Notes under the pieces: model-generated
Told to the model about the DNA's origin: nothing
Databases searched by the model: none
What the model saw: the letters and a program-made list of their open reading frames with translations, nothing else
In this document: positions 1 through 64,000 of the stretch, one piece after another
Layout of the letters: every line of letters begins with the position of its first letter
Position numbering within the stretch: the stretch's first letter is position 1
NCBI GenBank assembly: GCA_009823395.1
Contig: CM020507.1
Span: 5,336,501-5,400,500 of the forward strand
Origin: Thamnaconus septentrionalis
Taxonomy: Eukaryota; Chordata; Actinopteri; Tetraodontiformes; Monacanthidae
Direction: 5' to 3'
DNA length: 64,000 nt
Translations under genes and position numbers: made by a program

Positions 1-222
1 CGTTCTTCTGCTTCGTCCTCGTGGCCACTGACGCCAGCTTCCTGGTCCAGTACTTCACCCGCTTCACGGAGGAGGGCTTCTCCTGCCTCATCAGCTTCAT
101 CTTCATCTACGATGCCTTCAAGAAGATGCTGAAACTGGCTCACCACTACCCCATCAACTCCGAGTACAAGTCTGACTACATCACGCAATATGAGTGCCTC
201 TGCATGGCGCCGACTGTGCTGG
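1..222 (+). CDS. slc4a4: slc4a4 exon (partial at window edge): TM segments and start of large extracellular loop
   Basis: Reads in frame from base 3: [18 protein letters not shown], then [20 protein letters not shown], then the loop with the ECLC cysteine pair. The donor is TGG|GTAAGA at 223, leaving phase 1. The start of the exon is outside the window. The C-x-C pair matches the first two of four conserved extracellular-loop cysteines of NBCe1. Confidence 0.95.
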
Positions 223-3200
223 GTAAGACGCCGTCCACAGGTTCCTCAGGTTCGCTTGAAATTGTGCAAAACTGAAGTTGCATTAAGCGAAAAAGTAATG
301 GCAATGCGTCAATTTCAAAACTCCCTTCGTATTGTGGAGAAGAAAAATGGTTACACTACGTGATATTTTTGCCAGTTTTTAAAAAGCGTATATTTTGCAA
401 AACTGCACAAATTTAAATAGCAAAAAATAAAACTTAAAACAGAAACATGTTGCCACTCAAACTGTTGCAACTGTTGCACACATGTCTCTGTCCAGCCTAG
501 TGGATAGAGGTGCACGTGATTAAAAAAGGCACATTTCACTAAACTGCAATGGAAACACGGCTGCTGGGAGTCTCTCACGCAAGATCACTTTGTTTGTTTA
601 TTTGTGTCCGCGGATTTTTGTGATGACTCTCCTTCGCTGAACTTTAACTACGTGCGCCTTTATTTTTGGAAGATGACACCGAGGCCGAGCTGTATTACTG
701 CTAATCCCACCCGCCGCTTGAACAAATATCCCTGTCACACGGAAATAAATCCGGTGCCGCCGCACGGCACGGCACAGCACAGCTCGGCTCTGCGCCTACC
801 AGGAAAAGAAAAGAAGCAACAGATGCTGCTCCTGTCAAAGCCTGGCACGGAATTAAAAGAGGCGACAGGAAGTCAGGGAAACTTTCTGAGGGATCCATCC
901 TGCACCTGTGGGACGTTTCCCTCTAGGAAGCCCTCTCTCGCATTATCCTGTTTTGTTTGGACAACACAGAGCGAGACACGCAGCAAAGGTGATGAAAACA
1001 AAGTGGGAATAATCGAGATTACAAAAAACAAATCCCCCAAGTGAGGTATAAGCGGCAAAATTTCTAATCTGGTTATCGTCGAGGTTATCGCCACTGTTTG
1101 AAAGATTCGGGGGCAGGGGACGTTTGTTTTGCAGAAGCAGTTAAAAGTCCTTGTCGATCAACTCTATTTTGTGCCTGTTTTTCAGAGAACACTACAGAAC
1201 TCAGGGGCGAGTCAATAGAAAGTGTTTCAGTTTGGTTCTGGAACAACACAGATCTGGTGAGTTTGTACAGTTGTGATATTTCTTTATGTATTTTTCCCTT
1301 GACCCAGGAATTAATTATTTTCATTGATTATTTTCTGATCCTATTAAATGATTTATCTTTTTTTTATTTTTTATTGTGTTTGGCCCATGAGCTCTGCACA
1401 TAAATGCAATACAGATGGTTCCATTCTACTGCTTTATCTCTTTATTGCGGCTAACTGGTGACCGAAAACAAAATAGCCGCAGTGGTCTAAACGAGGAGTA
1501 GATTGTTGACGCGCATGCAAAAATAAATCCAATCTTGCTTCAAGGTTATTTGTATACGCTTTATTCTTAGCACTACAGCTCCAATAAACAATCAAACACA
1601 GGAAACACTAAGTGATCCTAATTCATGCAAAGCGGTCAACAGAAAATGTCGCCTCCGACGCTCACCCCATCAGATCAACACCTTTGAGGCGCACAGGTGA
1701 ATGCCATTAAAAAGAGTCATGGCTACACCCCACAGTGACACAACACACACACGCGCCCTACCCAGGTGTCAAAGAAGTGCGCTCACAAATAAACATTAGG
1801 CACTCACGGCTCCTACACTCTTATATCGATTAGATTTTATTGTTCTATCGAACTTTCCTCTAATAATCATTTCACTGCACTCTTAAATACTGACCATTTG
1901 CCTCCTTTCCCCCCTCTAAGCCTGAAGGACTTTAGTCCAACAATCTTTGAACGATAACAGTCACAGCCACTTGTAGTAAAAGAAGATAAAACCAAAACAC
2001 AGCCGTATCACATTCATGTGTCCGATCTGACTTTAGCTTATCGCAGTGCGCTGAGTTTATCTTCGCCTTAATGCAGGAGAGGGAAAGTCTTCAACTGTTA
2101 TCGGTCACTGCTGATGTGACCGAGCTGTCACAGAGCTTTTATTGAACTTTTCTCTGCAGCCATAGTAACAATAATAAAAACAAAACAAGGCAACATCTCA
2201 GTGATCGTAACAACTTTTTCCGTTTTCCTCCACACAGCCAATGAACGCCACATGGTCGTCGCTAACGAGGACCGAGTGCATCAAGTACAAAGGCGAGCTG
2301 GTGGGGAAGGCCTGCGACTTCGTGCCCGACATCACCCTCATGTCCTTCATCCTGTTCTTCGGCACCTACACCTGCTCCATGGCGCTGAAGAAGTTCAAGA
2401 CCAGCCCCTTCTTCCCCACCACCGTGAGCCGACACTCTCTGAGTCACCAACTCTCTGACTCACCAACTCACTGACTCGCCGATGTGGTTCGAATCAGGTG
2501 CCCGACGACGTTTTCTTGTTCCCTAGGTGAGGAAGCTCATCAGTGACTTTGCCATCATCCTGGCCATCTTCATCTTCTGCGGAGTCGACATGCTCGTGGG
2601 GGTGGACACTCCAAAACTCATTGTGCCAACTGAATTCAAGGTCAGGGCCTTTGATTTTTTTCCATTTTCTTCTTGCTTGTCACATTAACAGCAATAAGAA
2701 AGGACTACAGCTGACGCCGAGCAACATTTGTTCAAGTCACAGTGCAGTCCACTTCCTGCGCCTCTTTTTAAGGCTTCTTCCTCTACGATGACTATAACAG
2801 CGAGTTGAAAAATACACTCTGGGCATCAGGCCATCGTCTTTAGTTTAACAGCGAGATATCTGGACATACATCTCAAATGTTTTACACCGAAATTTCAACA
2901 ATTTAATCACACGTCAAGCAGTCACACAATGCCCTACTCCGGTGTGCACGTTTTCTATGCGACTAGCATGCTGAAGCTTTTTTTGTCTCCCCTCTTTTAC
3001 AGCCAACAAGTCCCCACCGCGGCTGGTTCGTGCCCCCCTTCGGAGGGAACCCCTGGTGGGTTTACCTGGCGTCGGCTCTTCCCGCTCTGCTGGTCACCAT
3101 CCTGATCTTCATGGACCAACAGATCACCGCCGTCATCGTTAACCGGAAGGAGCACAAGCTAAAGGTGAGCTGGACCCGCCCCCAAAGCTCGCCAACCGAC

Positions 3201-6200
3201 AACTGAGCTTCCCCTCTTTTTTGCTCTTGTCCTCGCCAACTGTTACACACCAACAACAAGCCAGCAGCAGTTAGCTGGATCGCTTTGGCAGGATTTGACG
3301 TATTTAGATGATCGAGTTTGCTTCAAAATGAATTCTGTGGCTAATATTGATGGAGCAATATGTGTAAATATAAATATTTCCCCTTAAAATAGTCTGGTTA
3401 GCAGTGAAATTTGAAGTGACAGTGACACGGAGCTGAATATTGCTCAGCAGCACCCAGTCCGTTTTTTTCTCTCGCCGCCTGTCACGCCTGATTTGTGCGA
3501 CGCGAGGGTTTGTTTGCCTTTCCCACAACAAGCCGCAATTTTGCGCAGAGCCCCGCCGCACTGCAGTTGACACGCGGCCGTCATTCTCGCCATGTGGGCG
3601 AGAGATGTTTCATGACTGTGAGTGAACACATGGGTTTCATCTGCACATCCCGTCCTAGAGCCTCTGTGTGTGCGTAAGACTGTCGCTTAAACACGCTCGG
3701 TGGAGGGATATAATATCTCGTCACATGAAACCTTGTGTTTGTCTGTTGTCCAGAAAGGGGCAGGCTACCACCTGGACCTGTTCTGGGTGGCCGTGCTCAT
3801 GGTGATCTGCTCCTTCATGGGCCTGCCGTGGTACGTGGCCGCCACCGTCATTTCCATCGCTCACATCGACAGCCTGAAGATGGAGACGGAGACCTCGGCG
3901 CCCGGAGAGCAGCCAAAGTTCCTGGGTGTGAGGTGAGACCCCTCCCCGCCCCTCCGACACCTCCTGCTAACACCCACCAACACCCACCAACACCCCCAGC
4001 AGAGTCACTATCAGCTGGAACATTAAAAATCCCGTCCGATCATCAGCGAAACCCTAAAAGGGCCCCTCCTTCGAGAAACCCATTCAAAGCTAGATCAAAG
4101 TCAGCCTGGTGTTGCAGCGCCACCTGTCGGTGAGATGTTGGCTGACCACATGTTCCATGTAAAAGCTGCGTTCAGCCAAATTTTTACTTGCAAGTTTAAA
4201 ATGTCTTTTAGTGTTGGTAAAAAATGATGTATGTTTGGATTGCAGTGAAGTAAATTTTTTTTGGAGATTTAGGACGAACTGTAATTACTAGAGAACATTA
4301 TCTGCCTGCCTTAAAGGAATTTTTTTTTGGTTCTCATCTGTTTGGTGATGTCCTACAGAGGAGCTTGATGTTTCAGCTGCAAGCTGAAGTAACAAACTCT
4401 AGTGGCGCAAAACAATAAAACACCTGCAAGGACTAAAAACAGACTTCCCCCGCAACATCCCCTCAACTTGTGTCCAGGCTTTATGTGACTGAATTATTAA
4501 CAAGTGAAGTGCAGTTAAAGGCACTGCATTTCATGAATGTACAACAAATAAACGGTGTGTAATAACTGCTCTTTCCTCTTGTGATTTTCAGAGAGCAGAG
4601 GGTCACTGGTGTGTGTGTGTTCATCCTGACGGGTCTCTCAGTGTTCATGTCTCCTATTCTGAAGGTGATTATCAACAGTGGGCTCTCAAACTCGGTCAAA
4701 TGTTTGTTTTAAGTTTTACCACTTCAGAAATGTGAATTAAAAAAAAACACAAAAGCTGGATTTGCAGTAACACCACAAGCTCAAAACGCAGTGGCGCTGC
4801 TGTCACTCACAAGGAAAACCTGAAACCTTTCTTTACAATACATTGTGGTCAACTGACATGCATGTTATGTATTTTTTATATTATTTATGGTTTCATCCCG
4901 TCTTTTTACACAGTTCATCCCCATGCCTGTGCTGTACGGAGTCTTCCTCTACATGGGAGTCGCCTCCCTCAATGGAGTGCAGGTACATTTTAAAAGTCCC
5001 ATACTGTCGCTAGGTTGAGCTGCGCACAATGTTGAGGATGGAGTTTTTCTTATTGATTGTTGGGATATAGACACATGTTGTCGTTTTTAATTATATAGGA
5101 GCTTTTAAAAATCTCCGTGTGGACGATGCTTTGACAATAACAGACGTTTTTCAATCTTGATGCAGTAGTAAAGTAGTAATAGTAGTAAAGGCAGACACAC
5201 AGTCACCTTCAGACTTTCCCGACAGGAAACAGAACAACAACAACATCCCGGTGTTGTGTGTGTTGTTGTGTTGATGCGCGAGACACACTGACCCCTGTGT
5301 CTCCCGCGCTGCTTCGCTCTCCTGCAGTTCATGGATCGTCTCCAGCTGCTGCTGATGCCGGCCAAGCACCAGCCCGACCTGGTGTACCTGCGGCACGTCC
5401 CCCTCAGGAAGGTCCACCTCTTCACCTTCATCCAGATCCTGTGCCTTGCGCTGCTCTGGATCCTCAAGTCCACCGTGGCGGCCATCATTTTCCCTGTCAT
5501 GGTGAGAGACGAGAGCGCGGCATGACTGCACAAAATCACTTTAAAACACAAACAAGGTGCACAAGTAAAGAGAGATAATTAAATAAAAAATAGGTTTTAC
5601 AGTGGTTCAGCCACAGTCTCTCATAAACCCCATAGTACAGTACAGTAGTATTGATTAAATTTAGTGTGCATATATGACAGAAATTCAGTGTTGCTGGGTA
5701 GAAAATGACAGGAACACGTATAAACAGCACTTAACTATGCCTCTTCAACAATCAGCCAACTAATCAAGTAATCAATAAAAATATTTGATTGATAGGTTGA
5801 TCGATAGATTGATGATTGGTAAAAAAAAGAAAAGAAAAAAAGGGCCAGCTCTGACTGTTCCATCCTTGCGGCTCTCAGATCCTGGCCCTGGTGGCTGTCA
5901 GGAAGGCCATGGACTACATGTTCTCCCAGCATGACCTCAGCTTCCTGGACGACGTCATCCCAGAGAAGGACAAGAAGAAGAAGGAGGACGAGAAGAAGAC
6001 CAAGAAGGAGCGAGGCAGCATGGACAGCGACGCCGAAGACGTAAGAGAGACGCAGCTCGTCGCTCACATTGTGATCGTTACTTCCCTTGGTGTGTTTTCC
6101 TTCCTGCAGCGTGAAGCTTGTGAAGGTTTCATCCACCGGCTAAAACAGTCTCCACCTCCACAGAGTTTTCTTTGTTTGTTTGAGTTTTGTAGTTTGCGAC

Positions 6201-8864
6201 CACCTAAACGTTCTCTAGCTCTCTGGAAATCCGCCCACTTAGCCCTCTGTTTGTCACCAGCAATTGTCGCTGACCTTTGTGACGTCACAAAGAGTAAATT
6301 TTTTTCAAGAGCAAAGCAAGCCAAGTTCTCACATACTGGTGAAGCACCATTTTGTCCAATTTGGGACCTTTGAGATGTGATGGCACCTATTCCTCCCTCG
6401 TCAATTGTCTTTTCAGGCAGCATATTTTTTTTCAAACAAACAAATGAAAAACAAGAAAGCAGTTGGTCCTGTGAACTGAGCTCACAGTGAAGGTCCTTTG
6501 CAGGCCTTTGCAGCCTCCCTCTCTCAGGATGTGCCTCTCCTTTCTCCAACAGTCCGACTATCCTTACAATGAGAATGTTCCCAGCATTAAAATCCCAATG
6601 GACATGATGGAGCAGGAGCCCTTCTTAGGTGATAAGGCCTCTGACAGTGAGTAGACAGCATCGGGAGGAGGAGGAGGAGCAGCACCTCCTTGCGCTCCTG
6701 GTTCTGATTCTGTCCGGTTCTTCCTGCTCTGCTCGTGTCTCTGACGGCTATCATCATTCAGACTGGATTTTCTTCCACCTTTGCTCCCGCCTCTCACTAA
6801 CTGCACCACTTCCTTCTTATTACTTTTACAACCGTAAAAATAAATGCATGTAATTAACTAATATTTCCTTCCTTTCTGGATAAACATTAATGCTGTTTGC
6901 CTTCTGTTCTTTTCTTTCCTGTTTTTCCTTTTTCTCATTTTGCCGTCTTGCAAAACTTGTGTTGAGCTTTATGAAAACTTTCACCATCACTTGCAAGCTT
7001 TGTCAAATTGCCTTTGGTTTCATATATACTGCATGAACAAACCTTGTCAACCAACATGTTTTCCTTGTTCGGCTCTGAGAAACTGCAGCCACAACAGTAT
7101 CCACGCTAATCTCTTTAGCCAGCCATTGTTTACAGCTTCTTCCTGGTCTTGGGATCACGTTTATCGTTATGGGAGTCTGATTGACTAAAATTTATCAGCC
7201 AGATTGCCAAACTCCGCGAGGTTATATGTAAAGCTAGTATTTGTCTATTTTTTTTTTTTTTTAAGTCATGCAGTATCTGATTTACTCTTGATTAAAAGGG
7301 CCATACTGCTGAAAACTAGCTGCTGTTTCAGACATCACACATCATCATATCAGCTCATTAAAACCATGTTCTGGTTTACTTTCCTGCGCAGGAGAGAAGT
7401 CCCCATCATTCCTTGAACGACACACGTCGTGCTGAGCAGCTTCGCTACTACCAGGCCAACTACCTGTCCAGGTGAGCCCACCTTTGTATGCATGTGTGTG
7501 TGGTGAGAGCGAGAGTCCAATAGCTGACAGTCGCAAACACCTGCAAAAAAACTGTAGCTCAACCTTAAAGAGCAAATAAAACGCAACGTGAGTGGCACTG
7601 ACTCTCCCGCCTTGTACTTTAAACAAATTCCTGTCCGAAGCCTCAAAGGTCACAAAAGGTCTGAAAGGAAGCTAACAAGCTAACATATAATCAAGGCTTG
7701 AACTTTAAAGGTCAAATCAGGCTAACTGACTTACACTACAGCTGTGTTTTGGCCAGTGGAACGGACGGGACATATTTCTCCACGCTGTCTGTCCATGTTG
7801 CATGCCTGTGAGTCGACCTTAAAGCTGACCTGCGGTCACACAGCACGTATTTACAGTTATCACATATTCTACCACAATAAAGGTTGAGACAAACTGCCTG
7901 CTTTCTCCAGGCTTTACATCCGAGTTGATGGTCAGTTGTCAAAATTTGGTTTCATCTTGTTTTGGAATTTGAAAATCAGGGTGTGTGGCATGTGGAGACT
8001 GTGAAGATCACACATTCGTGGCACGTGACAGTCCAGCAGCTCACATCTAATCCCATCATGTGTAACAGGGTGAGATGAAGAAGACAATTGTGATATGATT
8101 ATGCGGTAACGATTGGAGGAGGCGGAGCTTAACTTTGGCAGGTGAGGAGTTGTGGCTGAGCTCCAGCGGACTCCAGCTGAGCTCTCTGTAATCCTGATAA
8201 TCTTAGAGACATCAAAACACTTCCAAATCACAGCGTAGTGATTAAAATCTCCCTCCCTAAAATTTAAAAAATAAAAAAATCAGGAGAAGCAGTGACAGAA
8301 TGTGAACATCCAGCATGATTCCAACTTCATAAAATAAAGGATTTATCTACCTGAGATGAAATGAATAACAGTGGCAGCGAGGAAGAGACAGAAAGGAGGC
8401 AGAGCTGAATTCTGGATAGAAGGATGCCAAGGTATTAAGTGGCAGGCAGAAGACCTAGGAAATTTGTGAATGAAGTGACAGACGACAGGAAGTGAGTTGA
8501 TGTGTGAGAGAGAAGAGGATACTGAGACGGAGGCAGATGATTGCCTGATAAGTCAGTGAAGCATTTGAAAAGAAAATGAGGCTTTCAAACGACCAGATTT
8601 CATTAATAAAAACAAATCAGACATGTGGCGCTTGGCTGATGTGAGCATCACACGAGTCAAAACAAAGGATCCACCCCCCCAAGCATGTATTACTGCTGAA
8701 CGTTTTCATCGCCAATGAGGACGCGGATGAGATTAGATCTCATCATCATGCTGTAACATCTCCTAAATGACTGGGATCATTGCTTGACAAATATCACGTG
8801 CCACTCATCCGCTTGGCTGGCAACAAGAGGATTTTCCCTCTGCTGTCGCATAAATTTCGATATC

Positions 8865-8929
<65 letters not shown>

Positions 8930-10175
8930 CACACTTCTCTTCTGCATTCAAGATATTTTTAAGGCAAAAAAGTGAAAAGACATGATGCAGACAGACACGA
9001 TAGAGCATTTGGCCAAAGCATTATCAATACAGGTCGAGGAGGACAAGCTGAAGCAAATTCCTCAATTCTGGTGGTGTATATGTATAACGAGAAAATACCC
9101 CTATAGAACTAAGAAGTAAATTGCTTCAGAAAAATTTACTTTGAACTTGTTAATCTCCACAACCACTGGAAACACTTAATCACCTCAATTAAAGTCCAAC
9201 ATTTTTCCCCGTCAGATTGGGACAACTGACCTGTCAGCTTGTCCCAATCCAGTCCTAGTTTGTCCCAATCTAGTCCTAGCTTGTCCCAATCCAGTCCTAG
9301 CTTGTCCACACCTGTATTTACCTCTGTGAAACAATCACTCCCAGTGGTTGTCCCTGTTATTGACTGCAACATGGCTGCCAGCTCCTCCGTGTTTATCCCA
9401 CGTATCAAGACGAGTAGCTGGGCGGTGTCAGGTCCATTGCAGTAAACGAGTCAAAGTTGGCCGCTCTGTTCTTCGGCTGAAGCTCCCGAGTTTCCAGCGA
9501 TGTGCTCAACTCGCCTCGTTACAGCACGTCGGCAGAGTGGAACGTTCTCGAATGTTCCCTTCTTCTCGAGCCATGTGAGTGCAACAGAGTCCAGTGAGCA
9601 CTCCCCAACTAACTCTCTATCACAAAACGCCTTACTTTCATGGGGTCATTGTGTGAGACATTCCAAAACTTGTTCTGACGGCTGCATCTCAAGGTGTGCC
9701 ACCTTTCGTTAAGTCCGTGATGGGTTTTCAGTTTTGTTAGCGACACATCAGACAGATTTCTGTATTCATTCATCCTCATGGTAGTAGTGACGTTCAAATT
9801 GTAATCTTTTAACACAGCGATCTGTGAATCACAAATTTAGCACACAGCTTCAGTAAAGAAGTTCTTGGCAGCCCATGTCTTGTACAAAACACGGCATTCG
9901 TTATCAACTGTTCTTTTCCTGGCGTGACCTGGAACCGGACTAGCGCCACTTGTTGCTGCTCACCTTCAATCGCGGTGCGCGCCCAATACGGACGTAACGC
10001 TTTTCAAAATAAAAGCAATTTGCCAACGTATTAACCGTCAAACATAAAGGAAACAGGTGTGAGAAAGGCAGTTCATTGCTACTTACTGTCTCCCATTAAC
10101 ATGAATATCTCTTGATTTCCGAATGGTGCTTTGGAATCGAGCATTTGTCCACTAACAGACTTTTTTTTTCTCCTT

Positions 10176-10213
<38 letters not shown>

Positions 10214-10328
10214 TTGCAGCCCTGAGATGAGTCCTCTGAAGTCTGTGCCTCAGATTAGAATAGACATGGACCCGGATGATGATAATTCCTTCTACTGGAA
10301 GAGCAGAGGATCGGAAACATCTCTGTAG
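1..10328 (+). CDS. slc4a4: slc4a4 3' half: electrogenic Na+/HCO3- cotransporter NBCe1 (13 exons, 5' truncated)
   Basis: Plasma-membrane Na+/bicarbonate cotransporter of the SLC4 family (acid-base transport in epithelia, glia and other cells). Exons: 1-222 (partial), 1186-1256, 2238-2423, 2527-2640, 3003-3164, 3754-3932, 4592-4664, 4914-4982, 5328-5501, 5879-6040, 6553-6646, 7392-7471, 10220-10328. All introns are GT-AG and all phases match. The A/B-type reading gives 515 residues ending HTSC at 7433-7435, about half of the roughly 1,035-1,080-residue family length. Recognised NBCe1 stretches include [93 protein letters not shown] and [20 protein letters not shown]. The phenylalanine-rich start and TM-loop wording fit SLC4A4, not SLC4A7/8/10. 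Teleosts often carry a and b copies; which one this is cannot be decided. The promoter and N-terminal half lie left of the window. Confidence 0.97.
1186..1256 (+). CDS. slc4a4: slc4a4 exon, 71 nt: variable extracellular-loop segment with N-glycosylation sites
   Basis: Short exon found from splice signals and phase rather than strong similarity. The acceptor is a pyrimidine-rich stretch ending TTTTTCAG and the donor is CTG|GTGAGT. It takes phase 1 from the preceding exon and leaves phase 0, exactly what the next exon needs. It encodes about 24 residues with sequons NTT and NNT. In human NBCe1 the same position holds a poorly conserved, N-glycosylated part of extracellular loop 3. Confidence 0.88.
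2238..2423 (+). CDS. slc4a4: slc4a4 exon: end of extracellular loop and next TM span
   Basis: Acceptor CACACAG and donor ACC|GTGAGC, phase 0 at both ends, 62 codons. It opens PMNATWSS, a third sequon, and holds two more loop cysteines (TEC and KAC). It continues [18 protein letters not shown] and [13 protein letters not shown], near-identical to human NBCe1. Confidence 0.97.
2527..2640 (+). CDS. slc4a4: slc4a4 exon, 38 codons: TM span with [12 protein letters not shown]
   Basis: Acceptor CCCTAG and donor AAG|GTCAGG, phase 0 at both ends. It encodes [16 protein letters not shown] followed by [13 protein letters not shown], an SLC4 hallmark. The first codon is GTG (Val), where human NBCe1 has alanine. 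Confidence 0.97.
3003..3164 (+). CDS. slc4a4: slc4a4 exon, 54 codons: SLC4 family core with [17 protein letters not shown]
   Basis: Acceptor TTTTACAG and donor AAG|GTGAGC, phase 0 at both ends. It encodes [13 protein letters not shown], then a hydrophobic span, then [19 protein letters not shown], the most conserved SLC4 transporter motif. Confidence 0.98.
3754..3932 (+). CDS. slc4a4: slc4a4 exon, 179 nt: [12 protein letters not shown] ... [11 protein letters not shown]
   Basis: Acceptor TTGTCCAG and donor GAG|GTGAGA, entering in phase 0 and leaving in phase 2. It carries KGAGYHLDL, the [19 protein letters not shown] span and [12 protein letters not shown], all diagnostic for Na+-coupled SLC4 members. 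Confidence 0.98.
4592..4664 (+). CDS. slc4a4: slc4a4 exon, 73 nt: REQRVTG ... SVFMSPILK
   Basis: Acceptor GATTTTCAG and donor AAG|GTGATT. The first base completes the arginine codon of GVREQRVTG. The exon ends in phase 0 and encodes most of one membrane span. Confidence 0.97.
4914..4982 (+). CDS. slc4a4: slc4a4 exon, 23 codons: [16 protein letters not shown]
   Basis: Acceptor TTTTTACACAG and donor CAG|GTACAT, phase 0 at both ends. The conserved SLC4 membrane segment [15 protein letters not shown] continues into ASLNGVQ. Confidence 0.97.
5328..5501 (+). CDS. slc4a4: slc4a4 exon, 58 codons: [18 protein letters not shown] and last TM spans
   Basis: Acceptor CTCCTGCAG and donor ATG|GTGAGA, phase 0 at both ends. 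It holds [38 protein letters not shown] and [11 protein letters not shown], matching the end of the NBCe1 membrane domain. Confidence 0.98.
5879..6040 (+). CDS. slc4a4: slc4a4 exon, 54 codons: end of TM domain and Lys-rich cytosolic tail
   Basis: Acceptor GCTCTCAG and donor GAC|GTAAGA, phase 0 at both ends. It encodes [29 protein letters not shown], then a Lys/Glu-rich stretch and [10 protein letters not shown]. The serine in RGS lines up with the human NBCe1-A Ser982 region, a reported PKA site that alters transport stoichiometry. The acidic cluster resembles but does not equal the human DNDD motif. Confidence 0.97.
6275..6292. promoter_or_regulatory. 18-bp perfect palindrome containing full CRE, intron of slc4a4
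   Basis: CTTTGTGACGTCACAAAG is its own reverse complement and contains TGACGTCA at 6280-6287. A near copy occurs at 50669-50688, with similar flanks (AAATTTT downstream), so it probably belongs to a dispersed repeat. Whether it binds CREB/ATF proteins is unknown. Confidence 0.4.
6553..6646 (+). CDS. slc4a4: slc4a4 cassette exon, 94 nt (frame switch between NBCe1-A/B and NBCe1-C tails)
   Basis: Acceptor CTCCAACAG and donor ACA|GTGAGT. It enters in phase 0 and leaves in phase 1. It encodes [17 protein letters not shown] followed by [14 protein letters not shown], matching the human tail that begins [17 protein letters not shown]. Its length is one codon less than the 97 nt absent from mammalian NBCe1-C mRNA. 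Because 94 is not a multiple of three, skipping changes the frame of the next exon. Confidence 0.93.
7392..7471 (+). CDS. slc4a4: slc4a4 dual-frame exon, 80 nt: HTSC stop in one frame, open ERSPHHSL frame in the other
   Basis: Acceptor CTGCGCAG and donor CAG|GTGAGC. After the 94-nt exon it reads [14 protein letters not shown] and stops at 7433-7435, the classical NBCe1-A/B end. Spliced straight after 6040 it reads [16 protein letters not shown], then [10 protein letters not shown], staying open and leaving two bases that join the next exon as a serine codon. Both frames encode plausible protein; the first matches the human A/B tail almost exactly. Confidence 0.93.
8869..8926. repeat. (GA)n microsatellite
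   Basis: Uninterrupted GA dinucleotides, about 29 units, in the last slc4a4 intron. Confidence 0.97.
9136..9925 (-). pseudogene. Decayed hAT/BED-type transposase related to GTF2IRD2, antisense in slc4a4 intron
   Basis: On the minus strand, pieces in several frames read in order like the transposase-derived GTF2IRD2-like proteins that are abundant in fish: [26 protein letters not shown] with [50 protein letters not shown] with [13 protein letters not shown], and [11 protein letters not shown]. Frames shift repeatedly and stops interrupt, so it is not a functional gene. The family was recognised by eye from the motif order. Orientation is opposite to the host gene. The C-terminal part is missing or unrecognisable beyond 9136. 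Confidence 0.75.
9236..9307. repeat. 21-bp tandem repeat (about 3.4 units) inside the decayed transposase
   Basis: Units 9236-9256, 9257-9277 and 9278-9298 plus a 9-bp partial, with two substitutions in the second unit. The unit length equals seven codons; on the minus strand each unit repeats the peptide LGLDWDK. Confidence 0.92.
10178..10212 (+). repeat. 35-nt T tract forming the polypyrimidine tract of the ETSL exon acceptor
   Basis: Pure T run ending 7 nt before the exon at 10220. A branch-point-like CTAAC lies upstream at 10152-10156. Slippage-prone and unusually long for a polypyrimidine tract. Confidence 0.9.
10220..10328 (+). CDS. slc4a4: slc4a4 last coding exon: NBCe1-C-type tail ending in PDZ ligand ETSL
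   Basis: Acceptor GTTGCAG after a 35-T tract. In the open frame it encodes [17 protein letters not shown], then [17 protein letters not shown] and TAG at 10326-10328. The C-terminal ETSL is a class I PDZ ligand shared by NBCe1-C and other Na+-coupled SLC4 members. The skipped-exon product replaces the last 46 residues with 62, against 46 to 61 in mammals. In transcripts that include the 94-nt exon it would be 3' UTR. Confidence 0.93.
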
Positions 10329-11086
10329 AGCAACAAACGGCCACCAGGCGGCTCCACCATCGAAGATCTCGACTTTACGTTCCTATTTCATTTTGTATTT
10401 GATTTTTTTTTTTTTGTCTACGCAGAGTATGCATTTCTTATAACAAAGCTGTTTTTTAACCGTCTTTTTCCTCACAGTCTCGTCTCGGTATATTTCTCAC
10501 TTGCTGTCTTCTGACACCAACACTGTCTGTGGTAACTCCTGCCTCCTTGTCTATGCAACTCATTCCACATAACGCTGAGCAGCGACAGTTAATGCTGCAT
10601 GGAAACTGTTCTTTTATTAAAGATAAACACATTAGAAACATCACGCTTTTTGAATATATATATACATATATATACATATGAAATGGAATTTATCTATTAA
10701 TATTTTCCTGTAGCAGGAAAATGATGTTTTTATAGCTCTACCTCTCATTTTAGATCAAAACTTATGCGGCAGGTTGATTTTTTTGACGCAGCATGAGGTT
10801 TTGATATTTCCACTCCCTACCCATCCTCTCGTAGAGTTGAAATGATTTCAAGAGATTCACTGTATTATAGTGTGGCAGAGAATAAAATGTGTACAAATAG
10901 TCTTCAAAGTTAATTAACAACTAATTTTTTGTGCATATTTGTATGTGCAGATGAGGTAAATATTTTTTACAATCACCTTTCATTTTGGGCGCAGTTTTGA
11001 TCGCTTCACCTTCTCTTTCTAATTCTCTGTGTTCATCATGGCTTTTTTGTTACTTGTTTAAATTCATGCAAACTTTAAACTCCTTT

Positions 11087-11126
<40 letters not shown>

Positions 11127-12482
11127 TGTTTTAAAAAAAAATATTTTACTGTGTGTATGTGGGTATCAATTTATTTGTTCTTTTCTCATGTCCTTCCTTT
11201 CTTTGTTTCCTATTTTTTGGGGTGAGAAGCAGTTCAGTGGTAAATAATCATCCAACTTTTCTCAGCCAAACTTAAACTCCAACTTGGAGTGCATGCCATG
11301 TAACCGCTTGTCATGCACACAACTACTCTACCTAAGTGGCTTATAGGAGATTGATTACTGGCTAAAATTCAAATGGTCACAACATGACAAGTAAAAGTTT
11401 ATGTTTGTCTCAGCTGCTGTTGAGAATTACTAACTGATGTGGACAAAAAAGGGACTTTTTTCTTGGCACACTGAAGAGTTGAAATAATTCCATGGTTTTG
11501 AATTCTGCTGTTCATGCACTGATCACATGGGGACTGTTGCTCACAACCCCTTTGTCCTCCTGTCCAGGCCATTACAGGCAAGCTGCAGGGTGAGAGTAAT
11601 GGTAATTGTGAATCTATGAAATACATTGGTGGAGTGGGAACTCCACTATCATGGTAACGATATACTGCAGTTTAGCAGATTTTTTTTTTTTGGTTTCAAT
11701 GACTTAATCTCACTTGAGTCTCAATGCTTTGCTGTGCTCACACACCTTGATAGCGCCACCAGGTGGACTATTAAGGTCAGTTGATATTCTAAAGCACAAA
11801 AAGATCAATTATTGCTTTTCATTGATTTGTTTGTTTGAGTCTTCCTGTAACAGAATTTCAGTACTTCTGTCCTTTATGCTGTCTAAGAGGAAGGTTGTCT
11901 CAGTGTGAGTCTCCAGTAACATCCTCAACACCTGCAGCTGTATCTAAGTTACCAATAATAAAAAGGAACAAAAAGCTGAAAATGTGAAATCACCCGATAT
12001 TCATTGCAGAGTGTGCAGCCTATGTCTCACTAACAGAGACAAAACAAAACAACTTGACTTTTCTTAGTTCAGCAGAAAAATGGCTTGTTTGTTTGTAAAA
12101 TCACCTTTCCTCATTTCCCCACCATTTTCCCATCAAATGCACACAGGAGGGATTAAAATGTGGGACTGATCTTCTGGTTGTCACACTAACTCACATTTCT
12201 CATTTTGTCTTTTGGTTCATCAGTTTCACTGTGGTCAACAGCAGAGATTTGAACATTTGTGTGTGAGACTTTTTTTTTTCTTTGTGTGGAGATGTTTGTA
12301 GTTTGTCATACTACTGTGAGCATGCTAGACAAAACTACATTCAAAGCAAATTAATTTTAGTCGGTGGAATACTGGTACCTTTTTCTCAATTAACTTTTTT
12401 GTGACTTTTTAGAGCAGGCAAAATTGTTTATTTTAGAATTTATATATATTTTTTTGGAAATGAAATGTATATTAAAAATAAA
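10329..12482 (+). other. slc4a4: slc4a4 3' UTR candidate region with two poly(A) signals
   Basis: AT-rich, no coding signal. The first AATAAA is at 10881-10886, followed by a GT-rich stretch. A second AATAAA is at 12477-12482, followed by GTGCTGGTGCTTTTT, a good downstream element. The UTR could therefore be about 0.6 kb or about 2.2 kb. A TTTC repeat at 11085-11127 lies inside the longer form. The true end is inferred, not proven. Confidence 0.5.
11085..11127. repeat. (TTTC)n microsatellite
   Basis: About ten tetranucleotide units, downstream of slc4a4. Confidence 0.95.
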
Positions 12483-13174
12483 CAGAATGATTGAACAGTG
12501 CTGGTGCTTTTTCAGTGAGCCAAAAAATCTGAGAAAATCTGATATTAGTGAAATTAAGCTGCTAGTTGATGTTCTGAGTTCCTTGAAGTTTATTTAAAAC
12601 ACACCATATCTCAACAACTGATGGGTCTTCCAACAAACTGTCCTCAGCGCCTTCACAATTCCGTGTCAGTGCTTTAGCAGCTCCATCTAGTGTCCGTATT
12701 ACTGCATCACAATCTGAAGAAAATCATGTTGGAACAGGTGGCGCAGTCTCAAATGCACCGTCAATAATCATTGCGATAAAATATTTGAGGCAAGAATAGA
12801 GAGAATAGAAAAGACTAGAAACCAGAAACGAGCTTCAAACACACAACCAGAGAAACCACGAATGAAACTTCAGTTCAGGTATGACACCAATATGAACGTC
12901 AAGCGCCATGACGTGGCCTGCCACTGGAGGGCACAACGTAGCTGTGACACGAGTCGGGAGTTTTTTTCAAGCACCTATGTATGTCCTTGGGAAACAACCA
13001 TATGTAGACTTATTTTGCATGGGTTACTGTATGGGTTGGATTTATCTTGGTTGTGCTGTTCCAGTGGGACGGAGTTGGCAGAGGACTGGTTCAGTGAACT
13101 GGTTACAATGAACAACTGAGCTTTTGTAAAGTCAGTTGTAGGCTCACGTTAAATTGCGTTGATTCACGCAAACT

Positions 13175-13175
<1 letters not shown>

Positions 13176-13212
<37 letters not shown>
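13176..13212. repeat. (CA)n microsatellite
   Basis: Uninterrupted CA dinucleotides, about 18 units. Confidence 0.96.
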
Positions 13213-13214
<2 letters not shown>

Positions 13215-13750
13215 ACATGACTCTGAATTATTATGCTTTGGAAAGTGCCTGCTCAGGGGGAAACACGACGGCGCTGCACCATGTGTTTGCTCACTGACGT
13301 CATGTGATGCTTAACAAGTGCCCCATCCGACACTATAAATACCTTGCAAGAGGCGGCTCGCATTTAGATGCCAAGATTCAAGCCAAAACTCATTTTTTGT
13401 GAATGCTCATCTTCACCTTTTTTCGCCTCGTAACACAGTTGACAGCAGGTAGATGAAAAAGCTGTGCATATATACCACTGAAACATGTATTCTACTAGGG
13501 CTGTGCTGTTTGGGGCATCCCGCTGCGCTCTGCAAGTCGCTGAACAGCTCAGAAACGCGAGACAATTGAAGTCAATTAGGCATGACGGCATTATGGGTGA
13601 AGGTCAGCTCCGCGAGGTCACATGACATTTACTTTGCACGGTGCACCACTCTGGAAAAAAAAAAAAACTCATGTGACCTTAATTAAACAAATCAATGGAA
13701 AGTCTGTCCTTAATTAAACAAATCATCAATGGAAAGTCTGTGGGAAGAGT

Positions 13751-13838
13751 GGGAGGGAGGACTGGTTAGAATGGGAGGGAGGACTGGTTAGAATGGGAGG
13801 GAGAACTGGTTAGAGTAGGAGAGTGGACTGCTTAGACT
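13751..13838. repeat. 22-bp minisatellite, four units
   Basis: Units start at 13751, 13773, 13795 and 13817, of the form GGGAGGGAGGACTGGTTAGA plus AT. The first two are identical, the last is the most diverged. Confidence 0.9.
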
Positions 13839-15375
13839 GGGGCAAAGAGCAAAAACTGTTTTGTTTATTTTAATAATAATTTTCTTTCCATTTGGTTTGC
13901 ATTTAAGCCTTTTTTCCAGTCTCGACTCTGATTTAAAATATGTTCATCACATAAGCAGGACTCTGTCTGCGGTTTTGCAGAGCGTGGCGACGCAGTTAGA
14001 ATGAAAACAGAAGAAGCTAAATGAAGGTCTTTCTTTTGTTTTGACTTATGAAAGGAAAACAAAGCTGTGGGAAGTTTGATTCTTTTCTCCTTTCGTGTTG
14101 CCCTTATTTACACCGTTCAAACTGGTAGTTTTAAAACAGCGAGTCTTGTTTCCCTCCAATATCTTTCTATCCTCCGGCTCTGATCCGCCACTTTTGGTGA
14201 CCAGACCATCAACTGGATGCTCAATTATTTACAATGCGAATTTTAGTATAACTGACATTGATTGCAGGTTGTGGTTTTAAATTGGCCAGTGACTTTATGC
14301 TTCCAACCCCCTCATTTATATCTTACTGTTCTCATGTCATTACATCAAACAAGGGAAATGTATGAATCCGTACAATCCGTGTGTGTTTGATGGAGGTGTC
14401 ATCTGTACACGCTGAGATTGACTGATCTGGAATGAATAATTAAACCTGGGCCGCTCTTGGCGCTGCTGTTACATCCAGCAGATGCAAAGAGTGTAAAATA
14501 TTCAGACCACAGCAGATGTGTGTCGTGTCAGTCCGGCCTTTTGATTTATTTATTTAGTCATTTATTTATTTTATTTCATTTTTAATTATTTTTTTAAATC
14601 CCCAATTGCACAGAGAGATGCGGAGCTGGTGTCTTTCCAGGGAAAAACTCTGCTCCAGGAAGAAGGTTTGGTGGTGTGTGGTGAGCGTGTGGGCAGGAAA
14701 AAGTGTTTGCATACGACTGGAGTTTCTCATCTAATTGCACAATTCAAGTGTTGCTGGTCCTCGTCAGTATTTCTCTACAAATCGATTCCTTTGAGGAGAA
14801 GTCTCCAGTGCTGGACACTTAGGATGAAAAAAAAAAAAAAATCAACGCCCCCTTTATATATAAAAATGTAATATCATGACGACCGGCGCATTCAATTCCA
14901 CCTGGATTAAACTCATTTCTGTTTGCCATTTACTGGCCGACAAAAAGATAAATAAATAAATAAAATCCATTTGGCTTTAAATTTATCTCCAGATTTCTTT
15001 CAGGCCGACACTTTCTGACGTGTATTTCTGTCATCAGCGGCAATTTCCCTTAAATCTAGAGCTAAGCCGTTTGGTTAAGGAGAGCATCAACCCATGCTAT
15101 GTGCTGATCTTCCTCAGAGGGTCTTATTGGAAAGGCTGCAGGCTGGTCATGTTTCCAAATAGTTGGTTTTTTTTTTTAAAGGCATTTCCGTGAGGAAAAA
15201 AGAAGAAAAAGGGGCAATTGGAAAAGTGAAAAATGAAAAACAGAAAATGAGCATGGATGCAAGTGCAGCTCGGCCCGTGTGAAGGATCACTATATAGGTT
15301 GTTGGCACGTGATGTCACACAGCTCAGATGGTGGACAGGAAGTAAGTTAGTGCTGAGGATCTGTCGTGTAGAAAA

Positions 15376-15549
15376 ATGACAATGTTTTGCGTGGTTTACG
15401 GTTGCTTCTATCGCTCTGAACGGGAAAAGAAAGGCATTCTCACAAAGTATAAATGGTCAATGTTGGGGCGGTTGCGTAACAAGTTAGATCTGTCATCTGT
15501 CAGCTCGTCATCTAAAGGCCCACAGGGGGCGCTTGACCATATGGCTTAG
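15376..15549 (+). pseudogene. THAP-like zinc-finger ORF remnant (57 codons)
   Basis: An open frame from ATG at 15376 to TAG at 15547-15549 starts MTMFCVVYGCFYRSEREKKG. This resembles the N-terminus of THAP domains (C-x-V-x-GC-x-N-R-x-x-R-x-K-K-G). The downstream WxxA, second zinc pair and AVPTIF-type motifs are not visible. It is probably a fragment of a P-element-like transposon or THAP gene. No splice context links it to another gene. Confidence 0.4.
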
Positions 15550-15787
15550 TGGTAAAAAAAAAAAACAGACCCGCGGGCGGCAGTCGGTTTAATGACTGAG
15601 GAATCACGGTGGAATCCAATCTGCCACCTTGCGGTTCCCCAGGAAGCACCATGGAGGAAGCAGCCTCACAGTTAATCCATGTGTTGGCGGGTGAAGAGTG
15701 TTGTCAGGTCAACCCTGCTCACGAGGCAGGAGGCCCCCCGGTGGCCTTCACCAGCAGTGAACATCTTCAGTCTGCAGCTTCCCCATC

Positions 15788-15862
15788 TCTTCTTCTTCTT
15801 CTTCTTCTTCTTCTTCTTCTAGTCCTTCTTCTTCTTCTTCTTCTTCTTCTTCTTCTTCTTCT
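15788..15862. repeat. (CTT)n trinucleotide repeat, interrupted
   Basis: CTT triplets with one interruption near 15821-15824. Confidence 0.95.
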
Positions 15863-17650
15863 GTCAAACAAAAGTTGATCCAAGTCTTCCTCCCTGTTTT
15901 AAGTGTTTTCCCCCCAGCAACGTTACAGGGCCGCCTACAGGCCTGGCACTTATACTACAGCGTGTCCAGCAGTTTTTAACACATTTCATAAACCAGTTGC
16001 CTACTCACGGACAACCATGAAAAACAAAAATAGTGAGGTCGTGATCGTGGTTGGGGTCAATTGGTCTTAGAAGTCAAATGTGAGGTTTGCTACCTGCCTC
16101 CGCCACCAGGGGTCAACAGCCACAATTTCCTGCAGTTGGACTTTAGCAGTAGAAATGCAAATTCCTTGAGTTTTCTCATCATTCCTCGTCATCTCTAGGG
16201 CATCAACACTTTAACTTGAGTATACAGTGGAATGAGTTTCTCTACTGTCAGCAAAGTGTTAATACTTCTACTTGAAGTACATATTATTTGTACTGTGCCT
16301 CTTGGTTTTTTTTTTTGATGTCTATGTCTCACGTTAAGTTTAAAGACTCTTTAGAGCAGGGTTTAAAAAAAAATCCATGTAATCGATTTTAAACCGATTT
16401 CCCTTCGAGTGGATACAATATTGATTCATACAATCCAAAAATCAATCTACTAATTTTTTTTTAATAGTTTTTCTTCTTCTGTGTATGTATGGTGCAGGGC
16501 AGAGAAGCAGCCTGCAGACAACATTAAGCAAGCCTCGCTTAATCAGCATTTCATTATCATTACATTCACGTCTGCCTTGGGAATTCATTTTAAATTCATT
16601 TTTTTGTGTTAGTCAGATCATGTGTGAATAAAAGTACATTTTGAGTTCAATTGTAAATTCTAACCTTTTTCTTTCTTACGAATAAATGAATAATGCACCA
16701 GGTCAAAGTGTACCTTGTTAAATTTGCAGTGCAGCATCATTTATTTTTGTTATATCAAGTAAAAATTTGTATTTTGACAGAAATATCCCTGACTAAATTG
16801 ATATTGAATCGAAATAATTGAATCTTGATTCCAATCAAATTGGGATTTTGTAAAATCAAATGGAACTGGAAAAGCTGAATCGATATACAGTGCAGCGCCT
16901 GATTGGTCATATGTTTCATTTCTCCATCATGTGAAGTGATGGCGACAATGTGGTTAACCTCTGTGTTCATAGGGCCTCTCTTGGTTTGAGGTGGGTCAGG
17001 AGGATGACCCTAAGGGTTGAGGGATGTTTGGATCTTTGTTCAGAGTAACAGGAAAACTGATCGGAAGAGTGCATGAGTATAAACAACTGACCCGTACATG
17101 CGAGATGTTCCAAGCTGTTCATATTGAGACGGCCTGAAGATACCAACAACATCAAACATCTACAACCCCATAAAACTGGTGCTCAGTTCTTACTTTGGCC
17201 CAGACCAGAGACGTCTCTTCTCAGCACATCACAACCGTCTCCGGGCTCTGCAGCAAATACAACTGGTGAGAAGCAAGTGGAGGAAAATGCAGATATCAGA
17301 TGGAGACGGAATGTAGAGATTTTCCCCAGACAGCTGTCACACACAGTAAGTGGAGATTTACATAAACAGCATAAAAACAAAAATCTAAACAAAACAATAC
17401 AAAAAAACCCCCGTAGGAATAATACACGTGAACTCAGGTATTTGACTTTGTTCCCTTTCTGGCAAATTCCATGATACTGTTGACTTTAAAGAAAAATATT
17501 CAGATGTATGCAGAGTTGTCAGAATCAGTGTGCATCCCCTCAGGCCGGTGAACTCCCTGCGGATGACAGAGAATACATTTTTGTACCTTTGTTTTCGGTT
17601 GACAGATGTAGAGGAGATGGGAAAAAATAAAGAGAGAGAGGGGGGAAGTA

Positions 17651-17711
<61 letters not shown>

Positions 17712-20305
17712 TTGTATTTATAACTTGATCGGGGCTCAAGATTGCATCCTCGACCCACATGCAGACATGTCGGATCGTCGGGGAAGGTGGAAGGTTGGCA
17801 GATGGCGAGGTGGAAACAGGAGGCAAAGTAGGACGGACGGATGAGAAACCGGAGCGACGGCACAAGAGCGGAAGGACATCTTCACGTAACGTCTCAGCGT
17901 CAAACTAATCCTTTCAAAATAACCCCCTCACCCCCCGCCGTCCCCTTTTCTCTGGCACGATCGTGCACGTTTGCCTAAACACTGAATGTGATTTAATCCC
18001 TGGTACAATAATCCCCGACACTCTCTCTCTCTCTCTCTCTCTTTCTCTCCCTTAAAAAAAGGAACAGATGCTTGTTTGGGGGAAACTCCTTAGAGAAAAT
18101 TAATATCTAGAGTCGGTGGAAAAGTAGCGTCTGACAAATGTCTGTTTCTCCTTTTAGAGTAATAAAAAAAACCCACTTCCGGTGGAATCATCGGCGCTAT
18201 GTTTGTGTCACCATTTTTTTTTTTAAGGTGACACAAACAGCAGAAAAGGCAGAAAAACGCAGCCACTTTCTTTCGCACTCACTGCAGCCTGCAGCTGGAG
18301 AACCATTCTCAATTCAAGACGGACAGTTACTCCCAGGTGCGTCTGCATTTCCGTTTTCAACGGAGGCGCATAAAAAACCCTGCCTCAGTGTGGACGTCGG
18401 AGGGGATGAGGGACGTGCGACCGAATCGGAGGAACAAAGCAGGTGATGTAAGCAAGTGCAGCCAACAGCGTGAGACTGGCGCCCGCCACGGCCCCCGAAA
18501 GCGTGCGAGGCCACCAAAGTGAACAATGAGTCCCGGCCGCACCTCGGCCAGGTGGGACTCATAAACACGGCGGCACTTCTATTACCATATAAATGATGTT
18601 TAGGACGGAATGTAAGAGCCTCGACGAACGAAAGCGGAAGAAAATTAACCCCACAGCTCACATTTATCACACTGCCACGCTGTGAAATGAGGTTGGACTT
18701 TGCAGCGTTGATGAACCTGCCAAAAAAAAAGAAAAGACAAGAAAAAAACTAAACCCAGCAGGTGTGAGAAGCAGACGAGTCCGTCACTATCAGCTACTGC
18801 CGACCCCGCCGTCTGCTCCAATCAGAGTCCAGCCGGCCACGCGGCTGTCGTGCCGTACTTTTGGACCCGAAATTGCGATATTTTTTCACACAACCAGCTT
18901 GCGGGCACCAAAGATCGTCTTGGCCCCGACTGTGAATGAGTAAAGCAGACAGCCAGTGTGACATTTGGATTGTGCCACAAGCAAATAAATAAATCATGGA
19001 TGAAAAAACGGCACAGGCCGTAAACAAACCTCCAGTCTATACTGTAACATTGAAAAAAAAAGTGTAATATGTATGGAACAGGAAACACCATGTACGTTAA
19101 TCTATATTTATGTATCTACATATATACAAGATCGCAAAAAAAAAGAATGATAAAATAAATAAATGACAGTCCATTTTATCTAGTCGTCAGCTCATCAAGG
19201 CAAAAGCTGAGACCGAGAGCTACAAACACAGAAATGATGCAATCCAACCATTACCATTTTGGTCCCAGCTTCCTTGGGGTTCCAAGCAGGCTGACCAGGG
19301 ACCACACTGTTGGTGTAGAACAGAGCAGGGCACTGATTGGGTTTTGAAGAAAGCCGAGTCTTTCAGGAAAACCAAAACTGTCATTTTTAATTGCCCCATG
19401 TGTGGAGAAATTAAATTTTTTTGTATAAAAAACTGAAAAGCTTATGAAACTGTGCAATGGGCGAATGAAGAGCTGCAGACGTTTTCATTCTCGGTGGCTG
19501 AAGAAAAAGCTCAAAGACAACTGGACGGACGGAGCGACACGCAATAAAAAGTCTTTCTGGTTTCCCAGCTGGTGGCCGCAGTTCAGCAAAACAGTGTCGG
19601 GAGAAATAAACTCCTGAAGCATCAAGGACCCCAACAGTCGGAGTAGAACGAACAGAAAAAATGTAGGTTTGTTCAGCCTAATGGATGCGATGGACCACCC
19701 CGTTGGGCAACGGGAGGGAGACGGCCTCGACTCGGCCGGTGGGTGACGAGAGAATCATCGGCCACGACAACATTTGAAAACATGTATGAGGGCGGTGAGT
19801 GTATTGTGACCTCAAGCAACTTAGTGAGGCTGTTGATGCCTGGAGATGCTATTGAGGTTCAGCAAAGAGCCTCATTCTCCCCGGAACACAACATTTGACC
19901 ACCACGACATCTCCAGAGATGTTTGATTACAGCAGAAATGTTGCATAGTCCTTCATTAAATCCCCATCCATCACACGGTGGTGCAAAGCACGTCCTCCTG
20001 CTCCTGCCCTCCCCTCTGCATCGAAGATGTACACATAAGCACCTCTAAATGGTCTCCAGGTGTGAGAGCAGGTGGTTGTTTGACTCTTGTCAGGAGTGCA
20101 GCCCCGCCAGCACTCTACTAAAGGCTTGCTGGAGACGTCCTCAATCATCATCTCCTCCACTTCACATCGCAAACAACACCTGGAAACCATAGCAAGACTG
20201 TGAAAGCAGCGGTGTTGCAGGAACAGCCGCTGAATTCAGAGATAAACAGTCGGAGAGCTGGAAGAAGAAATTGGTGTAGCCAGTCAGGCTACGGCGTCCA
20301 GGGCC
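15863..20305. other. Intergenic stretch, repeats and one AT-rich transposon-like zone
   Basis: Holds (GA)n at 17655-17709 and (CT)n at 18019-18041. Around 16345-16890, recurrent ATCGATT-type words (for example AATCGATTTTAAACCGATTT near the left side, GAATCGATATACAGTG at the right) suggest an old hAT-like non-autonomous element, but clean ends were not found. No gene recognised. Confidence 0.45.
17655..17709. repeat. (GA)n microsatellite
   Basis: Uninterrupted GA dinucleotides, about 27 units. Confidence 0.97.
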
Positions 20306-20836
20306 TTAAAGGTCCAGTGTGAAAAATGTATTAAAATGTATTGGTTAAAGCTTAATGTACTGCCCATAAAAAACATTGATAAAAGTGTAAAAGTGTTTTG
20401 TTTTTGTTTTTTAACCCATTTGTATGTATATATACATATACATATATATGTACACACGCACATACTGTATACATGTATATACATATATATGTATATGTAT
20501 ATATATATGTATAGATGTATGTACATACACAAATATATGTACTGTATAAATATGTATAAAAGAATATTCATATATCAAGGGTCTTGCTCCCAGTTAGCTG
20601 TCGTCTTACACCACCATATTTCTAAGGAAGGCTGGTGTAGACAATCCAGCTGCCTGACATCGTGTTTTATAATTAGGATGCTCTCACCCTCAAATAAACC
20701 AACGAAGAAGAAGAAGGTGGACAAGGTCTCCAGGTTTATGTGCGCAGGCCACCGTAGTTTACTGGAATATCGGGAGAAGGAGGGTGAGCGAAAGAGGGTT
20801 GCAATGCAAAACGTAACCACTTGATGTCGCTGTTTC
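20306..20836 (+). mobile_element. Non-autonomous inverted-repeat element (TTAAAGGTCCAGTGTG family), 3' end missing
   Basis: Starts TTAAAGGTCCAGTGTG, an end shared (inverted) with the copy at 60941-61071. Both copies hold the internal block AGTTAGCTG...CACCACCAT...AAGGA in the same orientation. The text near 20700-20830 (GGCCACCGTAGTTTACTGG, then GTAACCACTTGATGTC) resembles the usual right part of this fish family, but the terminal inverted repeat is absent. A TATG/ATAC-rich expansion fills 20420-20570. The TTAA end suggests a piggyBac-like target preference (inference). Confidence 0.55.
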
Positions 20837-21418
20837 TTCTCAAAATCTCCAAATATTCAACACTTAATAGCTCAGACTGCTGGGATGGACTCCAGGACCC
20901 CGACACCCGCCACATGCCTGGTTGACACATCACAGCGACTCAAAAGGCTAATCGCGAGCAGGGGGGAGGCGGGTAAGAGGGGTCGGGGAGGAAATAATTG
21001 GCATTCGTTATTCACCGTATCCCCCATCTTCTCCTCAGGAAACTTGTTATTTCGAAATGAGGAAGCAGTTGGCTAGACAGGCTTTAAAACCTCGAGTGAC
21101 TATAAATCACAGCCTGCGCTCAGAATCTGAGCTGCAGTCCTTAGGCAGAAGGTATAGCTTTAAAAACTAAAATAAAAACAGGGCTTCTCCACCACCGCCA
21201 CTTCCGGAGCCCTGAACAGTGGAAGATCGAAGTCTTCTGTCTTTTTTTTCCTGAGTTTTTGGGAATGGTGATGGTATTTGGGGACATTTACATGCAACTT
21301 TTGAAACTTTTTTTTCGTGAAAATGTGTAATCCTCAACCGAGTTTCCTTGCCTGTGAAATGCAGTTGTCACCGCTTGAAAGGTTTGTGCAGCACCTGTGA
21401 CTTGGAGCACTGAGCGGC

Positions 21419-21449
<31 letters not shown>

Positions 21450-21602
21450 ACATACACACACACAGACAGATATAGGCCCCTCACACTTGGTGCAGACACA
21501 CTACAGTGGGAGAAAACACTGTTACAATTTGCATCCCGTCTGCATGGCCACGGGGAAGCAAAAAAACTTAGCTGTGTATGTGTGTGTGTGTGTGTGTGTG
21601 TG
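21419..21602. repeat. (CA)n and (TG)n tracts facing each other
   Basis: CA tract 21419-21464 (with TA interruptions) and TG tract 21572-21602, about 107 bp apart. Together they could form a long imperfect inverted repeat. Confidence 0.9.
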
Positions 21603-21865
21603 CTCGTGTTGTACTTCAAAGGAAAAGTAGCCAAACAGATGCTACAAGCCCTCTACCATATGGCTCCATGTGTGTGTTTCTTTGGATTCGACAAGTTGTG
21701 GGTCGAGACTTTACGATCAATTCTTTCAAATGTGCAACAACAACAAAGCACAAGACGAATCCAAAATGTTAACGCAATATAAGACAACTCTGTTTAACGG
21801 TTGGCTTGTTTGGGGTTTTATGTCACAGCTGCACATCAGGGTTGGTGTTGTAAAGGCTTGACTCG

Positions 21866-21908
21866 GCAGGTTCCAGACAGTCGACGGCATCAATTGTCTG
21901 GAACCTGC
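21866..21908. repeat. Perfect 14-bp inverted repeat with 15-nt loop
   Basis: Left arm GCAGGTTCCAGACA at 21866-21879, right arm TGTCTGGAACCTGC at 21895-21908, extendable by a G-T and a C-G pair. No gene context. It could be a decayed transposon end or a structured RNA. Confidence 0.85.
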
Positions 21909-22078
21909 TGCTGCGGCGCTGTGACCATTTTCACTCCGGCAAGACACTGACCACACGGTGCCTGGGTCACAATTTCCCCAAATTGCACACACTATTTTGT
22001 ACATATCAAAACTCTCTTTTCTTTTCTTTTTTTAACTGTCACCTTCTGTCACCTTTTTCTTCTTCTTCTTCTTATTCC

Positions 22079-22343
22079 TCTACCATCTCAAAACCCACCT
22101 TTTTTAGCACTGCTTTTAACATCTGATTAATTGTCCTGTGTTGCTTGTCCTGTTATGTTACACTTCACCGTCTCCAATTTCTTTTAAATTTGTTTGATTC
22201 CTGTAATTTTATGCACCTCTACATTCAGATTTATTTTTTGTAGTTATGATTGTATTTACCGATTTTATCATTTTAATGTCCTTGTAAAGTATTTTTGAGT
22301 TTTCTTAAAAGCGCTATACAAATATAATGTATTATTATTATTA
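22079..22343 (+). mobile_element. L2/CR1-type LINE 3' end (truncated copy)
   Basis: Starts with a frame reading YHLKTHLF, like the end of L2-type ORF2, followed by a 3' UTR ending with CTTGTAAAGTATTTTTGAG, AAAAGCGCTATACAAATA and a (TTA)n tail. This tail layout is typical of fish L2-clade elements. Strongly 5' truncated. Confidence 0.65.
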
Positions 22344-23122
22344 CCATTTTCAACAGCAAATCTCAAACCAAACACACCAAACGCCACTGCATTCTACCAC
22401 AGTGTAGCTACTAGCATGTTGCTAAGCTAAACCGCTAACGCTAGCTTCTGCGGTCTTGACCACCACGGCAGGAGCTGAGGAATCCTGTTGACTAAAGTCG
22501 TCACCGCTGGAATCAATAAAAGAAGGACGAGCTCAGCGATGAGCTTGAGAATTGGAAGTGAAAAAGAAAAACCTTTGAAAGGGACGGAACGAGGATGAGG
22601 AGGAGCGTCCTGGTCCAACAGATCTCAAGTCACTTTGACGCACCAACTGACAGGCCAAACACCTCCTTGTCTCCGTCAGTGTCGCAGAGCTTGTTTTGTT
22701 CGTGATCTGCTGGCGTGGAATTCCCCACCGTCAGTCCACCTGTTGAGGAAGCGCTCCCAGCCAAAATCTGTTGCGGCGTCAGGAACACCATCACTTTCTG
22801 ATTCAATGGCGTCTTTTATCTTCCCCGGCGCTTTCTGAATTACAAAAGAAGACCTGACATCTTTTGTGGAGAATCAATAAGCTCCAGCTTACATCTGACA
22901 AAAACATCTAAGTGTTTCTTGTGATACACGTAATACAAAAGGAATGTGAAGAAATGAATTGGAGATGTAGTCGATGGCGCCTTTGTGTGAGGAACAGAAA
23001 GTTAGTCCAAAAACTTTGACTTTAGTTTAGTTTAGTTTTGCTTGGTGCATTGACAGCGATAAGATGTGACTCTGCAACATCAGAGGCTGCTGAGAGTTTG
23101 GCCTCCTCAAGTTACTATTTCT

Positions 23123-23124
<2 letters not shown>

Positions 23125-23180
<56 letters not shown>
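23125..23180. repeat. (ATC)n trinucleotide repeat
   Basis: About 18 ATC triplets. An antisense frame would encode poly-aspartate, but there is no sign of a gene. Confidence 0.96.
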
Positions 23181-23182
<2 letters not shown>

Positions 23183-26100
23183 GATGTGATGTGTGTGAAT
23201 GAACTCAATGATTGACAGAATGAATGAATGAACAAATGAATGAAAAGTTCGCCCACTGAATGCAACTAACAGGAAAAATGAGCAACACAAGACAGCTATC
23301 GCCTCATCGTAATTCTTACTTTAATAGCTTTTTTCTTTTTTTTAAACCTCCTCAGCCTGTAATTGGATTTAATCTTCCCTTGGTCCCCAAAACAAAACGA
23401 CTGCCACTTCTGTTTCAGCCAGGCTCATTATCTGACGTCTGCTGAGTAATTAATGAGGGGAATCATTGGTGCAGGGACATTCTGGCCATGTTTGGCATCA
23501 GGAGGTCGGGAATCAGTCTGCAGGCTGCTGAAACAACGCTGTTATAAACACCCAAAGAATAATGAATGAGAATAAAGAATTTGCATATTGTGATAAAACA
23601 AAAAATAAATATAATCACAAGGTGACAATAGAGACGTTTCCTGTTAAACATTTTTTTTCTATGATTACAGGGTCAGCACTGCCTCTCACCTGCTGCTCTG
23701 TAGTCTCACCCTGTCTCACCCTTCCTCCTCATCGCTGCCACCTTGCACTGCTCTTAATTGCCAATCAGGCCACTACACACATGTACACACCCACACCCAC
23801 ACACACACACACACCGTCTTGGTCTATTTGCTACAAACCACTTCCTGTCATCCCTGCCCTGCTAAATCACTGCTGGCTTTGCTGCCTCCAGATTCTCTGG
23901 CAGAGAATCGGAGCAAGACATCCTTTTATCTGCAACGCACCAACGCCTTCAATAGCATCTAATTAGGAAGGAGCCTTGTCGACAAAATCAAAACATACAG
24001 GATTTTTTTGTACCGACATGAATAGGAGCTAAACGTGTGTCCTCGGCAATCAGACTACATTGTAAAAGCATTAGGAGAGGCCCCGAGCAGTGCAGGGAAA
24101 CCTCCTGTTTGGGAATAATGGAAGGCTGATGATCCAAAAGTGATCTGGAGATGTGTGAGTTCCGCCCGGAGGCCAGATGACTGGATGACGTGGAGAGGAT
24201 GTTGGACAGGAAGTCTGGTTTGCTCAGCAGGACCAAGGCCAAGAGCTTCCCATCCATTCTCACACCTTTAGTTTTCCATCCTGGACTCCAGTGGAGCAGC
24301 CCAGAAAACAACACAATTAGCCCTCTGTCACTTATCTGCCCTCCATGACATCACAATAGAATGATTTTAAGGACAGTGCAGTGAGAGACGCCTTCTCTTC
24401 TTACTTCTTGAGTGATTCCTGGCTAGTCGGAGACCCAGATTGTTGTTACAAAACTATGGAAAATTTGATGTTGCATCAAAATGGAGCGCCTCTAAAATTT
24501 CTCAGAAAGACATTATTGGAAATTTGAAATGTTGATATGAATGAAGTAGCTGATAGAGACAGACGTGTCCGTTTTGAACTCGCGGTCATTTAATCTTTTG
24601 TGATTGGCTGTAATTATCCTAATGGTTGTGTAATACCGTGCTGCGGTTTTGGTGATTGCAGGAAAATTAGAGATGCAGGAAACATTTCAGGAGAAAACAA
24701 CCACATAATTTATATTTTTAGGTTTTATTCTGTTCAAGTTTTGTGATCCCTTCAAGGACTGACTAAATAATTACGCTGCAATATTTGTGCAGTTACAACA
24801 ACTTGATAAAAGAAAAGGGGGGGAAAATGTGCTGCTTGACAGATTATTTTTCCCCGAAATGTAATTTCAAAATAAATTAAATTACATGGAGCTTGCAATC
24901 TGGAAAAACTAGGGCAGAACTTTCTAAAAGAATTATATTCAATGGAAAGAGATCATTTTAGTCTGCCGCGTCCATCTCGCTGAGCTGCTCTGCATACGGT
25001 CCGAAACCAACACTTTTGGGTTGCAGCCAAAGAGGAAAACAAAAAAAGACTGCAAGTCTACACATGTGCGAATACCGAGACCTCAGCTGCCGTGTTCTCA
25101 ACGCAGTGTGTGAAAAAAAACAACCCAAGTCGTGCTTGACCTCCCCTGTGCCGCCGAGCCAGAAGCACAGATGCTACGTCCAGCCGTGTGGAAAACACAC
25201 AGGAGTGCCGGAACCCAGTGAGCCCGCCCACACTGCGCTGAGCTCAGCCCACGCTATTGGTGCGTGGCATCCCCAGCTGCAAAACACTCCAATATCAGGG
25301 GGAAACTTTAACCAATGCCCTTTATGATAAGGCAATATTGACTTTGCCTTTGTCCTGAGAGTAGCTGTGTTTGGATTGAATACCAGTGCCACCCGGTGCT
25401 ACACAAAACATCCCCATGGCACTAAGAAGGGATGAATATACAAACAAAATATATATTTTTGACAAAATTACACACAATACATACATACAATAAACACGCA
25501 GCTGGAGAAGCAGATGAATTGGGAAACAGAGACACTCGAGTTGACAGTCAAATCCACTGGAAGGAAGATGACAGTGCAACTTCTTTTCATGACCAAGAAG
25601 AAAAACCACCTGAGACCAAATCCAAAGCTGAAGCTCTTTCTTCCTTCCTCCTGCTACCAACAGGCGACAAGGTTGGATTATTCATTTATTTTTTAAAAGT
25701 TTGTTCCTTTCCCTCAGTTCATGCACCATCGTTAAGTGTCCTTGTCCTGATCCCCGCAGGCCAACATCGGAGTCACTTTACACAGCGACCAAAGTCACAA
25801 AGAAAAACAAAAGCTGAAGCAGCGAAGCCGCCGCTGCCGCCACAGCTGCCCTTCGAGGGTTCAGCTCAGAAAAGTCAACACTAGCAGAGCTGCCTGGATA
25901 GAAAAAGGTCAGCGAGAAAAAGGACAAAAAGAAGTCTTTTTCCACTGAGTTTTGTTTGTTTTTTTTTTTTTTAACTGAGATTATTAAACCGAGACACAGA
26001 GAAAACTACATCAACTCCCAGTGGCAGGAAGGAAAAAAAAACCCTGTCATAATCTAGAGAGGCACTCGTCACCATGGTCTCAAACAAACAAACAGAAGTT

Positions 26101-26282
26101 GAGCTGAGTTGAAAGCAGTTTGAAATATGTCACTTCTTGCACAATGGAAGAAAGAAAGAAATAGTGATTTATGCACGAAAGGGTTAGACAGACTCACAAG
26201 CTAATCTCTCTTTCTTTTGTTGTTTGAAATGAAAGAATGAACAAAATGAAAAATATAATATAGAGAATATAGAGAATGTATG

Positions 26283-26404
<122 letters not shown>

Positions 26405-27784
26405 TATGGTGTATGGAAACATGATAATCCTGATTTAGATATTTGTTGGCCATTCAGTGGCTCCATCAGCAGACACTCACATTAGTCAGTGAAATTGGTC
26501 GAGTAACAATGTAGTGAGAATTTTTCATCATCGTGATACACCAGTCAAAGTTAAAAACAGAAAAACCGCACAAGCCAAGGCTGAAAGCACCTTAAAAACA
26601 GGTTGAAAAAAGGGGGGAGATGTGAGAGGTAATCTTCAGAATGCTGTGCTGCCATCGTATGAGCACTTTTGGAGAAATCTGGGCCATGCTGACTAAAAGC
26701 ACTAGCACAGCTCAATGCAAAAAAAAAAAATCTAATAAAACAGCGTGAGACTCTCCTCCGCCCTGTTTTCTTTGTGTCTCCTCTTCTCTCTGTGTTCTGT
26801 TCAATGAAAACACCCTCCTCTCTGCTTTCTTTCATTCCCTCCCTCTAGATTCTGCTCCTATAAAGCTAACGCTGCAAAAGAACAACACCTGAAACACTGA
26901 CTGACCACGGCGAAACAACATCAAGCCAAAGAATTAAAAAAAAAAAAAAAAAACACGACAGGAAGTCGCTAACGTAACTAGTCATTGTGCCGACTGTGCG
27001 GCCAAGTTGGTGTAGAATCTGTTAGCGTGTGATGAGGGGGACAGACTCCGCCCACTTTTATACATGTTTTTATATACGCTATTTTTATACTACGGTCATG
27101 CATTTTACTTCACTGTTCTGTTGTTCAAATAGCTGGCTGATGTATTTATTTGTCTAGATACGGTCTTGGTTGAGGAGTACTGGACAAAATTTTGTGGTGC
27201 AATGTACAATGACATAAACGATACTGTAAGATTGTAAAAATGGTTAGATCAGCCAATGATTCCTGGGAGCTGCACTGCTTCTGCCCACCACTCCCTCAGG
27301 AGATGATGGGACTTATGTGGAGGACAAATTTCGCATCCTTCGGGATGTGACAGTCACTCGGACTTTAACATTGACAATAACGTCTTCTAATCTGATTAAT
27401 CTTCAATAGCAGAAACTCACTTAATCCAGAGCAATTTTGCTGAGCCAATTCTGGACAAGTCTCGCTAACCGATTCCCGCCAAAACACTTGTCACCAACGG
27501 CCAATGAAAAATAGCCACTGGGATGCAGGAAACAGCGGTGACATCAGAGCAACGGGGGCAAACAGCGGAGGAAAAAAAAAAATCCAGCCTGTGAAAATTG
27601 TGTTTCTCCAGCAGTCGGCGCGATGATGTGGTTCAGGGTTAAAAAGGGGTGACAAATGAGGCTTCAGTCGCTCGACAGAGGTCTCATTCCATTTACTTTC
27701 AGAGCTCATTTGTTGCAAATGAGTGTGGCTGTTAGCGCCACCATCTGGTCACGATCTTTTTCTTCCAGCATACATTTTTCTTTT

Positions 27785-27816
<32 letters not shown>

Positions 27817-28329
27817 TCAAGAATGTGTCTGTAAAAGGACAAGATGTTATTTACTGGTGGGTTTTGCTGTCCAAGGACAATGTGACCTCAGCATCATTGT
27901 GACAGTCCAGAGTTGAGGTCATTAGATGATTTGATCCTTGGATAAATTCAGCCGCATTATTTTTGCCAAAGAAAATCTTTCAGAAGGCCACAATCATTAA
28001 CGCGGACTTAAAGTCCAAAGTGTTCTCTAAAGTTGAAAGTGCATCTAAAATAACAATGTGCCAATGAGTTGCCCTGATGCACTGATTCCAATCGACCCTT
28101 CTCAATCTTTCTCCAGCACCAAGGTTGATTAGTGCTAATCTGAAGCTCCACACTGTGTTGATTAAAGATCTTCTTCTACACTCTGGATGTTGAACATGTT
28201 GAAATTGGGCAACCCCAAAATACCTTCCCCCAAGAAATTTGCAGCTACAGTTTACAATATCAATGTTGTGCATAATAAGGCACCGGAAGCATCGCTGGTG
28301 CTCCGTGCAGCTGGTTCCTCTCAGCCATC

Positions 28330-28500
28330 AGCCCGCTTCGCTCTCTTCCTCCTCCTCCTCCTCCTCCTCCTCTCCAAATCAGCAAACCAACACCCCTCCC
28401 CCTCCTCTCCTGTCCTCCCCCCCTCCTCCCTCCTCCGCGGTGCCTACGTCAGCGCATCAAATACGCACGGACTCGCCCGGAACGCTCCACTCGCTCTCCT
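28330..28500 (+). promoter_or_regulatory. npffr2: Probable npffr2 promoter: pyrimidine-rich tract and CRE-like site
   Basis: A (CTC)n-rich stretch at 28345-28375 and a polypyrimidine region are followed by GCCTACGTCAGCGC near 28440-28455, which holds a CRE-like TACGTCA. CG dinucleotides rise sharply against the flanks, as in a CpG-type promoter. No TATA box seen. Assignment to npffr2 rests on position and strand with the donor at 28781. Confidence 0.45.
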
Positions 28501-28780
28501 AGCAGCCCGGCGAGTGCCGCAAGTGTAGCGCTGCGCGTCCGCACCGCCGACGAGACGCCAGTGAACATCGCCGAGCTGACGGAGACTCACCCTTAACTTT
28601 TCTTATTTATTCTTTTTTTTTTTTTTTTTTAATTTTTAAAAAAATGGTCATTATCTTTAATTGACTCGCTCTGGTGCTCTGCGTTTTTGAACGTTCTACT
28701 CATGCCTGAATCAGAGAAAAGTGGATCTTTAAAACTTTCCTTTCAGCAGAACACGTCCGGCAGATTGATTTGAATCAAAG
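28501..28780 (+). other. npffr2: Probable non-coding first exon of npffr2 (start approximate)
   Basis: GC-rich start, then AT-rich, ending AATCAAAG|GTAAGA, a strong donor after 28780. The next acceptor in this direction with a receptor exon is at 34085. It contains two small upstream ORFs: a 6-codon one near 28643 and a 23-codon one at 28702-28773 (MPESEKSGSL...). Mammalian NPFFR2 genes also have 5' non-coding exons. The transcription start is inferred. Confidence 0.45.
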
Positions 28781-28880
28781 GTAAGATTAATGTTTTCTAT
28801 GCACTGTGACATCAGTGTAGAATTGACATAAATTAGTGTTAGATAAATTAAATGCAAAGGGTGTGGCGAATCAAAAATTC

Positions 28881-28957
<77 letters not shown>

Positions 28958-31900
28958 GTTTGATTTGTTTTTTTTGAACAAATCAATGGTTCTTTAATCA
29001 GCTGCTTGTTTTACGCGTCCTACGCTTTTCGGGGCTTGGGCTCTTCTCTCTGGCGTCCATCCATCCTTCCTTCAATCCATCCCTCCATCCCTCCATCCTT
29101 GCATCTATCCATCCATCCCGCTTCCGTGCGCTCCTCTCCTTGCGGACACAGACCCCGCTTTGTCCGGGGGAGCGCTCAGTCATGCGTGCACCTCGTGGCT
29201 CATTCAGCTTCTCAAGTTGCCTTTCCATATTGCAGCCTCGTGCGTAAAACCAAAACAAAAACAAAAAACCCAAGAAAATCCGGAGGAGCCGCGCGCGTAA
29301 CCGGTTTCCTTGCGGCGCGCAATTTTGGCACATCCAGCCCCTGACGGCTCCTCCTGCAGTGACACGCACGCCCCGACACACGCGCTGGTGGGAGCAGCGA
29401 GTGCGGGGCTTCACCGGTGGTTGGGGGTGCAGACCAGCTGACCAGTCACAGCTGCACTGAAATAATCCGAGGAAAGCAAAGCGCAGCCTGTGTCGTCACC
29501 GAGGGGGATATGGGCTACAATTAGCCTCTGCGCGCCTCCTGTGGCCGCTTCCATTATACGGTCATGCATACAGTATTTCAAGGCAAACTGGGAGAAGGAG
29601 CCACCGCCCACTGGGAGGGACAGTGACCCAGTGCCTGGGAGCCCAACAATAGCAGCTCTGATGGGATCTGTAATCTTGACCCTATTGGTTCCAACATCGC
29701 GCTTAATTACATATGAAAAATAACAGTGTGAGATGAGTGACAGAGTGTCTCACCCTCAGTGGGACCCCCCTCCACACAGTGACCTGCTAATCAGGCTGCA
29801 CATGTACCACGACATCAGGCCAAGTTACATAATTGGGAAGATTTGAATTGTAATTGCCCGCTGATTCGTCCTGTTGCTGGGGGCAAAGTTGGAAGTTTGT
29901 CTCATTAATATTGGTGAGCATGTTTTTGTTGGTTAATGAACCTGAAATGACGAGGTGTGTGATAGCTCCCTGTCGAGACCAATTTGGTTTAGAGGACAGT
30001 GTCTAAAGCTTGGTCTGAAAAATGATACAATTAGGTGGAAAAAATTACAAAAGTTCATCTTGTGTATTTAAACCATCTTCAAATGAAAGTAATTTGAACT
30101 TTTATGCAGGATCAGTAAAAGGCCAGAATTCAATGTCTTGGAGTTATAGTCTTGGCCAGTATGTCATAGTTTAGCAGAGTTCCATTATACTTTTGGTTCA
30201 TGAAAGGTTTTCATGCGCAGGAAGGAACCCCCCCCCCCCCCCCCCTCATTCAGGGATCGGCTCATAACAGTTCAGTCATTGCACACACAGAAACGAGCTA
30301 TCTGAAATCAAAATGTCAAGGATGTGAGATGACATCCCATTTAACATGTCACTCTCACAAGGTTGGAGACATCTCATGATGTCATGCAGCAAGGTGGCTC
30401 TGCAATTAAAAACACCATATTTCACATCTTGTCAGGCACTTGGATGGATTTGTGTGAACCAGAAGTTCCTGACTGAAACCTGCATTGACTGTGAAAATGT
30501 TCTTCTTTTTTTAATCTCCTTAATTTTCAGCCTACGTGGCGTAACATGTAAACTTCCAAAAAAAAGGGTGCTGCAGCCAACCATCAAAAGACGGCTGGTT
30601 GGAGGCCACCAGTCACTGGGATGAATTCATGTCTGGAATTCATCTGGAATGGATTCAGGGTGAAGGAAGTTTCACGCTGAAGGAAGTTTCACTGTAGGTG
30701 CTGCACCGTTTCTAACATCTCCAGATTCAACCTATAGTTGGAAACAGCAGGTTCAAGCTACAAGCAATGGCTTTAACGTTCATCTGTGTTCAAATGCGAC
30801 AGAAGCAAATGCCTTGGCTCCTGTCAAGGGCCCTATTACAAAAGAGAATGAGCGAGAAAGCAGCAAAAGCCCATCAGCATGAAAGGTCATATATAAATGC
30901 ATGTGTGCTCTGTGGGTGGGCGAGTGTGTTCTGAGCGTCTCGGTGGTCCAGTGGGCAGCCAGCTGAAGGTTCAGTGGTTCAGATGGTGGTGGTGGGGGGT
31001 GGACACGACCTCCAGCCAGCATCCGACACCCACTACCCCATTGAATTGCTCCAAAGTCTGACGCACGCCAACACTGGCAGACAACGTTCATCATCTGGGA
31101 TTTATTTCTGTCTTTATTTATTGGTTCATTTATTTGCGTTGGAGCGCAGCGGCGCTGGCAGAATTGCAACGTTGCCCACGAGGGTCTCCAGGCGTAAGAA
31201 AAAGGTACAGGGTCAACTCCAGAAATACTGAAAATCGATGGGGACAAAACTGAACAGGGTAAATTGTCCGGGATCCAGCAGGGCGCTTTTGGGGGGAAAA
31301 TAGATAAATAAAAAATCAGCGGTTAATTGGAGAGGTTCTCAAAATTCTTGGCTGTAAAAAGGATGTTAAGCAGGAGCTGCACAGATTCGGATCCAAATGC
31401 GAGTGACATAACCACGAAAGGGCTTATTGTTCAAACGCCTTTAGATGCACTGCTCATTAGTTTTGCATCAACATTTGGGCAGATGGCATGCAACGTGAAC
31501 CAAGCCGCTAAAAGGCTCGTGGCTCTGCCGTCTGATTTTGATTCTGGAAAAGTCCCAAAGACTTTCCGCAAAGCTCGGCCTTATGAGAACCCAAAGGGCC
31601 CGTTGGCAGCTCTCTTGGCGGCGATGACTCCAGTGCAGAAGACTCACTCATCACAGAGAATCAGAGTGAGCAGAAATCAACAGGTGAAGACCAGCTCCGC
31701 CCACTCTGATTGTGACACCTCAAATAGTTGTGAAAAGTGTGTGAAGAGAGGGGAAGCAATTATTTTTTCCTTTTTTTCAATGGAGCGATTTGTTTGTTTT
31801 TTGTGATCAACAGCGTGACTTGTATTGTGTGTTCATAGCTGAGCAGTAGTAGGGGCGAGGCAGTGAACGAGTCCACAAAGACGAGGAATCCTGACTCACG

Positions 31901-34085
31901 CGTGAGTAAAAAGAGCCTTGAACGATCATGAATCGACTTTCAGAGCTTTTTTTAATTCACGAATAGAAGTTCAGAGAAACATCACACAAGTCTTTCCTCC
32001 TCTGGCTCTGGCAGGAGTTTCATATTGTTGGATAAAACAACAAAATGTTGTCTCTCGCTCCAGAGCGAGAGAGCGCCGTCACCAACTGTCTCCACTTGCA
32101 GTGAAAAACCTGATCAGACTGTTGAATAGCCACTCCCCTCCACCACCTCTCCATGAACAGCTATTTACCAGATGGATGTGTGAAACTCAGTGTGCAGCTT
32201 CAGTTTAATCCAGAAGGTCTTTTTTCTCAGCATCTTTAAGAACGTGTTTTCACACCAGTGCTTTGACCTGGGGGTAATGTGTGTGTGTGTGGTGGGGTTT
32301 GGGGGTGGTGGGGTGGGGTGGGGGTTGACTAGCTTGGTTTGAATTCAGCCTTTGAATTCAGCCTTTTCACAGCGTCGCTGTGCCGTCAAACTTCAAACCA
32401 CACGAACGGTTGGGTTGGTTTGTTGTGCTGCAAGTGCAGCAATCAAACTCAGCCTCGGACTGAGACGGTCTCGTTCAAGGTGGAACTTGTTTGTGGCTCG
32501 ACCGCGATCTGCTCTTTGCTGGAGGAGAATCAGCTTCCACAGCCTGAGACAGTGTGAATAACGATCAGTGTTATTGTCACTGCATTGTTGTGATGTGGCT
32601 GCTGTTGTTGTTGTAGGTGCTATATGTGCGCTCTCGCCTCCTTCACAGCCGACGCTTGGTTCGAGGCCAGTGAAGGGGGTGAAACTCTCACCTGGCCTTT
32701 TTTCCCCTCCCCTTTCTCAGTATATATTGCTTGGCTTGACATTTTGCCTGGATGAAAATTAAAACCCAGAGAGGTTGAGACTCATCCTGTCTGCCGCCTC
32801 ATCGACTGCTGCGGGAAAAAAAAACTCTATGTGTGAAAGGTAGAAAAAAAAAGAAACAACCGGAGAAGCGCCGGTGCGAATTCAACATTGCACGTGAACT
32901 CCAGAGCTGTTCGTCACCATCCGCACATTCACGCATCCTTTCCTGCCTTGCCGGCTGGAGGGCAGATCGGCGAGCTGTGCATCGACGTGCGAGCGGCGAC
33001 GCCCACCGACTGCTGATGGCCTCCGAGTGATCCAGTCACTCTGCCGAGAACAGGCGCTCAGCACACCCGCTGGTCCCCCCCCGACCCGAGTTCAGCCTAG
33101 CTTGAAAGCACATGAGGTTTCCAGAGGAGCTGATGGGACGCCCTGCCACTGATTAGAACCCACCCAACCGTCTGACCAACCACAAGACAGCACTTGGTGC
33201 ACATGGCACCGTCGACTACATCTCCCAAAATGCACCAGGTCTCGGTGACCCAAGAAAAGATTCCCAAGTTTTCACATTAACGGTTTACTTCAAAAAGTCC
33301 TGTTTATAAATAATTGATGGGCTTTTGTTATTAGCTTGAAAGTTTGATCTTTTATTGATGGAGTAATGTTGTTATTTTTTTTATTAACCTGACGGCTAAA
33401 GTATAACGTCGACGTGGCCCCTTGCTGAGAATCAACTCCACAGTCCTGGTTTATCACAATGCCGAATGCTGAGCAAACCAAAACACACAACAACGTGGAC
33501 CACTAGGTGTAAAGCAGCCTGGAGCTCTTGCCGTTTCTGCGTATCCAACAATTCTCAAGCGGCGTTTCAGAATCCCAGCAGTCAAACTAATTTTCTCTGG
33601 TAAAGCCTGAGTAAGATGGCCATTATCCCACAGTACAAACACACCTGCGCTATGTAGAGGCGGACAAAGGCTGCCCGAGGCAAACCCTGTCAGTGAAATG
33701 GAACACCACCAATAAACAGCCTGCAAAGTTCACTTTTTAGAAAAATGACTTTGTTCAGACATATGATTAAATAGTTCTTACTTCCCAGACAATTCTCGGC
33801 GAGCAGGTCTTGGCTTTGTCAGAGACGCCTGTGACGTGTCAGCCGGCAGGTTTTGACAGCTGGTGTTTTGGTTTTCCAGATACAACCACGTCTCACTTGC
33901 AGTTGCTTGCTGAAAAAAAGAATCATTTTCAGAAGATGTGATGGTAGCCTGAGAGGATTTAACATAGAAAAAGTGAGATTTCTTTCTTTAAAATCTCCTT
34001 GACAAGCCTTCAGCTTTCTAAAACCAATGAAAGCAGATCCAATCCTTGCATCTCTTTCTTTTTCTTCCTTTTTTTTCCTTCTCAG
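28781..34085 (+). other. Probable first intron of npffr2, no other gene seen
   Basis: Contains (AAT)n at 28881-28957, a C17-type tract near 30228-30245 and a tandem copy of GAAGGAAGTTTCAC near 30663-30693. The longest open frame (31327-31806, 159 codons) has no recognisable domain. CG-richer sequence at 32880-33070 with CACGTGAA could be an alternative upstream exon or promoter, unproven. Confidence 0.45.
28881..28957. repeat. (AAT)n trinucleotide repeat
   Basis: About 25 AAT triplets just inside the probable first intron of npffr2. Confidence 0.96.
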
Positions 34086-34092
34086 GTTCAAA

Positions 34093-34438
34093 ATGAATGA
34101 AGCACTCAAGAGCAACTTCACTCCACCGAGTGACAACTGGACGTTTTATAACTCCTCCCCCAGCTCGTTGGAGGAGGGGGAGGGGTCGGCCCTGGCCCGG
34201 AACATCACCTACGTGGGATTCTACCTGCACCAGCCGTCCACGGCGGCCATCTTCATCGCGTCCTACCTGCTCATCTTCCTGGTGTGCATGGTGGGCAACG
34301 GCGTGGTGTGCTTCATCGTGCTGCGGAGCAAGAACATGCGCACCGTCACCAACCTCTTCATCCTCAACCTGGCGGTGAGCGACCTGCTGGTGGGCATCTT
34401 CTGCATGCCCACCACGCTCCTGGACAACATCATAACAG
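34093..34438 (+). CDS. npffr2: npffr2 coding exon 1: N-terminus, TM1, TM2
   Basis: The exon itself starts at 34086 after CCTTCTCAG, seven bases before the ATG at 34093. The donor is CAG|GTGAGT. It ends in phase 1 within LLDNIITG. It encodes the glycosylated N-terminus and TM1-TM2. An ATG at 34097 opens another frame without family similarity and was not used. Confidence 0.97.
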
Positions 34439-35012
34439 GTGAGTCACTTTCTTTTTCTTCCTTTTCTTTTCCTAAAAAACTACCCGGACTGGTCGATCGT
34501 TTCTCCTCGAGCTCTGAGACGTTGGCAGGGCAATTTTCCCCATGAGCAGAGATTCACATGCACGCGCGAGTAAAATATAGATTAGAATTAAGACAAAAAT
34601 ATATAAAAATACTACTACTTCTTTGTACGGCTTTCAACATTTTACTTTATGCCAACACCACCTCCAGCCGTCAGAAGGCATTGCAAGCTTTTGGGAAAAT
34701 ATGCAAAATTAATGATCATTTTAACTTCAAATATTAAAAAAAAGAACAAAAAAAAAAAGAGAAGTCGATGCAGAAGCGGGGCGGAATCTCAGAGCATTAA
34801 TTCAGACCTGGAGCCGTAAAAACCAGACAAGAAAGGAGTCTCTGTGTGAAGCCTTCCATTTTTCATTTTTCCAATACTACATTGTTCTGATGTTGGTGCT
34901 CGTGTGGCTGGACTGAAACGAGCCACATTTCAATCACCTGCTGGGGGACATCTAACAGGAAATTGATTCCAGCATTGCTGTGAACCTTTTATGGGGTGTG
35001 TGTTTGTTTGTT

Positions 35013-35086
<74 letters not shown>

Positions 35087-38000
35087 ATTGCAAGCTCACA
35101 GGAGGCTTCAGAAATTTGCAGACCACAGATTGCAAATCATACCCTCTTTTTTTCCCTCTCTCTTTCTCCTGAACCTGCAAACGACTGAACCGGCCGGCCA
35201 TCAAATTTTATTGGTCTGGTTTGTTGGATTAGTGACAGATTTTTATTTCATCCCTGTGGTTTCCACCAGAGAGCCACTGCTTTTATGGCCGGTAAAGAGT
35301 CTCAGGACTCTGCACTGCACGAAATGAAAGTGTATGTCTACTAATTTATCGGGTTTTTTTCATCTGCATTTTGGCTCATTTGGCTGCATTAATTTCTATT
35401 TAAACAACGTACATGTGGGAATTAATTTGTGTGTCACCAGCCTTTGGCAAGACACAAAGTGCTCATTGTTAGTTATTGTAAAGACAACAATACATTAAAA
35501 TAATTTTGGCCTACTTCACACTGGGCCTTTAGGATGGAAGTGAGAGACTTCATGTGCCCGCTGACAGAGTGCTCCGCTCTTCTCTGGATGCCCCCCCCCC
35601 TCTTCAAAGCACCCTCAAATTTTCGCAGAGTGCAGAGGCTCTGTGTCCTGTCAGCATGCCCCGCCCTCAACGCTCTCCCCGGTTTCCCATCAGTCCCAGT
35701 CGCCCTCTGTTCAATCTGCCCCTTTTTCTCTCCCTGTTTGAATGCTGCGATGACGGGACATCAGGTGCAGCCACGAGGCAGCGGCATATGGTCAGCGCGC
35801 CTCTTGGGTCGGTCTGGAGGCAGGATTTAGTTTTGCCTGGCCATGCTTGACTGCCAGTCACGTGGCAGAGACGACACAAAACAAACCGCTACCATTGTGT
35901 AACAGCCCAGTTTCTTCTTCTCCTCCCACTGAGCGTCTCATCATCAATTTCGACTCGCCGACTTTTCCCCTCTCGGTCCGTCTTCTGCCGTAGATCCTTC
36001 ACTGATATGATTTAAGGTAGTAACAGGCGTGCAAGATCAGTTCGGTTCGTATGTCAAATGGGTGCAATCTGGCGCCCTCTGGAGAGAACAGGAGGGACTT
36101 CTTTTTCCGATGCTGCAAGTCAATGTTGATGTTGTTGAGCAGGCGATGCACTTGTATTTGTATCCTTCAGTCTGAAATCTCTCATATTTACTTGCACTGC
36201 TATCAAATCCCTTGACAGACGCGCCACTAAAGAAGACGCTCAGCATCATATTTCTAAACTAAACGAAGCCTCAGAGGTTCGGACTCTGTGATTCGCGCGC
36301 GGAGACAGACTCCCTTGTACTCGTGGCCAAAAGGTCAGAGCTTTTTACACGTTGCACTGATTAGACATGACAGTTGGCTCCCCGTGACACAACTCTCGCA
36401 AGAGGGACTCCCAAAATGATGATGGCAGCAGATTTTGGAGCCTCTGCACAAGAAAATCACACAACACTTTGCTCCGTTTGAGCCAGATTCGTATTAGTAC
36501 AGAAACAATCCTCACGTGTATTTAAAACAAAAAATGATAATGACACTGAATCGATTGACCTGTGGGGGTGAAAATAGAAAATACATTTAATGGATTTTTA
36601 AAAGAATGAAATTTATATTATGACATGTTATGGACAGGCGGCTAATGTTAAAAGGATAAAATCAGAAGGAAAAACCCTGTGAGCAGAATGTTGGGAGCTG
36701 GAGAGTTTTTCCCTTCCAGTCCGGACCTTCTGGATGGGCAGAGCAGCTGACTGGGGCCCGTGGGGAGCTTTTGTTGGGACGGCTGTGGGGATTATGGGGA
36801 CGAAGGCTCAGCGGTGGGACAACCGTGGTGCGAGGTGGAGGATCGCTCGACGGCCGTTGGTTTTCCAGCAGGGCCTTCAGCCATCAGCCTCTGATACTGT
36901 TCTCAGTTTTCAAGCAGAGGATCTGACAGTGCAACCAGACAACAAAGGCCTGCAGCAGTGTGAGCGACTGGGGACCGTTCCATTGACTGTCAATGGCTGA
37001 TGACCTTTAACGTACAATGGAAAGGTTCACAGTCGAGTGTGAAGCAAATGGGAAGAGGATTAGCACCTCGAGATATGTTTCTTGCCACATTGGCCGATAG
37101 CAAAACCTGAAACAGATTGGACGTCATGTTGATAAGAATACACTTAACTTAATTACTGTAACTTAATTTCATTTACTGTGACAATCAATGCCCTTTAATC
37201 AACCAGAGCTTTTGCATGCTGTTGGCATTTGACTGGTATGGGCTGTTTTGCGTTTTTTATTTGCACACAAAAATGAGAACATTTCAACTGTCTGGGTACT
37301 GAATTGTGCCCCCACCAAGCCTGATGCACTGGTTGAACCCAAGCAATGTATATAGTCCAAATCCCAACTCTATCTTGCTTCACTTCATCTGTTAATTCAA
37401 CTTCCACTGTATTCGTCTGCTGTGTGTTATGTTGCTGAGCTCGGCTGTTCAAAAAGCTTTTATCAGTGGGAGGAGAATAATTTCTACTGACAGTTTGCCG
37501 ATATCCACTCGCACACATGTTCCCGTGGAAGCTGGAAATCTATGACTAGACTACACACACACACACACACATGCATACACATATGCACACCAAAAATCTA
37601 TATTCACAGACAGGGGCCCCTATTGGCACGAAATGAAACTGAAAGTCTCTCACGTGTTTGTGTTCAGTTAAGGTTGCCAAAACGAAATAACTTATCTTTT
37701 CATAATATAATAATGATATTCAATGACATTATTATATGTATTTACCTTTTTATGTTTACCTGACAACCAATCACAGTCATACACCAGTGTCTCAGCAGCG
37801 ATCTAGCATTTGGAAGACATTTGGCCCATTGTCAACATCCATCCAAGTCTTTGCATATTCCAGTGCTTTCCAGGCAATTGTAATGTCTAAAGAGCACTCA
37901 AGGCATAAAAGCAGTTCGAGAGTTCGACATCACAATGGATTTCACAGTGTCTCCTAAAGCAGAGGCCACTGGTGCTGTACAGACCGTCTCATTTAATAAA

Positions 38001-38148
38001 GGAACAAAGTGCGGAGTCATGTCAAGCCCCGACCAGAAAGGGCCCATGAATGACTCTTTGTTGACCAGTTAGATGTGAAGTCGCTCAACTGTGAAGCAGG
38101 ATGGGCTGCGTCGTGCAGGCAGCCACCTCCCCCGGTGGTCTGTCTGTC

Positions 38149-38185
<37 letters not shown>

Positions 38186-39768
38186 CCTTGGTAATAAGTG
38201 GATGATGAAGCACCTTTTGTCGGCTACAGGTGTCCGTCTGAAAAAATTCCGCCGAGGGGGAGATTTCTATCTCGTCCTGGATGTGCCAAGCTCTGCTTGG
38301 CAGTGATCTTGCGTCCTGACAATTAACTGTACATTACGTGAGCATCACTGCTTCCTGCAATGCAGCCTTCCCTTCCTCTCCAGAAAAAAACAACATAAAA
38401 AAAACAACAACGCTCTGCTCTGGAGCATGTCTGCACCGTTTCAAAGAGAGATGAAAGATAATGTCACGCCTCAGACACTGAACAAGCTGCAGAAGAGAGA
38501 CACATTAGTGGTGTGACACTCTTCATGATTGACACCTTATGGCTCAAGACTATTGTTTTAAAGCTGACAGCTGCCATGTCTTCAGCCATGGTAATGATGT
38601 CTGAGGACGAGCCAGCTCCGCATTAGTGAGAGAGAGACAGAGAGAGAGAGGGAGGCAGAGAGAGAGAGACAGTAGCTCCGCTTCTATTACAGTTTTTCGC
38701 AACATAAAAGTGATATTTCTAAAATATCGACAAAATTGCAATTTGCAATTCCCACTTTGAGGAGGGTGGACGTACAAAACACTTTGAGGTGTTAAAACAT
38801 CCTTTGGAGGGGATTTGAACCAACAACCTCAAGCACCACAGTCAGTCTTCCTCCAGCCTCAGCCATCTGTCCTCATGAGATGATGCTTCATTTTCTTGGC
38901 CTTCTCTCTCACTTTGACTTTAAAAGATAGATAAATTTCACATGGTTGAGACCGGGATTCGAACCCTGGTTGCCCACACCAGAGTCAGGTGCCTAACCCA
39001 CTGAGCTAACCTGCCCAGGTTCCCAAGGATTGTGGAGTGATGCCAGTACATCAATAAACAGCAATGAGTTGACATTGGTGCGTTGCAACACTGAACTCTT
39101 GAATGAACTGCAGCTGCAGGAGTAACAAACAGTCACTTTGTGCAAGTGTAACACAAGTGGAGTTGAAGTGTTTTAGATCAAATTTAGACAAAAAATTTCT
39201 CCCCACTCTTTTAAAATTGAATTCAAATAGAGTTTGAAAAGAAGGAAGGGGGAGCTAGCTCACTGGCTAGCTCCACTTACCTGTTTGCTGCTTCCTGTTG
39301 AAGGAAATCCCAAATGCTCCGACGATTGAAATGCTTGGAAATTCGACGAACGCAACGCAACGCAAGTTTTGGATGTTTTGGGTTTGTTTAGATTTTTGTT
39401 TAGTTTGGTTTTTGCTTGGTTTGATTTTGGTTTAGACACACGCACGCACGCACGCACACACACACACCAGTGTTGTACCTCTGGTCCACGCTGGGTTTCG
39501 ATCCTGTGACCTTCACGTTGGGAGGCAGCATTGCTCCCCACAAGACCATCTTCAGCGCTGACAACGAGAGAACTATAAAGGCCTCAGTGCGTCACCCGAC
39601 AGACAGACAGCAGCTACAGAGACACACACACAAAAATAAGACAAATAAATAAAACAACCATTTATTTGTTTTAAAATAAAAGATTCTTCCACGTATAACT
39701 CATTACTTATGAATCACAATTAAATCAAGAGTGAGAGTAAAATCAAAGAAAGAGTAATTGAGTCAAAT

Positions 39769-39855
<87 letters not shown>

Positions 39856-42800
39856 AAGGTCACTGTATTATAAAAAAAAAACAGTTTATCGTAGTGTGTT
39901 TACCATAAGCAGACAGCCAACATGTAGGCTGGCTGTATACATAGTTACTTATTTACCTCCGTAGTCATCAGACTAGCAAGGTGTTTAGCTCACTAGGTTA
40001 AACCTCTGACTGTGGTGTAGGAGTTGTGGGTTCAAATCCCAGTTGGAACCAGACGACAAATTTTCAGACAAGTTGAGATTTTGCATTCCACATCTCTGTC
40101 TCATGCTAGACTATGATAGAATGGTGATTTTGGTGAGTTTTTAAAACACCCCCCCAAAAACAAAACAAAAAAAAAAATAACAATGTAGTATTTTCCACTT
40201 TGTATTTTGGCATAATTGATTGCAGCATTTGCCTCCTGCGATAAGGGCAATTTAGAAAAACATGTCTATATGTCGATAGAGTTCGACATCTTGGCAAATT
40301 TCCTCTGTTCCTCATAATCTTCATCGTGTCATTGGGTTGGCGCAATCCCCTATAATTATTGGTGCCTAGTCAGTCACATGACGACAGAGATGATGCAAGA
40401 AACGACAAATAGAGATTATACATCCTGTCACTGGAACTGTTGCAGTCTTTTTTTTTTTTATAACTTGATCTCTTTATTTACATTATTTGCAAGGATGTTC
40501 ATGTAAAATAAGATTGCAGACTGTGCGGTGCAAAATGTAATATAATAATTATGATGTAATAATTATAACAATGTAGTGCTGGAAACATAAGGTTACAGTA
40601 ACATGACATGATTTTAGATACGTGACCCTGCTTGCAGGGACGGAGCGAATGAGAGCAGCACGATGACTCACATCTGAGAACGGGCCATTGTTCTTTGCAC
40701 AACTGGATATGATGTAATTACATACATTAGAGCGCCAGCTATGTATACACCGAAAGAGAAAGAAAAAGACAGAACTCAAGGCTCTAAACTACGAATGTCA
40801 CTAATGGAAGGGATGTCATTATAGGATGCTCATTTTCTTTTTTTAACAACAGAAAGCGGGGATGTAATGGTACGCTGCGATGAGAGGACGAGAATAAGAG
40901 ACCAGACTGAGGCCACAAGCCTGGGAATTGAACTTGCAACCTTCTGGCTGTGAGATGACAGTGCTAACAGTTTTATTTGAAAAGATAAAGTGCCAAAAAC
41001 AGAAAAAAAGAAATGCAAATGAAGCATTCAATGGTTGCGAGTGGAGCCAAACGACCTCAGTTTTGTCCGTCGGGAGTGATGAAGACGACGAGGCCACACC
41101 AACCTGAACAAAAAACACCCCACAATATATATATATAAAAAAAAAAAAAAGATAGATACACTGGGCTAGCAAGGTGTATATCGGGCACGTAAGTGTTGCC
41201 TCAGTGTCTTTCTATTTTTTTTTTTTTTGCAGATGCTAGGATTGCCCTCGTTTTTCATGTTGGTACTTCCAGGAGTCAAATGTGCATTTTAAGCAGATGG
41301 AGACATAAAAAGCCAGCCAGCCACAAACAGACTGTCAGCACTCTGCCACTCTGCTCCTCAGCCGCCCCCCTGCTTATGTAAAGAGGACAAACACAAATGT
41401 TCCCGCCAGCCTGCAGTTTTCTTTTTTTTTTTGTGGGTTACTAAGTTCCCAGTGAACCTTTTATTATTAATTTTTTTTCAATCCCACGTCTGAATCACCT
41501 CCCTCTGTCACCAGGGTGGCCTTTCGGAAGCCTGGTCTGCAAAATGAGCGGCATGGTTCAAGGGATCTCCGTGTCTGCATCCGTCTTCACCCTGGTGGCC
41601 ATCGCTGTGGACAGGTACGACAGCCGCTGCCGCTGTTCGCACGCACATCATCACACTCCTCGTCTCTGCATCTGCCGCCTTTTTTTATTTGACTGTTGAC
41701 TTGACAGGATGCAGCGGTCACTCCTTGGAGTGATTCCCATCTCCTCTGACAGGTGGTCCGTGTTGTTCTGCGAGCCTGCCCAAGCATGTGAACCCCCCTC
41801 TGAAGATCTGATCACATCCCTTTCAACTCCACAAAGCACCATCCCCTTCTAATATCCGCCGTGCAAAGATCACACACTGCATCCAATCCCATCAACCAGC
41901 TTCCTTCTTTGAAACAACAATAAAAAAAACCTGAAGGCACAAGCTTGTTTTTTTTCCTTTCACACATGGCAAGAAATTTGTTTTTTGCCAAATTGGATTG
42001 ATGTTTTTTTTTCTGAAGTGGTGTAAATACAACACACAGTAGCTGCGTTTCCATGACCCCTAGAATTACGCAAAACCTAAACATCGCAATATAAAACTGG
42101 TGATGGAAACACCTGAACTTGGAGAAACCTCTTAAATATGGCTAAAAGGTGGTTTTTCAGATGCATCCATATAGAGGTATATCGCAAAAATGTCATGGAA
42201 ACGCTTTTTTTGCATTTACACGCCAGCAGACGTGACGTACGGAGTCATGTGACCTGTTCACTTCATGTGAAAATGGCGCGTTGTGTTTGGACGGAGGAGG
42301 AGACGGAATATTTTTTACAAGTAATCAAAGAGAAAAATATAACAACCATTCTTGACAGCAAACAACATCAAAATGTAGATTTATACAATTTTGTGCCTCC
42401 ATCCCCCTTAAAGTGGGGTCTAGCGGGACGAGATTTGACCAGAATTACGGCTTATGCGCTTCACACCATTCAATGGAAACACCTGCAAATCGCAATAGTA
42501 CTTTGCAGAAATTTTCGAAATATCCCTTTTATTTTGTGAAAAACTGTCATGGAAACGCAGTCATTGTGTTTGCGCGGGTGTCTTCATTAGAAAACATACA
42601 TACATTTGATGCCAACTTTCACAGCACACATACAGCAACGGCAACAATTTGTATTCTGCCTCCGCTGGGCTCCACCCAGGCGTCAAATTCAGCTGCCAAG
42701 TACTTAGACGGTGCAGCTGCACGACATTAGAAAAACACGCAGCACAGGGACAAACGTGTCGAACGATCGGAATACAAAAAAGCCACTCAACAACGCATTG

Positions 42801-44541
42801 CTAAGGCCATGTTGCTCTTGGCTCTCTGCTGATGTTAAACCTCCAGAGTCGACATCAGCCACATTTTTCCTTCCAAACATCCTCTTTTCCTCATTCCCTG
42901 CAATGTCAACTTTCCAACACTTTCCAACGTCCCAAATGTGGGCCGCGATCGCCTCCGTCAGGGGGGACGTTCAGCGAGCGATTCCATCTGTGATTTGTAA
43001 AAACAGCCGCCACAAAGCATGAACAGTTGGCCCAATAAATCCAACCAATGTTCACATTAGTGGTTCAACGCCAGGATGCTAATTTTGGATAGTTTCTGAT
43101 GATGTACCGAGCTGGTAAGTAATTTCTAGCTGTTGGTTGTCTGTCCGTGCCTCCAACTGTCCCCAGTTATCCTCTACTCAGGGTTTTATTTTTTTTTCCA
43201 AAGCCCTGGAGAGAATTTGCAACGGAGGACGCTTGAGCAATCAGCCTACCCGTGCTGTCTTAGTTAGTATCACATGCATGTCTTTAGACTTCCAGAAGAG
43301 AACCCACTCAGACATGGACAGAACATGCAAACGCAGAGAGGCCATGAATCATCATGGAATGATGATGATAATGATTGAAGACTTGAAATAATTGAACGCC
43401 AGGAAGCAAGACCGTGTTGGACTTCCTCCTCCTCCCTGCGCGGCCTGGTTAACCAGTCGTCCGGCAGCAGCTGAGCAAATTTGGCAGGGACGGTGGCTGG
43501 ATGGCCGACGGGAACAAACATACGCTCGGCCAACAGCTCGGCTGTAAGCAGGGAATCTTCAAAGTCCCGGCTTTTATTCTTTCAAATGGCTCGAGGTGTC
43601 TCGTAAAAAAAGGACAGAAGTAGTTTAAAAAGTAGCAACAACCAAAGTCAATGTCACCTCAAAGAGAATTGGATTTGAATAATTGATGTGGGGGGGGGGG
43701 GAAATAAATATTCATGCTTCATTCCCATCAAGGACAATACTGTTAACAGCACAAGCCACTTCGAGACTGATTGGTTCCTGAATCTCGTCCAGGATAAAAA
43801 ACAAAAGAAACCAAAACTAATTCACATCCATGAAACATCCAAGAACACAATTTAGTACTTTTCAGCATTACCGTAGTTATAAATACCATTTAAAAGTTTC
43901 CTGGACAGACTGTCATTAGTTTCTGAGGTTGGCACAGTGAACCGCTCGCTGGATAGTTTGGGGCCATTGAAAGAGAAAAATAATGAGAAAGTTCTCTCTG
44001 TCACAGTGCTGCACACCAAAATGTCACACACGCAGGCACCTTCTATGGGCCGATTCAAATTTTAAGCGAGCACACTCGCCTTTTAGAACCTGTGCTCCAA
44101 TCTCTATTGGCGTGTTCACTGACTCGTCCCTGTTGCCAGTTAACTGCAAAGTAGGAGACCTGACATGGTGTGCGGACGGTGTGACTGCTGCTTAACTGCG
44201 TAAATGCGGCTGAGTTTGACCTGTGGGGAAAACCCGACTCATTTCTCGACTCAGCAGCTCGGGTGCATGCGAGTCCTCCACCAAAGACCACCGAGTTGGG
44301 AGATTGGGGCTGTCGAGGTTGTCACAGTCAACAACGATTTCCATCTCCTGCACGGGGGAGGACAGATAGTGAAAACGGGACTTTGTGACACGTGATGTGT
44401 GGAGCGACTTCCTCCATCAACACAGTCGTACTTCCACCGTGAGCCCAAGCCTCAGGAGCTCACGGCCGGGAAATCCTTCACATCTCACTGCCATCACATG
44501 CTGAAGTTCAGGAACTGGCAGAACGAATTCCATCTCCAGAG

Positions 44542-44603
<62 letters not shown>

Positions 44604-45159
44604 CAGCCTCGTCTGGCTTTGGAGACACTTTGCCCGCAGTCACATCTTCCAGCCGTCTGGAGCCAGAACTTTGATCCGTTCTCTGTCTTTGCCCGACACC
44701 AAGTCAAGTGTCCTCGTGCCTCCCGGTGGGCGGATCACCTGACCCACTGCGCCTGAGTGACAAGCATATCGCTCCTGTTGCAGGCAGCCTACACTCCAAC
44801 CCGTTCCCACCCAAAGGAGGAGACAGTTGGAGCCGTGAATATTGAAATTCTGCAGCAAATCTTACAGCCTGTATCCCCGTTTTGGTTTCAAAAGAAACAC
44901 TATTAACAGCTTTTATCACTTTCCATTCCTGCCAGTGATGATATCTTTGTCTGCACCCTTATTTTAGCTCAGGTGCACAATTGAAACCTTCTGCATCGGC
45001 CTGATCGGTTGGTTTGGCGTCACCCTGGTTCCCTAAAGAACCAGGTGAGGCTGGAATGTCTCAGGCCTCTGTGACTCATCATTGGACACCGAGACGAGTC
45101 TTGGTGGCCGTCTCAGAAAATCGCCTTCCTACATCGAGTCTGTGTGTGTGCGTGCGTGC

Positions 45160-45221
<62 letters not shown>

Positions 45222-46344
45222 AGTCTTTCAGTAGCAGCAGCAGCAGCACAGCTGAACAAACGATTTCTTTTTGCTCATTTGCTTCAGCTCACCATATCCC
45301 ACAGACGCTGACATGCAAATCCGATGACATTTTTTGTCCTCTTGGAAATTTGACAACTTTTGTTACCACAAAGATAAGAGCTTTTACAGTCTGTCAGTCG
45401 AAGGTTTTAACTCAAACTTGTCACCAGTTCCCCTGAACAAGTCTTTTTCTCTCTCCCCTAAATCAAAAACCTCTTGCAGATTCAGGTGCATCGTCTACCC
45501 CTTCAAGCAGAAGCTGACCATCTCCACGGCCACCTTGATCATCGTCATCATCTGGGTGCTGGCCGTGTCCATCATGTGTCCCTCGGGGGTGATGCTGCAG
45601 GTGACCGAGGAGCAAAGCATCCGGGTGCTGCTGGGCTACGACAACAAGACCAGCCCCTTCTACTGGTGCCGTGAGAACTGGCCCAACCAGGACATGAGGA
45701 AGATCTACACCACAGTGCTGTTCGCCAACATCTACCTGGCGCCGCTCTCCCTCATCGTCATCATGTACGCCCGGATCGGCATCACACTCTTCAAGACGGC
45801 GGTGCCGGTGGAGGGCAAGCCGGGCCAAGACAGCCGCCACACCGTCTCCAAGAAGAAGCAGCGGGTCATCAAAATGCTCCTCATCGTGGCGCTGCTCTTC
45901 ATCCTCTCCTGGCTGCCCCTGTGGACGCTCATGATGCTGAGCGACTACGCCAGCCTGAGCGAGCAGCAGTACCGCATCATCAACATCTACATCTACCCCT
46001 TCGCCCACTGGCTGGCCTTCTTCAACAGCAGCGTCAACCCCATCATCTACGGCTTCTTCAACGAGAACTTCCGCCGGGGCTTCCAGGCCGTCTTCAAGCT
46101 GGGCCTGTGCACGGCCGACGGCCAGCGGCGCCGGACCTACTCGCACCGGCTGCAGGGCAACTCGGTGCTGCCGGCCAACAACAACAACGCGCAGACGTCG
46201 CTGGAGCCCATCTCCCTCAACAGCCTGGACAGGAAGTCCACCACCTCCAGGAGGGTCAACCACCTGACCGAGCAGGACCTGATCATGGAGGACCTGGAGA
46301 AGGGCTCCGGCAGCAGCGGGGGCGTGACAGCCGTGTCCATCTGA
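34093..46344 (+). CDS. npffr2: npffr2: neuropeptide FF receptor 2, class A GPCR (3 coding exons, 436 aa)
   Basis: Seven-transmembrane receptor for RFamide peptides (NPFF/NPAF type) at the plasma membrane. Coding exons 34093-34438, 41515-41614 and 45480-46344 join with matching phases. The start [10 protein letters not shown] lines up with the human MNE start. N-terminal sequons lie at residues 8, 15, 20 and 37, with another at 204 in extracellular loop 2. Conserved GPCR points: GNGVV in TM1, [11 protein letters not shown] in TM2, Cys124-Cys212 disulfide pair, DRF (148-150, the DRY variant of this family), SWLP in TM6, NPIIY (335-339) in TM7 and tail Cys359. Stretches such as [31 protein letters not shown] and [18 protein letters not shown] are diagnostic for NPFFR2 over NPFFR1. 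Lying downstream of slc4a4 also fits NPFFR2. Mammalian length is similar. Confidence 0.97.
34996..35085. repeat. (TG)n microsatellite with TTTG start
   Basis: About 90 bp, opening with TGTTTG units and then pure TG. Confidence 0.96.
38808..38870 (-). repeat. tRNA-derived sequence (box A and box B)
   Basis: On the minus strand TGGCTGAGGCTGG resembles box A and GGTTCAAATCC resembles box B, about 40 bp apart. No acceptor stem, so it is a SINE-like or pseudo-tRNA fragment. Confidence 0.45.
38948..39016 (-). repeat. tRNA-derived sequence (strong box A and box B)
   Basis: Minus strand reads TTAGCTCAGTGGGTTAGG (D-arm/box A), CACCTGACTCTGGTG (anticodon-like arm) and GGTTCGAATCC (perfect box B). The T-arm nearly pairs but the acceptor stem does not, so a functional tRNA is unlikely. 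Confidence 0.6.
39772..39855. repeat. (AT)n microsatellite
   Basis: About 80 bp of AT dinucleotides. Confidence 0.95.
39979..40050 (+). repeat. tRNA-derived sequence, related to the 38.95-kb copy
   Basis: Plus strand reads TTTAGCTCACTAGGTTAAAC, CTCTGACTGTGGTGTAGG and GGGTTCAAATCCCAG. The order and spacing match the minus-strand copy at 38948-39016, showing a repeated family rather than a single tRNA. Confidence 0.6.
40910..40970 (-). mobile_element. SINE-like tRNA head fragment
   Basis: Minus strand reads GTTAGCACTGTCATCTCACA, then AGAAGGTTGCAAGTTCAATT and CCC. This is the tRNA-like head of a very common fish repeat whose body appears at 59381-59688 and 43269-43352. Confidence 0.6.
41515..41614 (+). 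CDS. npffr2: npffr2 coding exon 2: TM3 with [21 protein letters not shown]
   Basis: 100-nt exon. Acceptor TCTGTCACCAG, donor CAG|GTACGA. Two leading bases complete the glycine codon before [12 protein letters not shown]; the last two are the start of the arginine in DRF. It holds the TM3 cysteine of the conserved disulfide. Confidence 0.97.
42043..42560 (+). mobile_element. Harbinger-type element, 518 bp, perfect 15-bp terminal inverted repeats and Myb/SANT-like ORF
   Basis: Ends are CTGCGTTTCCATGAC (42043-42057) and its exact reverse complement (42546-42560). The words ATGGAAAC and CGCAAT recur inside. An open frame from ATG at 42273 to 42539 starts [16 protein letters not shown] and continues [10 protein letters not shown], which resembles the Myb/SANT-like DNA-binding protein of PIF/Harbinger transposons. 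No DDE transposase is present, so it is non-autonomous. A clear target duplication was not seen. Confidence 0.7.
43269..43352 (+). mobile_element. SINE-like body fragment, diverged
   Basis: Shares CACATGCATGT, GAGAACCCAC, CAGACA and AGAACATGCAAAC, in order, with the better copy at 59381-59688, with an internal deletion of about 20 bp. Confidence 0.55.
44544..44597. repeat. (TG)n microsatellite
   Basis: 27 TG units in the second npffr2 intron. Confidence 0.97.
45164..45220. repeat. (GA)n microsatellite 260 bp before the last npffr2 exon
   Basis: About 28 GA units, immediately preceded by a TG/CG tract. Confidence 0.97.
45480..46344 (+). CDS. npffr2: npffr2 last coding exon: TM4-TM7 and C-terminal tail
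   Basis: Acceptor CTCTTGCAG at 45471-45479; first base completes Arg of DRF. It runs to TGA at 46342-46344. It contains [79 protein letters not shown] and a Ser/Thr-rich tail with [10 protein letters not shown]. Third positions are strongly GC-biased compared with the flanks, which also explains a 318-codon antisense open frame over this exon. Confidence 0.98.
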
Positions 46345-46560
46345 GGAGATCACCTCCACTCCCCCTAGTGGAGAAGGAAGGAGCTCTTCCCGTTTGGAAT
46401 GCAGGCGTACGGCTTTCATTGAGGAAAGTCAAGAGAAAAAAAACAAATTGAGAGAAGAAAAGACAGAAAGGCGGACCTTCAGCCTCTTAACATCTCGCAA
46501 CCCCCCCCCCCCCAAAAAAAATAAATAAATAAATAAATAAAAATAGAAATAAAAAATAAC
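46345..46560 (+). other. npffr2: npffr2 3' UTR candidate with clustered AATAAA signals
   Basis: Follows the TGA. A C13 run (46501-46513) and A-rich stretch contain overlapping AATAAA copies from about 46520, and CTCTCAGTGTGCGCTTC lies downstream. The cleavage site is inferred and a longer UTR is possible. Confidence 0.45.
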
Positions 46561-49299
46561 GCAGCGAGCTACCTCTCAGTGTGCGCTTCTCCGGACGCGA
46601 GCGGTCAAGAGCAGAGAAGAGGCATTCTCGCTTGATAAACTTGGGTTGTCACCTTCACCCAGCAAGCAATGTGTTGTTGTTGTTGTTGTTGTTGCACATC
46701 TGGTGCCCTGTCACAGCTATTAGCAGCTGGAACTGTGGATAACAAGTAGTCAGATTGGATGGAAGGTTGTTGAGTGGTGATGGAACAGTTGTTGTTTTAT
46801 TCAGCGTTGACAACAGGCTCCTGCTACATCTCACGTGGTGTCAAAGTAAAAATTTCAGACCATCAAAACACCAGTTGACCATTTGCGTGTTTGCAGAGCA
46901 GATTTCAGAGGTCCTCAGACAGACACCAGACTTCTTCTTCTTTTTCTTCTCCCTCCAATCCTCTGCATCCTCTTGTCTCTCACACCGATTCACTTCCTGT
47001 CCTCCATCACTCCACCACCACCACCTTCTCCTCCTCCTCCCCCTTAGCATGAGAAGCTCAACACCTTCTCCTCTGCTACTTCCTGCTCTGCCTCCTGTCT
47101 TTTCCTCAGTGCCGCTGCCTCTTAAACAGGAAAATGTCTCATCTAGTTTGACAGAACAAAACAAATAAGTGCATTATTGTCTCATCCACTCGTCTTTTTA
47201 AGGGTAAAAGGGCTCGAGTCCCGCGGCTGACAATCTCTCCGTGTCTCACAGACCGTCGACTGTTACGTGTTCGACGCTGCTTTTTACATTCCAGTCAGCA
47301 AAAGCGGCAGAAGCGTCCTCCGCTGCCGTTTGCGTTTCACTGAGGCCTTGTCCACGCTGACAGGAAAACGATTCCTCTCTCTCACTCTCTCTTTTTGGTA
47401 TCCTCTAATGTTTTTAATATGTTAGTTAGTTGGTGAGCCAGGCTGCCAGTTAGACAGTGAGCTATTAAAGAGAATTTGAATTGGAAGCTCAGCCACCATA
47501 TATGAGACCAATACATGAACCCAGCTGATCTTTCTTTCCATTTAGGGATCCGATTGTTTCATTTCCGGCAGAGGTGTTGCTGCTTATTGCACCCTGGGCT
47601 TGAAATGACAGTGACAGGAGGTTTGGCTGGCCGTGCTGCCACTGCTGACCAGCCAAGACAAAAAACAAAAAACCTTGTTCTGCCCGTTCAAAATCACTTC
47701 CCCCTCCATTATTCCACGTCGTCCTGGCACACTGCAGTGGAGCCACTGGACTCCACCCCAAACACTCCCACCCCTCGCCAGGGCCAGTGTGTCACTCAGA
47801 ACAGGCTGCAAGGCCTCTGACAGTGTGCCGGGGGGGAGACTCATTATTAATGCTTAATGAGTTTGGCTAATTAGCCTGCAGAGCTGCAGGAGGCCGTGGG
47901 AGGAGTTGGTTTACTCTGCACTTGTTTTTTTTTTTTTTTGCTTTCAAAAATCTCTAGCGCTGCATCAAGGTCAGCGACTATTCCATATTCTGTGTCGGGT
48001 TGGATTTCATCGTAGGACAGAATAGCTGGATGATCTTTAATGTGGCTCCCTGTTGCCTTCTTTCCCACTTTCCTTCTACTTCACACGTGTAACCCATTTC
48101 CTGCAGTCGCTTGCTCCAGATGATTTCTTCCGTCAGTCGTATCTCCGCTAATGGAACCGTAGTTTTAGTCAGAACATGACTCTATGTCGTAACATTACTT
48201 TTTATGGACTTTTTTGTGAGATGAGGAAAGAGGAGCCTGCTGCCTGATTCTTTTTCGTCTTGAAATCTGCTCTGTGAACATGGACGTAAACGACAAGTGG
48301 TGAAGAGCCGACGAGCCTGTTGCCAATGCTGTTATTTCAAAGTCTTTTGCCTCCAGTTTGGGGGAAAAAGAAGGTAAAATCTTAGATTTTTGTCACCAGT
48401 TTGTTGCTCAGTATTACAAATGTGAATGTGTTCTTGTGATTTTTTTTTTTTTTGGGGGGGGGGGGTTTAAAATGGATGTAGTGTAGTGTAATGGCAAATC
48501 TCCGCTGTTGGTAACTTTGACAGACGACCACTTCAGTTTTTCAGAGGAAACATAAAAAAAAAATCAATAAGAAATCATCATTCTACCATTTAAGCAATTA
48601 TTATTTGATTTATTTAGATTTTCATCTGACAATTAGCTGAAATTCCTGGTTCGGCTAATTAATGGCTGCGTCACAAGAGGCTAAAAGGCTGCTGGAACAA
48701 ACTCAAATACAACCACGAAGGGACAAAACTGGCGAAATAATCAATAAAAAAAAAACAATGCAATGACACAAGATAAGAATTGTGTAATTAGCCGAATTAG
48801 CTTCTTTGTTTTCCATTTATTACATCACATCACATCACCGTCTTATTTCTCAGCAGCTACTTCACTGTAAAAAATACTTGTTCTTTTGCCAGTTTAGTTC
48901 CTTCATGCAAAACCTGCAACAAATTGCTGAGATGCACCGATGTGACAGCAACAGAGTGTGACGGAGGAGAGGGAAAAAAACAAAACACCGAGACTCACAG
49001 TGAGTCGCGCAAAGTTGAAGAGACGTCAACGTCAAATCACAAGTGTGACTGACTGGAGGCTGAAAGCCTTGAAACGTGATCAGTTCCTTCACGAGAGCAG
49101 AGAGCCGCCGACGCACACAATCCTCTGACCGCCGCCGCCGTACACTCACAATCACTTTTCCCTCTCTTCCTCCTCCTCTTCCTCCTCTTCCACCCATCTC
49201 ATCAACACAGACACTCTCTGAAAACCACCGCATCCTCCCGTCGACGATCACTCTTTTTTTTTTTTTTTTCCACCATTCCAGCTCGTTTTCAGTTCCGTG

Positions 49300-49302
<3 letters not shown>

Positions 49303-49343
<41 letters not shown>
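49303..49343. repeat. (CTG)n trinucleotide repeat, about 13 units
   Basis: CTG on the plus strand, CAG on the minus strand. The antisense frame would give polyglutamine but lacks any recognisable protein context. Confidence 0.96.
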
Positions 49344-49344
<1 letters not shown>

Positions 49345-50668
49345 AGCAAACTGCCACATTGGTTCAATTCAATGTATCAGAGTCTTTGATTCACTCATAA
49401 CCAGTGAACAACAGCGCCGTTCTGCTTCCCCTCCCGACGCTGCGCATGTTTTTCTTTTCTCACGGCGTCTATTTTTAGAGCCATCGCTCAGCCTGCTGCT
49501 TCTGAGAGGCCTCATCGTGACCCGGCAGGTCACGTTCCACCGCCGCTACGCCACCGGCGCGCGATCTATTGAGCACTGGGGACCCGACAGCCTTACACTC
49601 GACCTCGGCCAGCCTCGCTGAACTCGCTGATTATCCCCTTTGGAATTGTGCCATTTCACAACAGAAACAATGATCTGTCAGAGGCACCAAACGTGGCCTG
49701 AAACTACCAAAAAAGATGTTTCTAAAGTCTCAGAATTGGGCAGTTCGTGGATTTATTGCAGCATTTTTGGTTTATTGACCATTCGGCCTCACAGCAGCTG
49801 CGAAATTGAAAAAACTGTTACTTAAACACGAAACAGTTTTGTTTTGATCTTGTCTAAATGTGAAAGGCATACTACTGTAAAACCACAGTAGACTGTTTAA
49901 TGGGAAAACTGTAGGCAGGAAATAGAACACATGCATACAGTAGAGTTACTTCGATAAAGCTTCTAAAGAGAGAAAAGTAAAATTACTTTTGTGTTCTTGT
50001 TCGCCAATTCAAAATTTTGTATTTATCTGAGGAGCAGGTCTACGCCCAGGGTGCACTGCACTCCCACACTCACTTTTCCTATTCTGGCTCCAAGACAAGG
50101 TAGACATCTGAATAAAATATACACCAGCCATACAATTAAAACCCAACGCAAAGTGAACATCGCTAATAAGTGCACACATGCTGCCAAAACTTTTGAGTTT
50201 TCTTTCAAAGTTTCCTGAACGCATGATATTTCATCCACAATTTCTGTGTGTGTTCCCTCAGAGGACGGCCGCCCTTGTACATTCCAAGCTTTGCAAAACA
50301 AAACAAAACAAAAATAATGAATAAAGAGAATTCTGCAGTACAGACGGTGTATAAATTATGGCAGCAGTCTTGCTAAAGTATTCATGGCGTTGCTTGTGAG
50401 ATGCTTCTAAACTGAATGTAATGAATTTGTACTTTATCGTGCCTGTAATTTCTTTTTTTAAGGTCCCCCAACTGAGAACAATTACTGTGAACTTCTTTCT
50501 GGGGGGGTCGGGGGGGTCGGGGTGCGTTTGTCGTGTCTGCATGTTGATGTTTGTTATGTGCTGAGCAGCGTGTGTGGATTCCAACAGGTGAATCCCACAA
50601 CGTGCAAAACTCTTGAAAAACGCAGTACATTGGACAACTGAGACAACAGTGCCAGAGGGACGCAGCGC

Positions 50669-50688
50669 CCTTTGTGACATCACAAAGG
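50669..50688. repeat. 20-bp near-palindrome, relative of the 6275 CRE palindrome
   Basis: CCTTTGTGACATCACAAAGG, self-complementary except at the centre, followed by AAATTTT as at 6275-6310. Indicates a dispersed repeat shared by both sites. Confidence 0.6.
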
Positions 50689-50761
50689 ACAAATTTTCAA
50701 GATGAAGTATACTTTGCAGAACATGCAGCCTTTAACGGCAATGAGAAAAAGCAAAACTGCG

Positions 50762-50797
<36 letters not shown>

Positions 50798-51389
50798 GGT
50801 ACTAAATTGTGTTCTATTCTTTAACCATTTGGTGACAAAGGGACACGTTTTATTGTGTTTGCTTTTATGTGGAGTTGTTGTGTTTTTGTTTTGTTTTTTT
50901 TAATCAAAAATCAAAAAAAAAATCAAAAAACCTAGTCGGGACCCATGTGTCGATTGTAGTTTTTGGACAGCGGGACGAGATGGAAGGCTTTACAGGAAGG
51001 AGGCGGAGCTAAATGCTGTCCTGCTTAATTTGCGAAGGGCTATTTGTAACACGGTGACCATAAACCAATACCTCTATGATTGTCTGCACAGCACACGAGC
51101 AGCGCCTCCTGCTGTTGACTGCGTCACTGCCGTCTCTCTGTGGCTCCGCTGGGACTTTCTTTTCTGCTTTTCTACAAAACCTGCCAGAAAAGCAGGTTGT
51201 GACTGTGATTACGAGAAGGCTTTGGTGGAAGTGCTGCGTCCCTGAGGGGAAAAACACAAATCTGGAATGGAACTAAATGTCAGATTATTTTCCCTACGGC
51301 TTTCTATGCCACAGAAAGTTGGACTCACGATATTATTGTCTTGTTGGCTCTTTTATTGTGTTACTGCCCTCAATGGAATATGAAGTATT

Positions 51390-51917
51390 TAAAGGTTCCA
51401 TATCATGCCAATTTTATTACCATTATTTTTTTGGAGTATGCCAAATTTCCAATCATTCGTGTGCCAAATGATTTAAAAGACCCCTGAGATGCTTGTAAAA
51501 TATTTAGCCCTCTGTGGCTAAAACAGCCAGTCTCAGCCTCCTGCTGGAGCTGAATGTTTGTTGATCTCCGGCATGTGTTTTTGGCGGGGAGGGGGGAGGA
51601 CAAGACGGCAGCAAAGGGCGGAGTCAACATCTCACTGTCACATCGTTTTTTTTTTTGTTTTTTTTTGTAACTAGCTATTTTAGCACACAGACATTCTGAA
51701 GAGCAGGGTGGGTGAAAAGCAGAGGAACTGAAGGGTAAAAAAAAAAATCCAATTTGGTAGTCGGAACTGGAAATACAACAAATGAAAATTGAAAATGACT
51801 TTTTTTTTATTCCTCTTTTTTTTTTTTTTTTACCTCGACTCTTGGCTGAAAGGCTTGGGGCACTGATTGCCTTCGGAAGACATTAGCCCAGTGATTTTGC
51901 ATAATATGGGCCCTTTA
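51390..51917. mobile_element. Inverted-repeat element, about 528 bp (TAAAGGNNCCATAT family)
   Basis: The left end reads TAAAGGTTCCATATCATGCC. The right end, reverse complemented, reads TAAAGGGCCCATATTATGC. The match is imperfect but clear. The interior has no transposase and includes T-rich runs and GC-rich CGGCAGCAAAGGGCGGAG. It is a non-autonomous DNA element; the superfamily was not determined. Confidence 0.6.
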
Positions 51918-53467
51918 TTGACAATGTTACCGTTTTTGAGCTGCTTGAAAACGCGCATCTGGAGTAATACGGCAGGAGAAAAAAAAAATCCTCACCCTTC
52001 ATGTGGAAATAGGAGGAAATTGAAGGGAATTGAAGGGAACTGAACAGAAGTCCCAGGACAAAGTTCACACAGACGGAGCTCCTGCACTGGATTTGGACGG
52101 AGCTGCAAAGACCTGTCCCACCTCTCCGGACCCTCCGACTGTGGCCTTTGATTGGTGGTTACATAACGAACCCAAACTTTAATTAACGGGGGGAGAGAAG
52201 GGGGGGAAGAGGGGTCGGGGGTGGTTGTTGGAAGAGCGTCTGACGCAGGTCATGGACGTCAGCAGCGGACAATGAACAATGAGGTCCAAAGCTGAGGAGT
52301 GGGGGGCAACAGGACAGTACACTTCCTGTTTGGGGAGGGGGGTTGAATTCGGGAGGGGAGGGGGTGGGGGCGGGGGCGTCGGTATGTTGGTCATCGGTCG
52401 AGTCTGCACCCTACTTTTAGCGACTGTACCAACGGTGGAAAGTTTACCAGTGGTGAAATGTTTTCGCCGTGACTCCTGTAAATACGGTTCAGCATTCCAG
52501 CGCTCCAGCGACGGCCTCTCCGTCTCACTGGCGTGTTGATGACGTGTTCTTGGTTTAGGGCGTGGCCTCAGCAGACCCGCCGTAGACCACATTCATTCCC
52601 CGTCTGCTGGTATTTTTCTAATCAAGATCCTCTTCAGCCAACTGCTCAAGCGACGCAGACACATCTATTTTTCAACAACACAAATCTGCATAATTCATGC
52701 AAAATGTATCGCTGGTTTCTTTGTTAGCATCTTGTGTTTTTAAAGTGAAGTATTCTTCTATTCTACTCGTAAAAAAACCAAGAAAAAAAAAAATTATGAT
52801 TGTGCCAAATTTCTCCGTGCTGTTTCTGTGCCATCCGTTTCCGACAGAACGGATTTCTTGGATATTTTACTCGTGAATCTTGCCTTTAAGAAAAGACTGA
52901 GATCAAACATTTTATTTTCCTCCCAAAATGGACATGGAAAAGCTGCTTCTGAACGTTCACTTTGAGTTGCGCTTGGATTGATTTATTTTATTTTATTTTT
53001 TCCTGGTCATTGTTTGTTTTGCCTCAGTGTGACATCAAAACAAAGCAGCGCCGAGCACACACTGCCACACAGCAGAGGGCTGCTTAGAGTCCGAGGCGGT
53101 GAAAAGCCTTTTATTATTTTCAGTGAGGAAGCCATGAATTGCTGTCATTTGTTAATTTTCCCTCAAACTCTTGCTGTTGCTGCGGGAAGCGATGCACTGC
53201 TTCTGTTCCTTTTTGTGCTGGTGTGCACTCAGTGACCGGACGGCGCTGGGCGGAATCTCTTCAAACGACTCCTTGTAGCTTTTCTTGATTTATTTGTTGC
53301 TTATTTCTCGCTCGGTTGTCTGTGCCTCCACTTTGAAGAAAACTGGAAAGAATGGGAAAGTAAAGTAAGGCCGACGGTTTTGACCTCAGCTTTTGAAAAT
53401 AATATTCACTCAACGCTCTGTGAACAATTTCTTTATAAAAGCGAGAGCCGTGTCCGGCACGGGGGTC

Positions 53468-53499
<32 letters not shown>

Positions 53500-56449
53500 G
53501 CTGCAGCTGAAGTCTCGGCTGCATGTGTGATATTTAAAATGTCATCAGGATGATGCGGGAGCCACTTCAGGTTCACCGGCTGTCGGAATGGACCCCATTT
53601 TTTCTGGTCACCAAGTGCACATTTTCTTTTCCATGAAAACAGAAAATGAAACTCATAGTTTTTCATAGGATGGAAGTGCTGTGACAAACTGCTGATGTAT
53701 TTAAGCTCTTTTTTTCAAAAGAAATACCAGAAAAAACAAAACAAAAGAAATGTTGCGCTGGCTTTTGTCTTGCCTTTGTATCAATGTGCCCCGTGTGTGT
53801 GAAAGGGGAAGGTTGTTGTTCCTGTCAACAGAAAAATGTCCAACTGGTCATTAATAAAAGATGTTTGTCTTAAATCATTCATAGAAAAGAAAAGAAAAGG
53901 ATCAAAGTGTCTCTGTGGTGGATTCAGGATCATTGCTGAGTGGAGTGTGTGTCCGTGTGCGGGTGTGAGTGTGACAAGGAGGAGGGCTGATTTCATGCCT
54001 GTTTTAAAAGGCAACCTTTGGAGCAGGGATGACGAACACACTTGCAATAAGCATCGTTTCACAGGAGAACGGTGCCAGCGTGAGTCAGACATGATAAAAG
54101 GTACAATTAGCAGTAGAAGATACTGAGCTGATGTGACACTTTAAAAATAAAAAAAAACAAAAGTCGATCAACCAGCCCACGGAGCAAAAGTGTCAGTGTA
54201 GTTCAAGGTTCCACATCCTGCCAAATTCACAGCTTTGTTTGCTGTTTTTTCCAAGAAGAACACGACTCTGTCTGACCAAGAACTGCCCAGAACGGAGGAT
54301 CGCTTGGTGACAATACACAACAACAAAGCTTCATCTGGAAGCTGTCGGTCGTATTTTGGGTAGTTACTTTTTCAGGGCTGCTCCAATGGAGTCAGAGGTT
54401 TTTGACAGTGAATCTAATTGGAGGTCTTTAACTTCTCAGGAACTGTGGGTCACAAACAATGACAAGAAACAAACAAACAGACTGAAAAAGCAAGGATGAA
54501 GTTCAAGTCTTTGGAGACTTGAAAGGTTAACAAGGCAGCCACAGCACAGAACTGAGCCGGGAGAAAGAAAGAAAATAATACCAGCCTCAATGGAAAATGT
54601 GTCCCATCAACTAAATGATCAGAGAAGATGTCAAATTTCCACTTACGCTAAAATTACCCCCAAAAAAAAAAAAAAAAAAAACCCGCAGCAAATTGCCAAG
54701 CAGCAGTTTCCACCCCGTCATTTTCAGTCAGATCTTACATCGAGGCTTTAACCTCGAGTCTTTCAGCAGGGCTGTAATTTCCTGCTGATCTCTGCCGAAG
54801 GAAACACTGACAAGTGGGTCGGGTGGGCAAAATACCAACTAAAGATTGACGAAGCCATCTCAGACCTAAATAAAAAAATACATAAATAAATTCATGAAAA
54901 AATTTGACAAGGCCAGTTGCCAGACAAGCATGCAAACTGCAGTTGTGTTGGGTCAGTGCTTCCTATCCATTTTGTTAAGGGTGACGCCACCTTTGGCTCC
55001 ACTGGGGATTTGACTGGAATTGAAAAAAGTGCTTTCACACTAAACACTTTCTCAAGTAAATGGCTGTGTTTATGAAACATGCCTCGTGGATGGAGTTTTC
55101 CATTCTGATACGAGATATTGATGCTCTCAGAAAGAGTGACACCTCACGGCCGATCATCAGCAACAACCACAGAAAGAATCTCACTGCGCGACATTGGAAA
55201 GGTCCAGTGCAAAGCCCAGCCGGCATCTCACCGTTTTTGTGCCACAGAAATGTAACTGTACACCCCCCTCTCCCCCCATTTCTGAACAACACTCTTCTCT
55301 CAACACTATTGTACTTCCATTCATTTTCATGTTTAAGCTGCTGCGTGGGAGGAATCTGGAAGCTTACTGATGGATAATCCGCCGTCTATTTTTGCAGCTT
55401 GGGCCTTCACTTCATCGCTACACATCGTCAAACGCACGTCTGGACCGTTGTCAAGCGCGTCGTGAATGTACTTGGTGGTAAACAGCTTCTTGGCGCGACC
55501 GTAGTACTGAACATACACCCGAGATGTATGTTAACGGTGCTGCTCTGTGTCAACTGGAAATACAAGTATAAAATACAATACAATAAAATACGATAGGATG
55601 GAAAAGCAGCCAGAGGCAGAAAAAAACTCTCCAGAAAACGTGCACTCGCTCCTTCTAAAACAGACAATGTCATTAATAACTGATTAGTTTTGAGGAACAA
55701 TATCGAGTCAATCAGAAGGTCGGTGTAGCTTTGCGCTAACCGTCGAGCTAGTTTCATACGAGGAACAGAGGACGTTTGAGAAAATTTCAAACTACAAAAA
55801 CATATACGGTATAGAAAGAGTTGCTGAGGATACAAAAGGTCGAACAGCCTTCGATTGATTTTGTGCACAAGGGAAACCGAGAGACAGAGGTATTCAATCA
55901 CATTTAGAACAGGTCAGCGAGGGTGCTCGCCAAGCCGCAGCCAAGGCTGAACCACCGAGTGGCTCCGCCCAGTTTCATCCACGCTGCCATTACTGCCCCC
56001 ATTAGTGCATTCAAGTCACAAAAAAGGACTTAAAAAGCAGAGGAATGATAAGAACAATGTGTGATTGTGTGTTTGTGATGCTGTGTGTGTGTGAATACAA
56101 TGCTAACAGCCAGAACGCTCTAGATCGTATTTGCGGGGTCTTCACATTCTTCCTGGAGAACACGCAAAAGCTCCTTTCTAATCGCTTTGAGGAAAAAAAT
56201 GTTGCCGCGGCCGCTGCAAAGGTCAGCTCTGTGAAAACTAATTGAAAAGAGTCAGACAAGCAACATGCGGCGGGAGTCCAGCGGGACTAGTTGCAAACAG
56301 GGAAACATCAGAGCGACGGTCTCCCACAGTCTCGGCTAAATGCTACGTTAACAAGCTCACGTTGATTCTCACAATAAAAGATAACGATGTGCCTTCCCCA
56401 AAATAACGGCCTTCCCCTTATGCATAATCTAATTGACATCCATCTAGAC
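51918..56449. other. Intergenic stretch, no gene recognised
   Basis: Includes G-rich sequence at 52190-52385, a CT-rich tract at 53466-53502 and A-runs near 54660. Open frames up to about 157 codons (55428-55901, minus) have no recognisable domains. No RNA gene was seen. Confidence 0.5.
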
Positions 56450-56839
56450 CTGGCATGGGCAAACTACGGCCCGGGGGCCATATGCGGCCCGTTCAGTTTT
56501 TTTAATCCGACCCGCCAAACTTGAAGAAATGATGCTAATAGTCAGTCAGTCATAACATAGCTGTATTTCCTCCATGTTTCCAGTGAGTCACTTCAATAAA
56601 GAGCTAAATACCGTGGGGCGCCAAAGACGCTGATTTGGTTGCAACTTTGCTTTGGTTCATTTTCAATTGACATCAAAGCAACATGTTTTTTTTTTTTACA
56701 TAACTCATGATATATTCTTTCCTCCTATGAAGTGAGCCACCTCACAACACTCCATCCATCGGCTGCTGCTTCTCCGGCCCCTCTGTCACATCTTAAAAGC
56801 CAATGTGGCCCCACCAGTCAAAAAGTTTGCCCTCCCCTG
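56450..56839. mobile_element. Non-autonomous hAT element (390 bp) with terminal inverted repeats and near-8-bp target duplication
   Basis: Left end CTGGCATGGGCAAACTACGG, then CCCGGGGGCCATATGCGGCC. The right end, reverse complemented, is CAGGGGAGGGCAAACTTTTT. The GGGCAAACT and GGCCACAT/GGCCATAT words are typical of Charlie/hAT-type ends. Flanks are ATCTAGAC (56442-56449) and GTCTAGAA (56840-56847), sharing TCTAGA, consistent with an aged 8-bp duplication. No transposase remains. Confidence 0.75.
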
Positions 56840-57286
56840 GTCTAGAAGGTCCACTGGGACTTCTTCTTCTCTCCATCTGATAAGAGACGCCGCTGTTTGT
56901 CTCGCTCATGTGCAAACAAACACGTGAATGTGAACATCAAAGAACAGCAATCAACGACAATCACCTTTGACATCTGACCGGAGTTTGCGACGACCATGAG
57001 ATGAAAGATCCAAGAGCTGCAGTTCCAAGAGACCAAAGAGCAGCCAGACTGCGAGGCTGACTGGGATCACACACCTGCACAAGTGCTGCTAATTCCCCCT
57101 GTGTTGGCCACGCCCACTCTCCCCCCTGCAATACTTAAAGCTGCAGTATGCAGAGTTTCAGGGCTCATGAGCCAGCTGCTACTGTTCAGTATTTCTGCTT
57201 CCTGCATTCACTTCCTGTATAAATTCGTAAAACTAATGTCCACAAAAAACCTGCAAAAAAACTGGTTGGCTAAGACTAACAACAAG

Positions 57287-57293
<7 letters not shown>

Positions 57294-57357
<64 letters not shown>
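57294..57357. repeat. (TA)n microsatellite
   Basis: About 64 bp of TA dinucleotides. Confidence 0.96.
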
Positions 57358-57361
<4 letters not shown>

Positions 57362-58292
57362 ATATGTGTGTGCCAACCTCGTAAAGAACAACTCTAAGAA
57401 GTTGTGTTGAGTTGTGGCTCAGAAAGGAAACACAATTGACTATTAATGGCCAGGGAGTGAATCATTTTGTAAGTCTTATTTTTGCTCTTATTTTTCCTTG
57501 TTTACTCAGAGTATTAATAAAATATATTTGATCAAACTTAGTGGATATTTTGTCTTTGTTAATTTGGAAACAAATAAACACTATAAACACTTGATGTCAA
57601 AGTTTGTTTCCATGGAGAAATCAAGAACTTGTGCAATTTCATTAGGGGGCTTAATAATTTTTGCCTTAAGTGCAAGTTTATATTTGCATTGCATCCCAAA
57701 ACATTTCCTCCACAGAGCGCCACCCAGAGGGCTGAGGGGGGAGCGGAGGAACATTCCGGCAGGAATTTGCTTGTCTGCGGATTCAGTCGAGCGAAAGCAG
57801 ATATTTGATTCCTCGGGCCAGTGTGCTGCTCCGGCGTGATGCACGGAGACGGAACAGACGTGCATGATGGTTTATCTTATTGATCTCTCTCATGCTTTCA
57901 TGCTCATAAGCATCCAGAGGGGAAACAATCAAATATGACATTCTTCTTTTATGGCTTGGGTGGAATTTTATGTATTTCGGAACGGCAAAGAGGCAGAATG
58001 CGGTTGGAAAGCCGCCGATCGATTCACTCCAAACATGAGCCAACTTCTTTTTCTCTTTTTCTTTTCTTTCCATTTAGTTGTATGAATGTGGAATATGTTG
58101 CGTCCGTGCTAATCTCTTGAGCTACAGCTGCACTTTCCTGCCATTCTTCCTCCAGGGCTTTTTCCCAACTCGCAAACAGTTGCTTCTGAATTTCATCTCA
58201 GCTGATTGTAATCTGGTGTATAATGACATTCAGATTATGGCCAGTCCCAGGCTGCCACAGCCTGCACAACATGGTTGGGGTTGATGCATTAG

Positions 58293-58315
58293 AAGTGTTA
58301 ACCGGGTTAACACTT
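58293..58315. repeat. Perfect 11-bp inverted repeat with 1-nt centre
   Basis: AAGTGTTAACC, a single G, then GGTTAACACTT. The centre AACCGGGTT resembles a Grainyhead/CP2 site and GTTAAC resembles an HNF1 half-site. Function unknown. Confidence 0.85.
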
Positions 58316-59380
58316 AACGGTTTTTCTGCAGGTTTTTATGAAGCACCGTTCAACAAATGAGGTTTTCAGAGGAAACGAGACAAGAAGCTTTTCCACCACT
58401 GCATGCACAAAACATAAATAAGTAAAGAAATAAACAAATAAACAAATAAATAAATAAAATCCTCCAGCGGGAGGCCCGGAGTCGATCGGTATCAGTGTCG
58501 CAGCACGACGTCAGGAAGGAGCTGGAGTGGCAGCAGGCGATGGTGTCAGATGTGCAGATATTTTCTCGAGCGCGGCTGCAGATTCGAAAAATGTGAAGAA
58601 ATGTGAAGAACTCAAGGAGGGAAGGGGGGAGGGGGAATGTGCTACATGAAAAATGTGCTACATGTGCTACATGAAAAAACCTGAGCTGAGACGAGCAACA
58701 GCCAGAGCCAGAGTTGTGTCAAAAAATAACATATTCATCTTTACGCATTTCTTTAGTGATTTTAGGTTAATTCGGGACCTTTTGTAGTGGTTATACGGAG
58801 TGTACGTGTGAATCACGTAGAGAGACGGCACCACTGCTGGAAACTTCTAACGACCTCTGGAATGTCAGACTGTCGGCCTCCCCCGCCAGCTCCCCGCCAG
58901 TCGTTACCTGCTGTGCAAGCTCCAAAACCTTCCACACGGCGCTGCTTCTCCGTGAGAAGGAGGAGGAGGAGCTACAACACCGTGTTTTGGTTACGAGAAG
59001 AGAGCAGCGAACGCCTGTGGCGTGTTTACAAAGCCAAACCTTCCTGCTAATTAAATAATAAAAGAATCATTACAAGAGGGGAGAAAAACAGGCAAAACAA
59101 AAAAACTGCGGAGCCACGAGGGCTTCGGACGGCCTCATTTCAGGCTTTAAAAAGTGAACAACAGCCAAAGTTCTCCAACAGTTTTCATCTTCGTGAACTT
59201 TTTCACCCCAGGCGACTTTCAGTCGGCGCACATTTATTCAAAAGGGGCATCATTTGACAATGCAGAGCAAAGGTTCAACAACAGGGGTCACTGATCTTTT
59301 TTTTTTTTTGCGTTCATGAGGCTAAAAAAATAACAACGGGTATTTATCAAAAGTTGGGACGGGTGATAATAAATTTCACA

Positions 59381-59688
59381 TCATTCATTCATTCATCTTC
59401 TATACCCGCTTATTCCAATTCAGGGTCACGGGGGTCTGCTGGAGCCTATCCCAGCTGTCTTAGGGCGAAGGCAGGGTGACACCCTGGACAAGTCGCCAGT
59501 TCATCGCTGGGCCACATAGAAACAAACAACCATTCACACTCACATGCACACCTACGGACAATTTAGAATGTTCAATTGACCTCACATGCATGTTTTTGTA
59601 CTGTGGGAGGAAGCCGGAGAACCCGGAGAGAACCCACGCAGACACAGGGAGAACATGCAAACTTCACACAGAAAGGTTAGTCCAGGTT
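59381..59688 (-). mobile_element. SINE-like dispersed fish repeat, body portion
   Basis: Contains CTATACCCGCTTATTCC, GGGTCACGGGGGTCTGCTGG, GCCTATCCCAGCTGTC, ACAACCATTCACACTCACAT, GTGGGAGGAAGCCGGAGAAC and AACCCACGCAGACACAGGG, in the usual order of this abundant family. A (TTCA)n tract at 59383-59396 sits at one end. Read on the minus strand, a tRNA-like head such as the one at 40910-40970 would normally come first, but it is missing. Confidence 0.7.
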
Positions 59689-60940
59689 ATGCCAATAAAA
59701 ACAATGGTAGCCACTCCACAGTTGCACCCGAGGCAACAACATTTCAACTAATTAGACTATTGATAGAAATGTCTGTTTTACTCATGATAAATTTGATTGG
59801 TTCACGTGCAGGAAATCCATCCAATCAGCTTCCTTCTCAAGCACTTTTTGTTTTATCATCTTCCTAAAGAGAATACGTGAGATGAATGAATTCATGAAAC
59901 ATTGAAATGCACTGTGTGTTGGAACTAATTCCAACACAACATGAATCGAAGTGAGTGAGGGCGATTTCCAACAGTCAACCCAGTTTGCCCAGTTTGGGGA
60001 GAGTGGGGGATGGGTGGATGGGGGTGGGAGGGGCTGGGTGTGTTCGCCCAGGATGAAATAATGAGGCGGGCAGATGAGATCCCACTGCCATGGTGTGATG
60101 CCCGAGCGTTGGAGCGCACGTGATTCACAACACAGCTGATCCGCCATTGTCTTTCAGGATCAGTGGCGTTGACGTTCACGCCGCCGCTAATTGCCTGCGA
60201 TGAGCAGCAGCCGTAACAAACTCGCACCCGGAGCGAGAGCGCCGCCACGGGCTCCATGGGCAGCGGCCGCGCACGTCACCGTGCATCAAGCGCTGCCTCT
60301 TTATCTGCTCTCAGCCCCCCAGAGGTGGCTTTGGAAATCCCATACGAGCCGTTCCTCTTCTCATCTTAGAAGCAGAGCGAGATGGATCTCATGACAACAG
60401 CAACCTGGCTGAGCCATTGCTAATGGTGAATTACTGGAGCTTATGCAAAATACACAACAAAAGTTACCGAGAAAGAAATTCAAATGTGGATGAGTCATGA
60501 ATATCATAAACTTGCATTTTTTTTGAAATGTCTCTTTGAGCCTGGGTAACAGCAGTTTATCCACTCGACTTTCCTCTGAGAAAATGGGAAATAAAATAAA
60601 CCGGGGGAAATTATATTGCATTGTGTTGATGTGAATTATAATTCTTTTTTTTTTTTGCTGAAGAAATAAAATATAGATGAGACTGTCTGGCTCTGTTTGC
60701 TACTCACGTCTCAATGGCTGCCGGCTCTTTCAATCCAAAAATATAACTTTTTCACCATCCATCTTTGTTGTTCACTTTCAGCTTAATGAACTTTACTGGG
60801 AGGTGAGACCAGAGGTTTTAGCAATGCTACGCTAACTCCGACTATCCTACATAAACCAGCTTGGCTAGGTAGCCGAGCTGCACATTAATGCAGGATTTTT
60901 TAAAAATAATATATCGTATAATAACATACATAAAGCAATA

Positions 60941-61071
60941 ATGGTCTTACTGCTAGTTAGCTGCCATCTTGCACCACCATTTTTTAAGGACTGACAGTAA
61001 CATAAACAGGAAACGCTGTCAGGTCCTTAAATACTGGGCTTCCATAAAAAATTGACACACTGGACCTTTAA
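60941..61071 (+). mobile_element. Second copy of the TTAAAGGTCCAGTGTG element, right end
   Basis: Shares CTAGTTAGCTGCCATCTTGC and CACCACCATTTTTTAAGGA with 20306-20836 and ends ACACACTGGACCTTTAA, the reverse complement of the other copy's left end. The left boundary is not clear and may lie near 60740. Confidence 0.6.
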
Positions 61072-61747
61072 TTGTGTAAACACGGGGCCAACGAGACCTC
61101 AGACAACCCAGCTCGGCTACCGACAGAAGCAACAGCTTTTGTTGTATTCATCAATTTTCCATTTCACCAAAGCGCAGAGGAAAACAGCGCTAAGACGGCA
61201 GAAAATAAAGAAATAAAGCCAGGAAACCACCCGGCCTGACTGGAGCTCATTCCCCTGTTTTTCTATTTCCATTGGCTGAAAGGAGAAGTGAGTTGATAAG
61301 CGGAACCTGGTTGCCTGCAGCGTGCAGCAGACTGAAAATATAATCAAAAGGAAAACAACGACAGCCATCAGCGCTCATTTTTTTTTTTTTTTTTTTAACT
61401 TTTTTCATCTTGTCAGACGCAGTCGGTCTCCGCAGCGACCGCTTTACTAATAGCTTCTGGAGGAAGAGTGGCGGCCGGCAGGCGACCTATCAAAGCTGCT
61501 TCACAACGGGAAGCCACTGCAAAATATCTCCACATGGACACCGGTCCTAGTTTGAGTCATAAGTTTGAGTGATAACCAAGTGGGGAAAATAAAATATAAA
61601 AAACAACATCATCAGTAGGCTGCAATTGATTCTGTTATATTTATATAGAGATGTATTTATTCTGTGAGATTGGGAGAAGTAGTGCTGGGGATAAATTAAG
61701 TGTAAACTTATTGTTGTAGTATAAAAATGACTTTAATTGCCTTTCAG

Positions 61748-61783
61748 TCATTTTGGCCTTTAATAAATTAAAGGCCAAAATGA
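61748..61783. repeat. Perfect 17-bp inverted repeat, 2-nt loop
   Basis: TCATTTTGGCCTTTAAT, then AA, then ATTAAAGGCCAAAATGA. An almost fully self-complementary 36-mer with no known transposon end around it. Confidence 0.9.
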
Positions 61784-62041
61784 TTTTTAAATAAGTTTAG
61801 ACAGAAGATTTCTTTATTTTCAGAAAATAATGTGTGCAGCCGCCCTGAGACCCTTCACAACAGCGCATCTGCAGTCCAGCCTAGGGTTCAAATATCACAT
61901 CAGTGTGATAAATTGAGGCCAAGGCAAATTAAAATCAAATAATTTCCAATAGATTTCAGCTAAATTGAATGAAGAAGGAATGAAGAAGCTGAGGCCACAC
62001 GGAGGTGCTTCTCAGCACCCTGCTGTTGCTGCTGCACCTTC

Positions 62042-62103
62042 CGTCCTCCTCTTCCTCCTCCTCCTCCTCCTCCTCCTCCACCTTTTACTCCTCCTCCTCC
62101 TTC
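62042..62103. repeat. (CTC)n-rich interrupted repeat
   Basis: CTC/TCC triplets with interruptions. Confidence 0.9.
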
Positions 62104-62559
62104 TCCTCAGAGGATAAAATGGAGAGCAGCCAGCAGTCTGCCTCCCTGAGTGATGGATGTCCACCATCAACAGGGAATGTAAAGCTGGCTTCACAAGAAA
62201 CTCAGTATTTCATCGTGGTTGGCGCCACCTGGGGCTCCACCCTGAACTGCGTCGGCGCCGCAGTTTGTGTTAGATCACGTGTGGAGGCCTGACAGACGCA
62301 GCTGCACGGATCCAATGACAGTCTGATGACTCACACAGCTGATTTTCCTCAGTGAGTCGGAGACTCATCTGAACTCAGCAACCAGGAGGCCAGTTTCCCG
62401 TTGTGAACAGACGACACGGGAACATTGCGCTGATCAGGGCTGACCTGCTGTGACGAGACAAAAGGTCGATGGAAGGTCGAGGGATTCAAAATGAATCAAA
62501 CGAAATACGATTCAAGCGGCGATGGCGGAGAAGAAGCGGCTCAGCGAGTCAGAGGAGGC

Positions 62560-62760
62560 GAGTGTCAGACGCGGTCGGCCCGTGAGTCACACCAGCGTTA
62601 ACGCAGCCAGTGGGAGGCGCTCTGACGTAGGCTCCGCCCCCTCAGTCACCTGCACTGGCTGCTGCGGCGCCTCTTAAACCCCTCCCCCGACCTCCACCCG
62701 GTTTTCTTTCTAAAGCGCTGGGGATGAAGCTGCATCATCTCTGTGTAGAGAACAGAGGGA
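62560..62760. promoter_or_regulatory. Promoter-like GC-rich region with AP-1, CRE-half and GC box
   Basis: Within about 200 bp: GTGAGTCAC (AP-1-like), CTGACGTAGG (CRE half), GCTCCGCCCCC (GC box) and raised CG content, followed by GGGGATGAAGCTGCATC. No exon with a donor could be fixed next to it. It may be the promoter or enhancer of a gene outside the window. Confidence 0.25.
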
Positions 62761-63563
62761 GGAGTGGCGGTGCCGTGCAGAGCTCAGGGTCCAGAAGCAG
62801 GGAGTGACAGTGGGAGGTGTGGCGCTTGGAGGTTCTGATCTGATGTCGGTGTTCAGATGAGACACCTTGGGGAAAGCGATTCCACTTCACCTTCACTCAG
62901 TGGGAGTGAAACTGAGCAGGTGGAAGACTGAGAGGTCTGCTGGGACGCGGCTGATTTAACAAGAAGAAAGAAAGAAAGAAAAGACTCCGTGGAGCAGCAT
63001 CACGGACGTTCTGCTGAGCGCCCCCCCCACCCCACCCCTCCTCACCTCCTACTGTCACACTGCAGAGTGACTATGGCAGCGCCGCTCAATGAGCACATTG
63101 TGACAGCTCTATCAAAGCTCCTTCCTCGAGAGACAGATCAGCGTGAAGCATCCAGCACCGACTCCTCTCTCTCTCTCCCTCTCTCTCCCTTTTTTATCAC
63201 TTAAGATTTTAGTATTGTACATGAACGTTGGCGTCTTCAATCTGAAAAGGACTCTGGCTGAGAAAATTGCGAGGAAGAGAAGTCAACTCGTCATTATTAT
63301 GTTTTATTATGAAATAAAAGGGGCTTCTGTGTTTTTTTTTGGAGAGGGTTGATTCCATTGAAAGGCTTCAAAACAGAGAAGTAGGACAAAGTCTTTGGAT
63401 TGGAGTTGGTGAAAAAGAAAGAAAAATAACTGGACAGAATTCTCTAGGGATGTTAACGATCCATTGATTGCTGTTTACCCAATTCAATGAAACAAATAAC
63501 AATTCATTGAAAAGCAATGTATATATATGTGAGTTTGTATATGTACATATATATATGTATAGG

Positions 63564-63565
<2 letters not shown>

Positions 63566-63619
<54 letters not shown>

Positions 63620-63623
63620 GAGA
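63566..63623. repeat. (GA)n microsatellite
   Basis: About 29 GA units with one AC interruption, preceded by a TATG-rich tract. Confidence 0.96.
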
Positions 63624-63920
63624 ATCCAGTGTTGAACTGCTGTTGTCCATATCTCCTCCACAATGGAAATAATTTTCCCCCTGGAGTGCAGCGGGATTAT
63701 CATTACCACTATTATTAATATAATAATTATTATTATTCTAATCAATATTTCCGCTGATCCACTGACTGCTCTCCAGCAGCGCTGGCAGAATTTGAATCGC
63801 TCCGAGTGGTCCCTTCCTGATTTACAGACCATCTCAGCAGGAGACCCGCATTTCATGTTTCCTGAATGACGACGTCGTGTTTATTCCTGGTTATTACGCA
63901 CAACCTGAAAAAAAGAAAAT

Positions 63921-64000
63921 CCAATGAGCAGACGGTGTATAAAAAGGCCCCTGGGTAAGGGGCCGGCCGCTGAACGAGCTGCACCTTTAATCCGGCCTCA
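63921..64000 (+). promoter_or_regulatory. Candidate core promoter at window end: CCAAT and TATA boxes
   Basis: CCAAT at 63921-63925 and TATAAAAA at 63938-63945, followed by GC-rich GGGGCCGGCCGCTGAACGAG. If used on the plus strand, transcription would start near 63967. The gene would lie to the right of the window. The CCAAT-TATA distance is short, so confidence is limited. Confidence 0.35.

Follow-up and report, generated by a model that had tools for sequence, protein, structure and literature searches.

The slc4a4a locus

The window, i.e. the whole 64,000-nt stretch of Thamnaconus septentrionalis DNA that was analysed, begins inside slc4a4a, the gene encoding the bicarbonate transporter NBCe1, and contains its 3' part. 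Ten coding exons preceding a cassette exon, namely nine upstream exons and a last constitutive one, could be placed with consistent phases (Table 1). The 515 residues compared align end to end with human NBCe1 (PDB 6caa; E 2e-278), the match covering the transmembrane and C-terminal part, and the next relatives in the same comparison are NDCBE and NBCn1, at about 1e-178. The closest named record among the matches listed is P0051 from Nelusetta ayraudi, described as 'member 4a', with 98% identity across 89% of the residues searched; its C-terminal 72 residues agree fully with the predicted cassette-included form of the window, and it ranks lower by score because it carries this other tail. For the cassette-skipped form of the window, the matching fish proteins bear the name solute carrier family 4 member 4a, and the name '4b' is absent from the names shown for the best 120 of 7996 scored records. 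The teleost copy was assigned to slc4a4a rather than slc4a4b by the names of the matches. Downstream, and on the same strand, positions 45328-46344 contain one exon of the gene for neuropeptide FF receptor 2 (E 2e-94 to NPFFR2 in PDB), and a second NPFFR2 piece was recognised by eye at about 34003-34545. The order slc4a4a then NPFFR2 corresponds to the human SLC4A4-NPFFR2 neighbourhood.

Table 1. Features of slc4a4a in the window (positions of the window)
Feature	Position	Strand	Remarks
Upstream coding exons (nine), part 1	3-222, 1186-1256, 2238-2423, 2527-2640, 3003-3164	+	
Upstream coding exons (nine), part 2	3754-3932, 4592-4664, 4914-4982, 5328-5501	+	
Last constitutive exon before the switch	5879-6040	+	ends ...GSMDSDAED, phase 0
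Cassette exon, 94 nt	6553-6646	+	acceptor CTCCAACAG, donor ACA|GTGAGT; ends in phase 1
Two-frame exon, 80 nt	7392-7471	+	acceptor CTGCGCAG, donor CAG|GTGAGC
TGA stop of the NBCe1-A/B type tail	7433-7435	+	36 nt upstream of the end of the 80-nt exon
Final coding exon, used by the skipped form alone	10220-10328	+	acceptor TTGTTGCAG, TAG stop at 10326-10328

A C-terminal splice switch

These exons very probably represent the 3' end of slc4a4a in a teleost and carry the C-terminal splice switch that is conserved in NBCe1. The cassette has a length of 3n+1 and follows a phase-0 exon, which brings the phase from 0 to 1; since 94 = 31 x 3 + 1, its inclusion adds 31 codons and one nucleotide and shifts the downstream frame by one base, the cassette's own frame being devoid of stop codons. 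With the cassette included, the 80-nt exon would be read to its TGA, giving a protein that ends in HTSC, as in the NBCe1-A/B type; with the cassette skipped, the upstream frame would be kept, the same 80 nt would be read differently and translation would proceed into the last exon, giving an ETSL end of the NBCe1-C type. Both of these frames are open as required, the HTSC tail terminating inside the exon that follows the cassette and the skipped form joining in phase to the PDZ-type tail, and the third frame of the 80-nt exon contains a stop. The earlier note had described this arrangement from the sequence, including the identity of the gene and the preservation of an NBCe1-C type switch in a fish, and the coordinates, phases, frames, matches to human NBCe1 and both tails bear it out. 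It had also counted 62 residues for the skipped form, which is correct (62 new residues, ending in SETSL and the stop), and 46 for the included form, which is the human number, the tail in the window having 45.

The HTSC tail of the window aligns end to end with human NBCe1-A (PDB 6caa residues 985-1035, E 6e-19), the same residues with which the cassette was aligned, and the ETSL tail has matching annotated tails in species as distant as sharks; this homology excludes a chance origin of both tails. A C-terminal ETSL fits a class I PDZ ligand, and in this fish it may recruit PDZ scaffolds. Stop codons that lie within a short distance of the last exon junction usually escape nonsense-mediated decay. 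Given that the HTSC stop precedes the last junction by 36 nt, both mRNAs should be stable, and this fish probably makes the two of them. By eye, the splice sites of the switch are near consensus, which would mean that skipping of the cassette is probably imposed by regulation. In the intron downstream of the cassette there are two TGCATG (RBFOX-like) motifs, at 6845 and 7030, and two ACTAAY (QKI-like) motifs, at 6796 and 6857; regulator motifs beside the cassette are not claimed, each having P 0.04 by shuffling among 18 tests. A run of 35 T is present at 10178-10212, just ahead of the ETSL exon's acceptor; individuals may differ in the length of this run, which could influence how the last exon is used.

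Relation to known systems

The closest known system is the mammalian SLC4A4 exon-24 switch (NBCe1-A/B/D/E versus NBCe1-C), which shares the gene, the cassette position, the frame logic and the two tails. The mammalian tails have been described as the last 46 versus 61 residues in a 2015 review (PMC4664831) and end the long form in ETTL, in contrast to the 45 and 62 residues and the ETSL end in the window. The fish cassette has 94 nt versus the 97 nt given for mammals in the earlier note, a figure that fits the 32 codons and one nucleotide of the human tail; the human cassette is one codon longer. The teleost sequence also differs in the stretch after the HTSC stop, as seen when the window is compared with macaque (ADKIPFLQSLGMPSPPRTPVK). 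The same review states that mammalian exon 24 contains the short-tail stop (PMC4664831); the macaque two-frame result described below places it instead in the shared exon that follows the cassette.

Cassette splicing near the 3' end has likewise been reported, in that review, to alter the C-terminus of SLC4A10 (NBCn2) and SLC4A8 (NDCBE), and the NBCn2 C-terminus may be made with or without a PDZ-type ending by splicing (PMC4664831); these are different genes with different tails. With regard to function, no significant transport difference between the NBCe1 tails was found in oocytes and the long tail has a PDZ-binding motif, according to the review (PMC4664831), and another paper proposes that the NBCe1-C end may add to autoinhibition (PMC4464172). 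The fish ETSL tail fits the same PDZ-binding role as the mammalian long tail. As a general class, dual-coding regions that result from frame-shifting alternative splicing likewise use one exon stretch in two frames; SLC4A4 is not named in any of the 8 dual-coding papers among the matches listed by a literature search.

Occurrence of the two tails

The switch itself is not new, because skipped-form tails are already annotated in many fish: the alternation of NBCe1-A/B and NBCe1-C ends is known in mammals and is present in public fish annotation. A description of the tail switch in fish was not found among the matches listed in our literature search; the papers on the cloning of zebrafish, pufferfish and toadfish NBCe1 may mention it. 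Dozens of teleosts have the skipped-form tail in their annotation, as do gar, sturgeon, sharks, rays, chimaera and tetrapods. Among the best 120 of 7996 scored records, 109 end in ETSL, ETTL or ETSI and 10 in HTSC or HTLC, the remaining one (P0023) not being slc4a4; the query behind these counts carried the skipped-form tail and favoured such records, hence the proportion says nothing on expression. A human-based query with the skipped-form tail gave, among the matches listed, 104 further records, two of which name no organism, the others coming from mammals, birds, turtles, lizards, a snake, amphibians, gar, sturgeon, sharks, rays and chimaera, with an ETTL, ETSL or ETAL ending in 103 of them, the snake record being the exception. 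As sharks, rays and chimaera carry it, the skipped-form tail is at least as old as the jawed vertebrates. A query with the HTSC tail returned an HTSC ending in all of the best 120 of 2053 records, those with a named organism being amniotes, so that this tail was seen directly in amniotes and teleosts only.

Many of the fish protein records are automatic gene models, and in nine of them the 80-nt exon is doubtful (P0019, P0024, P0089, P0097, P0105, P0093, P0110, P0117 and P0118). In the fish records P0093, P0110, P0117 and P0118, unrelated residues replace the 80-nt exon ahead of the ETSL tail, perhaps intron sequence that was called as exon. Other models (P0019, P0024, P0089, P0105, P0171 and P0212) retain a portion of the cassette and nonetheless run on into the ETSL/ETTL tail. 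A third tail through a 52-nt intron inside the cassette (6577-6628), which a few automatic models suggest, was rejected because this intron would be very short and has the donor GTTCCC; the part-cassette models look like forced predictions and not like a third isoform. In a group of frog records of the skipped form (P0186, P0188, P0195, P0196, P0198 and P0200-P0205) one extra residue opens the 80-nt exon; an extra Gln fits a tandem acceptor (NAGNAG), and the Leu seen in P0186 and P0188 does not simply fit it.

One DNA stretch encoding both tails

For 12 hand-picked species with both tails in the records (the window itself, macaque assembled from two congeners, and ten others), a search was made for DNA that encodes both tails in the required register. 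Such a two-frame solution exists in 12/12 species and is unique in 11/12, and for the window it is the true sequence. No solution was obtained with shuffled second-frame tails (0/300), and tails combined from different species gave one in 50/126 cases. Two changes are conspicuous in being paired across the frames. In Amphiprion the HTSC ending is replaced by HTLC, and the second frame shows Cys at a position that is Arg in most fish, consistent with a single C-to-T change. In Callithrix, relative to macaque, a Pro-to-Ala replacement in one frame accompanies His-to-Gln in the other, consistent with a single C-to-G change.

In this register the third positions of HTSC-frame codons all coincide with middle positions of second-frame codons. 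The open state of the second frame is by itself cheap, since, given the HTSC peptide and the genetic code, only the Leu-Glu codon pair can create a stop, and this needs the Leu codon CTA or TTA before Glu. The earlier note had concluded, from the arithmetic of the switch, that both frames are under coding constraint across vertebrates; the arithmetic does not carry that far, and upon testing a constraint on the second frame appears likely but unequal between the frames. The HTSC frame is clearly the stricter of the two: its peptide hardly varies in the tails seen, whereas the second frame does drift, though within bounds. Judged by eye, spiny-rayed fish resemble one another in the sequence that follows the HTSC stop and differ there from sharks and tetrapods.

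Probable constraint on the second frame

The second-frame residues were compared across 66 lineages, out of 67 chosen as representatives; Osmerus (P0042), with an overlap shorter by one codon, was excluded. For the snake (P0172), codons 1-5 are displaced by one position, and a single row was omitted at codon 8 (Phe) and another at codon 13 (Cys). Protein records were used for the species other than the window, and a broken second frame would not show in such records. His 6 is kept in 52/66 lineages, Ser 7 in 61/66, Leu 8 in 57/66 and Ala 14 in 62/66; codons 12 and 13 encode His or Arg in 59/66 and 62/65 lineages, with about 15 His-Arg swaps at each by parsimony. Neutral expectations were obtained by simulation on a tree of the protein bodies, in which only HTSC-silent changes were allowed and second-frame stops were forbidden, the rate being calibrated to reproduce approximately the observed number of changes at codons 12 and 13, and 500 runs were made under each of six settings for base composition and transition bias; the simulation assumes a fixed HTSC peptide, which has not been seen in sharks and many fish, and its starting sequence is a composite. 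Under this calibration Leu at codon 8 has a neutral mean of 17-31 of 66 lineages versus the 57 observed, and His at codon 6 of 15-26 versus 52, with P <=0.002 for both in all six settings. For Ser 7 and Ala 14 the values are P <=0.062 over the six settings, and codons 12 and 13 are mixed, the observed count being reached in 0 to 43% of runs (P up to 0.43 and 0.19, respectively).

These results depend on the calibration. When slower neutral rates are assumed in fixed-rate simulations (8 to 15 changes per site over the tree, 100 runs each), most of the conservation in the second frame is no longer exceptional. With equal base frequencies the Leu 8 count has P 0.30 and 0.05 at the slower rates, the former value at the slowest one, where GC-rich base frequencies give 0.08; at the two faster fixed rates the Leu 8 and His 6 counts are unusual. 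The slow rates predict 7-13 changes at codons 12 and 13 versus the 19-20 counted. Binomial tests against codon usage gave tiny P values for codons 8, 12 and 13 and, with this gene's own codon usage, P 0.27 for codon 14, which is not unusual; these tests count related lineages as independent, for which reason the tree-based simulation is preferred. Conservation in excess of the first frame's demands is thus found at codons 6 and 8, in the calibrated runs, and from this excess the HTSC-silent positions appear to be held where the second frame depends on them.

It is conceivable that the overlap is conserved for the HTSC frame only, with the second frame open by luck, unselected within the shared 42 nt and of consequence only in the last exon. 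The ease with which the second frame stays open speaks for this, as do the near invariance of the HTSC peptide beside a second frame that changes at most positions and the comparison of the macaque DNA, inferred from its two-frame solution, with the window, in which 8/44 overlap bases differ, 5 of these 8 being silent in the HTSC frame and all 7/7 second-frame codons touched changing their residue. Nor does the downward trend of change counts with Grantham distance reach significance (rho -0.45, p 0.23), and with slow neutral rates there is little excess to be explained. On the other side stand the calibrated excess at Leu 8 and His 6 and the rarity in this gene of the implied Leu codon, CTT being used for 2/53 Leu codons in its exons; on balance we consider an unselected second frame unlikely. 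Slightly less unlikely is that the held third positions serve DNA or RNA, as an exonic splicing enhancer or similar, and not the second-frame protein. Exons of splice switches often show constrained silent sites, the 80-nt exon belongs to such a switch, and codons 7, 8 and 14 each have one base almost fixed, as a binding site would also produce; codons 12 and 13, however, swap repeatedly between His and Arg and yet stay within these two residues, as limits at the protein level would give, although this restriction does not reach significance in every setting.

It might further be argued that this fish does not make the skipped form, which would then be no more than annotation transferred by homology, given that several automatic gene models at the slc4a4a locus look forced. 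We regard this as very improbable, as an intact second frame, an in-phase join to a conserved last coding exon and an ending conserved from sharks to mammals would be hard to keep without expression. Taken together, the data moderately support a second-frame constraint that is likely kept across jawed vertebrates, the second frame being itself a possible target of protein selection. On the fuller reading, protein selection would have acted on both frames of a 42-nt stretch of slc4a4 at once ever since the jawed-vertebrate ancestor, in the hardest register, and teleosts would have kept the shared part and rewritten the adjacent single-frame part; to this reading we give only slightly better than even credence.

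Significance

Whether the transporter carries a PDZ-type anchor at its end depends on the switch. In the rat brain, NBCe1-C is found mainly in glia and NBCe1-B in neurons (PMC8534249); since the PDZ-type ending thus goes with glial and not with neuronal expression, the fish version offers a testable model, in which the choice of exon may be under tissue control as it is in mammals. The analysis also touches a detail of the 2015 review, as the short-tail stop sits in the shared exon and not in the cassette. Beyond the known switch, what is added is moderate evidence for two-frame selection in a short exon over a very long time. The overlap represents a compact natural case for gauging how much selection a second reading frame can carry and, if the two-frame reading is true, the 42-nt stretch would be a very old and strongly conflicted dual-coding segment made by splicing.
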